The notes below the pieces were generated by a model, which searched no databases, was not told the DNA's origin, and worked only from the letters and a program-made list of their open reading frames with translations. Positions 1 to 64,000 of a stretch of 64,000 nucleotides of DNA are shown piece by piece. The DNA comes from Alphaproteobacteria bacterium (GTDB lineage Bacteria > Pseudomonadota > Alphaproteobacteria > Rhizobiales > Xanthobacteraceae). The DNA is taken from contig JBBCGH010000001.1 in NCBI GenBank assembly GCA_037200445.1, forward strand, positions 1,798,001-1,862,000, given 5' to 3'. The first letter of the stretch is position 1. Every line of letters begins with the position of its first letter. The position numbers and the translations under genes were made by a program.

Positions 1-2
1 AG

Positions 3-728
3 GTGCTGCATCGCACCCGCACGATGGACTGGGGCTGCGACACGGCCCTCTATCGAACCGCCGAGGCGATGCGCGCCGAATTGCCGGCGCGGCTCGCCGC
101 CGGTCCCCGCGTGATCAAGCGCAATCGCGGCAATGGCGGACAGGGCGTCTGGAAGGTCGAGACGCTCGCAAGATCAGGCAAGCCTCCGATGGTCCGTGTG
201 CTCGACGCCACGAAAGACACGCCAGAGGAGATGGCACTCGACGCGTTCCTCGGGCGGTGCGCCGAGTACTTCGAAGCCGGATGCGTGATCGATCAGCCCT
301 TCCAGGCGCGCCTCCCCGAAGGTGTGGTGCGCTGCTACATGGCCGGCGACCGCTGCGCCGGCTTCGGTCACCAGAAGGTCAAGGCTTTGGTCGACACACC
401 GGCCGGGCGCGCCGGGGCCGGACCGCGGCTCTACACCTCCAACGCCGACACGCGTTTCCGGCGCCTGCGGCGGCTGATGGAAGACGAGTGGACGCCGCAG
501 CTGATGTCTTTGCTGGACATCCAGCGACACGACCTGCCGATGATCTGGGACGCGGACTTCATGCTCGGCCCGCCCGGAACCGGCGGCATCGACAGCTATG
601 TGCTGGGCGAGATCAACGTCAGTTCGGTGCACCCGATTCCCGACGAGGCGCCGGCCGAGATCGCGCGTTGCGTGGCCGAGCGGCTGCGGACGCGGCCGGA
701 AACGGCGGCGGCCTGCAGATCATCGTAG
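3..728 (+). CDS. Cj0069-like ATP-grasp family protein, 5' end missing
   Basis: Only the C-terminal 241 residues are inside the window. The frame is open to the left edge, so the GTG at 3 is probably not the true start. An ATP-grasp reading fits the segment IKRNRGNGGQGVWKV near residue 38, a nucleotide-binding lysine and glycine-rich loop, and the late LGEINVSSVHPIPDEA segment near residue 203, where Glu and Asn would hold the magnesium. This resembles the uncharacterised Cj0069 family, whose substrate is unknown. The downstream neighbour is a permease 120 bases away, so the gene may be the end of its own transcript. Confidence 0.6.
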   Translation: MLHRTRTMDWGCDTALYRTAEAMRAELPARLAAGPRVIKRNRGNGGQGVWKVETLARSGKPPMVRVLDATKDTPEEMALDAFLGRCAEYFEAGCVIDQPFQARLPEGVVRCYMAGDRCAGFGHQKVKALVDTPAGRAGAGPRLYTSNADTRFRRLRRLMEDEWTPQLMSLLDIQRHDLPMIWDADFMLGPPGTGGIDSYVLGEINVSSVHPIPDEAPAEIARCVAERLRTRPETAAACRSS

Positions 729-848
729 CGCGAGGTTCGCCAACAATGACTCCTGGCACTTTCCCTATTCCGGGCCTGCGACAACCGCCCGGTCAGCTGC
801 TCGCAGCCAAGCGTTGGTTCGCTCCCACTTCGGAAGTGAGACACAAAG

Positions 849-1607
849 ATGGATTTCACGTCACTCGGGCTTTTCGTCTTCGCTGCGTTTTTAGGCGGTC
901 TGACGACAGGATTGTCCGGCTTCGCGATGGGGCTGGTCGTTTCCGGTATCTGGCTGCACCTCATCACGCCGAGCCAGAACGCGCTGCTCATCGTTCTCTG
1001 CGGATTGGTCACGCAAGGATTTGGCATCTGGCGCGTTCGTCATGCGATCAACCTCCAAGCGGTGTTGCCGTATATCGCCGGCAGTGTGGCCGGCGTCGCG
1101 ATCGGGACCCTCTTGCTGACCACAATCGATCAGAACGGCGTGCGCCTCACCATCGGTGTGCTGCTGATCGCGTTCAGCATCTACAGTCTTGCGCGCCCGA
1201 AGATCGCGGTGCCGCAAGCCGGTACGCCGGTCGAGATCGGCGTCGGCCTCGTGAACGGTGTTATCGGCGGTCTCACCGGCCTTGGCGGCATCGCGATGAC
1301 GGTGTGGAGTCAATCGCGCGGGGGGAATAAGGACGCCCAACGCGCCATCTTCCAGCCGGTGATGTTCGTGACGTTCCTCGTGAGCGCGATCGCATTCGGA
1401 TTTGTCGGGTCGTACACCGTCGAGACGATGAAGCTCTATGCGCTGGCGCTCCCTTCGCTCATCGCGGGCGTGGGGTGCGGTATCTGGCTTTACGGCAAGC
1501 TTGATGACGTTGCCTTTCGCCGCGTTGTCCTTGTGTTGCTGTTCGGATCAGGGCTCTCGCTTGTGGTTCCGCCGCTGCTTCGAGCAGCCGGGATCGCGTC
1601 GAGTTAG
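849..1607 (+). CDS. TauE/SafE family sulfite/anion exporter
   Basis: A 252-residue, very hydrophobic protein with about eight membrane segments and the repeated glycine-rich N-terminal half typical of TauE/SafE permeases (GGLTTGLSGFAMGL near residue 15, GVIGGLTGLGGIAMTVW near residue 135). Members of this family export sulfite, sulfoacetate or other small organosulfur or carboxylate anions, and the substrate cannot be read from the sequence. The ATG at 849 begins directly with the first membrane helix. No strong ribosome binding site is visible. It stands alone between a partial ATP-grasp gene and a row of secreted proteins. Confidence 0.85.
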   Translation: MDFTSLGLFVFAAFLGGLTTGLSGFAMGLVVSGIWLHLITPSQNALLIVLCGLVTQGFGIWRVRHAINLQAVLPYIAGSVAGVAIGTLLLTTIDQNGVRLTIGVLLIAFSIYSLARPKIAVPQAGTPVEIGVGLVNGVIGGLTGLGGIAMTVWSQSRGGNKDAQRAIFQPVMFVTFLVSAIAFGFVGSYTVETMKLYALALPSLIAGVGCGIWLYGKLDDVAFRRVVLVLLFGSGLSLVVPPLLRAAGIASS

Positions 1608-1766
1608 CAAAGGTTAAGTCGGAAGCGATAGATCAATCTCTCTTGCTTGCGGCGGACAAATCCCGGGCGTAAGGTCCGCGCAATTCCGGGGACGCAGCAG
1701 ACTCCCCGCCAGACGGTTCCACCGTCCAAGCTCTGCGCAACACTCGACGTGTCGAGACGTTTGCGC

Positions 1767-2456
1767 ATGGACGGAAGACAGACCCAATCCCTTCCAATCA
1801 TCCGCACCACGTCGATCGCCGTCGTGGCGACGGGCGCATTTGCTTGCGCCCAACCGGCCGCACGCGCCCAGGCAGGAGCGACCATGATCCCCATCGACAA
1901 AATGACAGTCGGCGCCACGCCGTCGGATTTTGAGTTTGCACGAACTGGCCAGGGCGGACCTGCCAGATGGGCGGTGGTCGGCGATGCGACAGCGACAGGC
2001 TCGCGTGCCATCGAGCAATCGAGCACCGATCGCACGGACTATCGTTTTCCTCTGGCGATCTATCAGCCGGTCAGCGCAAAGAATGTCGAGGTGACGCTGC
2101 GCTTCAAGCCGGTCGCCGGACGTGTCGATCAGGCCGGTGGAATCGCGCTGCGCCTCACCTCGCCGGATGACTACTATCTCGTTCGTGCGAACGCGCTCGA
2201 AGACAACGTGCGCTTTTACCGGATCGTTAGGGGCCGCCGCGAACAGCTTGCCACTGCGAATATCAAGGTGGCTTCCAACCAGTGGCCCACATTGGGCATC
2301 AAGGCCGAGAACGAGCGATTCACCGTAACGTTCAACTGCAAGACGCTGCATTCCACGAATGACCGCACATTCGGGGGCGCGGGACGCGTAGCACTCTGGA
2401 CCAAGTCGGACAGCGTCACACGCTTCGACCAAATCAACATTCAGGTTCTGCCGTAA
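1767..2456 (+). CDS. Secreted LamG/DUF1080-like beta-sandwich protein
   Basis: A 229-residue protein with an N-terminal signal peptide, followed by a beta-sandwich type sequence resembling the DUF1080/LamG-like glycan-binding fold (patterns YRFPLAIYQPV, GIALRLTSPDDYYLVRANAL, GRVALWTKSDSVTRFD). The ATG at 1767 is preferred because the signal peptide begins shortly after it. The frame is open upstream to 1647, but that extension looks non-coding. It is 11 bases before the superoxide dismutase and probably in the same transcript. No catalytic residues are evident, so a binding or structural role in the envelope is inferred only. Confidence 0.6.
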   Translation: MDGRQTQSLPIIRTTSIAVVATGAFACAQPAARAQAGATMIPIDKMTVGATPSDFEFARTGQGGPARWAVVGDATATGSRAIEQSSTDRTDYRFPLAIYQPVSAKNVEVTLRFKPVAGRVDQAGGIALRLTSPDDYYLVRANALEDNVRFYRIVRGRREQLATANIKVASNQWPTLGIKAENERFTVTFNCKTLHSTNDRTFGGAGRVALWTKSDSVTRFDQINIQVLP

Positions 2457-2467
2457 CGAGGATACCG

Positions 2468-3058
2468 ATGCCCTACAGCATGAAGCCGCTCGGCTGCGAT
2501 CCTGCCCGCATCAAGGGTATGTCGGAGCGCCTGATCGTGAGTCACTACGAGAATAACTACGGCGGCACGGTGAAGCGCCTCAACGCGATCGATGAGCAGC
2601 TTGCCGGACTCGATTTCGCCTCCGCGTCCGCGTTCGTCGTCAACGGGCTCAAGCGCGAGCAATTAATCGCGATGAACTCGATGGTCCTGCACGAACTGTT
2701 TTTCGACGGGCTTGGCGACGAAAGCGAGGCGTCCGGGCAGCTTCGTGACGCATTGGCGCGCGACTTCGGTTCTTATGAACGTTGGCGCAGCGAATTTCTT
2801 GCCACCGGCAAGGCGCTACGGGGCGGATCGGGCTGGGTCCTGCTGACCTGGTCCCCGCGTGACGGCAAGCTCGTCAATCAATGGGCCTCGGATCATTGCC
2901 ATACCATGGCGGGCGCGACGCCTATCCTGGCGCTCGACATGTATGAGCACTCCTATCACATCGATTTTGGCGCAAAAGCCGACACCTATGTCGAAACTTT
3001 CATGCAGACGATCCGTTGGGAGAACGCGGGGCGTCTGTTCAAGCAACTGGAGGGCTGA
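2468..3058 (+). CDS. Fe/Mn superoxide dismutase
   Basis: A 196-residue protein of normal length for the iron/manganese superoxide dismutase family, which converts superoxide to hydrogen peroxide and oxygen. The four expected metal ligands are visible: His26 in SHYENNYGG, His75 in VLHELFFDGL, and Asp157 and His161 in LDMYEHSYH. There is no signal peptide, so it is probably cytoplasmic although its neighbours are secreted. Whether it uses iron or manganese cannot be decided. A GAGGAT sequence precedes the ATG. It lies 11 bases after the LamG-like gene and 49 before the DUF1259 gene. Confidence 0.9.
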   Translation: MPYSMKPLGCDPARIKGMSERLIVSHYENNYGGTVKRLNAIDEQLAGLDFASASAFVVNGLKREQLIAMNSMVLHELFFDGLGDESEASGQLRDALARDFGSYERWRSEFLATGKALRGGSGWVLLTWSPRDGKLVNQWASDHCHTMAGATPILALDMYEHSYHIDFGAKADTYVETFMQTIRWENAGRLFKQLEG

Positions 3059-3107
3059 CGAGGGGCGATATCCACGGGCGACATGCCCGGTCACGCAGGA
3101 GAATGTC

Positions 3108-3992
3108 ATGCACACATTGTTGATCGTCGCGAGCGCGCTCGCGATCACTGCAAGCGCCGCCTCGGCGCAAACCCCGAACTGGGAGAAGGTCGATGCAGCC
3201 TTCGGACGCAAGGCGACCGTCGCGGGCGACGTGCACCGCTACGGCTTCCCGCGCAGCGACCTGTCGGTGACGCTCGATGGCGTTGCGATCAAGCCGGGCT
3301 TCGCGCTCGGCGGCTGGGTCGCGCTCAAGCCAGCGCATGGCGGCGCCATGGTGATGGGCGATCTCGTGCTGCTCGAGACCGAGATCAATCCGGTGATGAC
3401 GGCGCTGATCAACAACGGCCTCGAAATTACCGCCGTGCACAATCATCTGCTGCGCGCCAGTCCTGCGACCTTCTACATGCATGTCGGCGGGCACGGCGAT
3501 CCGGAAAAAATCGCAACCGCGGTCGTGCAGGCGCTCCAATCGAGCAAGACGCCGCTCGCGCCACCATCGTCGCCCGCGCAGCAGCTCGCGATCGAGCTCG
3601 ACACCGCGCAGCTCGACCAGATCATCGGCGCGAAGGGACAGGCGAACGGCGGCGTCTATCAGTTCGGCGTGCCGCGCCGCGATGTGGTCAAGGAGGGCGG
3701 GATGGACATCACGCCGGCCGGGCCGATGGGCGTCGCGACCGGAATCAACTTTCAGCCGACCGGCGGCGGCAAGGCTGCGATCACCGGCGATTTCGTGCTG
3801 ACGGCCGAGGAGGTCAATCCGGTGATCAAGGAGTTGCGCGCGAGCGGCATCGAGGTGACGGCGATCCACAGCCACATGCTCGACGAGCAGCCGCGGCTGA
3901 TCTTCATGCACTTCTGGGCGAACGACGACGCGATCAAGCTCGCCAGGGGCCTGCGCGCCGCGCTCGACAAGACCGCGAAGGCGAAAAGCTAG
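3108..3992 (+). CDS. Secreted DUF1259 (LppY/LpqO-like) protein
   Basis: A 294-residue protein with a signal peptide (residues 1-21) and two tandem copies of the DUF1259 unit, about residues 26-150 and 165-294. Each copy ends in a similar His-rich segment (ITAVHNHLLRASPATFYMHVGG and VTAIHSHMLDEQPRLIFMHFW, the first longer by two residues). The paired histidines could bind a metal, but the family function is unknown. The ATG at 3108 follows an AGGAGA ribosome site at 3097-3102 and starts the signal peptide. The next gene begins one base after its stop codon, so the two are almost certainly co-translated. Confidence 0.8.
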   Translation: MHTLLIVASALAITASAASAQTPNWEKVDAAFGRKATVAGDVHRYGFPRSDLSVTLDGVAIKPGFALGGWVALKPAHGGAMVMGDLVLLETEINPVMTALINNGLEITAVHNHLLRASPATFYMHVGGHGDPEKIATAVVQALQSSKTPLAPPSSPAQQLAIELDTAQLDQIIGAKGQANGGVYQFGVPRRDVVKEGGMDITPAGPMGVATGINFQPTGGGKAAITGDFVLTAEEVNPVIKELRASGIEVTAIHSHMLDEQPRLIFMHFWANDDAIKLARGLRAALDKTAKAKS

Positions 3993-3993
3993 G

Positions 3994-4974
3994 ATGTGGC
4001 GTCTGGCGCTGATCTCTCTTGTCATCGCTAGCGTGGCGATGGCGGCACACGCGCAACCGTCGTTGTTGCAGCTCGAAGCCAAGATTCCGCTCGGCAATGT
4101 CGCCGGGCGGATCGACCACATGGCGTTTGACGCCGCGCGCGGCCGCCTCTTCGTCGCCGAGCTCGGCAACAATTCGCTCGGCGTTGTCGATGTGAACGCC
4201 CGCAAGGTGATCCATCGCATCACGGGACTGAAGGAGCCGCAGGGGGTCGGCTACTTCAAGCCGCTCGATGCCGTCTATGTGGCAAACGGCGGAGACGGCT
4301 CGGTGCGCATCTATCGGGGCGAGGATCTTGCGCAAATCGGCACGCTCGCACTCGGAGACGACGCCGACAATGTGCGCATCGATCAGGGGGCAAGCCGCGT
4401 GGTGGTCGGCTACGGCAGGGGCGCGCTGGCGGTCATCGAACCGGGGAGCCATGCGAAGACAAGCGAGATTCCTCTGAAGGCGCACCCTGAGAGCTTTCAG
4501 CTCGATCAGGAGTCGGAGCACATCTTTATCAATCTGCCGGACACGCGCTCGATTGCCGTCGTCAACAAGGCGACCGGGCAAGAGATTGCGAACTGGCGCC
4601 AAACCTATACTGGCAATTACGCCATGGCGCTCGACAACGAGAAAGAGCGCGTCTTCGTGGTCTTCCGCAATCCGGCGAAATTCGTGGCACTGGCTGAGGA
4701 CACAGGCGCGGTGGTTGCCGAGGCGGATACCTGCGGCGATGTCGACGACCTGTTCCTCGATAGGAAGCGCAAGCGCGTTTATATCAGTTGCGGGCAGGGC
4801 TTCGTCGACGTGCTCGACGCACGCGACCCGGGTTTCGCGCGGCTCGGGCGCATCGCGACGGTTCCGGGGGCGCGCACGTCACTGTTCGTGCCAAATGCGG
4901 ACCGCCTGTTTCTCGCCGTGCGCGCGCAGGGCGGGCAGGGGGCCGCCATCTGGGTCTATCGGCCGGTTGACTGA
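3994..4974 (+). CDS. Secreted YncE-like beta-propeller protein
   Basis: A 326-residue protein with a signal peptide (about residues 1-20) and repeated beta-propeller blades of the YncE/YVTN kind, seen in units such as RLFVAELGNNSLGVVDVNAR, AVYVANGGDGSVRIY and RVFVVFRNPAKFVAL. Such propellers act in the periplasm as binding scaffolds and have no general enzymatic role. It starts one base after the DUF1259 stop codon without its own clear ribosome site, implying translational coupling. The row with superoxide dismutase suggests an envelope or oxidative-stress context, which is inference. Confidence 0.7.
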   Translation: MWRLALISLVIASVAMAAHAQPSLLQLEAKIPLGNVAGRIDHMAFDAARGRLFVAELGNNSLGVVDVNARKVIHRITGLKEPQGVGYFKPLDAVYVANGGDGSVRIYRGEDLAQIGTLALGDDADNVRIDQGASRVVVGYGRGALAVIEPGSHAKTSEIPLKAHPESFQLDQESEHIFINLPDTRSIAVVNKATGQEIANWRQTYTGNYAMALDNEKERVFVVFRNPAKFVALAEDTGAVVAEADTCGDVDDLFLDRKRKRVYISCGQGFVDVLDARDPGFARLGRIATVPGARTSLFVPNADRLFLAVRAQGGQGAAIWVYRPVD

Positions 4975-4994
4975 CGGAGGGCGCATTCGCAAGG

Positions 4995-5552
4995 ATGCGG
5001 CCCATGCCCGGCATCGATACCTCGCGCCAGTTCGTCCCGCTCAAGATCGCGGTGCTGACCGTGTCCGACACGCGCTCGCTCGACGAGGACAAGTCGGGCG
5101 CGACGCTCGCCGAGCGGATCGAGAAGGCGGGCCATGCGGTCGGCGCGCGCGCCATCGTGACCGACGATGTGGAGAAAATCCGCGCGCAGGTGAAAACCTG
5201 GATCGCCGATCCTTCGATCGACGTGGTCGTCACCACCGGCGGCACCGGCTTCACCGGACGCGACGTGACGCCCGAGGCGCTGGAGCCGCTGTTCGAGAAG
5301 CGCATGGAGGGCTTCGCGATGCTGTTTCTGATGGCGAGCCACGCCAAGATCGGCACCTCGGCGATCCAGACGCGCGCGACCGCGGGCGTTGCGGGCGCGA
5401 CCTACATCTTCTGCCTGCCCGGTTCGCCCGGCGCCTGCCGCGACGCCTGGGACGGGATCCTCGTGCACCAGCTCGACTACCGCTATCGGCCCTGCAACTT
5501 CGTCGAAATCATGCCGCGCTTGGACGAGCATTTGAAACGGGGGAGCGCATGA
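4995..5552 (+). CDS. moaB: Molybdenum cofactor biosynthesis protein B
   Basis: A 185-residue MoaB/Mog-type protein. This family binds molybdopterin and is involved in its adenylation before molybdate insertion. The diagnostic signature VTTGGTGFTGRDVTPEAL is near residue 75, and AVLTVSDTRS near residue 17 opens the Rossmann-like fold. Start choice lies between ATG 4995 and ATG 5004. A GGAGGG at 4976-4981 is somewhat far from both. The last codons overlap the 49-bp palindromic repeat at 5545-5593, which supplies the TGA stop, so the repeat has inserted into or moulded the gene end. Confidence 0.88.
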   Translation: MRPMPGIDTSRQFVPLKIAVLTVSDTRSLDEDKSGATLAERIEKAGHAVGARAIVTDDVEKIRAQVKTWIADPSIDVVVTTGGTGFTGRDVTPEALEPLFEKRMEGFAMLFLMASHAKIGTSAIQTRATAGVAGATYIFCLPGSPGACRDAWDGILVHQLDYRYRPCNFVEIMPRLDEHLKRGSA

Positions 5553-5593
5553 CCCCGAAAAGTGGGAACCGGTTTTCGGACAAGGTCATGCGC
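5545..5593. repeat. 49-bp palindromic intergenic repeat, copy 1
   Basis: Arms GCGCATGACC and GGTCATGCGC bound a central CCGAAAAGTGGG / CGGTTTTCGG segment. A second 49-bp copy with the same layout, in opposite orientation, is at 29498-29546. The repeat overlaps the moaB stop codon. Confidence 0.85.
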
Positions 5594-5620
5594 AACGAAA
5601 AGTCAGCCTGACCGCACTTC

Positions 5621-6592
5621 TCAATCCCCCCGCACCACTCCGATCGTCGCCTTGTTGTTGTACCAGCGCGCCGCGCCCTCGTGGAACGGCAGCACCGTGT
5701 TGCGCGAGAAGTTCGCCGGAACGGTCTCGGCCGCCCCCGGATGGATCGCCATCATCTCGTCCGGATTGTCGAACACCGCATCGAGGATCGCGGAGACGAG
5801 ATCGGCCGGCAGGCCCGCGCGTGCGACCGCGAAGTTGTACAGGCCGACGGTGCGGTAGTTGCGCCGCAGCGACGGGTAGGTGCCCGCCGCGATGATCGAG
5901 GGCGCGATCTCCGGCAGCGCGAGCCGCACCGCGACGGTCTGGCTTGGCGTCAGCGCGAGGCTGCGGATCGCGCCTTTCGCCTCTAGGTCGGTGACCTCGG
6001 GGAGCGGCACGCCGCCGACCGCCACCAGCGCATCGAGCCTGTGCGCGGCAAGCTCGCCCGCAAGCTCCTGCCAGCTTCCAGTCGCAAACTGCGCATCGAC
6101 CTTGATCGCCTTGAACAAAAGCGGGGTGTAGACGCCGCCGGTCCCGCCCTGCGGGCCGATGCCGACCTGCTTGCCGGCGAAGTCAGCGACCGACTGGACG
6201 CTTGAGTCGACCGGCACGATGAACTGGAACGGCGTGTCGTACATCGGAAAGAGCGCCCGCGCGCTGCGGAATTGCTTGCCCGCCGTCCAGTCGCCGGCAC
6301 CGCTCCATCCCTGCTGCGCGATGCCGAGCGTCACGAACGCAAGGTCGAGCTCGCCCGTGTCGATCAGCTTCAGGTTCTCGACCGGTCCTTCGGTCTCGCG
6401 CGCCGCAACGGCCACGCCGAGCTTGCGCGTGAGCAGCCGCGCCAGCCCTTCGCCGTATTGGTAATAGGTGCCGCCGGGCGAAGCCGTGCCGATCGTCAGC
6501 CGCTCGGGCCAGTTCGCTTCCGCGGAATGGCCGGTGCCCGGCAGGGCCAGGGCCGTGAGAACGATCGCGGCGATCTGGAGCAGGGTCTGCAT
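5621..6592 (-). CDS. TAXI-family TRAP transporter solute-binding protein
   Basis: A 323-residue periplasmic binding protein with a signal peptide (about residues 1-24) and the TAXI family opening LTIGTASPGGTYYQYGEGLA. TAXI proteins normally deliver carboxylates such as glutamate or 2-oxoglutarate to fused TRAP (DctQM) permeases. No TRAP membrane subunit is nearby. Instead the gene begins 20 bases after the end of the DctA symporter on the same strand. The ATG at 6592 is chosen because it begins the signal peptide. The frame is open much further upstream, but that part is antisense to real coding sequence of dctA. Confidence 0.88.
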   Translation of the reverse strand: MQTLLQIAAIVLTALALPGTGHSAEANWPERLTIGTASPGGTYYQYGEGLARLLTRKLGVAVAARETEGPVENLKLIDTGELDLAFVTLGIAQQGWSGAGDWTAGKQFRSARALFPMYDTPFQFIVPVDSSVQSVADFAGKQVGIGPQGGTGGVYTPLLFKAIKVDAQFATGSWQELAGELAAHRLDALVAVGGVPLPEVTDLEAKGAIRSLALTPSQTVAVRLALPEIAPSIIAAGTYPSLRRNYRTVGLYNFAVARAGLPADLVSAILDAVFDNPDEMMAIHPGAAETVPANFSRNTVLPFHEGAARWYNNKATIGVVRGD

Positions 6593-6612
6593 GTGCGGCC
6601 TCCCGCGCGGCT

Positions 6613-7983
6613 TCAGGTGGTTATCGGCCTCGGCGGTCCCGCGGCCCTGATCTCTTCCGCGACCAGCACTTTCCCCGGCGTATCGGCTTCGGCGTCCGTC
6701 TCGTTGTCGAGGTGCGCGTGCATGCGGTCCACATCGAGCGCGTTCTCCCACTTCGAGACGACGATGGTCGCGACGCCGTTGCCGATCAGGTTGGTGAGCG
6801 CTCGCGCCTCCGACATGAAGCGGTCGACGCCGAGGATCAACGCGATCGACGCAACCGGGATGGTGCCGACGCTTGCCAGCGTCGCGGCAAGCACGATGAA
6901 GCCCGAACCGGTGACGCCGGCGGCACCTTTGGAGGTAAGCAGCAGGATGCCGATGATGCCGAGCTGGTGCCACAGATCGAGCTGCGTGCCGGTCGCCTGC
7001 GCCAGGAACAGCGCCGCCATGGTGAGATAGATGCAGGTGCCGTCGAGATTGAACGAATAGCCGGTCGGGATCACCAGACCGACCACGGACTTCTCGCAGC
7101 CGAGGTTCTCCATCTTGGCGATCATGCGCGGCAGCACCGACTCCGATGACGACGTGCCGAGCACGATCAACAGCTCTTCCTTGATGTAGCGGATGAACTT
7201 GAAGATGTTGCATCCCACGAGCCAGGCGAAGAAGCCGAGCACGAACACGATGAAGATGATGCAGGTGACGTAGAACGCAAACATCAGCCAGGCGAGCGAC
7301 CATAGCGTCCCGACGCCGTACTTGCCGATGGTGAAGGCCATTGCACCAAACGCGCCGATCGGTGCGACCTTCATGATGATGCTGACCACGCCGAACAGCG
7401 CATAGGAGGCCTGGTCGATGACGTTGAGCAGCGCCTTGCCGCGTTCGCCCAGCGCCTGCAGGCCAAACGCAAACAGGATCGCGAAGAACAGCACCTGCAG
7501 GATCTCGCCGGATGCGAAGGCGCCGACCACGGTGTTCGGGATAATGTCCATCAGGAACTGGACCGTGCCCTGTTCCTTGGATTTGGCGACGAAGCCCTGG
7601 ATGCTCTTGGTATCGAGCGTTTTCACGTCGACGTTCATGCCGCCGCCGGGATCGATGGTGTTCGCCACGATCAACCCGACGATCAGTGCGAGCGTGGTCA
7701 GCACCTCGAAATAGATCAGCGCCTTCAGGCCCACGCGGCCGACCTTTTTCATGTCGGACATGCTGGCGATGCCGTGTACCACCGTGCAGAAGATGATCGG
7801 CGCGATGACCATCTTGATCATCTTGATGAAGGCATCGCCGAGCGGCTTCATTTGCTCGCCGGCCTCGGGATAGAAATGCCCGAGTGCGATCCCGATGGCG
7901 ATTGCGGTCAGCACCTGCACGTAGAGGCTGTGATAGATCGGTTTGTGTGCGGTTGAACCGAACGTTGCCGCCGCCTGCGCCAT
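6613..7983 (-). CDS. dctA: C4-dicarboxylate/proton or sodium symporter
   Basis: A 456-residue DAACS (SLC1-like) symporter that imports succinate, fumarate, malate or related acids. Family marks include the serine-rich re-entrant loop [13 protein letters not shown], the NLDGTCIY segment and [20 protein letters not shown]. The ATG at 7983 has a good GGAGGG ribosome site five bases upstream. ATG at 7995 and the longer open frame to 8112 are less likely. It is the first gene of a two-gene minus-strand unit with the TAXI binding protein, an uncommon pairing because DctA does not need a binding protein. Confidence 0.9.
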
Positions 7984-8147
7984 GTCGCCCTCCATGGTGG
8001 TGCCGGCCGTCGCGGCGCAACGAGGCACCGGCGGCGGCGCACGAGGACAAAGCCTAGGACAGATCAGCCTTACGAGCCAACTGCGGGATCGCCGCTTGAC
8101 CGGCGCACTCACACGCTCCCATCATCGCGGCGAAAAGGGAGAGCGCC

Positions 8148-8930
8148 ATGCCGCTGATCGAGAACACCACCAAACAGAAACTCAAGCGCGGCGAGCTCGC
8201 GCTCGGCTTCGGCGTGCATCATCTGCGTACCGCCGGCACCGCGATGCTGGCGGCCGCGGCCGGCCACGACTGGCTGTTCATCGACATGGAGCATGGCGCG
8301 ATCTCGGTGCACGAGGCGACGCAGCTTTGCATTTCGGCGCTGCCGGCCGGGGTCACGCCGATCGTGCGCATCTGCGCGGGCGCGCTCGATGAAGGCACGC
8401 GCTGTCTCGACAACGGCGCGCTCGGCGTGATCGTGCCGCACGTCGATACGGCCGAGCGCGCCAAGGAGATCGCGCAGGCCTTCCGCTATCCGCCGATCGG
8501 CCACCGCTCATGGGGCGGACCGCCCGCGGCGTTCCGCTACGACGCGCCAGGCAATGCCGAGGCGCAGGTCGCGCTCAACGAGGCGGTGCTGGTGGTCGCG
8601 ATGATCGAGAGCCCTTCAGCCGTGGCCAATGCGGACGCGATCGCGGCGGTTCCGGGGATCGATGGGCTGCTGATCGGTACGTCGGATCTCACCGCCGAGC
8701 TTGGCATCTCGGGCCAGATCGGCCACGCCCGCGTCGTGGAAGCCTACGAGAAGGTCGGCGCCGCCTGCCGCGCGCACGGCAAGGCGCTCGGCATGGGCGG
8801 CGTCTACGACAAGGAGAACGCCAGCCGCTACATCAAGGGCGGCGCGCGGCTGATCCTGTCCGGCTCAGATCACAACTACATTCTTGCCGGCGCGAAAGCG
8901 CGCACGGAGGTTCTGCGCGCGGCGGTATAA
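8148..8930 (+). CDS. HpcH/HpaI family class II aldolase
   Basis: A 260-residue metal-dependent aldolase resembling 4-hydroxy-2-oxoheptanedioate and 2-keto-3-deoxy-sugar acid aldolases, which cleave hydroxy-oxo acids to pyruvate and an aldehyde. Visible family features are the DMEHGAISVHEA segment (residue 46 on), the metal-binding glutamate in MIESPSAVAN and the later GTSDLTAELG aspartate. A GGGAGAG ribosome site precedes the ATG at 8148. It is divergent from dctA and sits near other organic-acid genes. The exact substrate cannot be assigned. Confidence 0.88.
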   Translation: MPLIENTTKQKLKRGELALGFGVHHLRTAGTAMLAAAAGHDWLFIDMEHGAISVHEATQLCISALPAGVTPIVRICAGALDEGTRCLDNGALGVIVPHVDTAERAKEIAQAFRYPPIGHRSWGGPPAAFRYDAPGNAEAQVALNEAVLVVAMIESPSAVANADAIAAVPGIDGLLIGTSDLTAELGISGQIGHARVVEAYEKVGAACRAHGKALGMGGVYDKENASRYIKGGARLILSGSDHNYILAGAKARTEVLRAAV

Positions 8931-8977
8931 GGTCCGCAAGACCGCCAGCGGATACGGCACGATCACGCCGGCCTCGA

Positions 8978-9772
8978 TCAGGCGGCCGGCTTGGGCGGCA
9001 CGGGCCCGCCTTGATGCGCGAAGCAGCCGACATCGATGATCGTTCCGGAGATCGCTTCTGCTTCAGGCGAGATCAGGAATGCGACGGTGTTGGCGATGTC
9101 ATCGCCGGTTGCCGGTCGCCCGGCCGCCGTGCCGGGCGCGCCCTGGCCGAGCCGCGTCGCATCTCCACCGACACGACCGACACTCATGCCGGTCACGATG
9201 CCGCCGCCGCCCGGCACGACGGTATTCACGCGAATCCGGTGGTGCAGAAAGTCGTAGGCCATCGCGGCGCCAAGCGCGAAGAGCCCGCCCTTGCTCGCGC
9301 TGTAGGCGGCCATGTTCGGCTTGCCCCAGCCTGCTCCAGACCCGACGTTGACGATCGCGCCGCCGCCCGCCGCAATCATGTGCGGAAGCACGGCGCGGCT
9401 GCAGAGATACGGCCCCTTCAGGTTCACCGCGAGAATGCGGTCGAACAGCGCTTCGTCCGTGTCGAGCACTGTGCCGAGCGGGCCGATCGCCGCATTGTTC
9501 ACCAACGCATCGATGCGTCCATGACGCGTCAGCGCGGTCTCCACGACCCGCGTCACCTCGCTGGCGATCGATACATCTGCTTCCAGCAGATCGGCGTGCA
9601 GGCCGCGCCTTTTCAGTTCGGCGGCGAGCTCTGGAACGGCAGCGGTGGCGGTGTTCGGCGCCTCCAGCCCGAACGCTACCACCGCATGGCCGAGCGCCGC
9701 GAGACGCAGTGTGATCGCGCGTCCGATCCCGAACGTGCCACCCGTCACAATGACCACCCGAGAGGCGCTCAC
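8978..9772 (-). CDS. SDR family oxidoreductase
   Basis: A 264-residue short-chain dehydrogenase/reductase. It has the NAD(P)-binding glycine motif TGGTFGIG at residues 10-17, the NNAA motif, and the catalytic YSASK tyrosine and lysine. The start is GTG at 9772. It runs convergently with the aldolase and is divergent from the Bug binding protein gene, with 141 bases between them that probably hold both promoters. Substrate unknown. Aromatic or hydroxy-acid catabolism is suggested by its neighbours only. Confidence 0.85.
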   Translation of the reverse strand: MSASRVVIVTGGTFGIGRAITLRLAALGHAVVAFGLEAPNTATAAVPELAAELKRRGLHADLLEADVSIASEVTRVVETALTRHGRIDALVNNAAIGPLGTVLDTDEALFDRILAVNLKGPYLCSRAVLPHMIAAGGGAIVNVGSGAGWGKPNMAAYSASKGGLFALGAAMAYDFLHHRIRVNTVVPGGGGIVTGMSVGRVGGDATRLGQGAPGTAAGRPATGDDIANTVAFLISPEAEAISGTIIDVGCFAHQGGPVPPKPAA

Positions 9773-9913
9773 GATGTTACTCGTCGTCCCGCTGCTTGAT
9801 TGCCCAGGAAATCGCTACAGCCCGCGCGCCCCATTGAAGACTTCCATCGCGTGTCGTTGCCGCGCATAGTAGTGACCGGAGCATTCTTTCGCGTCAACGG
9901 ACGAGCCGTTTTC

Positions 9914-10882
9914 ATGAATCGGTTGATGACCGCCGCGGTCCTGACGACTCTTGCGCTCTGCGCCGCACCGGCATCTGCTCAAACTTACCCGGCGCGCCCG
10001 GTCCAGGTGATCGTGCCGTTCGCGGGCGGCAGCGCGAGCGACGTCATCACGCGCGTGCTGCTCGAGCGCATGGGCACCACCATGGGACGGCGCTTCATCG
10101 TCGACAATCGACCGGGCGCGGGCGGCAACACCGGTACGGCCGCCGCCGCCAAGGCGGAGCCGGATGGGTACACCCTGGTGATGAGCACGCTTGGGCCGCT
10201 CGCCGCCAACAAAACGCTGTTTCGTGAACTCGGTTATGATCCGGAGAACGATTTCGAGCCGATATCGCTCTTTGCGCACATCCCGAACATCATCGTGGTG
10301 AGCGCGAAGCTGCCGGTGAAATCGCTTGGCGAGTTCATTGACTACGCGAGAAAACGGCCGAAGGAGATCAACTACGGCTCGGTCGGGCCCGGCAGCTCGC
10401 AGCATCTGGCCGGCGTCTATTTCGAGCAGGTCACCGGAATTGCGATGACGCATGTGCCCTATCGCAACATCGCACAGTACGTGCCCGACCTGATCGCCGG
10501 CTCGGTGCCGGCAGGCTTCCAGTTCCTGCCGAACATCAACGCGCCACTCGGCTCCGGCGATGCGCGTGCGCTCGCGGTCACGGGCGACAAACGCATGCCC
10601 GCGCTGCCCGACGTTCCGACCGTCGCGGAGGCCGGCATCACCGGCTACGCGCCATCGGGCTGGCTCGCGCTGCTTGCGCCGCGCGGCACGCCGAAGCCGA
10701 TCATCGCCAGGCTGTACCAGGAGCTTGCCGCCGCGATTGCCGATCCGATGGTGCGGAACACGTTCAGCGAGCTGGGCGCCGAGCCGGCGGCGAGCACGCC
10801 GGAAGAACTGGCGCGCTTTATCTCGACAGAGATTGTAAAGTGGCGCGAGATCATCACCAAGGCCGGCATCACGCCCCAGTAG
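9914..10882 (+). CDS. Bug/TctC-type solute-binding protein
   Basis: A 322-residue periplasmic binding protein with a signal peptide (about residues 1-22) and the Bug opening YPARPVQVIVPFAGGS, followed by VDNRPGAGGNTGT and AKAEPDGYTL. Bug proteins bind aromatic acids, dicarboxylates or nicotinate and often work with TctAB permeases, none of which is present here. The ATG at 9914 begins the signal peptide. The gene ends 21 bases before the Rieske oxygenase gene, so it may bind the aromatic substrate of that enzyme (inference). Confidence 0.9.
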   Translation: MNRLMTAAVLTTLALCAAPASAQTYPARPVQVIVPFAGGSASDVITRVLLERMGTTMGRRFIVDNRPGAGGNTGTAAAAKAEPDGYTLVMSTLGPLAANKTLFRELGYDPENDFEPISLFAHIPNIIVVSAKLPVKSLGEFIDYARKRPKEINYGSVGPGSSQHLAGVYFEQVTGIAMTHVPYRNIAQYVPDLIAGSVPAGFQFLPNINAPLGSGDARALAVTGDKRMPALPDVPTVAEAGITGYAPSGWLALLAPRGTPKPIIARLYQELAAAIADPMVRNTFSELGAEPAASTPEELARFISTEIVKWREIITKAGITPQ

Positions 10883-10903
10883 GCGCGCGCAGGGGAGGAT
10901 CGC

Positions 10904-12235
10904 ATGAGCAAGGCAACGGATGGCATCGAGCTGACGCGCGTCGGCGCGGGCACCGTGATGGGCGATCTGATGCGCTGCTACTGGATCCCGGCGTTGATGT
11001 CGTCCGAACTCGCGAGCGATGGCGCGCCGGTGCGTCTCATGCTGCTTGGCGAGAAGCTGATCGCGTTTCGCGACAGCGCCGGCCGGGTCGGTGTGATGGA
11101 CCACCGCTGTCCGCATCGCTGCGCGTCGCTCTTCCTCGGGCGCAATGAGGAAGGCGGACTTCGCTGCATCTATCACGGCTGGAAGTTCGATGTTGCGGGC
11201 AATTGCCTCGACATGCCGAGCCTGCCGCCGCCCGGCTTCAAGGAGAAAATGAAGGCCAGGGCCTACAAGGTCGTGGAGCGCGCGGGTGTCGTGTGGGTGT
11301 ACATGGGCGCGCGCGCGGAGGCGCCGCCGCTGTCCGCATTCGAAATTCTGGATATGCCGGAGGACGAGGTGAAGGTGACCTTCATCCAGCGCGACTGCAA
11401 CTACCTGCAAGCGCTCGAGGGCGAGATCGACACCTCGCATTTCGGCTTCCTGCACGCCGGCCATGTGAATGTGGACGATCTCTCCGAGGACGAGCCGGTG
11501 CGCAACACGGTCATCAACCGCGCGCCGGAATATCACCTGGCCGACACCGACTGGGGCACGCAGTATGCGGGCTACCGCGATGTCGGAGGAGGCCGCACCT
11601 ACTGGCGCTTCGGCAACTTCCTGTTTCCGTTCTGGTCGCAGGCGCCGAACGGCGAGTTCTCGACGCACATGCATGCGCGCGGCTGGGTGCCGCTCGACGA
11701 TGCGCATACCATGTACGTCTTCCTGTCGTGGAAGAAGGCTGTGCATGCGGGTTCGCTACCGCAACCCGCCTTCAAGGATGGCACGCCGATCGGCGGCACC
11801 GGGCGTGCCAACACGCTGCTGCCGAACACGACCGACTGGCTCGGCCGCTGGCGCATGGCGGCGAACGAAAGCAACGACTGGCAGATCGACCGCGAGGCGC
11901 AGCGGAGCAACCGGATCTACAGCGGCATCGACGGCATCCACCTGCAGGACCAGGCGATCACGGAGAGCATGGGCGGAATTGTCGATCACGAGTTCGAGCA
12001 TCTCGCGCCATCGGACCAGATGATCACGCGCACGCGCCGGCGCCTGCTGCTGGCGGCGCGCGCGCTGCGCGAGAAGGGCACTGTTCCGCCGGGGGCCGAC
12101 AATCCGGAGGTCTATCGCGGCGCGCGGTCCGGCTACCTCGTCAGCGCAGACAAAGGCCCGTGGCGTGAGCTCTATGCGAAGCAGTTCGCCGCGGCCGCGC
12201 ATCCCGCGCAGCGCCCGTTACGGGCGGCGGAGTAG
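10904..12235 (+). CDS. Rieske aromatic ring oxygenase, oxygenase subunit
   Basis: A 443-residue Rieske non-haem iron oxygenase of the phthalate dioxygenase/vanillate demethylase type. The 2Fe-2S ligands are visible as CPHRC near residue 69 and CIYHGW near residue 88. The mononuclear iron region follows as EGEIDTSHFGFLH near residue 173. These enzymes hydroxylate or O-demethylate aromatic acids in the cytoplasm with electrons from a separate reductase, and no reductase gene is adjacent. A GGGGAGGA ribosome site precedes the ATG. It is probably cotranscribed with the upstream Bug binding protein. Confidence 0.9.
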   Translation: MSKATDGIELTRVGAGTVMGDLMRCYWIPALMSSELASDGAPVRLMLLGEKLIAFRDSAGRVGVMDHRCPHRCASLFLGRNEEGGLRCIYHGWKFDVAGNCLDMPSLPPPGFKEKMKARAYKVVERAGVVWVYMGARAEAPPLSAFEILDMPEDEVKVTFIQRDCNYLQALEGEIDTSHFGFLHAGHVNVDDLSEDEPVRNTVINRAPEYHLADTDWGTQYAGYRDVGGGRTYWRFGNFLFPFWSQAPNGEFSTHMHARGWVPLDDAHTMYVFLSWKKAVHAGSLPQPAFKDGTPIGGTGRANTLLPNTTDWLGRWRMAANESNDWQIDREAQRSNRIYSGIDGIHLQDQAITESMGGIVDHEFEHLAPSDQMITRTRRRLLLAARALREKGTVPPGADNPEVYRGARSGYLVSADKGPWRELYAKQFAAAAHPAQRPLRAAE

Positions 12236-12255
12236 GGGCGGGCGGCGGCGTATCA

Positions 12256-12662
12256 TCACGCCGCGCGGTTGCCCCCGCGCCGCGGTGCCTTCGTGCGCAC
12301 GTTCTTCACCGGTGGCAGAAGCAAGTCGGCCGGCACCCGGAAGCGAGCCCGTAATCGCTGCACCATCGATAGGCTCAGCCCTTTCTTGCCGGCCAGCACC
12401 TCACTCACCCGGCTCGGAGTGCCGAGGATCGGCACCATGTCGGCGCGTGACAGCCCATGCTGTTCCATCAGGTGGCGGATCAGGTCCGCGATGCCCGGCC
12501 GCGGGCGCGGCCACTTGCGCTCCTCATAGCTGCAATAAGCCGTGCCTGAGCCTCAAGGCGCCGAGCATCGGCTGGATCATGAGAGTCCCAGAGCTGCTCG
12601 ACGAGGCCGCGGGCGCGCGCCAGCTCCGCGTCGCTGTCAATCAGGATCACAGTTGCGTCCAT
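12256..12662 (-). pseudogene. Second antitoxin-type HTH protein (COG5499-like), frameshifted
   Basis: Two frames together give one typical antitoxin of about 135 residues. The N-terminal part (start ATG 12662, MDATVILIDSDAELARARG) runs to about 12529. The C-terminal helix-turn-helix part (LSRADMVPILGTPSRVSEVL) continues in another frame from about 12527 to 12256. One base appears to be missing near 12527-12529: restoring it gives the usual IAAYEERKWPRPRPG junction. The start lies one base after the higA stop codon. No toxin gene of its own is adjacent. The break may be real decay or a sequencing error. Confidence 0.75.
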
Positions 12663-12663
12663 C

Positions 12664-12951
12664 TCATGCAGCCTTGAACGACCGCACCTTGATGCTGCGC
12701 GCCCGCTCGCGCGCCTGCGCGAGATCGTAAGCAGTCTGCAATCCAAGCCAGGTTTCGGCGCTTGAGCCGAAGGCCTTCGAAAGCCTGATGGCCATGTCAA
12801 CCGAAATACCCGCTTTCCCGTTCAACAGGTCGGACAGCGCCTGCCGGGTCACACCGAGTCCCGCGGCGGCTTCGGTCACCGACAGGCCGAACGGATCGAG
12901 ACACTGGCGGCGGACGATTCCGCCCGGATGTGGAGGATTATGCATCGGCAT
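12664..12951 (-). CDS. higA: HigA family addiction-module antitoxin
   Basis: A 95-residue XRE-type DNA-binding antitoxin. It has the HigA opening [17 protein letters not shown] and a helix-turn-helix ([23 protein letters not shown], residues 24-46), followed by the typical [20 protein letters not shown] segment. HigA neutralises HigB and represses the higBA promoter. The ATG at 12951 overlaps the 3' end of the HigB reading frame by 14 bases, the usual toxin-first arrangement. The frame is intact even though the toxin is not. Confidence 0.9.
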
Positions 12952-13243
12952 ATGGCATCCTTGCTTGGTGATAGTCGAGATAATCCACGTCGTGCGCATC
13001 TCCTTCGGCAAAGCGGAAGGTCACGCGCCAGTTTCCGGAAACCCAAACCGCCTAGTGGCCCTTAAGTTGGCCTTTGAGCGGGTGCAGGCGGAATCCCGGC
13101 AGGTTCATGTCGTCCGGTCTTGAGCTACGGTCGAGAACCGCAAGAATGTCGCGCAATCGATCGAGATGTTGAGGTGCTACCCGTTTCTCGGTCCGTCCGT
13201 CATACAGCGCTTTCAAGCCGCGATGACGGAAAGAGCGGATCAT
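12938..13243 (-). pseudogene. higB: HigB/RelE-type toxin with internal amber codon
   Basis: The frame from ATG 13243 reads as a HigB ribosome-dependent mRNA interferase (MIRSFRHRGLKALYDG, then PGFRLHPLKGQLKGH). It is stopped by TAG at 13052-13054 after 63 codons. Past the stop the same frame continues without shift as [19 protein letters not shown] to a TAA at 12938-12940, giving the normal length of about 101 codons. Comparison with the family pattern suggests the stop replaces a conserved tryptophan codon (TGG to TAG). The truncated product would lack the C-terminal catalytic strand. Confidence 0.85.
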
Positions 13244-13248
13244 GCTTG

Positions 13249-13286
13249 ATGCTAGGGTGTCGTCTGTCGCTTGTCAAGCGACAGAC
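13249..13286 (-). promoter_or_regulatory. higBA promoter with overlapping palindromic operator
   Basis: On the minus strand a perfect -35 TTGACA (13272-13277) is followed after 17 bases by TAGCAT (13249-13254). A perfect 25-bp inverted repeat with 12-bp arms around a single central base spans 13262-13286 and covers the -35. It is a natural HigA operator. The -10 ends only five bases before the higB ATG at 13243, so the transcript may be leaderless. Confidence 0.7.
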
Positions 13287-13430
13287 CGAGCCGCGTCGGA
13301 ATTCACCACCGGCGGCCCACCGCGCCGCACGACCACTACCATCACCCCTACGGTCACCGGCTCGCGAGCAACGCGACGCAAAGCACGATCGCGGTGAGCG
13401 ACAAGGGCGCAAGAATGCCGGTTGCGACAC
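13274..13430 (-). pseudogene. Decayed 3' remnant of an EamA/DMT transporter gene
   Basis: Read on the minus strand, this stretch gives LSLTAIVLCVALL in one frame and EPVTVGVMVVVV followed by VVNSDA in another. These match, in order, the C-terminal end of the intact EamA transporter at 23037-23900 (LSPVTAIVLGVALLGEPVTAGMM and WVANSEA). A frameshift and substitutions show decay. It fills most of the 252-base gap between higB and the acyl-CoA dehydrogenase. The rest of that gap shows nothing recognisable. Confidence 0.6.
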
Positions 13431-13495
13431 GATAGTTGCGCGGCCCGGTCCCATGCTAGCCTTACCGCCGTCCACCGGGAGGACGCGGCCGCACA

Positions 13496-14668
13496 ATGAA
13501 CATCGCCAACAAGCGGGACTTCGAACAGGCCGACCAGGCGCATCTGCTCGATGCCATCGACCGATGGCTGGAGCGCGAGGTGAAGCCGGTCGTCAAGGAG
13601 AACGATCACGCGGACCGCTGGCCGGCCGAGATCGTCGCGCAGATGCGTGACATGGGCCTGTTCGGCGCGACCGTCGGCGTCGCATACGGCGGACTTGGAT
13701 TGCCGGCCACGACCTACGCCGAAATCGTGATGCGCATCTCCGCCGTGTGGATGGCGATCACCGGCATCTTCAATTCGCACCTGATGCTGGCGCTCGCGAT
13801 CGAGAAATTCGGCACCGAGCAACAGAAGAAGCGCTGGCTGCCAAGTCTTGCGAGCGGGGAGATCCGCGGCGGGCTTGCGTTGACCGAGCCTGACGCCGGC
13901 ACGGACCTGCAGGGCATCCGCATGACGGCGCGCCGCGATGGCGGCGACTACGTCATCAACGGGACCAAGACCTGGATCTCCAACGGCGTCGAAGGCTCGT
14001 GCTTTGCGCTGCTGGTGAAGACCGACCCGCAGGCGCAGCCTCGGCACAAGGGCATGAGCCTGTTCATCGCGCCCAAACAGAAAGGTTTCACCGTCGGCCG
14101 CAAGCTGGAAAAACTCGGCTACAAATCGATCGATTCCGCGGAGCTCGTGTTCGAGGACTATCGCATTCCAGCCGACCATCTCATCGGCGAGGTCGAGGGC
14201 CAAGGCTTCTACCAGGCGACCGGCGGGCTCGAGCTCGGGCGCATCAACGTGGCGGCGCGCGGTGTCGGCATCGCCGAAGGCGCGCTGAAACTTGCCACCG
14301 ACTACGCGCAGGTGCGCCATACGTTCGGCAAGCCGATCGCCGAGCACCAGGCGATCGCGCTCAAGCTCGGCGAGATGGCGACCCGCGCGCGGGCGGCGCG
14401 CCTGCTTACCCTCGATGCCGCCGCGGCGTTCGATCGCGGCGAGCGCTGCGACATGGAAGCCGGGATGGCGAAGTACTTCGCCTCCGAGGCGGCGCTGGAG
14501 AATTCCACCGAGTCGCTGCGCATCCATGGCGCCTACGGCTACTCCAAGGAATACGACATCGAGCGGCTCTATCGCGACGCACCGCTCACCTGCATCGGCG
14601 AGGGCACCAACGAGATGCAGCGCCTGATCATCGCGAAACAATGGATCAAGCGGAGCAACAACGCATGA
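13496..14668 (+). CDS. Acyl-CoA dehydrogenase
   Basis: A 390-residue FAD enzyme of normal family length that oxidises an acyl-CoA to the 2-enoyl-CoA and passes electrons to ETF. The FAD and substrate loop reads GGLALTEPDAGTDLQG (residues 122-137), and the C-terminal IGEGTNEMQRLII holds the expected catalytic glutamate. It resembles the glutaryl-CoA/short-branched-chain branch, but the substrate is not certain. A GGGAGGA ribosome site precedes the ATG. It opens the operon; its stop overlaps the next start as ATGA. The ETF-QO that would accept its electrons is at 36267. Confidence 0.92.
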   Translation: MNIANKRDFEQADQAHLLDAIDRWLEREVKPVVKENDHADRWPAEIVAQMRDMGLFGATVGVAYGGLGLPATTYAEIVMRISAVWMAITGIFNSHLMLALAIEKFGTEQQKKRWLPSLASGEIRGGLALTEPDAGTDLQGIRMTARRDGGDYVINGTKTWISNGVEGSCFALLVKTDPQAQPRHKGMSLFIAPKQKGFTVGRKLEKLGYKSIDSAELVFEDYRIPADHLIGEVEGQGFYQATGGLELGRINVAARGVGIAEGALKLATDYAQVRHTFGKPIAEHQAIALKLGEMATRARAARLLTLDAAAAFDRGERCDMEAGMAKYFASEAALENSTESLRIHGAYGYSKEYDIERLYRDAPLTCIGEGTNEMQRLIIAKQWIKRSNNA

Positions 14669-15834
14669 AGCCGCTCGAAGGCGTGCGCGTCCTCACCTTC
14701 GAGCAGTTCGGCGCCGGCCCCTATGCCTCGATGCTGCTCGCCGACCTCGGCGCGGAGGTGATCAAGGTCGAGAGCCCCGAAGCCCGTGGCGATGCCGCGC
14801 GCCATGTCGGCCCGCACATGCTGGCGAACGGCGACAGCCAGTATTTTCAGACCTGGAACATGAACAAGAAGAGCGTCGCGCTCGACATCAAGAGCGCGGA
14901 TGGACGCGCCAGCTTCGAGCAGCTCGTGAAAAGCGCCGACGCCGTGATGAACAACCTGCGCGGCGACCAGCCGGAGAAGCTCGGCCTCGAATACGAGAAC
15001 CTGAAGCACATCAATCCGAAGATCGTCTGCCTGCACATCTCGGCCTACGGCCGCGACAACGAGCGGAAAGGCTGGCCCGGCTACGATTTCCTGATGCAGG
15101 CGGAGGCCGGGATCATGGGCCTGACCGGCGAGCCGGACGGCGCGCCCGCGCGTGTCGGCTGCTCCATGGTCGATTTCATGACCGGCGCCACCGGCGCGAC
15201 CGGCCTGCTCGCCTGCATCCTGCGTGCGCAGAAGACCGGGCAGGGGTGCGACGTCGATACCTGCCTGTTCGATGTCGCAATGCATCAGCTGAGCTATTCG
15301 GCGGTCTGGTATCTGAACGAACGCGAGGCCTCGCGCCGTCAGCCGCGCAGCGCGCATCTCGCGGTCGCGCCGGTCCAGACCTTTCCGACCGCGGATGGCT
15401 GGATATTCATCATGTGCATGACCGACAAGTTCTGGAACAATTTCATCCAGGCGCTTGGCCGGCGGGACCTCAAGACTGACGCGCGCTTCGCGACCTCGCC
15501 GTCGCGCCGGCAGAACCGCGATGCGCTCACCGACGTGCTCGATGCCGAGTTGCGCAAGCGCCCGACGCGCGAATGGATCGAGGCGTTCGCCGGGCTGCTG
15601 CCGGTTGCGCCGGTCTACGAGATGGACGAGGCGCTCGATGCGGACTTCCCGCGTCGCACCGGGATGATTCGCAACGTACCGGTCGCGGGCCGCGCGGACT
15701 TCCGCGTGCTCGGCAACCCGATCAAGGTCGACGGCAAGCGTGCCGAACAGGCCGCAGCGCCGACGCTCGGAGCGGACAACGAAGCACTGCTCGACCGGCC
15801 GGAGGTCGCGTCGAAGACGCGGGCGACGGCATGA
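14665..15834 (+). CDS. CaiB/BaiF (class III) CoA-transferase, first copy
   Basis: A 389-residue class III CoA-transferase, a family that moves CoA between carboxylic acids (for example oxalate/formate, carnitine or mesaconate). The N-terminal LEGVRVLTFEQFGAGPYASM and LADLGAEVIKVESPEARGD, the NKKSVALDIKS strand and the catalytic aspartate region AAGxxGL-like VGCSMVDFMTGATGATGLL (residues 166-184) are present. Start ATG overlaps the previous stop by four bases, and its own stop overlaps the next start the same way. The different sequence of the second copy suggests a heteromeric pair or distinct acids. Confidence 0.9.
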   Translation: MKPLEGVRVLTFEQFGAGPYASMLLADLGAEVIKVESPEARGDAARHVGPHMLANGDSQYFQTWNMNKKSVALDIKSADGRASFEQLVKSADAVMNNLRGDQPEKLGLEYENLKHINPKIVCLHISAYGRDNERKGWPGYDFLMQAEAGIMGLTGEPDGAPARVGCSMVDFMTGATGATGLLACILRAQKTGQGCDVDTCLFDVAMHQLSYSAVWYLNEREASRRQPRSAHLAVAPVQTFPTADGWIFIMCMTDKFWNNFIQALGRRDLKTDARFATSPSRRQNRDALTDVLDAELRKRPTREWIEAFAGLLPVAPVYEMDEALDADFPRRTGMIRNVPVAGRADFRVLGNPIKVDGKRAEQAAAPTLGADNEALLDRPEVASKTRATA

Positions 15835-16964
15835 AGCTTTCCAGCCTGCGCGTCATCGATCTGTCGTCGTTCCTGCCGGGGCCGTACCTGACAATGACGC
15901 TCGCCGACCACGGCGCCGAGGTCATCAAGATCGAGCAGCCGGGCGAGGGCGATCCCGGCCGCCACATCGGCCCGTCGGACGGGCCGTGCACGGTGTTCTT
16001 CCGCAACTTCAATCGTGGCAAGAAGAGCGTGGTGCTCGACCTGAAAAATCCTGAAGCGCGCGAGCAGCTGCTTACGCTCGCCGAAACCGCCGACGTATTC
16101 GTCGAGACGTTCCGCCCCGGCGTCGCCGAGCGCCTCGGCGTCGGCTACGCCACGGTCGCCGCGCGCAACCCGCGCATCGTCTATTGCTCGATCAGTGCGT
16201 TCGGGGCGCACGGGGCCTACGGCGATCGCCCCGCGCACGATCTTGCGCTCGAAGCGATGAGCGGCGTGCTCGGGATGATGCGCGGCAACGACGGAGAACC
16301 CGTCATCCCGGCGATCCCGATCGCGGATCAGCTGAGTGCATTGCAAGGTCTTTCCGCCGTGCTGATCGCGCTGCTGCGCCGCGAAGAGACCGGCCGCGGC
16401 GATTGCATCGACATCGCGATGCATGACGCAACGCTCGCGGCCTGCGCCAACATCGTCGGTCCGGTGCTGGCGGAAAATCGTCAGCCCGTGCCGAAGCACG
16501 AGCGCTCGACCGGCGGGTCCGCGTTCTACCAGGTCTACGAAACGCGCGACGGCCGCCACATCGTGCTCGCGGGCCAAGAACCGAAATTCATCCGCAATCT
16601 CCTGACCGCGCTCAAGCGCGAAGACCTGATCCCGCTCTGCCTGCGCGGCCCAGGGCCGCATCAGCAGCCGGTGATCGCGTTCCTGGCTGAGACGTTCGCT
16701 AGGATGTCCTCGGACGAGGCGCAGTCATTCCTCTCCGGCCTCGATGTCTGTTACGGCGCGCTCAACACGCTGCCGGAGGCTTTCGAGGACGCCAACATCA
16801 CGGCGCGCGGCTCGATCCTGTGCGACGAGGCCGGCCGCCGCCACATCGCGCCGGTGATCCGTTTCCTGAACGAGCCTGCGGAGCCGAGCCTGCACGCACC
16901 GGCGCTCGGCGAACACACCGACGCGGTGCTCGGCCCCGTGCGCCGCAAGCCGGACGCCGCCTGA
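15831..16964 (+). CDS. CaiB/BaiF (class III) CoA-transferase, second copy
   Basis: A 377-residue paralogue of the preceding protein with the same fold marks (LRVIDLSSFLPGPYLTMTLA, ADHGAEVIKIEQPGEGDPGR, NRGKKSVVLDLKNPEA). The region around residue 165 reads PAIPIADQLSALQGLSAVL, where the catalytic aspartate is expected. The C-terminal half is more diverged than in the first copy. It starts by ATGA overlap and is followed after 16 bases by the MaoC hydratase. Together the two transferases could activate an imported acid with CoA from succinyl-CoA or from the pathway product. Confidence 0.88.
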   Translation: MKLSSLRVIDLSSFLPGPYLTMTLADHGAEVIKIEQPGEGDPGRHIGPSDGPCTVFFRNFNRGKKSVVLDLKNPEAREQLLTLAETADVFVETFRPGVAERLGVGYATVAARNPRIVYCSISAFGAHGAYGDRPAHDLALEAMSGVLGMMRGNDGEPVIPAIPIADQLSALQGLSAVLIALLRREETGRGDCIDIAMHDATLAACANIVGPVLAENRQPVPKHERSTGGSAFYQVYETRDGRHIVLAGQEPKFIRNLLTALKREDLIPLCLRGPGPHQQPVIAFLAETFARMSSDEAQSFLSGLDVCYGALNTLPEAFEDANITARGSILCDEAGRRHIAPVIRFLNEPAEPSLHAPALGEHTDAVLGPVRRKPDAA

Positions 16965-16980
16965 ACCAACGGAAGTGCAG

Positions 16981-17487
16981 ATGGTCGCAGTGGCAAAACC
17001 CGTCGGCGAGAACAGAACGCGCGAGAGCGCCGGCCGTTACTACGAGGACTTCGAGGTCGGCGCGATCTACGAGCATCGCCCGGGCCGCACCATCAGCGAG
17101 GTGGACAATACCTGGTTCACGCTGCTGACCATGAACCAGCATCCGCTGCACTTCGATTTCGAGTACGCGAAGAAATCCGAGTTCGGCCGCCCGCTGGTGA
17201 ACTCGTGCCTCACGCTTTCGATCGTCGTCGGCCTAAGCGTGTCCGACATCAGCCAGAAGGCGATCGGCAATCTCGGCTGGAACGACATCCGCCTCGTCGC
17301 GCCGGTGTTCATCGGCGACACGATCTATGCGGAGTCCGAGGTGCTCGGAATGCGCGAATCCGCCAAGCGCCCGACCCAGGGTATCGTCACGGTGCGCACC
17401 ACCGGTCGCAAGGCGGACGGCACCGTGTTCATGACCTTCGAGCGCACCGTGCTGGTGCCCAAGCGCGGGCACGGGGTGGAGGATTAG
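16981..17487 (+). CDS. MaoC family hydratase
   Basis: A 168-residue single hot-dog domain protein of the MaoC/mesaconyl-CoA hydratase type that adds water to an enoyl-CoA. Residues 20-60 hold YEDFEVGAIYEHRPGRTISE and the active-site stretch LTMNQHPLHFDFEYAKKSEFGRP in two parts. Where many hydratase-2 enzymes have an Asp-x-Asn-Pro-x-His arrangement, this one reads N-Q-H-P-L-H. ATG 16981 is preferred because GGAAG lies five bases upstream. GTG 16975 is possible. It follows the CoA-transferases and would act on the product of the dehydrogenase. Confidence 0.87.
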   Translation: MVAVAKPVGENRTRESAGRYYEDFEVGAIYEHRPGRTISEVDNTWFTLLTMNQHPLHFDFEYAKKSEFGRPLVNSCLTLSIVVGLSVSDISQKAIGNLGWNDIRLVAPVFIGDTIYAESEVLGMRESAKRPTQGIVTVRTTGRKADGTVFMTFERTVLVPKRGHGVED

Positions 17488-17593
17488 CGCCAAGCCAGTA
17501 GACAAGCGCCCGCGTTTCTCCGAACGTAAGCGCGCCAAAAGACCAAGATCGCGTGCGCGTTGTTCTCGCGCGCGACACACGGGAGGGAAGTGC

Positions 17594-18706
17594 ATGCTCA
17601 AGTCGAGGATTGCTGCCGCCATCGCGGGCTCGCTCATATGGGTTGGCAGCGCTTTGGCCCAGGAGACCATCAAGGTCGGCGCCAACCTGCCGATGAGCGG
17701 GCCGAACGCGGAGCTTGGCGAGATCTTCTCGCAGGCCGCGAGCATCGCGGTGAAGCAGATCAATGCCGACAAGATGCTGTCAAAGCCGCTCGAGCTCGCG
17801 ATCGAGGACAGTCAGGCCACGCCGCAAGGTGGTGTCGTCGCGATGAACAAGCTCGTCAGCGTCACCAAGGTGCCATACGTGCTTTCCGCCTACACGGCGG
17901 TGTCGAAGGCGATCGCGCCGATCGGCGACCGCGCCAAGGTGGTCAGCATCAACGGCGGCGCGGTGGGCCCGGACCTCGCCCAGCTCGGCGACTATTTCTG
18001 GAACGTGATTCCGCTCGTCAATTTTGAGGCGGAGGTTTTGATCCCCTTCGTCGTGAAGGAGAAGGGGCTCAAGAACATCGCGCTGATCTTCGTCGATGAT
18101 CCGCTCGGCGAGGCAGTGCAGAAGGTGCTGCGCGAGCAGGTGCCGAAAGCGGGCGGAAAGCTGGTCGGCGAGCTGCAGGTGCAGCGCTCCACGCAGCAGT
18201 TCGCCTCGATTGCGGCGAACGTGCGCCAGCTCAAGCCAGACGCGGTCTACATCGCGTCGTTCGGCACGCAGGAGAACCAGATCATCAAGCAGTTGCGCGA
18301 CAACGGCGTCACCCAGCAACTGATGAGCTATTCGGCGATGTCGACGCCCTCGATCGCGGAGCTCCCCGAGGCGAAGGGCGCCTGGTACACGACGCAATCC
18401 GCGGACTTCACGGCAAGCGCGCTCGGCCAGCGCGTTGCGAAGGAGTACAAGGATCTCTCCGGCAAGGACGCGAACGCCTACGTGGCGAACTACTACAATG
18501 CCATCATGGTGTTCGGCATCCTGGCGCAGCAGCTCGAGAAGGCCGGCAAGGCGATCACCGGCCCCAACCTGCTGGAGCAGCGCCGCGCCAGCCCGACCTT
18601 CGAGCTGGTCGGCGGCAAGATGACGTTCCAGGAAAACGGCACGGTCGCTGCGCCGGTTCAGATTCGTGAAATCGACGGCACGGGTCCGGGCAAGCTCATC
18701 AAGTAG
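17594..18706 (+). CDS. Liv-type ABC transporter substrate-binding protein
   Basis: A 370-residue periplasmic binding protein of the LivJ/branched-chain amino acid class (Peripla_BP_6), with a signal peptide (about residues 1-23) and the opening IKVGANLPMSGPNAELGE. Such proteins also bind aromatic acids, amides and other organic acids. A GGGAGGGAAG ribosome site precedes the ATG. It is followed by two permeases and two ATPases in the same direction, forming a complete importer, and preceded by CoA-dependent catabolic genes that probably act on the imported substrate. Confidence 0.9.
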   Translation: MLKSRIAAAIAGSLIWVGSALAQETIKVGANLPMSGPNAELGEIFSQAASIAVKQINADKMLSKPLELAIEDSQATPQGGVVAMNKLVSVTKVPYVLSAYTAVSKAIAPIGDRAKVVSINGGAVGPDLAQLGDYFWNVIPLVNFEAEVLIPFVVKEKGLKNIALIFVDDPLGEAVQKVLREQVPKAGGKLVGELQVQRSTQQFASIAANVRQLKPDAVYIASFGTQENQIIKQLRDNGVTQQLMSYSAMSTPSIAELPEAKGAWYTTQSADFTASALGQRVAKEYKDLSGKDANAYVANYYNAIMVFGILAQQLEKAGKAITGPNLLEQRRASPTFELVGGKMTFQENGTVAAPVQIREIDGTGPGKLIK

Positions 18707-18730
18707 CCGCCGGCCGCGCGTTTACGCGTC

Positions 18731-19606
18731 ATGGTGTTTCTTCAGCTCTTCCTCAACGGGCTGCAGCTCGGCGCGATCTACGCGCTGACTGCAGTCGGTT
18801 TCTCGCTGATCTTCGGCTCGACCAAGATCTTCCACGTCGCGCACGGCTCGGCCTTCGCGATCAGCGGCTATATCTACTGGTGGCTCGCCTCGAAGCTGAA
18901 CGTGCCTTGGCCGCTCGCGACGCTCGCGGCGGTCATTGCGGCGGCGGTGTTTGGCTTGTTGATGGAGCGCTTCATCTACCGGCCGATCCAGCGCCATGAA
19001 GCCTCGTTCTTCACGGTGTTCATCGCGGCGTTCGGCGTGTCGCTTGTCATCCAGAACCTGATCGGCACGGTGGCGGGCCGCGGCATGGAGACCGTGACGA
19101 CGCCCTTGAGCCGCAGCGTCGAGATCATGGACGGGCTGTTCGTCGCGCCGGTCTCGGCGATCTCGATCGGGGTGGCGATCCTGGTGTTCGCGGCGCTGTC
19201 GTATTTTCTTGAACGCACTCACGTCGGCATCGCGATGCGCGCGCTGTCGCAGAACCCGGACCTCGTGCGCGTGTTCGGCCTCGATCCGGGGCGGGTCGCG
19301 CAATATGCCTTCGTGGTCGGCTCGGCGGTGGTGGTGCCGGGCGCGATCTTCACCGCCATGACGGCGGGTCTCAATCCCGCGATCGGCACGCATGTGATGC
19401 TGGTCAGTCTCGCCGCAACAATCGTCGGAGGCATCGGCAGCGTGCGCGGTGCGGCGGCCGGCGGGATGCTGCTCGGGCTCGCCGAGAATCTCGCTTACTG
19501 GAAGCTCGATCCGCAGTGGAGCGAGGCGGTCACCTTCGTGGTGCTGTTTGCGTTCATCATCTTCCGGCCATCGGGCTTCTTCGGCAGCCCGACGACGGCG
19601 AAGTGA
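18731..19606 (+). CDS. Liv-type ABC transporter permease, LivH family
   Basis: A 291-residue membrane protein with about eight helices and the LivH opening LFLNGLQLGAIYALTAVGFSL. The EAA-like cytoplasmic loop is visible at ALSQNPDLVRVFGLDPGRV. It forms half of the inner-membrane channel with the LivM homologue that starts nine bases after its stop. No strong ribosome site is visible before ATG 18731, which follows the binding-protein gene by 24 bases, so translation may rely on coupling within the operon. Confidence 0.92.
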   Translation: MVFLQLFLNGLQLGAIYALTAVGFSLIFGSTKIFHVAHGSAFAISGYIYWWLASKLNVPWPLATLAAVIAAAVFGLLMERFIYRPIQRHEASFFTVFIAAFGVSLVIQNLIGTVAGRGMETVTTPLSRSVEIMDGLFVAPVSAISIGVAILVFAALSYFLERTHVGIAMRALSQNPDLVRVFGLDPGRVAQYAFVVGSAVVVPGAIFTAMTAGLNPAIGTHVMLVSLAATIVGGIGSVRGAAAGGMLLGLAENLAYWKLDPQWSEAVTFVVLFAFIIFRPSGFFGSPTTAK

Positions 19607-19615
19607 CGGCACGCC

Positions 19616-20509
19616 ATGTTCACCTATATCGTCAGCCTCGCGACCCTGATCGGCATCAATGCCATCCTCGCGGTGACGCTCAACTTCATCCTCGGTTACG
19701 CGGGCATCTTCTCGCTCGCGCATGCGATCTTCTTCGGCATCGGCGCCTACACGGCGGCGGTCGCCGCGATGAAGTTCGGCGCGGACTTCGCGGTCGCGAC
19801 CGCCGCCGGCATGGTGATCAGCGGCGTTGTTTCGCTTGCGCTCGCGCTGCCGGCGCTGCGCGTACGCGGCGAATATTTCGTGGCGGCCTCGCTCGGGCTG
19901 CAGATGCTCGCGCTCACTGTGTTCTCGGAATGGAAGTCGGTCACCGGCGGCATCGGCGGGCTGATCGGCATTCCGCCGGCGCGGCTGTTCGGGTTCGATG
20001 TCAGCGATCCGGTGCTCTTTCTCGGGCTGACGCTCGCGTGCCTTGCGGTGATCCTGCTCGTCATCCGCGCGCTGGTGCGCTCGAGCTTCGGCCGCAGCCT
20101 CAGAGCGATCCGCGACGACGAGACCGCGGCTTCCGCGCTCGGCAAGAACGTCGCGCTGCTCAAGACCCTCGCCGTGATGGTGTCATCGGCGTTCGCGGCG
20201 GTCGCGGGCTCGCTGTTTTCGTTCTATCTCAGCTTCATCAACGTCGAGAGCTTCGTGCTCGAAGTCTCGGTGCAGATCATCGCAATGGTGATCATCGGCG
20301 GCACCGCCACGTTGGTCGGCCCGGTCATCGGCGCGGTGATCGTGCTGCTGCTGCCCGCATTGCTCACCTACATTCCGTACCTGCCGCCGACCGAAATCGG
20401 TTCGATCCAGCAGATGATCTACGGCCTCGCGATGGTGCTGTTGATGATCTTCCGCCCCTCGGGCCTTTGGGGCTACGGGTCGGACACCCAGAAACAGGGC
20501 GAGCCATGA
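19616..20509 (+). CDS. Liv-type ABC transporter permease, LivM family
   Basis: A 297-residue hydrophobic protein of the LivM family with the typical INAILAVTLNFILGYAGIFS opening, GGIGGLIGIPPARLFG, and the cytoplasmic loop SFGRSLRAIRDDETAASALG that contacts the ATPase. It pairs with the LivH homologue upstream. The stop codon overlaps the start of the ATPase gene as ATGA, so the permease and ATPase are translationally coupled. Confidence 0.92.
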   Translation: MFTYIVSLATLIGINAILAVTLNFILGYAGIFSLAHAIFFGIGAYTAAVAAMKFGADFAVATAAGMVISGVVSLALALPALRVRGEYFVAASLGLQMLALTVFSEWKSVTGGIGGLIGIPPARLFGFDVSDPVLFLGLTLACLAVILLVIRALVRSSFGRSLRAIRDDETAASALGKNVALLKTLAVMVSSAFAAVAGSLFSFYLSFINVESFVLEVSVQIIAMVIIGGTATLVGPVIGAVIVLLLPALLTYIPYLPPTEIGSIQQMIYGLAMVLLMIFRPSGLWGYGSDTQKQGEP

Positions 20510-21254
20510 CCGGCGAGATCCTGTTCCAGGCCGAGCACATCAGCAAAACCTTCGGCGGCCTCAAAGCCGTGGACGACGTGTCGTTCGCGCTACGCGCCGG
20601 CATCGTCACCACGCTGGTGGGGCCGAACGGCGCGGGCAAGACGACGCTGTTCAACGCCATGACCGGGCATCTCGTACCCGATCAGGGAACGGTGACGTTT
20701 CTCGGCCAGAGCATCCTCGGCCTGCCGCATTGGAGGGTCGCGCGGCTCGGCGTCGGGCGCACCTTCCAGGATCTCAAGCTGTTCTCGCACATGACGGTCG
20801 AGGAGAACGTCACCACCGCGACCGAGTCCGGCTCGTGGCTCTGGCAGATGGGCGGAGCCGCCGCGAAGGCGGAGCGAACCGAGCGTGTCGAGCGCGCGCT
20901 CGACGCGACGCAGCTGCAGCGCCGCCGCAACGCGCGGGCGATCGACCTTTCCTATGCGGAGCGGAAATTTCTTTCGATCGCGCGCATCAAGGCTTCGGGT
21001 GCGCGGCTGTGGCTGCTCGACGAGCCGGCGTCCGGCCTCGACCGCGGCTCCTACGATCGCTTCGTGTCGTTGTTGCGCAACGAGGTGACGTCGGGCGTCA
21101 CCATCTGCATCATCGAGCACAACCTCGATATCGTGCAGAGCATCTCCGATCGCATCGCGTTCCTCGATCAGGGGAAACTGCTGGCCGAGGGCGAACCGAA
21201 GACCATCCTGTCCGATCCGGCGCTCGCGGCGATCTATTTCGGCGAGCGCGCGCC

Positions 21255-21258
<4 letters not shown>
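20506..21258 (+). CDS. Liv-type ABC transporter ATPase, LivG family
   Basis: A 250-residue ATPase with Walker A GPNGAGKTT (residues 39-47), Q-loop in GRTFQDLKLF, Walker B LWLLDEP and the D-loop that follows. The ABC signature is unusual: LSYAERK instead of the LSxGQ/E form usual in this family (often LSYGQQ), so the conserved glycine is alanine and glutamine is glutamate. The signature serine remains. The gene is linked to livM and livF homologues by ATGA overlaps on both sides. It would hydrolyse ATP on the cytoplasmic side of the importer. Confidence 0.92.
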
Positions 21259-21968
<710 letters not shown>

Positions 21969-21982
21969 GCCCGTCCTGTTTC

Positions 21983-22090
21983 GTCTTTGCGAGGAGCGTC
22001 AGCGACGAAGCAATTCTCAACAAACTTGGATTGCTTCGCGGAGCCTGTCATCGGGCCGCGCGAAGCGCGGACCCGTTGGCTCGCAATGAC
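21983..22090. repeat. Palindromic REP-like intergenic element
   Basis: Outer arms GTCTTTGCGAG (21983) and CTCGCAATGAC (22080-22090) are inverted repeats with one mismatch. Inner arms GAAGCAAT and ATTGCTTC are also inverted. This layout is typical of repeats scattered between convergent genes in Bradyrhizobium relatives. It lies between the convergent livF and aroQ homologues and could serve as a bidirectional terminator. Confidence 0.8.
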
Positions 22091-22112
22091 GGATGGCGGC
22101 GGTCTCGCATCG

Positions 22113-22544
22113 TCACGCGATCAACTCGCGTATCGCCCGCACGGCGGCCGGGTAACCCTTGGCGCCGAGCCCGGCGATGATCGCGGTCGCGACCTTCGAC
22201 ACATAGGAATTGTGGTACATCGACTCGCGCTGGTGAATGTTCGAGATGTGCAGCTCGATGATCGGCCCGGGGAACATCTTGAGCGCATCGAACAGCGCGA
22301 GCGAGGTGAAGGTGTAGGCGGCCGGGTTGATGATGATGCCGCTGCCCTTGTCGATCGCCTCGTGCACCCAGTCGATCAGCTGCGTCTCCGAGTTGGTCTG
22401 GCGGAACTCGATTGGCTGGCTGCCGGCCTCGGCGCGGCACATCGCCTCGACATCGGCGAGCGTCGTGGTGCCGTAGATGTGCGGCTCGCGCGTGCCGAGG
22501 CGGTTCAGATTGGGTCCGTTGAGAACGTAAATCGGCTTGCTCAT
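22113..22544 (-). CDS. aroQ: Type II 3-dehydroquinate dehydratase paralogue
   Basis: A 143-residue protein of the dodecameric type II dehydroquinase family. The opening VLNGPNLNRLGTREPHIYG keeps the expected Asn, Arg and catalytic Tyr, and ELHISN keeps the second histidine. Two usual substrate-binding positions differ: the segment normally reading NPGAYTH is NPAAYTF here (His to Phe), and the usual REEFR helix reads RESMY. The enzyme may therefore act on a related compound or be a catabolic variant. ATG 22544 has an AGAGGA ribosome site. A regulator gene lies 25 bases upstream on the same strand. Confidence 0.82.
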   Translation of the reverse strand: MSKPIYVLNGPNLNRLGTREPHIYGTTTLADVEAMCRAEAGSQPIEFRQTNSETQLIDWVHEAIDKGSGIIINPAAYTFTSLALFDALKMFPGPIIELHISNIHQRESMYHNSYVSKVATAIIAGLGAKGYPAAVRAIRELIA

Positions 22545-22569
22545 TGATCCTCTTTCTTGTGCGCGCCCA

Positions 22570-22983
22570 TCAATCCGGCAACGTGTCCAGAACCGCCAGA
22601 TCGTCAGTCGCGGTGCGCAGGATTCGCCGCACCTGCTGGTAGCTGCGCATGCCGACGAGCGAATTGAGCGCCTTCTCCTCGACGTAATAGCGGTGGCCCT
22701 GCTTGGTGACGAGGCCCCAGCTCTGCAGCCGGGTGAGCCGGCGCACCACCTTGCTGCGCGGCATGCGCATATAGGCGGCGATCTTGGCAACGGAAAAGGG
22801 CTTACCCTCGATTTCGCCGAGCACGACGCAGAGCCCCACGAAGGCAGTCTCCAGCCGGTTGCCGAAGGACTCGGTGGCCGGCGCGTACGCGGTGTGCACG
22901 CTGCGCATGAGATCGATCATGAGGCGGCAGAACACCAGCCGCTGGCGCGCCATCTTGATCTTTTGCCGACCGTTTTGTGCCAT
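22570..22983 (-). CDS. MarR-like winged-helix regulator
   Basis: A 137-residue basic protein with a central winged helix: FSVAKIAAYMRMPRSKVVRRLTRL with the wing WGLVTKQGHRYYV (residues 63-101). It contains no enzyme or ligand domain beyond short flanking helices. The family is not certain beyond MarR-like. Its position immediately upstream of the AroQ paralogue, 25 bases away on the same strand, suggests it controls that gene or its own operon. Confidence 0.6.
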   Translation of the reverse strand: MAQNGRQKIKMARQRLVFCRLMIDLMRSVHTAYAPATESFGNRLETAFVGLCVVLGEIEGKPFSVAKIAAYMRMPRSKVVRRLTRLQSWGLVTKQGHRYYVEEKALNSLVGMRSYQQVRRILRTATDDLAVLDTLPD

Positions 22984-23036
22984 CGCCCGCTTTCAGGCGC
23001 CGCCGCGGCGCCTCGCCGTCGACGCACAGGATAGTT

Positions 23037-23900
23037 TCAGGCCTCGGAATTCGCCACCCACAATCCTGCCGCCACGCAGGCGACGCCTGCCATCATTCCC
23101 GCCGTCACCGGCTCGCCGAGCAGTGCGACGCCGAGCACGATCGCGGTGACCGGCGAGAGCGCGAGGAATACGGTCACGCGGCTTGCCGGAATCGTCTTCA
23201 GCGCCCAGAGCCACACCACATAGAACGTGCCGGACGACAAGCCGATGAACACGATCGCGCCCCATGCGCTCGCCGAAAGCTGTGCTGGCGCAACGAACAG
23301 GTCGTCGAGCGCCGCGAAAGGAAACAGCGCAAGCGCCGCCGCCGCCATCGCGAAAGCGCTCACGGGAAGCGTCGGGTAGCGTCGCAGATACGGCCGGTAG
23401 AGCACGGAGCAGACCGCGCCTACCGCGGCGCTCGCCAGAATGGTGAGTTCGCCGAGGATCGAGCCGGCGCCGAGGATCTTGTCACCGAGCGCGAGAGCAA
23501 CGCCCGCCATCGTTGCGAGGATCCCGCCGACCTTGCGAACAGTGACATGCTCATGGCCGAGCAAGGCCGCTACTATCAGAGTAATCAGCGGGAAGCTTGC
23601 GAAGATGAGCGCGCCGCGCCCGGCCGGCACACTGCGCAGGCCGTAGTTCAACAGCGCAATGAGGATGCCGAACTGGCCCACGCCGAGCGCCGCGATCGGC
23701 AGAATGTCTGCACGCGCGAAGCGCACACGCTGCGCCATCGCGACGACCGGGATCAGGCAGGCAACGCCGATGGAATAGCGCAGGAAGGCGAGCGAGGCGG
23801 GCGAGATGTCGGCGGCCACATAGCGCGTTGCCACGATCGCGGCGCCGACCTGTACGCCGGTCGCGGCGGCGGCAAGCGTGCCGAGCGCCGAGCGGTTCAA
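23037..23900 (-). CDS. EamA/DMT family transporter
   Basis: A 287-residue membrane protein with ten predicted helices in two EamA repeats (ISPASLAFLRYSIGVACLIP near residue 35 and FIGLSSGTFYVVWLWAL in the second half). Members export amino acids, metabolites or drugs. No ATG is suitably placed. A TTG at 23900 overlaps the TGA of the upstream gene as TTGA and begins just before the first helix, so it is the likely start by translational coupling. The partner regulator-acetyltransferase may control or cooperate in detoxification. Confidence 0.85.
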   Translation of the reverse strand: MNRSALGTLAAAATGVQVGAAIVATRYVAADISPASLAFLRYSIGVACLIPVVAMAQRVRFARADILPIAALGVGQFGILIALLNYGLRSVPAGRGALIFASFPLITLIVAALLGHEHVTVRKVGGILATMAGVALALGDKILGAGSILGELTILASAAVGAVCSVLYRPYLRRYPTLPVSAFAMAAAALALFPFAALDDLFVAPAQLSASAWGAIVFIGLSSGTFYVVWLWALKTIPASRVTVFLALSPVTAIVLGVALLGEPVTAGMMAGVACVAAGLWVANSEA

Positions 23901-24826
23901 AGCGCGCGTTCCCAGGTTTCGCTGATCAGATCGACACCGAAACTGCGGTTCGGTTCGGATGCGATCAGCTTGAATCCGGCGCGTTGATAAATGCCACGCG
24001 CCGCGTAGAGATAGTCCTGCGTCCAAAGCGTCATCGACTTGTAGCCCGCGCTTTTCGCGAAACGCAGGCATTCATCGACAAGACGCTTGCCGATCCCAAG
24101 GCCGCGCGCGTTGGGATCGACGATGACGAGGCGCAACTTCGCGACTTCGTTGGTCTTCCTGACGACGAATGCCGATCCAACGCGCTCGCCATCCATTTCG
24201 GCAATCCAGCAGCATTCCCGCCTGGCGTCGAAGTTCTCGATGAACTCTGCGGTGATCTTCGCGACCATCGCCTCGAACGTGATGTCCCAGCCGTATTCGG
24301 CCGCGTAGATCGCGCCGTGGGCGGACGTAACCCACCCCATGTCGCCTACGCGGTGCGGGCGCAGGATGATCGGCTCCGGCCGCGCGTTGCTCGGCAAGAG
24401 AAGGGACTCGATCGACGCCATCGCGCCGACGACGCGCGCCTGCTCGGCCTCGCTCATCCGATCGAGCATCGCGGCGACCTGGTCGTGCGAGTTCTTGTTG
24501 AGCGGCGCGAACGCCTTGCGGCCCTTCGCCGTAATCGAGATGACGCTCTGCCGAGCGTCCTCCGGCGCGCGCACTTTTTTCAAGATGCCCTCGTCGCCGA
24601 AGCGACGCAGGATGCGGCTGAGGTACCCGTGGTCGAGGTCGAGATCGGCGGCAAGCTCGCTGGCCGTAACGGTGTCGCGATGCGCCAATTCGTAGAGCAC
24701 CCGTGCTTCGGTCAGGGAAAAGCGCGTGTGCACCAGGCTCTCCTGCAACAGGCCGAGTTGGCGCGTGTAGAAGCGCGAGAAGCGGCGCACCGCGGCGATG
24801 CGTTCTTCGAGTTGCGGTGTGGTCAT
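23897..24826 (-). CDS. MarR regulator fused to GNAT acetyltransferase
   Basis: A 309-residue two-domain protein. Residues 1-145 form a MarR winged helix (TASELAADLDLDHGYLSRIL with the wing region EDARQSVISITAKG). Residues 152-309 form a GNAT acetyltransferase with the acetyl-CoA loop DPNARGLGIGKRLVDECL. Fusions of this kind are known in proteobacteria, and some regulate a linked transporter while acetylating a small molecule. The stop codon overlaps the start of the EamA exporter, which makes a two-gene resistance or efflux unit likely. The ligand is unknown. Confidence 0.9.
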   Translation of the reverse strand: MTTPQLEERIAAVRRFSRFYTRQLGLLQESLVHTRFSLTEARVLYELAHRDTVTASELAADLDLDHGYLSRILRRFGDEGILKKVRAPEDARQSVISITAKGRKAFAPLNKNSHDQVAAMLDRMSEAEQARVVGAMASIESLLLPSNARPEPIILRPHRVGDMGWVTSAHGAIYAAEYGWDITFEAMVAKITAEFIENFDARRECCWIAEMDGERVGSAFVVRKTNEVAKLRLVIVDPNARGLGIGKRLVDECLRFAKSAGYKSMTLWTQDYLYAARGIYQRAGFKLIASEPNRSFGVDLISETWERAL

Positions 24827-24885
24827 CGGCTCACCTGCGGGCGCGTGAGATCAGCTGTGCAGTGTCAATCAATTGCTTGACGCGG

Positions 24886-25422
24886 TCAAATACCGGTTCG
24901 CCTGACGGCCGCCCGCAATACGGTCAGCTGCGACCGCCCGATCCGCCGCAACAGATCGCGCTCGGGGTCGGCGGCATCCGCCCGGTGCCCACCCAGTTCG
25001 GCGTAGAGCGCCTTGCGAATAAGCAGCCCTTGCTCGGTGCCTGGCAGGGTCCCAAGCAGACGGCGTATCCATCCGGCGAGGCCGGCCGGCGGCATCGAAA
25101 ATACGGCCGCTTGTCCGTCTTGCGCGAAGGCGGCGGTGTCCTCGATCCAGCTGGCCCCGGGCACCGCTCCCGGTCTCATAAACATCAGCCATTCGCCGCG
25201 GGCCCGCGCAGCCGCATCCTTCAGCCGTGCCCCAAGCGGCTCTCCCGAGGAGAAAAAACCGCAGCCGGCGTAGTCAGCAACCTGCTCGGTTTCGTCCTTC
25301 GACCCCCCGTCTGCGACGATCACTTCGCGCACCACGCCCGCGGTGGCGCCGGGTACGAGCGCGGCGAGCGTCGCTACCAGCAGACGCTCCGAATCGCGTG
25401 TCGCAATGATGACGCTGAACAT
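24886..25422 (-). CDS. Small family 2 glycosyltransferase-like protein
   Basis: A 178-residue GT-A fold protein with the family 2 opening FSVIIATRDSERLLVATLAA and the nucleotide-sugar aspartate region VREVIVADGGSKDETEQVAD. It is shorter than usual family 2 enzymes, and the metal-binding DxD is replaced by MRPGA, so sugar transfer is uncertain. ATG 25422 begins the first beta strand. The gene has no glycan-synthesis neighbours. It is divergent from the SplB-like gene, and the 150-base gap between them contains the LexA-type box. Confidence 0.7.
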   Translation of the reverse strand: MFSVIIATRDSERLLVATLAALVPGATAGVVREVIVADGGSKDETEQVADYAGCGFFSSGEPLGARLKDAAARARGEWLMFMRPGAVPGASWIEDTAAFAQDGQAAVFSMPPAGLAGWIRRLLGTLPGTEQGLLIRKALYAELGGHRADAADPERDLLRRIGRSQLTVLRAAVRRTGI

Positions 25423-25542
25423 CGACCCAGGCCGCCCCACTCTGTTGCATCATGTCGTAACGCAAACCCAATTCCTAGCGGTCGAAATGCCCGAATAATC
25501 AGCATCTTGTATCTCGGAACCGCCAAAAAATTTGATCTGCAT

Positions 25543-25557
25543 GTTCTTGTTTCGTTC
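25543..25557 (+). promoter_or_regulatory. LexA-type SOS box
   Basis: GTTC, seven bases, GTTC exactly matches the direct-repeat LexA operator described for alphaproteobacteria (GTTCN7GTTC). It lies 15 bases upstream of the ATG of the SplB-like radical SAM gene, inside the likely core promoter. The region is noticeably poorer in GC than its surroundings. Confidence 0.75.
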
Positions 25558-25572
25558 ACATGTTTTGGTTAT

Positions 25573-26727
25573 ATGGCTGTCATGGCTCATTCGGCAGCAT
25601 TGCGACGCCCGCCGGCACCAGCGCCCTCCGTGGCGCCGTCGGGCGACTTCCTCGGCACCGCCGTCGACCGTGAACGACGGCGCGGCCGGGGAACGCTGTC
25701 GAATGCGTCGGGGCGTTACGAGCCGACCGCGCGCATCGCCTTCGACGATGGCTGGCAATCGATCGAGGAATTGCCCGCCTTCGAGACGACCGTCACGGTC
25801 GAAACCGCGCGCAAGATCATCACCCGCAACGACTCCCCCGACATCCGCTTCGACCGCTCAATCAACCCTTATCGTGGCTGCGAGCATGGCTGCGTCTACT
25901 GCTTCGCGCGCCCGACCCACGCCAACATGGGGCTGTCCGCCGGGCTGGACTTCGAATCCAAGCTGTTCGTGAAGCCGGATGCGCCGGAATTGCTGGAGCG
26001 CGAGCTCTCCGCCCCGCGCTATTCGCCGCGCGTGATCGCAATCGGGACCAACACCGATCCTTATCAGCCGATCGAGCGCCGCTACGAGGTGATGCGCGGC
26101 ATTCTCGAAGTGCTGGAGCGGGCGGGACATCCGGTCGGCATCGTCACCAAGTCGGCGCTGGTCACGCGAGACATCGATATTCTGTCGCGCATGGCGCGGC
26201 GCAACCTGGTGAAGGTCGCGCTGTCAGTGACGAGCCTCGATCCGAAGCTTGCGCGGGTGATGGAGCCGCGCGCAGCCACGCCGACCAAGAGGTTGGACAC
26301 GATCAGGCAATTGTCGGAGGCCGGCATCCCGACCTCCGTCATGGTCGCGCCGGTCATTCCGGCGATCAACGACATGGAGATCGAGCGTATTCTCGATGCG
26401 GCGGCGGCTGCCGGCGCAAAGGAGGCCGGCTACGTGCTGCTGCGCCTGCCGCTCGAACTGCGCGACCTGTTCCGCGAGTGGCTGATCGAGAACTTCCCGG
26501 ACCGCCACAACCATGTGTTCAAGCTGATCCGCGACATGCGCGGCGGCAAGGATTACGACGCCAAGTGGGGCGAGCGCATGACCGGCTCCGGGCCGATCGC
26601 ATGGATGATCGGGCGGCGCTTCGAGGCGGCCTGCGAGCGGCTCGGGCTGAACCGCCGCAAGCTCAAGCTTGCCACCGAGCATTTCTCGCCGACCCGCAAA
26701 CGCCCGCAACAGCTCTCGCTGCTCTGA
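25573..26727 (+). CDS. PA0069/SplB-like radical SAM protein
   Basis: A 384-residue radical SAM protein. The 4Fe-4S cluster motif CEHGCVYC is near residue 103, preceded by SINPYRG, a pattern shared with spore photoproduct lyase-like proteins (COG1533) and the PA0069 family. The nucleic-acid repair role of PA0069 proteins is suspected but not proven. ATG 25573 is used, with ATG 25582 in the same frame also possible; no strong ribosome site is visible. A LexA-type operator just upstream points to induction by DNA damage. Confidence 0.88.
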   Translation: MAVMAHSAALRRPPAPAPSVAPSGDFLGTAVDRERRRGRGTLSNASGRYEPTARIAFDDGWQSIEELPAFETTVTVETARKIITRNDSPDIRFDRSINPYRGCEHGCVYCFARPTHANMGLSAGLDFESKLFVKPDAPELLERELSAPRYSPRVIAIGTNTDPYQPIERRYEVMRGILEVLERAGHPVGIVTKSALVTRDIDILSRMARRNLVKVALSVTSLDPKLARVMEPRAATPTKRLDTIRQLSEAGIPTSVMVAPVIPAINDMEIERILDAAAAAGAKEAGYVLLRLPLELRDLFREWLIENFPDRHNHVFKLIRDMRGGKDYDAKWGERMTGSGPIAWMIGRRFEAACERLGLNRRKLKLATEHFSPTRKRPQQLSLL

Positions 26728-26784
26728 TGGGCTGGCGCGCGCCCTCCCGCCGCGATAGGTCTTCTGATCGCGGGAGGCACGTCC

Positions 26785-27534
26785 ATGGATCTGAAAAATA
26801 CGGTCGCCGTCGTCACCGGTGGAAATGGCGGATTGGGTCAGCGCATCTGCCACGCGCTGGCGAAAGAAGGTACGAACATCGCGGTCGTCTATGCGCAAAG
26901 CGCCAATGAAGCCGGCGCGGTCGCGGACGAGTTGCGCAAGCATGGCGTCGAAGCCGACCCTTTTCAGTGCAATTTGCGCGAGCCCGCGCAAATCACGCGC
27001 ATGGTCGACGAGGTGGTGAAGCGTTTCGGCCGCCTCGACATCCTGATCAATGACGCAGCCTACAACAAGTCGATTCCGTTCAAGGACCTCGACGGGCTCA
27101 CCACCGAGGAGTGGTCGAAGATCATCGACGTGAACCTCACCGGGCCGATGCACACCATCAAGGCGGTCGCTCCCGTGATGCAGAAACAGAAGCGCGGCCG
27201 CATCGTGAACATCGCGTCGATCGCCGGCCTTAATCCCGGCGGCTCGTCGATCGCCTATGCGGTGTCGAAGGCCGGTCTCATTCATCTGACGCGCTGCATG
27301 TCGGTTGCGCTCGCACCCGACGTGCTGGTCAACTGCGTGGCGCCGGGCCTACTCGAAGGCACGCGCGCCACTGCGAACCTCTCGAAGGCGCAAATCGAGA
27401 ACTCCGCCAATGGTGCATTGCTCAAGCGCGCCGCCGACAAGGACGATTGCGCCGATCAGGTCGTTGTCATGTGCAAGACCGAGACGATGACCGGGACGAC
27501 GGTCGCGATCGATTCTGGCCGCGCATTCCACTAG
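26785..27534 (+). CDS. SDR family NAD(P)-dependent oxidoreductase
   Basis: A 249-residue classical short-chain dehydrogenase resembling FabG. The cofactor loop reads TGGNGGLG (residues 11-18), the NDAA motif replaces the usual NNAG, and the catalytic pair is in YAVSK. A GGGAGG ribosome site precedes the ATG. The TAG stop codon at 27532-27534 contains the TA target of the IS630 insertion. The insertion did not alter the protein, because the target duplication restores TA and the next base is G on both sides. Confidence 0.88.
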   Translation: MDLKNTVAVVTGGNGGLGQRICHALAKEGTNIAVVYAQSANEAGAVADELRKHGVEADPFQCNLREPAQITRMVDEVVKRFGRLDILINDAAYNKSIPFKDLDGLTTEEWSKIIDVNLTGPMHTIKAVAPVMQKQKRGRIVNIASIAGLNPGGSSIAYAVSKAGLIHLTRCMSVALAPDVLVNCVAPGLLEGTRATANLSKAQIENSANGALLKRAADKDDCADQVVVMCKTETMTGTTVAIDSGRAFH

Positions 27535-28579
27535 AGCGTGGCTGATTTTTTCTGAATCGGGAGGATTCCCGGTTTGGCACGAATATGATTCAAGATACTG
27601 GCTGGATTGGAGGCCAGTATCGGATGGCCCGAGCCTATTCTCTGGATCTTCGCGAGCGTGTTGTATCGGCCGTCGCGGCCGGCGAGAGCTGCCGTTCGGT
27701 AGCGGCGACCTTCCAGATCAGCGTCGCCAGCGTGGTGAAGTGGTCGCAGCGGTTCCGGGCGACCGGCAGCGCTGCAGCCCACAAGGTGGGCGGCCGGCGG
27801 CCTTATGCGCTGGCCGGCGAACGCGACTGGCTTCTGAGACGGCTTGCCGAGAAGCCGGACATCACGTTGCGGGCGCTCGGCGCGGAGCTTGCCGCGCGAG
27901 GGATCAAGGTCAGCCACTTCGCGGTCTGGCACTTCTTCGAGCACGAAGGGATCAGCTTCAAAAAAAAGCCTGCACGCCAGCGAGCAGGATCGTCCCGACG
28001 TCGCGCGGCGGCGGGCGCAGTGGAAGAAGTACCAAGGACGGCTTGATCCTTCTCGTCTCGTCTTCATCGACGAGACCTGGGCCAAGACCAACATGACGCG
28101 CACCCACGGACGCGCGCGGCGGGGTGAGCGGCTGGTCGCAAAAGTCCCGCACGGCCGCTGGCGCACGCTCACCTTCCTCGCCGCACTTCGCTCCGACCGG
28201 ATCGACGCGCCTTGCGTCATCGACGGGCCGATCAACGGGGAAAGCTTCCTCGCCTATGTGGAGCAGGTGCTGGTGCCGGCCCTCAAACCCGGCGACATCG
28301 TCATCATCGACAATCTCGGAAGCCACAAGGGCAAGGCTGTGCGCCGTACGATCCGAGACGCCGGTGCCAAGCTGTTCTTCCTGCCACCCTACAGTCCTGA
28401 CCTCAACCCGATCGAGCAGGCCTTCGCCAAGCTCAAGACGCTATTGCGCAAGGCGGCTGAGCGAACCGTCGAAGCCACCTGGAAGCGCATCGGCGCGCTC
28501 CTGTCATGCTTCACGCCGCAGGAGTGCGCCAATTACTTCGCCAACGCTGGATACGCTTCAAATTGAAACGGCCACGCTC
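27534..28579. mobile_element. IS630-family insertion sequence
   Basis: A 1046-base element with imperfect terminal inverted repeats beginning GAGCGTGGC at 27534 and ending GCCACGCTC at 28579; about 17 of the outer 25 positions match. It is flanked on each side by TA (27532-27533 and 28580-28581), the target duplication typical of IS630/Tc1 relatives. The single transposase is encoded in two overlapping frames. It sits between an SDR gene and a palindromic repeat upstream of rnhB. Confidence 0.9.
27624..28566 (+). CDS. IS630-family transposase, two frames joined at an A8 run
   Basis: Frame 1 (27624-28046) carries the N-terminal helix-turn-helix (MARAYSLDLRERVVSAVAAG and FQISVASVVKWSQRF). Frame 2 (to 28566) carries the DDE catalytic core: FIDETW, VIIDNLGSHK and LNPIEQAFAKLK. 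The frames meet at eight adenines at 27960-27967, where SFKK continues as SLHASEQDRPDVARRRAQW after skipping one base. This could be transcriptional slippage or programmed frameshifting, both reported in IS630-type elements, or a homopolymer sequencing error. A GGAGG ribosome site precedes the ATG. Confidence 0.85.
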
Positions 28580-28598
28580 TAGCGCTCATCACGCCGCT

Positions 28599-28697
28599 GA
28601 TGCCCGTACTCGGGTCGAGCCTTCGGCCCGCCCGAGCACAGGCTCCCGCGGGCATCCAGTTCTTGTTTGTGGCTCTGGGTCCCCGCTTTCGCGGGGA
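28599..28697. repeat. Palindromic REP-like element, two hairpins
   Basis: The first unit has outer arms GATGCCCG (28599) and CGGGCATC (28649-28656). The second is a compact hairpin TCCCCGC-TTTC-GCGGGGA at 28680-28697. It occupies most of the 218 bases between the insertion sequence and rnhB. No gene is seen in the remainder. Confidence 0.7.
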
Positions 28698-28797
28698 CGA
28701 GCGGAGAGTGGTGGGAGAAGTTCCCTGTCCCCGCGTTTCACAGGCCGTGCAATCTCCGAATTGAATTCGCGGACCGATCCGCGCAAGGATCGCCGCC

Positions 28798-29493
28798 ATG
28801 AGTCGCGCCGCCGCCGCACGCCTGCCGTTGGGGGACGAGATCGTCCGCCCGACCTTCAATCGCGAGCGCTACGCGATGAAGAACGGCCTGTTGCCGGTCG
28901 CGGGCTGCGATGAGGCGGGCAGGGGGCCCCTCGCGGGCCCGGTCGTGGCGGCCGCGGTCATTCTCGATCCGAAGCGCATTCCGCGGGGCTTGAACGATTC
29001 GAAAAAGCTGAACCCGGAGCAGCGCGCGGCGCTCTATGAGAAGATTTGCTCCAGCGCCGAGGTCGCGGTCGCGATCGCGCCGCCCGCCCGCATCGAGAGC
29101 CTGAACATCCGCGGCGCCTCGCTCTGGGCGCTGGCGCGGGCCGTGAAGGCGCTGACCACGCGGCCGAAGCTCGTGTTCGTCGACGGCATCGATCGCATCG
29201 ATGTCGATTGCGAATGCCGCGCGGTGGTGAGCGGCGACGCGCTGGTGGTCTCGATCGCCGCCGCCTCGATCGTCGCCAAGGTGACGCGCGACCGGCTGAT
29301 GGGTTGCGTCGGCGCCGCGCATCCGGGCTACGGCTTCGAGCGTCACATGGGCTATTCGGTGCCGGAGCACTTCAAGGCGCTCAATCAGCTTGGGCCCTGC
29401 GTGCATCACCGCCGCAGGTTCGCGCCAGTCGCGGCGCTGCTTGGGCTGACCGATACCCCGGAAATTGACGACACGGCGCAGCTCAGTCTCTAG
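28798..29493 (+). CDS. rnhB: Ribonuclease HII
   Basis: A 231-residue RNase HII that removes ribonucleotides and RNA primers from DNA-RNA hybrids. The signature [16 protein letters not shown] (residues 37-52) carries the first catalytic Asp38 and Glu39, LNDSKKL follows at 65-71, and the remaining acidic residues are in VDGID and in KVTRDRLM. A variable loop [17 protein letters not shown] replaces the shorter usual form. The N-terminal extension of about 30 residues is common in alphaproteobacterial versions. It stands alone, bounded by palindromic repeats. Confidence 0.93.
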
Positions 29494-29497
29494 CGTT

Positions 29498-29546
29498 GAG
29501 CATGATCTCTTCCGAAAACCGATGCCCACTTTTCGGGATCATGCTC
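29498..29546. repeat. 49-bp palindromic intergenic repeat, copy 2
   Basis: Arms GAGCATGATC and GATCATGCTC enclose CGAAAACCGATGCCCACTTT, the reverse complement of the core in copy 1 at 5545-5593 with a few changes. It lies five bases after the rnhB stop codon and just upstream of the GT39 gene. Confidence 0.85.
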
Positions 29547-29558
29547 TAAGCTCTCCTC

Positions 29559-31115
29559 ATGTCCGTCTCATCCACCGCCGCGCTTGACCGCGCGCCGATG
29601 TTCCGTGTCTCGCTCATCCTCGAGGCGCTGCGCGCGCGCCCGGTATTGATGTTCTGGGTCGCGGCGCTGGCGCAGGGCGTGCTGTGGACGCTGGTGCCGT
29701 CGTTGTTTTACGCGGCGCCGCCAGGCGATGTGCCGCTGGTGCTCGCGGTTGGCAATGAATGGTTGCCCGGCTCACCCTACGGACCGCCACTCGCCTACTG
29801 GGTCGGCAATATTGCGTTCACGCTCGGGGGGATCGTCGGCGTCTACCTGCTTTCGCAGCTTTGCGTCGCCGTGACGTTCTGGGCCGTCTTCACGCTCGGC
29901 CGCCGCATCCTCGGCGCCGCGCATGCCGCGATGGCGATCCTGCTGATGGCCGGCATCAGCGTGTTCACGGTGCCGACGCTGGAGTTCGGTCAGAGCGTGC
30001 TGGCGATGCCGCTCACGGCGCTGACGTTGCTGTTCGGCTATCGGGCGCTCGCTGACAACCGGCGCGGCGACTGGGCGGGAGCCGGGGTCGCGCTCGGCCT
30101 CTTGCTGCTCACGACCTATGCGGGGCTGATCCTGCTCGCGCTGCTGACGGTCTTTGTCGTCGCGACCGCGCAGGGACGGAGCCGCCTCGCTTCACTCGGG
30201 CCATGGCTCGCGGCCCTCGTCGTGGTCGTTGTCTTCGCCCCGCATTTGTACTGGCTTCACAGCACGGGCGTGAATCCTCTCGCCGCGATCAAGGAACTCC
30301 CCAACCTGTTCATCGGCGAAAAGCGGCTGATGGCCTGGGGCAATCTGCTGCTGTTGCTGCTGTTTAGCCATGCAGGACTTGTCGTCCTCGCGATGGTCGC
30401 GGGCGGCGCGCTCGCCGGCAGAATGCCTGCGCCAGCGGTCGAGCGCGTGCCCGCCGAGCCGTTCGCGAAGGCCTACATCTATTACTTCGCGCTCGCGCCG
30501 GCCTTCATCGCAACCTTGCTCGCGGTGCTCACCGAGCATGCCGCACCGATCGGAGGCGCCGGGCCGCTCGTCGTGTTGTCCGGTCTTGCCGTGGTGGTCG
30601 CGGCCGGCGACATGATCCGCCTTTATCGCCAGCGCATCGGCGCCCTGGTTTGGCTCGGCCTTCTCGTCGTGCCCCCGGCCGTGATCGTCGCCGCGACGGT
30701 GACGCTGCCCTGGACCGCGGCCGTCGATCTGGAGGTGAGCAAGCCCGCGACCGCGATGGGCCAGTTCTTCACCGAGACGTTCCGCCGCCGTACCGGCCGG
30801 CCGCTTGCCGTCGTGATCGGCGATGTGCGTACCGCGGGCCTGGTGGCCTTCGCCTCGTCCGACCGGCCGAGCCTTTACATCGACGGCTCGGCGACACTTT
30901 CGCCATGGCTCTCCGACGATGCGGTGCGCGAGAAGGGCGCAATTATCGTCTGGCCGGTGACCGATCAGGGCGGCGCGCCGCCCCCTACGCTCAAGGAGCG
31001 CTTCCCAGACATGATCGCCGAGGTGCCGCGCTCCTTCGATCGCTCGGTGCAGGGGCGCCTGCCGCTTCTGCGCATCGGCTGGGCGATGATCCGTCCGCGG
31101 CGGTCGACTCCTTAG
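29559..31115 (+). CDS. GT39/ArnT-like membrane glycosyltransferase
   Basis: A 518-residue protein with about 11-12 membrane helices, of the ArnT/PMT (family 39) class that uses polyprenyl-phosphate sugars at the periplasmic face. The N-terminal loop PSLFYAAPPGDVPLVLAVG contains an aspartate in the place usual for the catalytic residue of this group, and YGPPLAYWVGNIAF follows. The acceptor is unknown. It ends convergently with the metallo-hydrolase gene, overlapping by four bases. Confidence 0.75.
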   Translation: MSVSSTAALDRAPMFRVSLILEALRARPVLMFWVAALAQGVLWTLVPSLFYAAPPGDVPLVLAVGNEWLPGSPYGPPLAYWVGNIAFTLGGIVGVYLLSQLCVAVTFWAVFTLGRRILGAAHAAMAILLMAGISVFTVPTLEFGQSVLAMPLTALTLLFGYRALADNRRGDWAGAGVALGLLLLTTYAGLILLALLTVFVVATAQGRSRLASLGPWLAALVVVVVFAPHLYWLHSTGVNPLAAIKELPNLFIGEKRLMAWGNLLLLLLFSHAGLVVLAMVAGGALAGRMPAPAVERVPAEPFAKAYIYYFALAPAFIATLLAVLTEHAAPIGGAGPLVVLSGLAVVVAAGDMIRLYRQRIGALVWLGLLVVPPAVIVAATVTLPWTAAVDLEVSKPATAMGQFFTETFRRRTGRPLAVVIGDVRTAGLVAFASSDRPSLYIDGSATLSPWLSDDAVREKGAIIVWPVTDQGGAPPPTLKERFPDMIAEVPRSFDRSVQGRLPLLRIGWAMIRPRRSTP

Positions 31116-31915
31116 CGGATTGCCGCCAGGTAGCGCTCGACCGAGCGATCGAAAGCCTGCTTGGCACCGCTCTCGATCACGCTCTCGAAGAAGTTGCCGA
31201 ACATCTTGTCGAACGCGAACGGCGCAAGCGCACTTGCGATCGCGTTCACGCGCTCCGCTGGAAGCGGCAGAAAGTTTGGATAGCTGCGCATGAAGGTCAC
31301 ATGCTTGCGGTCCGCCGCCACATAGGCGGTGTCCGAGCAGCACACGATGCCGCGACCGGATGCGCCGCCGGCCCAATGCAGCATGCTGGAGCCGGTGAAA
31401 TGGCCGCCGCCGCGGATCAGCGTCGCGTCTCCCGTGAGTTTCAGCGTCTCGCCCTGCCAGAGTTTGATGCGCGGTTCCCTCCGCACGATGTGTTCCTGGT
31501 CATCGGCGTGGACATGAACGTCCACATCGAAGGCGTCGGCCCACTCGTTCATGGTCGCATGGAAATGCGGGTGCGAGATCGCCATCGCTTGTATCCCGCC
31601 GAGCCCTTTGATGAGCGAGACCGTCGCGTCGTCGAGCATCGAGATGCAGTCCCACAGCACGTTGCCGTGCGTGGTGCGCATCAGCACCGCGCGCTGGCCG
31701 ATCGCGAAGCGGGGCTGCGTCGCGATCCCGATGATGCCGGGCTCGTACTGGTGCCAGCCGTTCACATGGGTGACCGCGAGCTTGTCCTGCGTCGTCCATC
31801 CCTGACCCGACGGCGGCACATATTGCCGTTCGTCGTCGCAGGTCGGGCAGTTCGGCGGGGGCTTGTCGGCGGGCGGATATTGCGTTCCGCAGGTGACGCA
31901 GATGAACGCTTGCAT
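31112..31915 (-). CDS. MBL-fold hydrolase with N-terminal zinc ribbon
   Basis: A 267-residue protein. Residues 5-26 form a rubredoxin/zinc-ribbon-like knuckle (CVTCGT and CPTCDDE). The rest resembles the metallo-beta-lactamase fold, with the metal region AISHPHFHATMNEWAD replacing the textbook HxHxDH, plus GGGHFTGSSMLHW and CCSDTAYVAADRKHV. The substrate is unknown. It begins seven bases after the end of cydB on the same strand, so it is probably the third gene of the oxidase operon. Confidence 0.8.
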   Translation of the reverse strand: MQAFICVTCGTQYPPADKPPPNCPTCDDERQYVPPSGQGWTTQDKLAVTHVNGWHQYEPGIIGIATQPRFAIGQRAVLMRTTHGNVLWDCISMLDDATVSLIKGLGGIQAMAISHPHFHATMNEWADAFDVDVHVHADDQEHIVRREPRIKLWQGETLKLTGDATLIRGGGHFTGSSMLHWAGGASGRGIVCCSDTAYVAADRKHVTFMRSYPNFLPLPAERVNAIASALAPFAFDKMFGNFFESVIESGAKQAFDRSVERYLAAIR

Positions 31916-31922
31916 GTTTCTC

Positions 31923-32927
31923 TCAGTGATAGCCTTCGCCTTCGCGCAGCTTGCCGCGGAAGATGTAGTAGACGAAACCCGTGTACATCAGGATGATCGG
32001 CAGCAGCGGCAGCGTGCCGAGCAGCAGGAACAGCTGCGCCGACGGCACCGCGGCTGCATCCCAGATCGTCATCGAATACGGCACCAGATAGGGGAAGGCC
32101 GAGATCGCTAACCCCGCATAGCCCAGCATGAACAGCACGATCGCAGCCAGGAACGGCGGAATTTCGCGGCCTGCCTCGAGGCAGCGCCATGCGAGGTAAG
32201 CCGTCAGCGCGGTGATCGCCGGGACCGGCCACAGGAACAGGATGTTCGGAGCTGAGAACCAGCGCGCGCGGATCGGCGGAAATGCGAGCGGCGTCCACAG
32301 GCTGACGATCGCCATGAACACGAGCACGCCGATGAGCAGCATTTTGGCGTGTTCTCGCGCACGCTGCGCAACCGGTCCTTCGGTCTTCATCACGAGCCAG
32401 CAGGCGCCGAGCAGCGCGTAGCCGGTCACGACGCCAAAGCCGCAAAGAAGCGCAAAGGGCGTCGCAAAGTCGAACGTACCGCCCGCGAACTGGCCGTTCT
32501 CGACCCGGATTCCCTGGATGAGGCCGCCGAGGATCAGGCCCTGGCAGAACGCCGCGAGCGTCGAGCCACCGGCGAACGCGAACGTCCAGTACTTCTTGCT
32601 GGTGACCGCCACGGTGCGGAATTCGAACGCCACTCCGCGAAAGATCAACCCGAGCAGCATCACGATCACCGGCAGATAGAGCGCCGGCATCACCACCGCG
32701 TAGGCGTGCGGAAACGCGACCCACAATCCTCCGCCGCCGAGCACCAGCCAGGTCTCGTTGCCGTCCCAGAAGGGCGCGATCGAGTTGATCATCTGGTCCT
32801 GTTCCTTCTCTTCCTTGGCGAAGGGAAACAGGATGCCGATGCCGAGATCGAACCCGTCGAGAATGACGTAGAGCGCGACGGCGGTGCCGATCAGTAGAGC
32901 CCAGATCACGGGGATATAGACTTCCAT
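31923..32927 (-). CDS. cydB: Cytochrome bd-type ubiquinol oxidase subunit II
   Basis: A 334-residue membrane protein with the CydB opening VIWALLIGTAVALYVILDGF, FDLGIGILFPF and WDGNETWLVLGGGGLW. It forms the heterodimeric terminal oxidase with CydA, whose gene ends two bases upstream of its ATG at 32927. No cydX-like small gene and no cydDC assembly genes are visible in the window. Confidence 0.93.
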   Translation of the reverse strand: MEVYIPVIWALLIGTAVALYVILDGFDLGIGILFPFAKEEKEQDQMINSIAPFWDGNETWLVLGGGGLWVAFPHAYAVVMPALYLPVIVMLLGLIFRGVAFEFRTVAVTSKKYWTFAFAGGSTLAAFCQGLILGGLIQGIRVENGQFAGGTFDFATPFALLCGFGVVTGYALLGACWLVMKTEGPVAQRAREHAKMLLIGVLVFMAIVSLWTPLAFPPIRARWFSAPNILFLWPVPAITALTAYLAWRCLEAGREIPPFLAAIVLFMLGYAGLAISAFPYLVPYSMTIWDAAAVPSAQLFLLLGTLPLLPIILMYTGFVYYIFRGKLREGEGYH

Positions 32928-32929
32928 CG

Positions 32930-34318
32930 TCAGCCTCCGGGCTGGATCGCTTCGCGCGCGGCGTCGCCGGCGGCCGACAGCGGAGTGCCGATATGATCGG
33001 AGGGTTCGATCGCGCGTCCCTGCGGGCCGCGATTGATCAGGCGGTTGATGTAGTAGATGCCCATGGTGAACACGATGCCGTACACGACGACGAACAGAAT
33101 GAGCGTCGTGAGCACGCTCGCGGCGCTGACCGGCGAGATCGCGTCGGCGGTGCGCAGGATGCCGTAGGCAATCCAGGGCTGGCGTCCGACCTCCGTGGTG
33201 ATCCACCCGCACAGCACCGCGATGAACCCGAGCGGCCAGAAGTACTGCACGATCTGCAGGTACCAGCGCGTGGAGACGAGCTTGCCGCGCCACCAGAGGA
33301 ATGCGCCGAAAAGTCCGGTCGCAATCATCGTGAGGCCGATGCCGACCATAATGCGGAATGCGAAGAACACAGGCACGACGGGCGGGCGCTGATCCGGCGG
33401 CACGCTCGTCAAGCCCGGGAAAAGCCCGTCGGGATCGTGCCTGAGGACGAGGGAGGAGCCTCGCGGGATCGAGATGGCGAAACGGTTGACCTCATTCTTC
33501 TCGTCAGGCCAGGCGAAGATATAAAAGTCGCCCGGCTTCGAGCCGTCCCAGTGCGCCTCCATGGCAGCGACCTTGATCGGCTGGTGCTCGAGCGTATTGA
33601 GCCCGTGCTGATCCCCGAAGAAAAGCTGCAGCGGCGCAAGGATCGCGATCATGCCGACCGCCATGCGCACCATCGTGCGTCCGTCGGCCTCGTGGCGTTC
33701 CGCGACCAGATAGCGTGCGCCGACCGCAAGTACGACGAATGCGGTCGTCAGGTAGGCCGCGGTGAGCATGTGTGCGAGCCGATAGGGAAAGCTCGGATTG
33801 AAGATGATCGCGAGCCAGTCGACCGGATAGGCGATCCCGTCGCGCACCTCGTGGCCGGTCGGTGTCTGCATCCAGCTGTTGGCGGAGAGAATCCAGAACG
33901 CCGAGATGGCGGTGCCGACGGCGACGATCGCGGCCGACAAAGCCGAGAGCCACGGCGGCACGCGGTTCCAGCCGAACAGCAGCACACCGAGGAAGGTCGC
34001 TTCGAGGAAGAAGGCGGTCAGAACCTCGTAACCGATCGCCGGACCGATCACGTTCCCGACGACGACCGAAAAGCGACTCCAGTTGGTGCCGAACTGGTAC
34101 GAGAGCACGATACCCGAGACGACCCCCATGCCGAACGAGACCGCGAAGATCTTGGTCCAGAACCGCGCCAGCAACTGATAGCGCTCGACGCCGGTGCGCA
34201 CCCACACGAAGAGCAGTGTCGCGATGTAGGCGGCGAGCCCGATCGTGAAGCTCGGGAAGATGATGTGAAACGAGATCGTGAAGCCGAACTGGATGCGGGC
34301 GAGGAGGACGGGGTCCAT
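32930..34318 (-). CDS. cydA: Cytochrome bd-type ubiquinol oxidase subunit I, short Q-loop
   Basis: A 462-residue subunit that carries the haems and quinol site. Expected haem ligands and nearby acids are visible: His18 in FTISFHIIFP, Glu98 and Glu106 in GYEVLTAFFLEATF, and His183 in YRLAHMLTAAYL. The protein is about 60 residues shorter than the E. coli enzyme, the difference falling in the periplasmic Q-loop. That is characteristic of the cyanide-insensitive CioA branch. ATG 34318 follows a GGGGCTCC region, and the gene is 61 bases downstream of the glycosylase gene on the same strand. Confidence 0.93.
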   Translation of the reverse strand: MDPVLLARIQFGFTISFHIIFPSFTIGLAAYIATLLFVWVRTGVERYQLLARFWTKIFAVSFGMGVVSGIVLSYQFGTNWSRFSVVVGNVIGPAIGYEVLTAFFLEATFLGVLLFGWNRVPPWLSALSAAIVAVGTAISAFWILSANSWMQTPTGHEVRDGIAYPVDWLAIIFNPSFPYRLAHMLTAAYLTTAFVVLAVGARYLVAERHEADGRTMVRMAVGMIAILAPLQLFFGDQHGLNTLEHQPIKVAAMEAHWDGSKPGDFYIFAWPDEKNEVNRFAISIPRGSSLVLRHDPDGLFPGLTSVPPDQRPPVVPVFFAFRIMVGIGLTMIATGLFGAFLWWRGKLVSTRWYLQIVQYFWPLGFIAVLCGWITTEVGRQPWIAYGILRTADAISPVSAASVLTTLILFVVVYGIVFTMGIYYINRLINRGPQGRAIEPSDHIGTPLSAAGDAAREAIQPGG

Positions 34319-34379
34319 CGGGGGCTCCTCAGACAGCCTCTTCAAAGAGATAGGCTCACGACGTTTCCCTGTATAGGCC

Positions 34380-35207
34380 TTAGCTTGCGTCGAGCGCCTT
34401 CCTGATCGCCAGCAAATCCCGCCAGGCGAAACGCTTTTCCAGGGGCGAGCGAAGCAGATACGCCGGGTGAAATGTCGCGATTGCCCTGATGTCACGGGTA
34501 CCGGTGTGGAACGTGAACCAACGGCCGCGCGTGCGCTTGATGCCCTCCTTCACGCCGAGCAGCGTCTGCGAAGAGGGACCGCCGAGGCACACCAGAATGT
34601 CCGGGTTGGCGAGCTCGATCTGCCGCAATGTGAACGGCAGGCAAATCTGGGTCTCCTGCGGCGTCGGTGTCCGATTACCGGGTGGGCGCCAGGGGATCAC
34701 GTTGGCGATATAGGCGCTGGTGCGATCGAGGCCGATCGCTGCGATCATCAGGTCGAGTAGTTTACCGGATCGCCCAACGAAGGGGAGGCCGGCGATGTCC
34801 TCGTCGCGCCCCGGCGCTTCGCCCACGAACATCACGCGCGCGGCAGGGTTTCCGTCCGCGAAGACGAGCTGTTTTGCGGTGGTGCGCAACGCGCAGCCTT
34901 CGAAACGGGTGAGCAGGTCGCGCAGTTCAGCAAGGCTCGCGGCACTGCGCGCGGTCTCGCGCGCCGCCATCACGGCGATGTCCGGCGAGGCAGGTGCCGG
35001 CGCGAATGCGAAATCGGTGGCGCGTTGCGGTGGAGGGTCCGGTCGCGCGGAGGGTTGGGCAGGCACCGGTTGGGACGGCACCGTATGTTCGCCCCCCGGC
35101 GTGGGCGACAGGCGGTCGGCCGCAGTTTCGCCGAGCGCCGCGTCGACGCCGGCCGCCACGTAAAACTCCAGTAAATCGCGTTTTGCGGTGCTCGGGTTGG
35201 GTGTCAT
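34380..35207 (-). CDS. Uracil-DNA glycosylase, family 4-like
   Basis: A 275-residue uracil-DNA glycosylase. Motif 1 reads VGEAPGRDEDIAGLPFVGRSG, split at residues 141-161, and motif 2 is ATFHPAYLLR near residue 252. Cysteines in GCALRTTA and ICLPFTL and in ILVCLGG are in place for the iron-sulfur cluster of this group. The N-terminal 100 residues, rich in Pro and Ala, form a linker common in alphaproteobacterial members. ATG 35207 is preferred to an open frame reaching 35252. It is divergent from the binding-protein gene. Confidence 0.88.
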   Translation of the reverse strand: MTPNPSTAKRDLLEFYVAAGVDAALGETAADRLSPTPGGEHTVPSQPVPAQPSARPDPPPQRATDFAFAPAPASPDIAVMAARETARSAASLAELRDLLTRFEGCALRTTAKQLVFADGNPAARVMFVGEAPGRDEDIAGLPFVGRSGKLLDLMIAAIGLDRTSAYIANVIPWRPPGNRTPTPQETQICLPFTLRQIELANPDILVCLGGPSSQTLLGVKEGIKRTRGRWFTFHTGTRDIRAIATFHPAYLLRSPLEKRFAWRDLLAIRKALDAS

Positions 35208-35341
35208 AAAAAGCCATCGATTTAGTGCACGAAACCTTAACTGATAGGACACTCCGCCGCACCCAGTGTCGGTGCGTCAATGAGTTTTATTTACGAATCA
35301 GAAGGTTGCTCCTATACAATCGCGAATTGTTCGATGAGGGC

Positions 35342-36181
35342 ATGGTGATGAGATTTCTCGCATATCTCACGGCAGCCGCATGGGCGGTCGCGCCCGCCGC
35401 AGCCTTTGCGCAGGACCGGTCGTCGGGCAACCTGCTCGTCCTTGCCGCAACCACGTCCGTCGAAGACTCAGGCCTGTTCGATTACCTCATTCCGCACTTC
35501 CGCGCGGCGAGCGGAATCGACATTCACGTCGTGTCGCGCGCCTCTTCGGCCGCGCTGACGACCGCCGAGCGCGGCACCATCGATGTGGTGATCGTGAACG
35601 ATCCCGAAGCGCTGGATCGTTTCGTCGCAGCCGGCGAAGGTGCGCGACGGCATCGCTTCATGTCTAACCATTTTGTCGTCATCGGTCCGCCGTCCGATCC
35701 GGCCGGCGTTCGCGGCACCTCGGACGCGCCGGCGGCGCTGCGCGAGATCGCCCGCAAGCGCGCGCCGTTCGTGTCGCGCGGCGACAATTCCGGCACGCAC
35801 GTCGCCGAGCAGCACCTGTGGCAGGCGGCAGGCGTCAACCCAAAGGCGCGCAGCGGCACCTGGTATCGCGAGACCGGCCTCGGCATGGGCCTGACGGTGC
35901 AGATGGCGGGCCGGCTTGCCGCCTATGCGCTGACCGACCGCGCCACTTGGGCTAAGTCGGGAGATCGCGCGCGAACCGAAATCCTGGTTCAGGGGGATTC
36001 GCGATTGTACAATCCCTACGAGGTCATTCTCGTCGACGCCAACAAACATCCGTATGTCAACGTCGCCGCCGCCAACGCCTTCATCGATTGGCTGATTTCC
36101 GAAGCGGGCCGCAAGGCGATCGGGGATTACAAGATCAACGGCGAGCAGGTGTTCGAACCGGCCCCGGCTCCGACGAACTGA
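35342..36181 (+). CDS. Tungstate/molybdate-type (TupA-like) binding protein
   Basis: A 279-residue periplasmic binding protein with a signal peptide (about residues 1-24) and the TupA-type opening LLVLAATTSVEDSGLFDYLIP, then SRGDNSGTHVAEQHLWQAAG and GLGMGLTVQMAG. TupA proteins bind tungstate with high affinity for an ABC importer. No permease or ATPase partner is adjacent. The start may be ATG 35342 or 35348; GAGGG at 35336-35340 spaces better to the second. A 134-base AT-richer divergent promoter region separates it from the glycosylase gene. Confidence 0.8.
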   Translation: MVMRFLAYLTAAAWAVAPAAAFAQDRSSGNLLVLAATTSVEDSGLFDYLIPHFRAASGIDIHVVSRASSAALTTAERGTIDVVIVNDPEALDRFVAAGEGARRHRFMSNHFVVIGPPSDPAGVRGTSDAPAALREIARKRAPFVSRGDNSGTHVAEQHLWQAAGVNPKARSGTWYRETGLGMGLTVQMAGRLAAYALTDRATWAKSGDRARTEILVQGDSRLYNPYEVILVDANKHPYVNVAAANAFIDWLISEAGRKAIGDYKINGEQVFEPAPAPTN

Positions 36182-36266
36182 GCGGTCCGTCCGCGCGATT
36201 GTCACCCGCCTCCAATTCGTGGAAAACCTCTAAGGTGCGCGGCGTTTCGCGCCTGATGAGGGGACC

Positions 36267-37922
36267 ATGAGCGAGACAGACCTGCCTGCCCGCGAGGCGA
36301 TGGAGTTCGACGTCGTGATCGTCGGCGCCGGTCCGGCGGGGTTGTCCGCCGCGATCCGCCTCAAGCAGATCAACCCGGACCTCGCCGTCGTGGTGGTCGA
36401 GAAGGGCTCCGAGGTAGGCGCGCATATCCTCTCCGGGGCCGTGATCGATCCGATCGGACTCGATCGGCTGCTGCCCGAATGGCGCAGCGAAGACACGCCG
36501 ATCAAGACGCCGGTGACAGACGACCGCTTCTACTGGCTTGGGCCCGCCGGCGGCCTGCGGTTGCCCAATTTCATGATGCCCCCGTTGATGTCGAACCATG
36601 GCAACTTTGTCGTCTCGCTCGGCAACGTGTGCCGCTGGCTCGGCGGCAAGGCCGAGGCGCTGGGCGTGGAGATCTATCCCGGCTTCGCCGCTGCGGAAGT
36701 GCTGTATGGCGAAGGCGGCGAAGTCGCCGGCGTCGCGACCGGCGACATGGGGATCGGCCGGGACGGCCACCACAAGGATTCCTATACGCGCGGGATGGAG
36801 TTGCGCGCCAAGTACACGCTGTTTGCCGAGGGTGCGCGCGGTTCGCTCTCGAAGCAGTTGATCGCGAAGTTCGATCTCGCAAGAAGCAGCGAACCGCAGA
36901 AGTTCGGCATCGGGCTCAAGGAGCTATGGAAGGTCGCGCCCGAGAAACATCACCCCGGGCTTGTGCAGCACTCGTTCGGCTGGCCGCTCGACAACTCAAC
37001 CGGCGGCGGCTCCTTTCTCTATCATCTCGAGGACAACCAGGTCGTTGTCGGCTTCGTGGTCCATCTCAATTACCGCAATCCTTATGTCGCGCCGTTCGAG
37101 GAGTTCCAGCGTTTCAAGCAGCATCCGCTGATCCGCCCGACCTTCGAAGGCGGCAAGCGCATCTCCTACGGCGCGCGCGCCATTACGGAAGGCGGCTGGC
37201 AATCGGTGCCGAAGCTCACGTTCCCAGGCGGCGCGCTGATCGGTTGCGCGGCGGGCTTCATCAACGTGCCGCGCATCAAGGGCTCGCACAACGCGATCCT
37301 TTCCGGGATGCAGGCGGCCGAGCACGTTGCTGCGGCGCTCGCCGAAGGGCGCACGGGCGATGAACTCACCGGCTTTGACGAGGCGTGGCGCGCCTCCGAG
37401 ATCGGGCGCGATCTGAAGCGAGTCCGCAACGTCAAGCCGCTCTGGTCCCGGCTTGGAACGATGGCCGGTGTCGCCCTGAGCGGCCTCGACATGTGGACCA
37501 ATACATTCGGCTTCTCGCTGTTCGGCACGCTCGGCCTTGGCAAGCCGGACTCGGCCTCTCTGGAGCCGGCCGCGAAGTTCAAGCCGATCGTCTATCCGAA
37601 ACCCGACGGGGTCGTGTCGTTCGACAAGCTGTCGTCCGTGTTCCTGTCGAACACCAATCATGAGGAGGATCAGCCGGTCCATCTCCTCGTGAAGGACATG
37701 GCGCTGCAGAAGCAGTCCGAGCATGACGTCTATGCGGGGCCATCGCAGCGCTACTGCCCTGCCGGCGTCTACGAGTGGGTCGAGGAAGCGTCGGGCCCGC
37801 GCTTCCAGATCAATGCGCAGAACTGCGTCCACTGCAAAACCTGCGACATCAAGGATCCGAACCAGAACATCACCTGGGTCACGCCGGAGGGCGGGGGCGG
37901 GCCGAACTACCCCAACATGTGA
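36267..37922 (+). CDS. Electron transfer flavoprotein-ubiquinone oxidoreductase
   Basis: A 551-residue FAD and 4Fe-4S protein that passes electrons from acyl-CoA dehydrogenases, through ETF, to ubiquinone at the inner membrane. The FAD-binding loop VIVGAGPAGLSAAIRL is at about residues 17-32. The cluster ligands are Cys497 in YCPAGVYEW and Cys520, 523 and 526 in CVHCKTCDIKDP. A GAGGGG ribosome site precedes the ATG. It would serve the acyl-CoA dehydrogenase at 13496. ETF subunit genes are not in the window. Confidence 0.95.
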   Translation: MSETDLPAREAMEFDVVIVGAGPAGLSAAIRLKQINPDLAVVVVEKGSEVGAHILSGAVIDPIGLDRLLPEWRSEDTPIKTPVTDDRFYWLGPAGGLRLPNFMMPPLMSNHGNFVVSLGNVCRWLGGKAEALGVEIYPGFAAAEVLYGEGGEVAGVATGDMGIGRDGHHKDSYTRGMELRAKYTLFAEGARGSLSKQLIAKFDLARSSEPQKFGIGLKELWKVAPEKHHPGLVQHSFGWPLDNSTGGGSFLYHLEDNQVVVGFVVHLNYRNPYVAPFEEFQRFKQHPLIRPTFEGGKRISYGARAITEGGWQSVPKLTFPGGALIGCAAGFINVPRIKGSHNAILSGMQAAEHVAAALAEGRTGDELTGFDEAWRASEIGRDLKRVRNVKPLWSRLGTMAGVALSGLDMWTNTFGFSLFGTLGLGKPDSASLEPAAKFKPIVYPKPDGVVSFDKLSSVFLSNTNHEEDQPVHLLVKDMALQKQSEHDVYAGPSQRYCPAGVYEWVEEASGPRFQINAQNCVHCKTCDIKDPNQNITWVTPEGGGGPNYPNM

Positions 37923-37937
37923 TCTTCTTCTCGTCAC

Positions 37938-38138
37938 CTCTCCCCGCTTGCGGGGAGAGCATAGGCCGCCTCTGGCGGCCGTTCTTTGAAATGAGGAACG
38001 CCGACGCAAAGCGTCGGCTATGGAGCGGAGCGAGGCGGGTGAGGGGGATTCTCCACGCGCTTGAGACCATCGAGAGTCCCCCTTACCCGGCTCAGACCTG
38101 CGGTCCTCGCCGCCCTCTCCCCGCAAGCGGGGAGAGGG
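37938..38138. repeat. Composite palindromic repeat element
   Basis: Hairpin CTCTCCCCG-CTTG-CGGGGAGAG at 37938-37959 is mirrored by CCCTCTCCCCG-CAAG-CGGGGAGAGGG at 38113-38138. Between them GAGGGGGATTCTC and GAGAGTCCCCCT are also complementary. This makes a 200-base nested inverted structure in the 347-base gap between the ETF-QO and TPR genes. Apparent short frames here come from the repeat, and no gene is supported. Confidence 0.8.
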
Positions 38139-38269
38139 GAAAGCGCCGCTTTTTCGCCGCGGTTACGGCGTATCGCGCTTCCGTTTCGTGAGGGGGCGGC
38201 GTCCTTGCGGCCTGGACTCAAACGCGCCATTGTGCAGGCAAATCGGGCCACCGCTTCGCGGGCCCCGTT

Positions 38270-40060
38270 ATGGAGACTCATCGCTTGACCCGCTTCATTC
38301 CGCCACGGCGCGCTGCCGTATTCGCGCTCGCCGCAGTCATCGCGTTACCCGCAACTCTTTGCGCGCAGGCCAACACGCCGGCCAGCACCGCGGTCACGCC
38401 TCCATCGCAACAGGAACTCGCGCGCGTCTCCCCGGCGGGGAACTATCTGGCGGCTCGCCACGCCAGCACGGAACGCGATGCCGCATCCTCCTCGGCCTAC
38501 TATCGCGCTGCGCTGCGCGCCGACCCGAAAAACCCGGTGCTGCTCGAGCGCGCCTTCCTCTCCCTTCTGGTCGACGGCGAGATCGAGGAGTCGGTCAAGC
38601 TCGCCGACCGCATCATCCAGATCGACAAGTCGCAACGCGTCGCGCGGCTCGTGCTCGGCGTCAAAGCGCTGAAGCAGAAGCAATATCCGGCCGCGCGCCA
38701 GCACATCTCGCAATCCGTCCGCGGACCCATCGCCGACCTGACCGCCACGCTGATCAACGCGTGGACAATGCAGGGAACCGGCGATACCAAGGGCGCGATC
38801 GAGAGCATCGACCGCCTTACGGGTCCCGAATGGTACGCGGTATTCAAGGATCTTCACGCCGGCCTGATCCTCGACGTCGCCGGCAACAAGAAAGAGGCCG
38901 GCAAGCGGCTCGAGCGGGTCTACAAGCTCGACGCCAATGCGTTGCGCGCCGTCGAAGCGTACGGCCGCTGGGCATCGCGCAACCTCGGCAAGGATGACGC
39001 GCTCAAGGTGTACGAGGCCTTCGACAAGGTGCTGCCGCAGCATCCGCTGATCACCGAAGCGATGGACGAGATCAAGGATGGCGAGAAGCTCGGGCCACTC
39101 GTCGATTCGCCGCAGACCGGAGCGGCCGAAGTGCTGTTCGGGCTCGGCACCTCGCTCGGCCGTCAGGGCGGCGAGGATCTCGCGCTCGCCTATCTGCAGC
39201 TCGCGATCTATCTGGCGCCGCGCCATCCGCTCGCGCTGATGTCGCTTGCGGATCTTTACGAGCAACTCAAGAAGTCTTCGCTTGCGCTCAAGGTGTACCA
39301 GCGCGTTCCCTCCGACTCTCCGCTCAAGCGTAACGCCGACATCCAGATGGCGACCAATCTCGATGCGCTCGAGCGCACCGAGGAGGCGAAGAAGACGCTC
39401 GAAAAGCTGATCGCGGAGCGGCCGAAGGATCTCGAGGCGATGGTGGCGCTCGGCAACATCCTGCGCGTACGCAAGGAATTCGCCGAATGCGCCGACGCCT
39501 ATTCCAAGGGCATCGATACGCTGAAAACGGCGCAGAAGCCCAACTGGATGCTCTTCTACTTCCGCGGCATCTGCTACGAGCGCTCGAAGCAATGGTCGAG
39601 CGCCGAGGCCGATTTCAAGCGCGCGCTCGATCTCTCGCCCGAGCAGGCCCATGTGCTCAACTATCTCGGCTACTCGTGGATCGACCAGGGCGTGAACCTG
39701 GACGAGGGCATGAAGATGATCCGCCGCGCGGTCGAGCAGCGGCCGGATGACGGCTACATCGTGGACTCGCTCGGCTGGGCCTACTTCCGCATCCAGAACT
39801 ACGATGAAGCGGTGAAGAACCTCGAACGGGCGGTCGAGCTCAAGCCCGAGGATCCGACCATCAACGATCACCTTGGCGATGCCTATTGGAAGGTCGGGCG
39901 CACGCTCGAAGCCACGTTCCAGTGGGCGCATGCGCGCGACCTCAAGCCCGAGCCGGACGATCTGAAGAAGATCACCGAGAAGCTGCGTACCGGCCTGCTC
40001 GACGAGCCTCAGCCGGCAGAAACCGCCAAGGCCGCGAAGAAGCCCGGCGACGGCGGTTAA
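38270..40060 (+). CDS. Secreted tetratricopeptide-repeat protein
   Basis: A 596-residue protein with an N-terminal signal peptide (about residues 1-32) and a long series of TPR helices, clearest near the C-terminus (ALDLSPEQAHVLNYLGYSWI, AVELKPEDPTINDHLGDAYW). TPR arrays mediate protein contacts; similar alphaproteobacterial envelope proteins sit next to ispE. The tail is rich in Lys, Ala and Pro. It ends ten bases before ispE and is likely cotranscribed with it. Confidence 0.85.
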   Translation: METHRLTRFIPPRRAAVFALAAVIALPATLCAQANTPASTAVTPPSQQELARVSPAGNYLAARHASTERDAASSSAYYRAALRADPKNPVLLERAFLSLLVDGEIEESVKLADRIIQIDKSQRVARLVLGVKALKQKQYPAARQHISQSVRGPIADLTATLINAWTMQGTGDTKGAIESIDRLTGPEWYAVFKDLHAGLILDVAGNKKEAGKRLERVYKLDANALRAVEAYGRWASRNLGKDDALKVYEAFDKVLPQHPLITEAMDEIKDGEKLGPLVDSPQTGAAEVLFGLGTSLGRQGGEDLALAYLQLAIYLAPRHPLALMSLADLYEQLKKSSLALKVYQRVPSDSPLKRNADIQMATNLDALERTEEAKKTLEKLIAERPKDLEAMVALGNILRVRKEFAECADAYSKGIDTLKTAQKPNWMLFYFRGICYERSKQWSSAEADFKRALDLSPEQAHVLNYLGYSWIDQGVNLDEGMKMIRRAVEQRPDDGYIVDSLGWAYFRIQNYDEAVKNLERAVELKPEDPTINDHLGDAYWKVGRTLEATFQWAHARDLKPEPDDLKKITEKLRTGLLDEPQPAETAKAAKKPGDGG

Positions 40061-40070
40061 CTCTTCTCAC

Positions 40071-40952
40071 GTGTCAGCCGCTGCAGGCGAACTGACGGAG
40101 TTCGCTCCCGCCAAGGTCAATCTGACGCTGCATGTGCTCGGGCGGCGGACGGACGGCTATCATGAGATCGACAGCCTCGTTGCGTTCGCCGGCATCGGCG
40201 ACCGGTTGACGTTTCGGCCCGGCCAGCGGCTCGCGCTTGCGGTGTCCGGGCCGACCGGCGCCGCGGCGGGGGCAAGCGACGACAACCTCGTGCTCAAGGC
40301 GGCGCGTGCGCTGGCCGCCCGTGTCGAGGGACTGCGACTCGGCAGTTTCTCACTGGACAAGCAGTTGCCCGTTGCGGCCGGACTCGGCGGCGGCTCTTCG
40401 GATGCGGCGGCTGCGCTGCGCCTGCTGGCACAGGCGAACGGTCTGCCGCTCCAGGATGCGCGCCTGCACGCGGCCGCACAGGCGAGCGGCGCGGACGTGC
40501 CGGTGTGCCTTGAGCCCAGGGCGCGCATGATGCGCGGCATCGGAGAAATCCTCTCCGATCCAATGACGCTGCCAGAGCTTGCCGCGGTGCTGGTCAATCC
40601 GGGCGTGGCCGTGCCGACGAAGGATGTGTTCGCCGCGCTTGCGGCGCCCGCCCTGATTGGGCCGCCGCAACCCGACGAATTCATCGCCATCGATACCGAC
40701 GCGGCTTCGCTTATTCCGCTGCTCGCGGGGCGCCGCAACGATCTGCAAGCTCCGGCGATCAGGAAGCAGCCGGTGATCGCGGATGTGTTGCGCGCGCTGG
40801 TGGGCGCGCCCAACTGCCTGCTCGCGCGGATGTCCGGCTCGGGGGCGACCTGCTTCGGGCTGTTCGGATCGTCCGGCACCGCCGAGGAGGCGGCGCGCCG
40901 GATGCAGGCCGCGCACCCCGCCTGGTGGGTGCGCGCGACGACGCTGCGTTAG
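40071..40952 (+). CDS. ispE: 4-diphosphocytidyl-2-C-methyl-D-erythritol kinase
   Basis: A 293-residue GHMP kinase of the non-mevalonate isoprenoid pathway that phosphorylates CDP-methylerythritol. The N-terminal FAPAKVNLTLHVLGRRTDGYH and the ATP loop AAGLGGGSSDAAAALRLL (about residues 102-119) are diagnostic. The start codon is GTG at 40071. It converges with the polyprenyl diphosphate synthase gene with four bases of overlap, so two successive users and makers of isoprenoid precursors are adjacent. Confidence 0.94.
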   Translation: MSAAAGELTEFAPAKVNLTLHVLGRRTDGYHEIDSLVAFAGIGDRLTFRPGQRLALAVSGPTGAAAGASDDNLVLKAARALAARVEGLRLGSFSLDKQLPVAAGLGGGSSDAAAALRLLAQANGLPLQDARLHAAAQASGADVPVCLEPRARMMRGIGEILSDPMTLPELAAVLVNPGVAVPTKDVFAALAAPALIGPPQPDEFIAIDTDAASLIPLLAGRRNDLQAPAIRKQPVIADVLRALVGAPNCLLARMSGSGATCFGLFGSSGTAEEAARRMQAAHPAWWVRATTLR

Positions 40953-41959
40953 CTCGAACGCGCGATCGAGAACTCCACCGCCTCGATCAGGGCGGCCTTC
41001 ATCGCCGAATCCGGGAACAGTGCGAGCGCATCGATGGCGATCGAACCGTAGTGGCGTGCGCGCTTCACGGTGTCCTCCAGCGCGCGGTGCTTGATCATCA
41101 GCGATACGGCCGTCTCGAGGTCGCGGTCGGTTGCGTCCCCATCCTCGAGCGTGCGGCGCCAGAACGTGCGTTCGGTTTCCGAGCCGCGGCGATACGACAG
41201 GACCACCGGCAGCGTGATTTTGCCGTCGCGGAAATCGTCTCCGACATTCTTGCCGAGCTTGGCGGACTTGCCGCCGTAATCGAGCGCATCGTCGACGAGT
41301 TGGAACGCGATGCCGAGATTCATTCCATAGGAGCGGCAGGCTGCCTGCTCGTCCTTCGAGCGGCTGGCCAGCGCGGGCCCGACCTCACAGGCCGCGGCGA
41401 ACAGCTCGGCGGTCTTGGCGCGGATCACCGCGAGATATTCATCCTCCGTGGTCGCGGTGTTCTTGGCGGCGCCGAGCTGCATCACCTCGCCCTCGGCGAT
41501 TACGGCGGCGGCGGATGAGAGGATGTCGAGCGCGCGCAGCGAGCCGACCTCCACCATCATCTTGAAAGCCTGCCCAAGCAGAAAGTCCCCGACCAGCACG
41601 CTTGCCTCATTGCCCCACAGCATGCGGGCGGCAAGCCGGCCCCGGCGCATCTCGCTTTCGTCGACGACGTCGTCATGCAGCAGCGTCGCGGTGTGCATGA
41701 ATTCGACCGCGGCCGCGAGCTTGACATGGCCATCGCCGCCGTAACCCACGAGCCGCGCCATCGCCAGGGTCAGCATCGGACGCAGCCGCTTGCCGCCCGA
41801 ATTGATCAGATGGTTGGCGACTTCCGGAATCATGGTCACGTCGGAGCCGGTCCGCGACAGGATCGCGCCGTTGACGCGGCCCATGTCGGCGGTCACGAGG
41901 TCGACCAGCCGGTCGACCGACGGCGCAGGCTGGCTTTCGAACGGGATAACAACGGCCAC
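40949..41959 (-). CDS. Polyprenyl (probably quinone side chain) diphosphate synthase
   Basis: A 336-residue trans-isoprenyl diphosphate synthase with both aspartate-rich motifs, LLHDDVVDESEMRRG and QLVDDALDYGG, plus the GGKRLRPMLTL substrate segment. The family makes the octa- or decaprenyl tail of ubiquinone; chain length cannot be read safely here. ATG 41959 is followed closely by the first helix. It is divergent from the glycosyltransferase gene at 42070 across 110 bases that must hold both promoters. Confidence 0.92.
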   Translation of the reverse strand: MAVVIPFESQPAPSVDRLVDLVTADMGRVNGAILSRTGSDVTMIPEVANHLINSGGKRLRPMLTLAMARLVGYGGDGHVKLAAAVEFMHTATLLHDDVVDESEMRRGRLAARMLWGNEASVLVGDFLLGQAFKMMVEVGSLRALDILSSAAAVIAEGEVMQLGAAKNTATTEDEYLAVIRAKTAELFAAACEVGPALASRSKDEQAACRSYGMNLGIAFQLVDDALDYGGKSAKLGKNVGDDFRDGKITLPVVLSYRRGSETERTFWRRTLEDGDATDRDLETAVSLMIKHRALEDTVKRARHYGSIAIDALALFPDSAMKAALIEAVEFSIARSS

Positions 41960-42069
41960 GTCACACTCCGGAATGAGGACGTATCAGCATAGAAACGCTA
42001 TGCTGGTGCGGCAAGTGCGCGGCTTTGACGCGCGGACATGATTCGGGGCCGCCCCGCGCGGAGGAGGCG

Positions 42070-43047
42070 ATGCTGACCAAGGTGAGCGCCGGGAGCCAGA
42101 TGGGCGTGCTCGATCAGCTTCGGATCGCGGTGCTCCTGCCCTGCCACAACGAGGAGGCGGCCGTCGCTGAGGTGATCGGCGCATTCCGGGCCGCGCTCCC
42201 TGCCGCCACGATCTATGTCTACGACAATAATTCGACTGACCGTACGATCGAGATTGCCCAGTCCGCCGGCGCCGTCCTGCGCACCGAGCGGCACCAGGGC
42301 AAGGGTTACGTGGTCCGGCGCATGTTCGCCGACGTCGATGCCGACGTCTATGTCCTGGCCGATGGGGACGCGACCTACGATGCGCCGAGCGCGCCGGCCA
42401 TGATCGCGCGCCTCGTCGAGGACAAACTCGATATGGTCGTGGGCGCGCGCGTCCACCGCGAGGAGTCGGCCTATCGGCGCGGGCACCAGACCGGAAACCG
42501 GCTGCTGACCGGTTTTGTGACGAACATCTTTGGGCAGTCGTTCAGCGACATGCTGTCGGGCTACCGTGTGTTCTCGCGCCGTTTCGTAAAATCGTTCCCG
42601 GTGCTCTCCGGAGGTTTCGAGATCGAGACGGAATTGACCATTCACGCGCTGGAACTCGAGTTGCCGGTCGCGGAGTTGGACACGCCTTACTATGCACGGC
42701 CGCGAGGCTCGGCGTCCAAGCTCAACACCTGGCGCGACGGTTTCCGCATTCTGTTGAGCATTCTCCAGATCTATCGTTCCGAGCGTCCGTTGCCGTTCTT
42801 TTCCGCGATCGGGTTTGCTCTTGCCATCGTGGCACTCGGGCTTGCGATCCCGATTTTCGTCACCTTCGTCCAGACGGGAACGGTCCCGCGATTTCCTACC
42901 GCGATCCTGGCGATGGGCTTGATGCTCGCGGCTTTGCTGTCCTTCGCGAGCGGGCTCGTGCTCGACACCGTCACGCGCGGCCGGCGCGAAATGAAGCTGC
43001 TCGCCTATCTGCGCTATGGTGCGCCCGGCGACCAGGCGCGCGAGTAG
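42070..43047 (+). CDS. Family 2 glycosyltransferase with C-terminal membrane helices
   Basis: A 325-residue dolichyl-phosphate-mannose-synthase-like enzyme. The GT-A domain reads VLLPCHNEEAAVAEVIGAFR, VYDNNSTDRT and LADGDATYDAP, with the DGD metal site. Two hydrophobic segments at about residues 240-260 and 275-300 would anchor it to the membrane. Such proteins load a polyprenyl phosphate with a sugar. GAGGAGG at 42061-42067 lies close before ATG 42070, favouring it over an upstream in-frame start. The product could feed GT39-type enzymes such as the one at 29559. Confidence 0.88.
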   Translation: MLTKVSAGSQMGVLDQLRIAVLLPCHNEEAAVAEVIGAFRAALPAATIYVYDNNSTDRTIEIAQSAGAVLRTERHQGKGYVVRRMFADVDADVYVLADGDATYDAPSAPAMIARLVEDKLDMVVGARVHREESAYRRGHQTGNRLLTGFVTNIFGQSFSDMLSGYRVFSRRFVKSFPVLSGGFEIETELTIHALELELPVAELDTPYYARPRGSASKLNTWRDGFRILLSILQIYRSERPLPFFSAIGFALAIVALGLAIPIFVTFVQTGTVPRFPTAILAMGLMLAALLSFASGLVLDTVTRGRREMKLLAYLRYGAPGDQARE

Positions 43048-43050
43048 CCG

Positions 43051-43281
43051 ATGCGCGAGATCGTCCGGACCAACGACGCGGTGCTGATCACCGCCATCGA
43101 GGCGCTGCTCAGCGGTGCCCACATTCCATATGCCGTCTTCGACCAGAACATGAGCGTGATGGAAGGCTCGATCGGCCTGTTGCCACGCCGGATTCTGGTC
43201 GAAGAATGTTGCGTCAAGGATGCACGCCGGCTTCTGACGGAGGCCGGTCTTGGCCATGAGCTTCGCCCGGATGAGGGCTGA
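43051..43281 (+). CDS. DUF2007 domain protein
   Basis: A 76-residue protein covering one DUF2007 unit (EIVRTNDAVLITAIEALLSG, LLPRRILVEECCVKDARRLL). Similar domains are ferredoxin-like folds thought to bind signals, but the role is unknown. It starts three bases after the glycosyltransferase stop codon and its 3' end overlaps the methyltransferase gene by 26 bases, so the three are one transcript. Confidence 0.85.
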   Translation: MREIVRTNDAVLITAIEALLSGAHIPYAVFDQNMSVMEGSIGLLPRRILVEECCVKDARRLLTEAGLGHELRPDEG

Positions 43282-44035
43282 GGACGTCAGCGACGACGCC
43301 GTGCTCGGCGGCCGGCTCGTTCTGCGCCAGCCGCGGACGGGTCACCGCGTGGGGCATGACGCGATCCTGCTCGCGGCCGCGACCGATGCGGCATCCGGTG
43401 ACCACGCGATCGAACTCGGCGCCGGTGTCGGCGCAGCGGGGCTGGCGCTGGCGCAGCGCGTCGCCGGCCTCACCGTGACGCTGGTCGAGCTTGATTCATC
43501 GCTCGCGGCTCTTGCCCAACACAATGCGGTGCGCAACAGCCTTGGCGGTCGCGTCCGGGTTGCCGTGCTGGATGCGACGGGCTCGGACGAGGCGTTCGCC
43601 CGCAAGGGGATCGTCCCGGGCGCCGCTGCTCGTGTGCTGATGAATCCGCCGTTCAACGATCCGGCCCGGCAGAACGTCTCGCCAGTCCCAGAACGCCGCC
43701 TCGCTCACGCGACGGCGCCCGGCACGCTCGCGCAATGGGTCGAGCGTGCCGCGCGCCTGCTGGCGCCCTCGGGCGTGCTGACCTTGATCTGGCGCGCCGA
43801 TGGAATGGGCGCGGTGCTGTCCGCGCTCGAGAAGGGGTTCGGGGGCGTTGCCGTGATGCCGGTCTATCCGCGTCCCGATTCGGCGGCGATCCGCGTGCTG
43901 GTGCGCGCCGTGAAGGGAAGCCGCGCCCCGCTCGCGCTCGCGGGAGGCCTCACGCTCAACGACGCGAATGCGCGCCCAAGCACGGAAGCCGAAGCCATCC
44001 TGCGCGGCGGCGAGGTTTTGCGCTGGCCCGATTAG
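43256..44035 (+). CDS. N6-adenine-type methyltransferase, TrmN6-like
   Basis: A 259-residue Rossmann-fold methyltransferase with the SAM loop AIELGAGVGAAGLAL and the catalytic MNPPFNDP motif typical of N6-adenine methylation. It resembles the tRNA1(Val) A37 methyltransferase YfiC/TrmN6. ATG 43256 is favoured by an ACGGAGG site 12 bases upstream. ATG 43271 is the alternative. It overlaps DUF2007 upstream and ends convergently on a small membrane protein gene. Confidence 0.85.
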   Translation: MSFARMRAEDVSDDAVLGGRLVLRQPRTGHRVGHDAILLAAATDAASGDHAIELGAGVGAAGLALAQRVAGLTVTLVELDSSLAALAQHNAVRNSLGGRVRVAVLDATGSDEAFARKGIVPGAAARVLMNPPFNDPARQNVSPVPERRLAHATAPGTLAQWVERAARLLAPSGVLTLIWRADGMGAVLSALEKGFGGVAVMPVYPRPDSAAIRVLVRAVKGSRAPLALAGGLTLNDANARPSTEAEAILRGGEVLRWPD

Positions 44036-44136
44036 GCCTCGGCCTTGTCGGCCTCGGCTGCGGCGTTCCGGCGGGCGCCGAGATGCGCCAGCAGCGCAAT
44101 GGCTGCAATCAGCAGGTAGAGGAAATAGAGCTTCAT
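44032..44136 (-). CDS. Small single-helix membrane protein
   Basis: A 34-residue frame with one hydrophobic helix (MKLYFLYLLIAAIALLAHLG) and a charged Ala/Glu-rich tail. GAGGGA lies four bases before ATG 44136, and the stop overlaps the methyltransferase stop on the other strand by four bases. No family is recognised. The ribosome site and clear membrane helix support it as a real short gene. Confidence 0.5.
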   Translation of the reverse strand: MKLYFLYLLIAAIALLAHLGARRNAAAEADKAEA

Positions 44137-44251
44137 CGGTCCCTCGGGAATGAGACGCGTGTTGTCGATCCGCCCTGATTCCTATCCCTGTGATGGTTAA
44201 TCGTTCGTTGCAGCCTTGAGCCCCCGGCGCTCGCGGCCTATTGAGCAGAAC

Positions 44252-45142
44252 ATGGTGCAGTCCGATCTCTCCGACAAGATGCTCAAGGTGTTGCGGCCGC
44301 TGCTGCCGCGCCGGTTCCGTCCCGATATTCCGGTGGTGCCGGTGGTCCGCTTGAGCGGAGTCATCGGCTTTTCGACGCCATTGCGGCCAGGTTTGACGCT
44401 TGCTTCGGTCGCAAAGCCGCTGGAACGGGCCTTTGCATGGCCGCGCGCACGTGCCGTCGCGCTGCTGATCAATTCTCCGGGAGGTTCCGCGGTCCAGTCG
44501 CATCTGGTCTTCCAGCGCATCCGTCAGCTCTCCGCCGAGAAGAAGGTGCCGGCGATCGCCTTTGTGGAGGATGTCGCGGCCTCGGGCGGCTACATGATCG
44601 CCTGCGCGGCGGACGAGATTTTCGCCGATCCATCCTCGATCGTCGGTTCGATCGGGGTCGTCGGCGCGACCTTCGGCTTCACCAAGCTGATCGAGAAGAT
44701 CGGCATCGAGCGGCGCATCTACACCTCGGGCGTCAATAAGGCGATGCTCGATCCGTTTCTCCCCGAAAACCCGGAGCATGTGGCGCGGCTGAAGGCGATC
44801 CAGGAGGATATCCACGCCACGTTCATCAGCCTCGTGAAGTCGCGCCGCGGGGCAAAACTCAACGGCGCCGACGAAAACCTGTTCTCGGGCGAATACTGGG
44901 CGGCGACAAAGGGAGCCGAGCTTGGGCTCGTCGACCGTATTGGCGATCTGCGCTCGACCTTGCGCCAGCGCTACGGTGAAAAGGTCGAGATGCCGCTGGT
45001 CGCACCCAAGACGAGCCTGTTTGGCCGCACGACACCGGGGGTCGCGGCTCGCTTCGGCGGACTGCTCGATCAGCCGGGCCTTGCAGACGAGCTCATTTCA
45101 TCTTTGGAAGCGCGTGCGATCTGGGCGCGCTATGGGCTGTAA
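44252..45142 (+). CDS. S49 family serine peptidase (SppA/SohB-like)
   Basis: A 296-residue signal-peptide-peptidase-like protein. The catalytic serine is Ser111 in EDVAASGGYM and the general base is Lys163 in SGVNKAMLD, a spacing of 52 residues as in SohB. It belongs to the short, single-domain S49 group and would act at the inner membrane, although no strong N-terminal helix is evident. The frame is open upstream to 44216 but ATG 44252 is the better start. No motif suggests its regulator. Confidence 0.9.
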   Translation: MVQSDLSDKMLKVLRPLLPRRFRPDIPVVPVVRLSGVIGFSTPLRPGLTLASVAKPLERAFAWPRARAVALLINSPGGSAVQSHLVFQRIRQLSAEKKVPAIAFVEDVAASGGYMIACAADEIFADPSSIVGSIGVVGATFGFTKLIEKIGIERRIYTSGVNKAMLDPFLPENPEHVARLKAIQEDIHATFISLVKSRRGAKLNGADENLFSGEYWAATKGAELGLVDRIGDLRSTLRQRYGEKVEMPLVAPKTSLFGRTTPGVAARFGGLLDQPGLADELISSLEARAIWARYGL

Positions 45143-45170
45143 GACATTGTCGGCGTCGGGGGAGACAAGA

Positions 45171-46691
45171 ATGAAGTTTGCGAAGCTCGCAGTCGCGTGT
45201 GCGGCGATAGCGCTCGGTCAGGCCGTGACGCCGTCTACCGCGCAAGAAGGTCTCGCGAAGATCAAAACCATCGTGGTGATCTACGGCGAGAACCGCAGCT
45301 TCGATCACATGTATGGATTTTTCCCCGGCGCGAACGGGATCGCGAACGCGACGAACGAGCAGAAGACGCAGCTCGATCACGACGGCAAGCCGCTGCCGCA
45401 GCTCACGACTTTCGGGAGCGATGGAAAGTCCGATCCGCGCTTTCCGCGCGCCGCGAATGGTCCGTTCCTGATCAATTCGCCGGTAATGAAGATGCCGCCG
45501 GACAAGATCGCGCCGAGCCCGATCCATGCGTTCTTCCACAGTCAGGAACAGATCAATGGCGGCCGCAACAACATGTTTGCCGCGATGTCGACGGTCGGCG
45601 GCTGGACCATGGGCTACTACGACACGAGCCGCATGCGCCTTTGGCAATGGGCGTCGCAGTACACGCTCGCGGACAACTTCTTCATGGGCGCGTTCGGCGG
45701 CTCGTATCTTAATCATCAGTATCTGGTCTGCGCCTGCACGCCCGAGCACAAGAACGCGCCCGAGGGAATGCGTGCGAAGCTCGATCCGGACGGCAAGCTC
45801 ACCAAAAAGCCGGAATCGCCGCCATCGGCGGCTGACGGGGCGGTGCAGGTCTTCAGCGGCGGCCTCGGCGGGCAGGTGACGCCTGACGGCTATTCGGTGA
45901 ACACCTCGCAGCCGCCCTACCAGCCGAGCGGCATCTCGCCTGCAGCGGGTGGGGATCTCAATCTTGCCGACCCGATGGGAACGAAATTCTGGGGCGAGCC
46001 CGTGCCGCCGCAAACGCTCAAGACCGTCGGCGATACGCTCTCGGCGAAGGGCGTCACCTGGGTGTGGTACGCGGGAGGCTGGAATGCGGCGCTCAAGGAC
46101 GGAACGCGTCCGCCGGAGGAGAAGCGCAGCGTCATCTATGTGCGCACCGAGGGGAGCCCGAACTTCCAGCCGCATCATCACCCGTTCAACTTCTATGCAC
46201 GCTTTGCGCCCGGCACGGCGGACCGCGCGGAGCATTTCAAGGACGTCGATGACTTCCTCAAATCGATCGACGATGGGACGCTGCCGGCGGTGTCGTTCTA
46301 CAAGCCGTCCGGGCGGCTCAATCAGCACCCGGCCTACACCGATCTCGCGATCGGCGACGGGCATATCGCCGACGTGCTGGAACGCTTGCACATTAGCCCG
46401 CAATGGAACGAGATGGCGGTGATCGTCACCTATGACGAGAACGGCGGGTTCTGGGATCACGTGCCGCCGCCGACCGGTCCCGGCTGGGGCGACCGTTTCG
46501 GCCCCGGCACGCGCGTCCCGACGCTGATCATCTCGCCGTATGCGAAGCGCGGCTATGTCGACAAGACCTCGTACGACACGACGTCGATCATCAAGTTGAT
46601 CACGCGCCGCTTCGATCTCGAACCGCTGCCGGGCGTGCGGGCGAATGCCGGCGATATGACGGCGGCCTTCGACTTCACGCAGCAGCCATGA
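45171..46691 (+). CDS. Secreted phosphoesterase (AcpA-like)
   Basis: A 506-residue protein with a signal peptide (about residues 1-24) and the phosphoesterase family signature IKTIVVIYGENRSFDHMYGF, which resembles the acid phosphatase AcpA and phospholipase C group. Metal-binding and catalytic regions are also seen at VIVTYDENGGFWDHVPPP and TPTLIISPYAKRGYVDK-like text. It probably removes phosphate from phospholipids or other esters in the periplasm. It follows the S49 peptidase by 28 bases with a GGGGGAGA ribosome site. Confidence 0.85.
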   Translation: MKFAKLAVACAAIALGQAVTPSTAQEGLAKIKTIVVIYGENRSFDHMYGFFPGANGIANATNEQKTQLDHDGKPLPQLTTFGSDGKSDPRFPRAANGPFLINSPVMKMPPDKIAPSPIHAFFHSQEQINGGRNNMFAAMSTVGGWTMGYYDTSRMRLWQWASQYTLADNFFMGAFGGSYLNHQYLVCACTPEHKNAPEGMRAKLDPDGKLTKKPESPPSAADGAVQVFSGGLGGQVTPDGYSVNTSQPPYQPSGISPAAGGDLNLADPMGTKFWGEPVPPQTLKTVGDTLSAKGVTWVWYAGGWNAALKDGTRPPEEKRSVIYVRTEGSPNFQPHHHPFNFYARFAPGTADRAEHFKDVDDFLKSIDDGTLPAVSFYKPSGRLNQHPAYTDLAIGDGHIADVLERLHISPQWNEMAVIVTYDENGGFWDHVPPPTGPGWGDRFGPGTRVPTLIISPYAKRGYVDKTSYDTTSIIKLITRRFDLEPLPGVRANAGDMTAAFDFTQQP

Positions 46692-46698
46692 GGACGCG

Positions 46699-46881
46699 AT
46701 GCCGCCATTGATCCTCTGGGCCCTGGGCGCGGCCGGTGCCGCGGTCATCGGACGCGTGCTCTACCGCGAATCGCGCCGCATCAACGCCGTGCTGCATCCG
46801 GAGCCGGAGCCCGCGAATGAGCGCCAGACGGCGCGCAAGCTCGAGCGCGATCCGAAGACCGGAATCTACCGCCCGCGTTGA
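46699..46881 (+). CDS. Small conserved-looking membrane-anchored protein
   Basis: A 60-residue protein with an N-terminal hydrophobic helix (MPPLILWALGAAGAAVIGRV) and a highly charged C-terminal tail ending RDPKTGIYRPR. GAGGA precedes the ATG by five bases, and it starts seven bases after the phosphoesterase stop codon. The same kind of short protein is common in Hyphomicrobiales, but no function is known. It converges with the Bug gene. Confidence 0.65.
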   Translation: MPPLILWALGAAGAAVIGRVLYRESRRINAVLHPEPEPANERQTARKLERDPKTGIYRPR

Positions 46882-46886
46882 ATGGC

Positions 46887-47864
46887 TCAGTCGATCTTGA
46901 TGCCGCGGTCCTTGATGATCTTGCCCCAGCGGGCAAGGTCGCTCCTGAGAATCTCGCTCATCTCTTCCGGCGTGTTCGGCGCCGGGACCGCGCCCGCGGC
47001 GAGCAGCCTCTTCGCCACCTCGGGATCCTTCAGCGCCGCCGTGAATGCACTGTTCAACCTGGCGATCACCGGCGCGGGCGTTTTCGCCGGCGCATAGAGC
47101 GCGTACCAGTTGTCGGCGTAGACGTCGCGATAGCCCTGCTCGTCGAGGGTCGGCAGCTCGGGCAACACTTCGTCGCGCTTTGCGGATGCGGTGCCGAGCG
47201 CGCGCAGGTTGCCGCCGATGATCTGCGGCATGACCACCGGCAGGTCGAGGAATGCGCCCATCACTTGGCCGCCGAGGATGTCGGTGACGGCCGGCGCCGC
47301 GCCACGGTAGGGCACGTGCACGACCTTCACGCCCGCGGACTGCTGGAACAGTTCGAGCGCCAGATGCGGCAGGCTGCCGACGCCGGTGGATGCCATCGGC
47401 AGGCCGCCGTTCTTCTCCCTGGCAAGCTCGACCAGCTCCTTCGCGGTCTTGATCGGCGAATTCGCGTTGACCACCAGCACTTCCGTGGTCAGCACGATGC
47501 GGGTGATCGGCGCAAAATCGCGCACCGGGTCATAGGGCAGGTCGGCACGCATATGCGGGTTCAGCGCGACCGCGCTGATGGTGGTGAAGAACAGCGTGTA
47601 GCCGTCGGGTTCCGACTTCGCGACGTAATCGGCGCCGATCGCCGCGTTGGCGCCCGACTTGTTTTCGACAAGCACGCTCTGCCCGAGGATGCCCTTCGCC
47701 TTGTCGGCGAGCAGCCGCGCGACGAAATCGGTCGGTCCGCCGGCCGGGAAGGCAACGACCAGGCGAACAGGGCGGGTGGGAAAGTCCTGCGCGATCGCGC
47801 TTGCCGCCGATCCGAGCAGCGCCACGGCCCATGCCAGAATGCCGACGTACCGAAACAGCCGCAT
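46887..47864 (-). CDS. Bug/TctC-type solute-binding protein, second copy
   Basis: A 325-residue periplasmic binding protein with a signal peptide (about residues 1-25) and the Bug pattern FPTRPVRLVVAFPAGGPTDF, then SGANAAIGADYVAKSEPDGY. It lacks TctAB partners in the window. Neighbours are unrelated (a phosphoesterase and glycyl-tRNA synthetase), so the ligand cannot be guessed. The ATG at 47864 begins the signal peptide. About 250 bases further upstream show only a small gene and no permease. Confidence 0.9.
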   Translation of the reverse strand: MRLFRYVGILAWAVALLGSAASAIAQDFPTRPVRLVVAFPAGGPTDFVARLLADKAKGILGQSVLVENKSGANAAIGADYVAKSEPDGYTLFFTTISAVALNPHMRADLPYDPVRDFAPITRIVLTTEVLVVNANSPIKTAKELVELAREKNGGLPMASTGVGSLPHLALELFQQSAGVKVVHVPYRGAAPAVTDILGGQVMGAFLDLPVVMPQIIGGNLRALGTASAKRDEVLPELPTLDEQGYRDVYADNWYALYAPAKTPAPVIARLNSAFTAALKDPEVAKRLLAAGAVPAPNTPEEMSEILRSDLARWGKIIKDRGIKID

Positions 47865-47967
47865 ACTGCGCTCCCCATGCGCCGCCCCTGCCGGCGGCGG
47901 CGGGGAGGTTAGTGCGCGCGGGCGCGATCAGCCAAGGGCTGCGAGAGATCGGGACTACGGACCGGAA

Positions 47968-48132
47968 TCAGAAGCCCGGCTGAAGGCTTGGGGTCGGCAG
48001 CGGAGCCAACTTTTTCCTTTCGCCGGTGAAAGGGCGGACGAATTCCCGGAGCAGCAGGATATGGCCGAGAACCGCAGCCACGATGAAGGCGAGGAAAATG
48101 CCGGTGAACGCAATCGAAAATAGAGTCGTCAT
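47968..48132 (-). CDS. Small single-helix membrane protein
   Basis: A 54-residue frame with one long hydrophobic helix (LFSIAFTGIFLAFIVAAVLG) and a basic, proline-rich tail. A GGAGGG ribosome site sits four bases before ATG 48132. A longer frame to 48198 is open but has no good start signals. It is divergent from glyQ. The 250 bases between the two genes otherwise show nothing recognisable. Confidence 0.6.
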   Translation of the reverse strand: MTTLFSIAFTGIFLAFIVAAVLGHILLLREFVRPFTGERKKLAPLPTPSLQPGF

Positions 48133-48382
48133 GTGACCCTCCAAAAAAAGGCCCAGGCCCAATGTCCGTTGGTCGCCCTGACCTTTCGGCAGGTTCAAAC
48201 GCCCGCAGAGTCGCTACTGTGGGAAAGATGATTTGTTACAGGGCCTTGCGAAGATTCAGGCAACAGTCGATGGATTTTTCTTCGCAACTTGCAGGTTCGC
48301 GTCTCCGCGCTTGACCCCCTGATCGGCCGCCGAATAGGGTCCGCGACCTTATTTCTCCGCTAACGCGAATCGGCCGCCGCTG

Positions 48383-49333
48383 ATGTCTGACCCCGTGCCC
48401 GCTCACATGAGCCCGAAGAACTCGTTCCAGGGGCTGATCCTGACGCTGCAGCGCTACTGGGCGGACCACGGCTGCGTGGTGCTGCAACCCTACGACATGG
48501 AGATGGGGGCGGGCACCTTTCACCCGGCGACGACGTTGCGCGCCCTCGGGCCGAAACCCTGGAACGCCGCCTACGTGCAACCCTCGCGCCGGCCGAAGGA
48601 CGGGCGCTATGGCGAGAACCCGAACCGGCTGCAGCACTATTACCAGTACCAGGTGATCCTGAAGCCCTCGCCGCCGGACCTGCAGGACCTGTATCTCAAA
48701 TCGCTCTACGCAATCGGCATCGACCCGGCGGTGCATGACCTGCGCTTTGTCGAGGACGACTGGGAGAGCCCGACGCTCGGCGCGTGGGGGCTCGGCTGGG
48801 AATGCTGGTGCGACGGCATGGAGGTTTCGCAGTTCACCTACTTCCAGCAGGTCGCGGGCTTCGAGTGCAAGCCGGTCGCGGGCGAGCTCACCTACGGGCT
48901 AGAACGCCTCGCGATGTATGTGCAGGGCGTCGAGAACGTCTATGGCCTCAACTTCAACGGCCGCGAGGGTGCCGACAAGGTCACCTACGGCGACATCTTC
49001 CTGCAGGCCGAGCAGGAATATTCGCGGCACAATTTTGAATACGCCGACACCGAAATGCTGTTCGCGCAGTTCAGACAAGCCGAAGGCGCGTGCCGCAAGT
49101 ATCTCGATGATGGCTGGAAGGCAGGAGAAGCTAAAGGCCACAATTCCAAGCGCCACATGATGGCGCTGCCCGCCTACGACCAGTGCATCAAGGCGAGCCA
49201 CGTGTTCAACCTGCTCGATGCGCGCGGCGTGATCTCGGTCACCGAACGGCAGAGCTATATCCTGCGCGTGCGCGAGCTCGCCAAGGCTTGCGGCGAGGCT
49301 TGGCTCGCGACGGACGGCGGAGGGGTCGGGTGA
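48383..49333 (+). CDS. glyQ: Glycine-tRNA ligase alpha subunit
   Basis: A 316-residue alpha subunit of the bacterial tetrameric (alpha2 beta2) glycyl-tRNA synthetase, containing the catalytic core. Family text is unmistakable: [54 protein letters not shown] and [18 protein letters not shown] 48383 is used; ATG 48407 is possible. It is separated from glyS by 592 bases that hold a broken endonuclease cassette, an unusual interruption because the two subunits must be made in equal amounts. Confidence 0.96.
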
Positions 49334-49356
49334 GCGAGAGGCCTACGCGGTGTGTT

Positions 49357-49393
49357 CCCCTCCCCCTTGTGGGGAGGGGTTTGGGGGTGGGGG
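49357..49393 (+). repeat. Left inverted repeat of the DUF559 cassette
   Basis: A 37-base element beginning CCCCTCCCCCTTGTGGGGAG and ending in G-runs. It is the near-perfect inverse of 49800-49835, differing by one T. It forms its own hairpin around CTTGTG and starts 24 bases after the glyQ stop codon. Confidence 0.85.
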
Positions 49394-49400
49394 TAGCGCG

Positions 49401-49906
49401 ATGGCGCGTCGATCTTCCGAGAAGACGCAAGGCGAGCGAATCTGGGCGCTTCGTGATCGCTCCATCGTTGCGCCCAATCGCAACCGCGCGACCGCGATGC
49501 GCGACCCCAACCGACGCAGAGCGAAAACTTTGGTGGCATTTGCGGCATCGTCTGAAGGCGCCGAACTCGCACTTTCGCCGACAGGTCCGGCTCGGAAGCT
49601 ATTGTTGATTTCGCGAACCACGCAGCTCGCATTGTGATCGAAGTCGATGGCAGCCAACACGCGGCTCGATCGGCAGCTGATTTGGCGCGCACCAAATTTC
49701 TCAACGCCGAGGGCTATCGTGTGTTGCGCTTCTGGAATAACGACGTGCTCGCAAACATCGACGGCGTGCTTGAGGTGATTCACAGCGCCATAACCCCCAC
49801 CCCCACCCCCAACCCCTCCCCACAAGGGGGAGGGGAGTCGACCGAGCTTGTTGCTGCCACCCCGGCGCGCGCTACGCGCCGACCCTCCCCCTCCAGGGGA
49901 GGGTGA
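49401..49906 (+). pseudogene. DUF559 endonuclease-like gene, two frameshifts
   Basis: Three frames together give one DUF559 protein, a very-short-patch/restriction-endonuclease-like fold. Frame 1 starts at ATG 49401 (MARRSSEKTQGERIW). Frame 2 carries PTDAERKLWWHLRHRLKAP and HFRRQVRLGSY. Frame 3 carries VIEVDGSQHAARSAADL, RTKFLNAEGYRVLRFWNNDV and LEVIHSAI. Breaks fall at a C4 run near 49505-49508 and at about 49600. The conserved EVDGSQH and FWN elements are preserved, so decay is recent or the breaks are sequencing errors. The end runs into repeat sequence. Confidence 0.75.
49800..49835 (-). repeat. Right inverted repeat of the DUF559 cassette
   Basis: Thirty-six bases complementary to 49357-49393, preceded by two further ACCCCC units at 49788-49799. 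It is followed by a second small palindrome, ACCCTCCCC-CTCC-GGGGAGGGT-like, at about 49880-49904 just before glyS. Confidence 0.8.
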
Positions 49907-49925
49907 CCGAGCCCGTTGCACCCGC

Positions 49926-52259
49926 ATGCCAGACCTTTTGCTCGAACTGTTCTCCGAGGAAATCCCCGCCCGCATGCAGGGCAAGGCGGCGGATGACCTC
50001 AAGAAGATGGTGACCGACCGGCTGGTCGATGCCGGGCTGGTGTACGAGGGCGCGCGCGCCTTCGTGACGCCGCGGCGCCTGACCCTGTTCGTGCAGGGCG
50101 TGCCCGCGCGCCAGCCGGATCTGAAGGAAGAACGCAAAGGGCCGCGCGTCGGCGCACCGGAAGGCGCAATCGCGGGCTTCCTCAAGGCGGCGGGTCTCTC
50201 CTCGATCAGCGAGGCAACGATCCAGAAGGACCCGAAGAAGGGCGACTTCTACATCGCGCTCACCGAAAAGCCCGGCCGCGCCGCGATCGACGTGATCGGC
50301 GAGATGCTGCAGGTGGTGCTGCGCACCTTGCCGTGGCCGAAGTCGATGCGCTGGGGCGCGCAGTCCGCCAATCCGGGCAGCCTCGAATGGGTGCGGCCCT
50401 TACATTCGATCGTCGCGACGTTCGGGCCGGAGACCGAGGAGCCCGAGATCGTGCGTGTCGCGACCTCCGGTATTCAGGCGGGCAACATCACCCACGGCCA
50501 CCGCTTCATGGCGCCGGGCGCGATCAAGGTGCGCCACTTCGACGACTACGTGACGTCGCTCGAGAAGGCCAAGGTGGTGCTCGATCCGGCGCGGCGCCGC
50601 GAGATCATCCTCAACGACGCGAAGAATCTTGCATTTGCGCAAGGGTTCGAGCTGGTCGAGGACGAGGGCCTGCTCAACGAGGTCGCCGGCCTGGTCGAAT
50701 GGCCGGTCGTGCTGATGGGCACGTTCGAGGAGTCGTTCCTCAGCATTCCGGGCGAGGTGATCCGCGCCACCATCCGCAACAACCAGAAATGCTTCGTGGT
50801 GCGCGATCCCGCGACCGCCAAGCTCGTGAACCGCTTCATCCTCACCGCGAACATCGAGGCTTCCGACGGCGGCGCGGCGATCATCGCCGGCAATGCCCGC
50901 GTGATCCGCGCGCGGCTCTCGGATGCGAAGTTCTTCTACGAGACCGACCTGAAGATCCGGCTGGAAGAACGGCTGCCGAAATTCAAGGACATCGTCTTCC
51001 ACGAGAAGCTGGGCACACAGTACGAGCGCATTGAGCGGATTGCGCGATTGGCCGTCGAGCTTGCGCCGCTCGTCGGCGCCGATCCCGAGAAGGCAAAGAC
51101 CGCGGCGCTCCTCTGCAAAACCGATCTGCTCACCGAGGTTGTCGGCGAATTCCCCGAAGTGCAGGGCACGATGGGGAAATACTATGCGCTGGCGCAGGGC
51201 GAGGACGACGCGGTCGCGCACGCGATCGAGGATCACTATCGGCCGAAGGGGCCGGACGATCTGGTGCCCGCCGACCCGGTGTCGATTGCGGTCGCGCTCG
51301 CGGACAAGATCGATACGCTGGTCGGCTTCTGGGCGATCGACGAGAAGCCGACCGGCAGCAAGGACCCGTACGCGCTGCGTAGGGCGGCGCTGGGTGTGAT
51401 TAGGATTATTCTGGAAAACTCGCTTCGGATTCCGATTCTCAATGCGGTCGCACTATGGATTGCAGCGCGTCGGGACGAAGAGTTCGCCGATGACAGTCAT
51501 TCATCAATTTCAAACCAACAGCTTTATCAGCTAGTGACCGGCGGCAGGGAGAACGGCGAGTTTCCGAAATTTCAACCCATGTTCTTGGTTGCATTTCAGC
51601 AGGAGGCGTTTCGGGTTCTCGATGCCGTGCAAAGCGCGAAGTCGCAAGACCTCCTGCAAATGTTCGTTGGAGGGTGGGAGACGCGTGTAAGCCTACCCGA
51701 CAGTTTCACCAAGCCGGCGCCTATCGCACCAGATCTCTTGTCCTTCTTCCACGACCGCCTCAAGGTCCAGCTCCGCGAGCAGGGTGCACGCCACGATCTG
51801 GTCGATGCGGTTCTCGCGCAGCAAGGCGAGGGGAGCGATGATCTTCTCCTCACCGTCCGCCGCGTTGAAGCGCTCGGAAAGTTTCTTGCGACCGATGACG
51901 GCGCGAGCCTGCTCGCCGGCACCAAGCGCGCCGCCAATATCCTGCGTATCGAGGAGAAGAAGGACGGGCGCGCCTATCACGGCCGGCCCGACCCGCATCT
52001 CTATCTCCAGCCCGAGGAGCGCGAGCTTGCCTCCGCCATCCACAGCGCCAAGGAAGAGGCCGCGAAGGCCGTGGCGCGCGAGGACTTCGAGGGTGCGATG
52101 GCGGTGATCGCGCGGCTGCGCCCGCATGTCGATGCGTTCTTCGAGAAGGTGACGGTGAACGTGCCCGCCGCCGACCGGCGCGAGAACCGGCTCAAGCTGC
52201 TCAACGAAATCCGCGAGGCGACGCGGGCCGTTGCGGACTTCTCGCGAATTGAGGGATGA
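49926..52259 (+). CDS. glyS: Glycine-tRNA ligase beta subunit with a large internal insertion
   Basis: A 777-residue beta subunit that binds tRNA and supports glyQ. It opens with [20 protein letters not shown], then [13 protein letters not shown] and [18 protein letters not shown], and ends in a DALR-type region ([20 protein letters not shown]). Residues about 500-598 (51420-51720) form a segment absent from the usual proteins of this length class, where E. coli-type GlyS has only about 20 linker residues. Its base composition is lower in GC and codon choice differs from the flanks. The frame is unbroken throughout. Confidence 0.93.
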
Positions 52260-52284
52260 TGGCCAGACCTAACCGGAGGCTTCC

Positions 52285-52428
52285 ATGACTCTCAGCGTCG
52301 GCCATTTGTCACCCATTCTCTCCCTTGCAGCCGGTATTCTCATTCTGATCATGCCGCGCCTCTTGAACTACATCGTGGCGATCTATCTCATCATCATCGG
52401 CATCATCGGGCTCGGAATCATCAAGTAG
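52285..52428 (+). CDS. DUF3096 small membrane protein
   Basis: A 47-residue protein made of two hydrophobic helices (LSPILSLAAGILILIMPRLL and YIVAIYLIIIGIIGLGIIK) around a short turn, matching the DUF3096 pattern. CCGGAGG lies seven bases before the ATG at 52285, 25 bases after the glyS stop codon. Function unknown; it is an inner-membrane protein. Confidence 0.85.
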   Translation: MTLSVGHLSPILSLAAGILILIMPRLLNYIVAIYLIIIGIIGLGIIK

Positions 52429-52498
52429 CGTTCGAGCCCCCGGGCCCGCCTTCGCGCGGAACAAAAAGCTCATTTCCGAGTTGGATTTCAATCATTTA

Positions 52499-52533
52499 CC
52501 TGCGTGGGCTTGGCTCACGCGGGATTTTCCTTT
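52499..52533 (+). terminator. Probable rho-independent terminator upstream of ppdK
   Basis: Stem CCTGCGTG (52499-52506) pairs with CACGCGGG (52516-52523) around a nine-base loop and is followed by ATTTTCCTTTTG. It would end the glyS/DUF3096 transcript or attenuate one into ppdK. The rest of the 209-base gap is untranslated leader. Confidence 0.6.
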
Positions 52534-52637
52534 TGGGATCAGAGATGCAAGTTGAATTGGAACCCAAAACCCGCCAAGAGAGCGCGCGAAGCGCCGCTTC
52601 GGCGCCCACAGCATCACGGAAAACGAAAGCTCCCGAC

Positions 52638-55316
52638 ATGGCCAAGTGGGTCTACACATTTGGCGACGGCGCCGCCGAAGGCAAAGCCGAGATGAAGAAC
52701 CTTCTCGGCGGCAAGGGCGCAAACCTCGCCGAGATGGCGAACCTCGGCCTGCCGGTGCCGCCCGGCTTCACGATCTCGACCGAGGTGTGCTCCGCGTTCT
52801 ACGCAAACGACAAGACCTACCCCAAGGAGCTCGAGCGCCAAATGAAGGACGCGCTCGGGCATGTCGAGCGCATTACGGATCGGGGATTCGGCGACGCGAA
52901 AAATCCGCTGCTTGTCTCGGTGCGCTCGGGCGCGCGCGCCTCGATGCCGGGCATGATGGACACCGTGCTCAATCTCGGCCTCAACGACGTGACGGTCGAG
53001 GCACTGGCGAAATCCTCCGGCGACAAGCGCTTCGCCTATGACAGCTATCGCCGCTTCATCACCATGTATTCCGACGTGGTGCTCGGCGTCGGGCACGATC
53101 ACTTCGAGGAAATCCTCGAAGGCCACAAGGACCAGAAGGGCCTCACCCTCGATACTGAATTGACTGCGGACGACTGGGCCGAGCTGATCAAGCGCTACAA
53201 GACGCGCGTCAAGGAAGAGAGCGGCGAAGACTTTCCGCAGGACCCGCAGAAGCAGTTGTGGGGCGCGATCGGCGCGGTGTTCGGTTCATGGATGAACCAG
53301 CGCGCCATCACCTATCGGCGCCTGCACAGCATCCCGGAAAGCTGGGGCACCGCCGTGAACGTGCAGGCGATGGTGTTCGGCAACATGGGCGACGATTCGG
53401 CGACCGGCGTTGCGTTCACGCGCAATCCCTCGACCGGCGAGAAGTCGCTCTACGGCGAATTCCTCATCAACGCGCAGGGCGAGGACGTGGTCGCGGGCAT
53501 CCGCACCCCTCAAGAGATCACCGAGACGGCGCGCAAGGCCGCGTCTTCCGACAAGCCCTCGATGGAAAGCGCGATGCCGGAGGCCTACGCGGAGCTGACC
53601 CGCATCTACCGCGCGCTCGAGAAGCATTACCGCGACATGCAGGATCTCGAGTTCACGGTCGAGAAAGGCAAGCTCTGGATGCTGCAGACCCGGTCCGGCA
53701 AGCGCACCGCCAAGGCGGCGCTGCGCATCGCGGTCGAGCTGGCCAACGAGGGCGTGGTCTCCAAGGAAGAGGCGATCACCCGCATCGATCCCGGTTCGCT
53801 CGATCAGCTGCTGCATCCGACCATCGACCCGAAGGCAGAACGCAAGGTGATCGCGACCGGCCTGCCGGCTTCGCCCGGCGCCGCCTCCGGCGAGATCGTG
53901 TTCTCGGCCGATGAGGCCGAGGCGATGAAGGCTCAAGGGCGGAAGGTCATCCTGGTGCGCGTGGAAACCTCGCCGGAGGACATCCACGGCATGCACGCCG
54001 CCGAAGGCATCCTCACCACGCGCGGCGGCATGACCTCGCACGCGGCGGTGGTTGCGCGCGGCATGGGCAAGCCCTGCGTCTCGGGCGCGGGCTCGCTGCG
54101 CGTTGACTATGCGGCGCAGACCATGAGTGCCGCCGGCAAGACCTTCAAGAAGGGCGAGGTCATCACAATCGACGGCTCGACCGGGCAGGTCCTGGCTGGT
54201 GCGGTTGCGATGCAGGAGCCTGCGCTGTCGGACGAGTTCGCCACATTGATGGGTTGGGCCGATAAGGTGCGCAAGCTCAAGGTGCGCGCCAATGCCGACA
54301 CGCCGAACGACGCGCGCGTCGCACTCAAATTCGGCACCGAAGGCATCGGGCTCTGCCGCACCGAGCACATGTTCTTCGACGCCGATCGCATTCGCGCGGT
54401 GCGCGAGATGATCCTCTCCGATGACGAGAAGGGGCGCCGTGCGGCGCTCGCGAAGCTGTTGCCGATGCAGCGCGGCGATTTCACCGAGCTGTTCGCCATC
54501 ATGAAGGGCTTGCCGGTGACCATCCGGCTGCTCGATCCGCCGCTGCACGAATTCCTGCCGCACACCGAAGAGGAGATCCGCGAGGTCGCCGAGTCGATGA
54601 ATGCCGACCCGCGCAAGCTCAAGGAACGCGCGGCCGAGCTCTCCGAGTTCAACCCGATGCTCGGCTTCCGTGGGTGCCGCCTCGCGATCGCGTACCCGGA
54701 GATCGCCGAGATGCAGGCGCGCGCGATCTTCGAGGCGGCAGTCGAGGCTGGCAAGCGCACGGGCGCACCGGTCGTGCCGGAAGTGATGGTGCCGCTGATC
54801 GCCACCAAAATGGAGTTCGATCTGGTCAAGGCGCGCATCGACGCGATGGCGCAAGCCGTGGCGAAGGAGACCGGCACGAAGATCGACTATCAGGTCGGCA
54901 CCATGATCGAACTGCCGCGCGCCTGCCTCAAGGCCGGCGAGATCGCCGAGACGGCGGAGTTCTTCTCGTTCGGCACCAACGATCTGACGCAGACGACGTT
55001 CGGCATCTCGCGCGACGATGCGGCGAGCTTCCTCGGCGCCTACACGGCGAAGGGCATTCTCGCGGTCGACCCGTTCGTCTCGCTCGATCGGGAGGGCGTC
55101 GGCGAACTGATCCGCATCGCGACCGACCGCGGCCGCAAGGTGCGTAACGACCTCAAGCTCGGCATCTGCGGCGAGCACGGGGGCGACCCGGCGTCTGTGG
55201 CGTTCTGTCACGAGGTCGGGCTCGACTACGTGTCATGCTCGCCGTTCCGGGTGCCGATCGCGCGGCTCGCCGCCGCGCAGGCCGCGCTCGGCAAGGATGT
55301 GGCGAGCACGGCCTGA
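52638..55316 (+). CDS. ppdK: Pyruvate phosphate dikinase
   Basis: An 892-residue enzyme interconverting pyruvate and phosphoenolpyruvate with ATP and phosphate. The ATP-grasp domain opens with LLGGKGANLAEMANLGLPVP, the phosphohistidine domain carries TRGGMTSHAAVVARGMGKP with its catalytic histidine, and the C-terminal PEP-binding barrel ends with GICGEHGGDP. ATG 52638 (MAKWVYTFGDG) matches the usual start. An in-frame ATG at 52545 would add 31 unusual residues. A strong terminator follows. It probably supports gluconeogenesis on organic acids, fitting the transporters in the window. Confidence 0.95.
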   Translation: MAKWVYTFGDGAAEGKAEMKNLLGGKGANLAEMANLGLPVPPGFTISTEVCSAFYANDKTYPKELERQMKDALGHVERITDRGFGDAKNPLLVSVRSGARASMPGMMDTVLNLGLNDVTVEALAKSSGDKRFAYDSYRRFITMYSDVVLGVGHDHFEEILEGHKDQKGLTLDTELTADDWAELIKRYKTRVKEESGEDFPQDPQKQLWGAIGAVFGSWMNQRAITYRRLHSIPESWGTAVNVQAMVFGNMGDDSATGVAFTRNPSTGEKSLYGEFLINAQGEDVVAGIRTPQEITETARKAASSDKPSMESAMPEAYAELTRIYRALEKHYRDMQDLEFTVEKGKLWMLQTRSGKRTAKAALRIAVELANEGVVSKEEAITRIDPGSLDQLLHPTIDPKAERKVIATGLPASPGAASGEIVFSADEAEAMKAQGRKVILVRVETSPEDIHGMHAAEGILTTRGGMTSHAAVVARGMGKPCVSGAGSLRVDYAAQTMSAAGKTFKKGEVITIDGSTGQVLAGAVAMQEPALSDEFATLMGWADKVRKLKVRANADTPNDARVALKFGTEGIGLCRTEHMFFDADRIRAVREMILSDDEKGRRAALAKLLPMQRGDFTELFAIMKGLPVTIRLLDPPLHEFLPHTEEEIREVAESMNADPRKLKERAAELSEFNPMLGFRGCRLAIAYPEIAEMQARAIFEAAVEAGKRTGAPVVPEVMVPLIATKMEFDLVKARIDAMAQAVAKETGTKIDYQVGTMIELPRACLKAGEIAETAEFFSFGTNDLTQTTFGISRDDAASFLGAYTAKGILAVDPFVSLDREGVGELIRIATDRGRKVRNDLKLGICGEHGGDPASVAFCHEVGLDYVSCSPFRVPIARLAAAQAALGKDVASTA

Positions 55317-55348
55317 ACCGCCGGCCGGGATTTGGTTAACAGTTCGCG

Positions 55349-55380
55349 AACGCGCCGCGCGGAGCGGCGCGTTTTCATTT
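55349..55380 (+). terminator. Rho-independent terminator after ppdK
   Basis: A 10-bp perfect stem, AACGCGCCGC (55349-55358) with GCGGCGCGTT (55364-55373), five-base loop, followed by TTCATTT. It begins 32 bases after the ppdK stop codon. The remaining bases to 55521 are AT-richer and probably hold the promoter of the next gene. Confidence 0.8.
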
Positions 55381-55521
55381 GCGCTCGCGCCTCCCGCGAT
55401 TAACGCGATCTCAAGGTTAATGCCGCAGAACGGTTAATCGTCGGCGTTCGCCGATGAGTCAATCTTAAGCATCTCGGCGTCATCTTCATCTGAGTGCCGC
55501 GTAGCGTTGCGTGAGTTGCGT

Positions 55522-56962
55522 ATGGTCCCGTCGCGTAACGGGCCGAGAGGGGCGGAAGTTGCCTCTCTCGGTCTCGCCATCCTCCTCTACGTCGTCACCC
55601 CGACGCAGATCGGCGATCGCGATATTGCGGCGGCGCCTGCGCCGGCACCCCCCGCGCTGGCGCGATCATTCGATCGCCTCTCCGTTCGGCACGATTCACG
55701 ACGCGATGTTCCGCATGCCGCAGCCGGTCGGCACGGAAATTCCGGAACCGCCGCGCGTCCGCCTGGCCAGCCTGGGCTTAAGCGACATCACCGGCTCGAT
55801 CGGCCTTGATCGGCCGTCGCGTCCGGACGAAATCGTGTTCCCAACCATCAATCGCGCCGCGAAGGGCGACCGCCTGTTCCCGAGCAGCCCGGCCGACCCG
55901 GATGCGCCCCCCGTCGAGGAGGCGCCCGGGCAGACCATCATGCCGATGCGTGCGAAGACGGCCGACATCGAGTCCAACGACCATAGCGAAGACGAATTGC
56001 CCGACGCGCAGGCGGTCGTCCTCGCCGATATCGCGCGCGATGCGCAGCGTCGCAACGCACCGCCGCAGCCCGACGAGATCGCGGCCGCGATGCATTTCGA
56101 GCCCTTCCCCGAATACGACATCGCGCTTTCTCTGGAGATGAATCCCAAGATCGTCACCGAAGAGCCGGTCGATCTCTCCGACCTCGATCCGACCGAATTC
56201 ACTCCGAACGCGCCGCCGAGCCTCGAGGGCCTCAACGCAGCCGTGAAGGAAACGCGGCTCTATTTCGGAAGCGAACTGTTCAGTAGCTCGCTCGGCGACA
56301 TGAAGCCGTGGGCGATCGGCGAAGCGCCGGTGCTGATGGGTCCGCGCGCGCCTGCCGATCCGGACATGAAACAGACCGCCGCTGCGCCAGCGACCGCGGT
56401 GCCCGGCGTGACCGTTGCCGGCAAAGGTGAGGTGACCGGCGACGACCGGCGTCCGAAGAGCCCGGCCGAGCGCCTCAATCTGTCAGGCGCCAAGCGCGCC
56501 AAGGCAGAGAAGTGCCTCGCGAACGCGGTCTATTTCGAGTCGCGCTCCGAGCCCGTGCGCGGGCAGATCGCGGTCGCGCAGGTGGTCATGAACCGCGTGT
56601 TCTCGGGCTATTACCCGAGCGACGTGTGCGGGACCGTCTATCAGAACGCGCACCGGCACCTCGCCTGCCAGTTCACCTTCGCGTGCGACGGCATTCCGGA
56701 CGTCGTCACCGACCAGGAATCCTGGACGCGCGCGCAGCGCATCGCGCATGAGACGCTAGACGGCAAGCTCTGGCTGCCGGAGATCGCAAAGGCGACGCAC
56801 TATCATGCGTCCTACGTGCATCCCTACTGGGTGCGCGCGATGCGCAAGAACTCCAAGATCGGGCTGCATCACTTCTATCGCCCGCGCAAATGGGGCGACG
56901 GCTCGGATGAGCCTTCATGGGGCAGCGCGACCTACACGGCGGATGCGGCGGCGAGGATGTGA
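55522..56962 (+). CDS. SleB-like cell wall hydrolase, one frame break near the N-terminus
   Basis: The last 145 residues or so form a SleB/CwlJ-type cell wall hydrolase domain (AKCLANAVYFESRSEP-like opening, AQVVMNRVFSGYYPSDVCG, HRHLACQFTFACDG) preceded by a long proline- and acid-rich region. The natural N-terminus with one membrane helix (SLGLAILLYVVTPTQIG) begins at ATG 55522 in one frame, while the rest lies in the next. The frames meet at six cytosines, 55648-55653, where removing one base joins them as APAPPRWRDHSIASPF. Read as a single frame from 55511 the helix is lost. Confidence 0.78.
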
Positions 56963-56972
56963 CGCGGAACGC

Positions 56973-57071
56973 GTCATCCCGGAAGCCGCGCAGCGGCTAT
57001 CCGGGATCGAACACGTCAAACGTCAGTTGATTGATCGATCCCGGCTCTCGCTTCCGCTCGGCCGGGATGAC
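56973..57071. repeat. REP-like palindromic element
   Basis: Two inverted units, GTCATCCC...CGGGATCG (56973-57009) and GATCCCGG...GGGATGAC (57037-57071), lie between the convergent ends of the SleB-like and nadC genes, where they may act as a bidirectional terminator. Confidence 0.75.
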
Positions 57072-57085
57072 CGCCGTACCGGCTG

Positions 57086-57955
57086 TCACATCTCGATATC
57101 CAGCGCCACGTCGAGATTCGGCGCCGAGTGAGTGATCGCGCCGGACGACAAATAATCGACGCCGGTCTCGGCGACAGCGGTGGCGGTCTCGTGCGTGATG
57201 CCGCCAGACGCTTCCAGCACCAGCCTGCCGGCGACCAGCTCCACCGCCGTGCGCATGTCGGCCGGGCTCATGTTGTCGAGCAGCGCCACATCGGCGCCGC
57301 CCGCATCGAGCACCTCGCGCAATTGATCGAGCGTGTCGACCTCGATCTCGATCTTGACCAGATGCCCGGCGACGGCCTTGGCGCGGGCGAGCACAGCCGC
57401 GATGCTGCCCGCGATGGCGATGTGGTTGTCCTTGATCAGGATCGCATCGTCGAGGCCGAAGCGATGATTGAAGCCGCCGCCGCAACGCACCGCGTATTTT
57501 TCCAGCGCGCGCAGGCCAGGCGTGGTCTTGCGCGTGCAGCAAACCCGCCCGTGTGTGTGCGCGATCAGCTTCACGAAGGCCGCGGTCTCGGTGGCGATCC
57601 CTGACAGATGGCCGAGAAAGTTGAGCGCGGTGCGCTCGGCGGCGAGCAGCGCGCGCGCGTCGGCCTCGATGGTCATCAATTTGGTTTTGGCTTCGACCGC
57701 CGCTCCGTCGCGCTTGTGCGCCGTGATCGTCACGGCCGGATCGAGCTTGCGCAGCGTTTCCTCGACGATGGGCAGCCCCGCGATGGTGCCGGCCTTGCGC
57801 GCGACCACCACCGCGTGCCCGCGTGTTCCTGCCGGCACCGTCGCGGTCGAGGTGACATCGCCCGCCCGGCCGAGGTCCTCGGCGAGCGCACGCGTCACCG
57901 CCGCCTCGATTTCGAGCGGCGAGAGGAAGGCATCGGGATGGAGCAGGGGGCTCAT
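57086..57955 (-). CDS. nadC: Nicotinate-nucleotide pyrophosphorylase
   Basis: A 289-residue quinolinate phosphoribosyltransferase that makes nicotinate mononucleotide for NAD synthesis. Visible family parts are [46 protein letters not shown] and the C-terminal [19 protein letters not shown]. It begins 19 bases after nadA in the same direction, so the two share a transcript. No nadB gene is between or beside them. Confidence 0.95.
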
Positions 57956-57974
57956 GCGAGGTTTCTGAAGCCCC

Positions 57975-59081
57975 TCAATTCTTCAGCTGGATCATCCGCT
58001 CCACCGAGCGCCGCGCTTTCGCCGCGATCAGCGGGTCGATCACGACTTCCTCTTTCATGTAAACGAGGCTGTCGAGGATCTTCGGCAGCGTGATGCGCTT
58101 CATGTGCGGGCAGAGATTGCACGGCTTGACGAAGTCGACACCGGGCAATTCCGCTTTCACGTTGTCGGCCATCGAACACTCGGTGACCATCACGACGCGT
58201 TTCGGCTTGTTCTTGCGCACCCAGTCGATCATGCCCTTGGTCGAGCCGGTGTAGTCGGCAGCCTCGAGCACATCCGGCGGGCATTCGGGATGCGCGATGA
58301 TCTGCACCGACGGATCGTCTGCGCGGTATTTCTCGAGCTCATCGGCGGTGAAGCGCTCGTGCACCTCGCAGGCGCCCTTCCAGGCGATGATCTTCACGTC
58401 CGTTTGGGACGCGACGTAACTGGCCAGATACTGGTCCGGCAGGAAGATCACCTTTTCGGCGCCGAGGCTCTCGACCACCTGCACGGCATTCGCCGAGGTG
58501 CAGCAGATGTCGACCTCGGCTTTCACGTCGGCTGATGTGTTCACATAGGCGACGATCGGCACGCCCGGATACCGGTCGCGCAACAGCCGCACGTCCTCGC
58601 CGGTGATCGAGGAGGCGAGCGAGCAGCCCGCGCGCGCATCGGGGATCAGCACGGTCTTGTCCGGATTGAGAATCTTGGAGGTCTCGGCCATGAAGTGCAC
58701 GCCGGCCTGCACGATGATCGGCGCCTTGGTCTTGGTCGCCTCGACGGCAAGCTGCAGCGAATCGCCGACGAAGTCGGCGACGCAGTTGTAGATCTCCGGC
58801 GTCTGGTAATTGTGCGCCAGGATGACGGCTTTGCGCTCCTTCTTCAGGTCGTTGATCGCCTTCACGTAGGGCGCAAAGAAGGGCCACTCGACCGGCGGGA
58901 CGACCGCCTGCACGCGCTCGTACAGGTGCGCGGTCTCGCGTTCAACCTGCGCGTTCCACGCGAGCTGCGGCATCGGCTTGACGCCGTAGCGCCGCGCGGC
59001 TGCGGTCAGCGCCCCGACCGCCGAGACGATCGGCATGAAGGGTTGGCCACGCGTCGGGCCGTGAGACTCAAACACCGGCAT
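57975..59081 (-). CDS. nadA: Quinolinate synthase A
   Basis: A 368-residue 4Fe-4S enzyme that condenses iminoaspartate with dihydroxyacetone phosphate to quinolinate. Cluster cysteines are in [16 protein letters not shown] and [23 protein letters not shown] and [10 protein letters not shown] are typical. The N-terminal 60 residues are longer than the minimal enzyme, as in many alphaproteobacteria. A near-perfect palindrome lies 17 bases upstream of its ATG. The companion L-aspartate oxidase is absent here, so iminoaspartate must come from a gene elsewhere. Confidence 0.94.
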
Positions 59082-59097
59082 TACTGCCTCCCAACGT

Positions 59098-59120
59098 TAT
59101 ATACTCAGTTTGAGCATATA
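59098..59120 (-). promoter_or_regulatory. Palindrome in the nadA promoter, candidate NAD-repressor operator
   Basis: Arms of ten bases, TATATACTCA and TGAGCATATA, around GTT match in nine of ten positions. Its AT-rich sequence stands out, and its place just upstream of nadA suits a repressor of NAD synthesis. NadQ or NrtR-type regulators are known in alphaproteobacteria, but the match to either consensus was not checked. The surrounding 217-base gap to the MFS gene shows no other gene. Confidence 0.5.
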
Positions 59121-59298
59121 TGGGGACGAAAACATCCGGCATTCGCCGGCTGCTGCTCAGAGGCTTATTCTCATTCCGAGCAAATCAGATATAGCACGTG
59201 TCCCGGCGAATTGCGAGTCCCTTTGGGATGAGTTCTCGCTCAACGGCCCCTCAACAAATTCTGATCAATCGGATCACCAATATTCGTTAGGTCAATGA

Positions 59299-60594
59299 AT
59301 GCCCCGTGCCTACCTCTTGCCCGGCTCGGGATTGGAAGGTCGGATTCCCATGACGCAAATGTCTGCTACGGCGCGGTCGATTGGCTGGCGGACGCCGCTG
59401 GTCATCATCCTGTGCGGCTGCCTGATTTCATTGCTCGGCTTCGGTCCGCGCTCCTCCTTTGGTTTCTTCCTGACGCCCATGTCCCAGGCGAATGGCTGGG
59501 GCCGCGACGTGTTCGCACTCGCCTTCGCGCTTCAGAACCTCATTTGGGGCATGGCCCAGCCATTCGCGGGCGCGGTGGCCGATCGCTTCGGAATGCTCCG
59601 GGTGCTTACCATTGGCGCCATCCTGTATGCCGCTGGTCTGGTGCTGATGGCCTACACGACCTCGCCGGTCACACTGCAGTTCACGGCCGGCGCGCTGGTC
59701 GGCTTCGGTCTCGCCGGCTGTTCGTTCAATCTGGTGATTGCGGCGTTCGGCAAGCTGCTGCCGGATCGCTACCGCATGATCGCGATCGGCGCCGGCACCG
59801 CGGCGGGATCCTTCGGGCAGTTTCTTTTTGCTCCCTTCGGCGTCGCGCTGATCCAGAACGTCGGCTGGCAGCATGCGCTACTGACCTTTTCCGGGCTTCT
59901 TCTGCTGATCGTCCCCATGGCGCTCGCGCTTGCGACACCGCCGAACATCTCCGGCAAGCCCGGCTCAACTCCCGCGCAAAACCAATCGCTGATGAGCGCG
60001 CTCGCCGAAGCGTTCGGGCACCGCTCCTATGTGCTGCTCGTTTTCGGCTTCTTCACCTGCGGCTTCCAGCTCGCCTTCATCACGCTGCATCTGCCTTCCT
60101 ACCTGATCGATCGCGGCTTAAGCGCGACGGTCGGCGGCTGGGCGCTCGCCACCATCGGGTTGTTCAACATCATCGGCTCGATCACGGTCGGCTGGCTCTC
60201 GACGCTTTATCCCCGCCGCTATCTGCTCGCGATCAACTACCTCCTGCGCGCCGTCTTCATTTCTGCCTTCGTGCTGTTGCCCGCGAGCACGGTCACCACG
60301 CTCCTGTTCGCGGCCGGCATGGGACTGATGTGGCTCTCGACCGTCCCGCCGACGTCAGGTCTCGTCTCGCTGATGTTCGGCACGCGCTGGCTTGCGACCC
60401 TCTACGGCTTTGCCTTCTTCAGCCATCAGGTCGGCGGGTTTCTCGGCGCCTGGATGGGCGGCCTGCTTTACGAGCGCACCGGCTCCTACGACATTGTGTG
60501 GTGGCTTGCGGTCGCATTCGGCATATTGTCGGCGGTGATCAATCTGCCGATCGAGGAGAAGCCCGTGCTGCGGGCTCAAGTAGCCGCCGCATAA
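59299..60594 (+). CDS. MFS transporter, first of two tandem copies
   Basis: A 431-residue, 12-helix major facilitator protein. The loop between helices 2 and 3 reads GAVADRFGMLRVL, and the N-terminal PRSSFGFFLTPMSQANGWGRD is typical of the oxalate/formate antiporter-like and NarK-adjacent group. Substrate unknown. Start may be ATG 59299 or ATG 59350; the shorter start removes 17 residues without helix content. It is followed after 35 bases by a close paralogue. Confidence 0.88.
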   Translation: MPRAYLLPGSGLEGRIPMTQMSATARSIGWRTPLVIILCGCLISLLGFGPRSSFGFFLTPMSQANGWGRDVFALAFALQNLIWGMAQPFAGAVADRFGMLRVLTIGAILYAAGLVLMAYTTSPVTLQFTAGALVGFGLAGCSFNLVIAAFGKLLPDRYRMIAIGAGTAAGSFGQFLFAPFGVALIQNVGWQHALLTFSGLLLLIVPMALALATPPNISGKPGSTPAQNQSLMSALAEAFGHRSYVLLVFGFFTCGFQLAFITLHLPSYLIDRGLSATVGGWALATIGLFNIIGSITVGWLSTLYPRRYLLAINYLLRAVFISAFVLLPASTVTTLLFAAGMGLMWLSTVPPTSGLVSLMFGTRWLATLYGFAFFSHQVGGFLGAWMGGLLYERTGSYDIVWWLAVAFGILSAVINLPIEEKPVLRAQVAAA

Positions 60595-60629
60595 CATCTG
60601 CGGGCCGGTGCCTGAAGGGGGGAAGGCGA

Positions 60630-61882
60630 ATGACAACCGGCACAGCAGGCTCCGCGCGGACCGTCGCGTGGGGCGGCCCGCTTTTCATCCTGATATGCGG
60701 TTGCCTGATTTCCATCTGTACCAACGGGCCGCGCTCGAGCTTCGGCTTCTTCCTTCAGCCGATGACGACCGAGCTGCACTGGGGCCGTGACATCTTCGCG
60801 TTCGCGATCGCGATCCAGAACATCGTCAACGGCATCGGCCAGCCGTTCTCCGGCGCGATCGCCGACCGCTTCGGTACGGTGCGCGCGCTGATCGCCGGTG
60901 GGATCCTCTATTCGATCGGCCTCGTGCTGATGGCCCATTCGACCACGCCCGGCATGCTGACCCTGTCAGCCGGTGTGCTGATCGGCTTCGGCCTGTCCGG
61001 TGCAAGCATGCCGATCGTGCTCGCCTCCTTCGGCAAGCTGATGCCGCCGGAGTGGCGCTCGACCGCCTTCGGCATCGGCACCGCGGCCGGCTCGTTCGGC
61101 CAGTTCCTGTTCTCGCCGCTAGCAGTTGTGCTGCTCGGCGCCATTGGCTGGCAGAACGCGCTGCTGGTGTACGCCTGCATCGTGCTGCTCGTCTTGCCGC
61201 TGTCGATCGCGCTCGCCTCGCGCGGGCAGGATATGGGCAGCGCCAGCTCGGTCGTGCCGCAATCCTTCCGCGATGCGATCAGCGAAGCATTCGCGCATGG
61301 CTCCTACGTGCTGCTCGTGCTCGGTTTTTTCACCTGCGGCTTCCACGTCGCCTTCATCACGACGCATCTGCCGCCGTATCTGGTCGACAAGGGTCTCGAC
61401 GCCTCGTGGGGCGGCTGGGTCGTTGCGTTCATCGGCTTGTTCAACATCGTCGGTTCGCTCACCGCCGGCATCCTCGGTGGCAAGCTGCCGAAGCGCTATC
61501 TGTTGTCGTTCATCTATTTCTCGCGCGCGATCGCGATCTCCTGGTTCGTGCTGACGCCGGTCACGCCGTGGAGCGCGATGATCTTCGGCGGCGCGATGGG
61601 CTTGTTCTGGCTCTCGACGGTCCCGCTCACCTCGGGCCTCGTCGCGCTGATGTTTGGAACGCGCTACATGGCGACACTGTTCGGCTTTGCGTTTTTCTCG
61701 CATCAGGTCGGCTCTTTCCTCGGTGTGTGGCTGGGCGGTTTCCTTTACGAGCGGACGGGTTCATACGATGTCGTGTGGTGGCTCGCGCCGCGCTTGGCAT
61801 CGTTGCGGCAGTGTTGAACCTGCCGATCAGCGAAAAGCCGGTCGCACGATTGGCCGGCCGCCACGCCCTGATGGAGTTGTGA
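60630..61882 (+). CDS. MFS transporter, second copy, frameshifted near the 3' end
   Basis: A 12-helix transporter closely resembling the preceding one (PRSSFGFFLQPMTTELHWGRD, GAIADRFGTVRALI, LTSGLVALMFGTRYMATLF). The frame from ATG 60630 ends early at 61817. In another frame the missing tail GIVAAVLNLPISEKPVARLA follows to TGA 61880-61882, so one base seems lost near 61788. Only the last part of the protein is affected. This is the first of the many breaks that run to the end of the window. Confidence 0.8.
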
Positions 61883-61883
61883 G

Positions 61884-62562
61884 TTGCAGAGCGAAAAGAA
61901 CGCGGTCTATCTCGCAGCGGCCGAGTACATCGACAGCGATCATCCGGCGATCGCGGCTCTCGTTGCGCGCACGGTGACGGCGAACATGCCGGGCGGCCGA
62001 GAAGGGCGCGCCGCTTCTATCTTGCGGCACGCGAAATCCGTTACGATCCCGACCTCGACTACGCCGATCCGGAATCTATCGCCGCCTCGAGCGTGCTCAA
62101 GGCGGGCCATGCCTACTGCGTCGGCAAGGCCAGCGCTCTTCGCCGCGCTTTGCCGTGCGGGCGGCATTCCGGCGCGTGTCGCGTTCGCGGATGTGACCAA
62201 TCATCTCTCAAGCGAGAAGCTGCGCGAAAAGATGGGCACCAATTATTTCGCCTGGCATGGCTTCACCGAGGTGTTCCTCGATGGCCGCTGGGTGAAGGCG
62301 AGCCCGACTTCAATTCGACGCTGTGCAGCCGCTTCGGCGTTGCGCCACTCGACTTCGATGGGGGCTCGGATGCGCTGCTGCAGGCCTATGACGGCGACGG
62401 CCGCACTTTCATGGCGGTACGAGGTGCTGCACGGCGCTTTCCACACGACGTGCCGGCGAAATTCCTGAGACCGAGATGGCGCGGCTTTATCCTCAGTTGA
62501 AGGGAAAACGCGGCCCACCGACAGGCGGTATGGAATTCGAGGTGCCCATCGCAACCGCTTGA
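61884..62562 (+). pseudogene. Transglutaminase-like cysteine protease-fold gene, at least four frame breaks
   Basis: Pieces in several frames assemble into a transglutaminase-like protein: AEYIDSDHPAIAALV, then EIRYDPDLDYADPESIAASS, KAGHAYCVGKAS with the catalytic cysteine, FAWHGFTEVFLDGRWVKASP with the histidine, and DFDGGSDALLQAYDGDG. It ends GGMEFEVPIATA at 62562. The frame order needs one- or two-base insertions near 62015, 62135, 62305 and 62458. The likely start is TTG 61884, two bases after the MFS stop. All joints are consistent with missing bases. Confidence 0.7.
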
Positions 62563-62632
62563 TCTCCCTTGCTTTGTCGCACCGGCCGGTCCACTAATCC
62601 GCCCTATCTCTTGAGGGCCGGGAGTTTTTCGC

Positions 62633-63621
62633 GTGGGCACGTTCAGGCGGTGCGTATCGACAAGACCGAAACCGGGTCAGACCGCAAAGCTCGTCGATTT
62701 CGACGAAAGCGAATTGATGGACGGCGACGTGGACGGTGCGCGTCGAGTGGTCCACCGTCAATTACAAGGACGGCCTCGCGGTCAGCGGCAAGGCGCCGGT
62801 GGTACGCCGCTTCCCGATGATCCCCGGCATCGATTTCGTCGGCATGGTGGAGAACTCTACGCATCCGGAATGGAAGCCGGGCGATCGCGTCATCCTCAAC
62901 GGCTGGGGGATGGGGGAGACGCATCTCGGCGCCTATGCGGAGAAAGCGCGCGTCAACGGCAACTGGCTGGTGCCGTGCCCGAGCGGCATGACCGGCCCGC
63001 GAGGCGATGGCGATCGGTACGGCGGGCTACACCGCGATGCTCGCCCGTGATGGCTCTGGAGCGCCACGGCGTCACGCCGGAGCGCGGGCCGATCGTGGTG
63101 ACCGGCGCCGCGGGCGGGGTCGGCTCGGTTGCGATCGCGATCCTCTCCAAGCTCGGCTTCAAGGTGATCGCCGCGACCGGGCGGCTGCAGGAGGAGCCCT
63201 ACCTGCGCGGGCTCGGCGCCTCGGAGATTCTCGACCGCAAGGAATTGTCAGCGCCCGGCAAGCCGCTCGCCAAGGAGCGCTGGGCGGGGGGCATTGACTC
63301 GGTCGGCTCGACGACACTCGCAATGTGCTCGCGGCACCCGCTACGGCGGCGCGGTCGCGGCCTGCGGCCTCGCCGGCGGCATGGACCTCCCGACCACGGT
63401 CGCGCCCTTTATCCTGCGCGCGGTCTCGCTGCTCGGCCATCGACTCGGTGATGTGCCCGCAGGCGGTGCGCCGGGAGGCCTGGAAGCGCTTGGCAACCGA
63501 CCTCGACCGGGGCAAATTGCAGACCATGACCAACGAGATCCAGCTTCCCGGGGTGCTGGTTGCAGCCCCCGCGATCCTGGACGGCCGCATTCGGGGCCGA
63601 ATCGTGGTCAAGATCGGGTAA
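62633..63621 (+). pseudogene. AcuI-type NADPH-dependent acrylyl-CoA reductase / quinone oxidoreductase, at least seven frame breaks
   Basis: Fragments in all three frames reconstruct an MDR-family reductase of the YhdH/AcuI type: [58 protein letters not shown], then the nucleotide loop [20 protein letters not shown] and [14 protein letters not shown], to the end IRGRIVVKIG. AcuI reduces acryloyl-CoA to propionyl-CoA. The order and conservation of all blocks argue against long-term decay and for indel errors. Start is probably GTG 62633. Confidence 0.75.
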
Positions 63622-63692
63622 ACGCGTTCAGGATTTGGCGACAATCTCCGGGCAATATGCCTGCGCCGGGATGGTAAACGGGGAGTGAATTC

Positions 63693-64000
63693 ATGGTCTT
63701 GCGTGCCGCTGCCGCATTGGCTGGCCTGTTGGCCGTTGCGCCCGCGCTGGCCGAGCCGATGAATGCCGAATCGCGCGCCGCTTCGTCGCCGGCAAATTGT
63801 TCTCGTTCACCTGCTTCGAGGGTTCGACCGGCACCGGCCGCATTTTCAATGACGGCTCGGTCGCGGGTGTGATGCGCATGCGCGCCGACGGCCCGACGCG
63901 CTTCATGCACCTGCCGCCCGGCTCGCTCTATCCGAAAGAGGGCCGCATCTGCTCGAACCGTGAAGGGTGCGTTCTTCAATCCGTGCTTCGAGCTGAACAA
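63693..64000 (+). CDS. Secreted protein of unknown function, frameshifted and cut by window end
   Basis: ATG 63693 opens a signal peptide (VLRAAAALAGLLAVAPALAE). The following frame breaks soon after, and the continuation RRFVAGKLFSFTCFEGSTGT, then RIFNDGSVAGVMRMRADG, RFMHLPPGSLYPKEGRICSN and FFNPCFEL can be read in two further frames to the edge. Two conserved-looking cysteines could form a disulfide. It resembles short exported alphaproteobacterial proteins with no assigned role. Confidence 0.55.

Follow-up and report, generated by a model that had tools for sequence, protein, structure and literature searches.

What brings a DUF559 nuclease gene, framed by inverted repeats, into the gap between glyQ and glyS, and to what class do the repeats belong? 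The question is raised by one locus in a 64,000-nucleotide stretch of DNA, C1:1798001-1862000 (the window, by which we mean that whole stretch), in a genome of 5.84 Mb whose glyQ-glyS gap measures 592 bp and contains a DUF559 gene between inverted arms. An earlier note on this DNA had taken the two subunit genes to be normally close; indeed, only 3 bp separate them in G002, a genome of the same genus. The features needed for the argument are as follows, with the means of assignment in brackets.

37936..38140, no strand assigned: inverted pair of repeats belonging to the same class, lacking DUF559, with hairpins at 37938-37959 and 38113-38138 (hairpin scan)
48383..49333, plus strand: glyQ, left flank of the insertion site (Pfam)
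49355..49394, plus strand: left triplex arm, consisting of a C-rich tract, the loop CTTGT, a G-rich tract, the spacer TTT and a second G-tract, GGGGGTGGGGG (triplex detector)
49401..49792, plus strand: DUF559 pseudogene, YcjD-like, PD-(D/E)XK, predicted Vsr fold (profiles, and open reading frames by eye)
49793..49837, minus strand: right triplex arm, an inverted copy of the left arm, with its hairpin at 49813-49835 (triplex detector)
49858..49907, minus strand: orphan arm of another type, CACCCC..GCGCCGACCCTCCCCCTCCAGGGGAGGGTGAC (by eye, with a weak 7-nt triplex match)
49926..52259, plus strand: glyS, right flank of the insertion site (Pfam)

Read from the outside inwards, an arm is made of a C-tract, a loop, a G-tract, a short spacer and a second G-tract, which in the left arm gives CCCCTCCCC-CTTGT-GGGGAGGGG-TTT-GGGGGTGGGGG. 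Each repeat does start with its own hairpin, as had been noticed: a 23-nt structure, CCCCTCCCC-loop-GGGGAGGGG, opens the arms at 49357-49379 and 49813-49835, and the hairpin pattern CCCTCCCC..GGGGAGGG occurs three times in the window compared to a mean of 0 in 100 shuffles. In inverted orientation, positions 49356-49407 and 49785-49836 are 83% complementary over 52 nt without a gap, and the arm cores, compared by eye, are near-identical, differing by one base and one extra GGGGGT block. The second G-tract of each arm completes, according to the triplex detector, an intrastrand-triplex motif. Both arms have the anatomy of the elements known as BoxC, PIT or TM, with 10-nt tracts, one strand mismatch and one triplet mismatch.

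The gene between the arms matches PF04480 (DUF559) at 49598-49792 with an E-value of 4e-21 and 77 bits, the curated cut-off being 20.6, and a custom DUF559 profile places the domain at 49477-49792, in two pieces lying in two frames. By eye, the open reading frames show a different frame for each of the N-terminal extension, the N half and the C half, and hence two frameshifts. Arms, PF04480 match and Pfam-assigned flanks thus agree with the earlier description of a DUF559 gene, now broken by two frameshifts, that lies within a matching pair of inverted repeats and separates glyQ from glyS. The nuclease of the window is dead and the repeat-bounded shell is all that remains of the element. The orphan arm, which lies between this cassette and glyS, looks by eye like the right-hand arms of DUF559 cassettes that occupy this gap in two other genomes (G029 and G051), and is probably the remnant of an earlier cassette or doublet.

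What the intact enzyme might be was judged on a paralogue in the same genome, L012, whose predicted domain model (109 residues, mean pLDDT 88.8) superimposes on 3hrl, the N. gonorrhoeae protein NGO0050, with a Z-score of 14.7, on a domain of the homing endonuclease I-Bth0305I with 11.9, on Vsr (1cw0) with 10.1 and, weakly, on TnsA of Tn7 with 7.1. The DUF559 protein is accordingly modelled as having a Vsr-like nuclease fold. The DUF559 profile also detects I-Bth0305I by sequence, as a weak match (E 0.0038). Thirty-two selected open-frame copies share 17 invariant positions, including E16, D46, E57, D59, Q62, H63 and D72, as would be expected for a working nuclease. By 2005, YcjD, the E. coli protein of this family, was classed with the PD-(D/E)XK nucleases (PMC1189080).

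Open-frame relatives of the cassette occur in many bacteria (PF04480 was matched by all 14 relatives in one set, A1), and the earlier note had proposed searching genomes for DUF559 genes bounded by repeats of this type. A family sample of 102 DUF559 loci was drawn from 61 genomes, the duplicates L021 and L023 being left out; PF04480 matches are present in 59 of the 61, weak ones included. When the two flanks of each locus were compared in inverted orientation, a score of at least 30 was obtained for 95/102 DUF559 loci versus 2/98 displaced flanks, and a score of at least 40 for 86/102 versus 0/98. Left flanks compared with the right flanks of other loci reached 40 in 407 of 2019 pairings. The wider sample comprised 109 loci (the best 80 of at least 581 relatives, plus 29), mostly from Pseudomonadota together with other phyla, many of them in draft or metagenome assemblies, where contigs may have been assigned wrongly. 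It gave a flank score of at least 36 in 79/109 loci compared to 0/101 controls; the score of L158, counted among the 79, is artefactual, coming from masked N, and this locus was excluded from the triplex counts, which cover 108 of the 109 loci.

These counts, made with a purpose-written detector, found the triplex motif on the left of 93, on the right of 89 and on both sides of 82 of the 100 family loci, two of the 102 having been dropped for short flanks, and in none of 196 control segments; in the wider sample the figures are 86, 83 and 72 of 108, with 2/207 in controls. By record title, loci with the motif on both sides include ones from Nitrospirales, Kuenenia, Binatia, Dehalococcoidia, Methylomirabilota, Omnitrophota and Desulfobacteraceae. 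Two Desulfobacterales loci carry it on one side only, and four loci, two of them from Gastranaerophilales, have both arms pointing outwards. The association of the repeats with DUF559 is real, and it is very unlikely that this conclusion is wrong.

Six of the 108 wider loci show no triplex motif on either side, including that of Legionella shakespearei (L159), where the DUF559 gene stands without triplex arms. In Legionella pneumophila, a DUF559 gene together with a transposase was described in 2025 as a mutation and recombination hotspot (PMC12308824). Low flank scores were obtained for six loci from named records, namely E. coli (20), four near-identical Azospirillum loci (28) and N. gonorrhoeae (36), and repeats of the class can still be made out by hand beside all six. 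On Azospirillum megaplasmids, each of the seven records spanning the locus carries the element, and there is no empty site among them. In N. gonorrhoeae, triplex-like repeats lie some distance off on both sides of the DUF559 gene (L256), which we take perhaps to be NGO0050, the protein of PDB entry 3hrl.

Weak PF04480 matches (E about 1e-12 to 1e-20, in frames of about 400 residues or more) were considered as exceptions and set aside. L018, the one inspected, proved to be a methylase fusion: in L018:430-1824 the DUF559 domain forms the C-terminus of a SpoU-family methylase, presumably TrmJ. L018, L019 and L022 have no arms (flank scores of 24 to 26) and were kept out of the counts. Similar weak matches in long frames were seen in many genomes of the family, and the methylase-fused domain is possibly a domesticated copy.

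The association is specific. In the same test applied to a sample of 249 genomes of one phylum (Pseudomonadota, by inference), the motif was found on both sides of 14 of 28 DUF559 genes (22 on the left, 19 on the right), of none of 27 Vsr genes and of none of 19 Y1_Tnp genes, one of the last having it on the left and one on the right; the loci long enough to be scored were 28 of 29 for DUF559, 27 of 30 for Vsr and 19 of 30 for Y1_Tnp. This bears directly on the proposal that DUF559 is an ordinary Vsr-like repair nuclease near which terminators or housekeeping repeats gather, which we consider very improbable. The predicted fold is indeed Vsr-like, and Caulobacter VsrA, a DUF559 protein, has been connected with a cytosine methyltransferase and, in cells lacking a methyltransferase, with DNA damage (PMC12907096). 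However, true Vsr genes are without such arms, and a housekeeping gene would not be expected to have matching inverted ends, to occur several times in a genome or to be absent from some of the gaps.

At the level of whole genomes, an excess of at least 10 hairpins was found in 45 of the 60 genomes with a strong DUF559 match, the other 15 having few hairpins, compared to 9 of the 189 others (Fisher p 1.7e-27) and to 7 of the 163 without any DUF559 match. None of 5000 shuffles within families reached the observed association, and 13 of the 15 families that hold both kinds of genome go in the expected direction. The excess is present in 21/28 DUF559 genomes that have Y1_Tnp and in 24/32 that have not; among genomes without DUF559, the corresponding figures are 4/116 and 5/73. 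The presence of Y1_Tnp/RAYT adds nothing to repeat number once DUF559 is known. It could be supposed that the repeats are miniature elements moved by the transposase of an insertion sequence or by a RAYT, with DUF559 merely as cargo caught between two of them: the arms do look like terminal inverted repeats, and gene-less inverted doublets are common. Against this stand the failure of Y1_Tnp, the insertion-sequence family searched for, to predict the repeats given DUF559 and the absence of two-sided arms from the 19 Y1_Tnp loci, so that we regard this possibility as decidedly unlikely.

The earlier note had also named what would speak against its own reading, namely that the repeat is a common intergenic REP not associated with DUF559. 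Common the repeat certainly is, the window genome having 103 strict hairpins of the class (0 with a reversed-pattern control), but it is strongly tied to DUF559, both inside single genomes and from one genome to another. The second part of the objection, that relatives would offer no gap without the gene, does not describe what is found, since a gene-free glyQ-glyS gap does occur.

Indeed, the comparison of relatives yields empty and filled sites alike. Among 30 glyS loci of the bacterial family, the glyQ-glyS gap is at most 5 bp in nine (G002 included), holds DUF559 in six and other content in nine, and glyQ is not adjacent to glyS in the remaining six. Comparison of coordinates in the 57 genomes with a glyS match puts a DUF559 gene immediately upstream of glyS in at least 10. 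Eight DUF559 copies from this gap, the frameshifted copy of the window being excluded because it aligns badly, fall in a clade of 19 proteins (support 0.62), the other 11 of which come from other sites, in a tree that, like all our trees of this 105-residue protein, is without strong support. For six of the eight, the closest relative is at another site. That the gap had been entered many times by unrelated copies was dropped as an interpretation because the eight share this clade; with six of them closest to copies elsewhere, DUF559 copies have moved into or out of the gap more than once. By eye, the eight copies have two arm types, which match two branches of the clade.

The glyQ-glyS gap is one of many sites, and a larger share of the copies, 14 of the 81 DUF559 loci examined, is in the pheS-pheT gap. 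For each of these 14, the closest relative also comes from the pheS-pheT gap, and the site requires three changes on the tree versus at least nine with random labels. The pheS-pheT copies look mostly inherited, so that movement may be rare. These 14 cassettes, each from a different genome (L006, L008, L010 and 11 further loci), fall mostly in one clade and their arms differ; both arms of any one locus still match each other.

Repeats without the gene follow a spacing of their own. Of the 49 gaps among the first 50 of the 103 hairpins, 10 measure 74-109 bp, where 0.1 would be expected, versus 452 bp for a DUF559 cassette, and these closely spaced pairs are inverted doublets by sequence. Nineteen doublet gaps were compared with two congeners, which at these sites are too diverged for exact junctions; no target-site duplication was seen, either in these comparisons or in the gap of another genus described below, and a change could be gain or loss in both. 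In three the congener is short (189 versus 3, 161 versus 25 and 158 versus 29 bp), eight have other sequence of 102-157 bp, six align straight through and two have no match on the right side. At L383, L387, L390 and L391, inspection by eye found a different palindrome in the congeners, as if several repeat families used the same gaps. At L292, a gap that carries a doublet in congeners measures 1364 bp, the doublet arms being separated by a long insert that may be an insertion sequence.

Turnover at a single site can be followed in one gap of another genus, where 30 loci comprise 13 DUF559 cassettes with two arm types, six loci with three hairpins, two with two, two with one, five with no perfect hairpin and two that were unusable. 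Three of the five without a perfect hairpin are 11-bp gaps; L299, scored in this class, has an imperfect hairpin.

Such alternation of two cassette types at one site, like the two arm types in the glyQ-glyS gap, would also be compatible with DUF559 being a homing endonuclease that lands in pre-existing triplex repeats, the repeats spreading by other means and the gene being parasitic on them. After 3hrl, the closest solved folds are those of I-Bth0305I, itself a homing endonuclease, and Vsr, and a passage on inteins assigns a DUF559 gene to the EDxHD homing family (PMC9403480). We nevertheless think this explanation unlikely, though it deserves serious attention. Genomes with many repeats are rare in the absence of a strong DUF559 match, 9 of 189 as given above, which is unexpected if the repeats spread otherwise, and the type of arm tracks the nuclease within genomes.

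The last point comes from 81 loci in 34 genomes, loci with a flank score below 40 or an arm length outside 20-95 having been dropped. Between genomes, arm similarity rises with protein identity (r 0.370), a value reached by none of 2000 shuffles within genomes; removal of pairs at the same chromosomal position leaves r at 0.290, again reached by 0/2000 shuffles. With pairs that share flanks removed, a nearest-neighbour test favours the arm of the closest relative over those of the other copies in its genome by 59 to 12. Sharing a genome does not make the arms of two copies more similar (0.325, versus 0.342 for copies from different genomes). The repeat type follows the DUF559 protein. This co-variation is no proof of recognition, because arms and gene are physically linked and the cassette may move as a unit.

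These data lead us to read the window element as, probably, the decayed remains of a small selfish element composed of one DUF559/YcjD nuclease gene and two inverted triplex repeats, in which the nuclease moves the repeats. Recognition, cutting and the direction of change at the sites are steps that we infer from sequence comparison. The DUF559 nuclease would recognise the triplex or hairpin repeat of its own type and nick or cut there; host repair or replication would then place copies of the repeat-bounded segment in other intergenic gaps or at sites that already carry such a repeat. The same nuclease could mobilise in trans the single repeats and the short inverted doublets with 74-109 bp between their hairpins.

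How does this compare with what is known? The arms fit the BoxC/PIT/TM class of intrastrand-triplex repeats, and not the known REPs of RAYT type; classical REPs carry GTAG/CGTC tags (PMC3733652). The "REP-bounded mobile cassette" of the earlier note is therefore to be amended: that the cassette is repeat-bounded, probably selfish and broken is borne out by the association, by the filled and empty sites and by the six of eight copies with closest relatives elsewhere, homing or transposition is a proposal, and the repeat is not a known RAYT-type REP. BoxC, PIT elements and TM are names for the same intrastrand-triplex motifs, of which E. coli has 23 (Holder et al. 2015, PMC4666352). Both these and the repeats described above have the same three-tract anatomy with a short spacer, for example TTA or CCG, and both are intergenic and also occur as inverted doublets. 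Two differences stand out: many arms in our samples have an extra second hairpin between the G-tracts, and, compared with BoxC as presented in the available text of PMC4666352, the arms bound a nuclease gene on both sides. That text reports no mobility genes near the repeats, and triplex formation by an isolated strand is, as far as it goes, published for the E. coli motif only.

E. coli itself offers a direct comparison, for its ycjD carries a DUF559 annotation. The ycjD-fabI interval of MG1655 contains two repeats, one BoxC-like and the other degenerate; the BoxC-like copy, beside ycjD, holds GGGAGAGGGTTAGGG and GGGTGAGGGG, which are printed 14 and 15 times, respectively, in the available text of PMC4666352. 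Around K-12 ycjD the repeats are only 3' to the gene, with no arm on the 5' side, and our detector picks up the BoxC copy weakly, only at 7-nt tracts with two mismatches. Of 5426 E. coli genomes, 3362 contain 80% or more of a 2.3-kb ycjD locus. The sapF-fabI site was rejected as a pair with and without the element, since UTI89-type strains lacking ycjD carry another operon there. A 2026 paper calls ycjD at this site a hypothetical gene (PMC12817139). E. coli YcjD, by annotation, and N. gonorrhoeae NGO0050 (3hrl), by a profile match with E 1.1e-36, belong to the same DUF559 family as the present protein, and both ycjD and the N. gonorrhoeae DUF559 gene have triplex-like repeats nearby, as in our loci. 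No link between DUF559 or YcjD and triplex repeats was found in the literature searched, from which subscription papers and bioRxiv were mostly excluded.

That DUF559 genes are framed by this kind of repeat in many other bacteria suggests that DUF559 is the missing partner that spreads the BoxC triplex repeats. We would give about even chances to a more general proposal, namely that DUF559/YcjD and the triplex repeats make up a distinct and widespread class of selfish elements, whose nuclease reads the end of its own type, spreads the cassette and moves the gene-less forms in trans, and that in E. coli ycjD is the source of BoxC and the published connection of BoxC with genome instability a by-product of nuclease action. 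With ycjD in E. coli and 3hrl as a solved relative, there is a named candidate partner, which makes the origin of the repeats testable. If the proposal is true, a large family still named as a domain of unknown function would acquire a biological role.

Compared with the Vsr-like (EDxHD) homing endonucleases such as I-Bth0305I, the DUF559 protein has in common the predicted fold and a weak likeness in sequence; unlike genes of that type, the DUF559 gene described above stands alone in intergenic gaps between triplex arms. There is a parallel in organisation with the RAYT-REPIN systems. These comprise single repeats, short inverted doublets and a gene placed between inverted repeats of the type that matches its protein, and the DUF559 system likewise has singles, short inverted doublets, a repeat-bounded gene and a match of repeat type to protein. 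The likeness is one of outcome: the enzyme is predicted to have a Vsr/EDxHD-like fold, and is not a Y1 HUH transposase, and, unlike in RAYT-REPIN, the abundance of the repeats is independent of Y1_Tnp. If our reading is true, DUF559 would provide a second type of enzyme for the REPIN-like littering of genomes with small palindromes.
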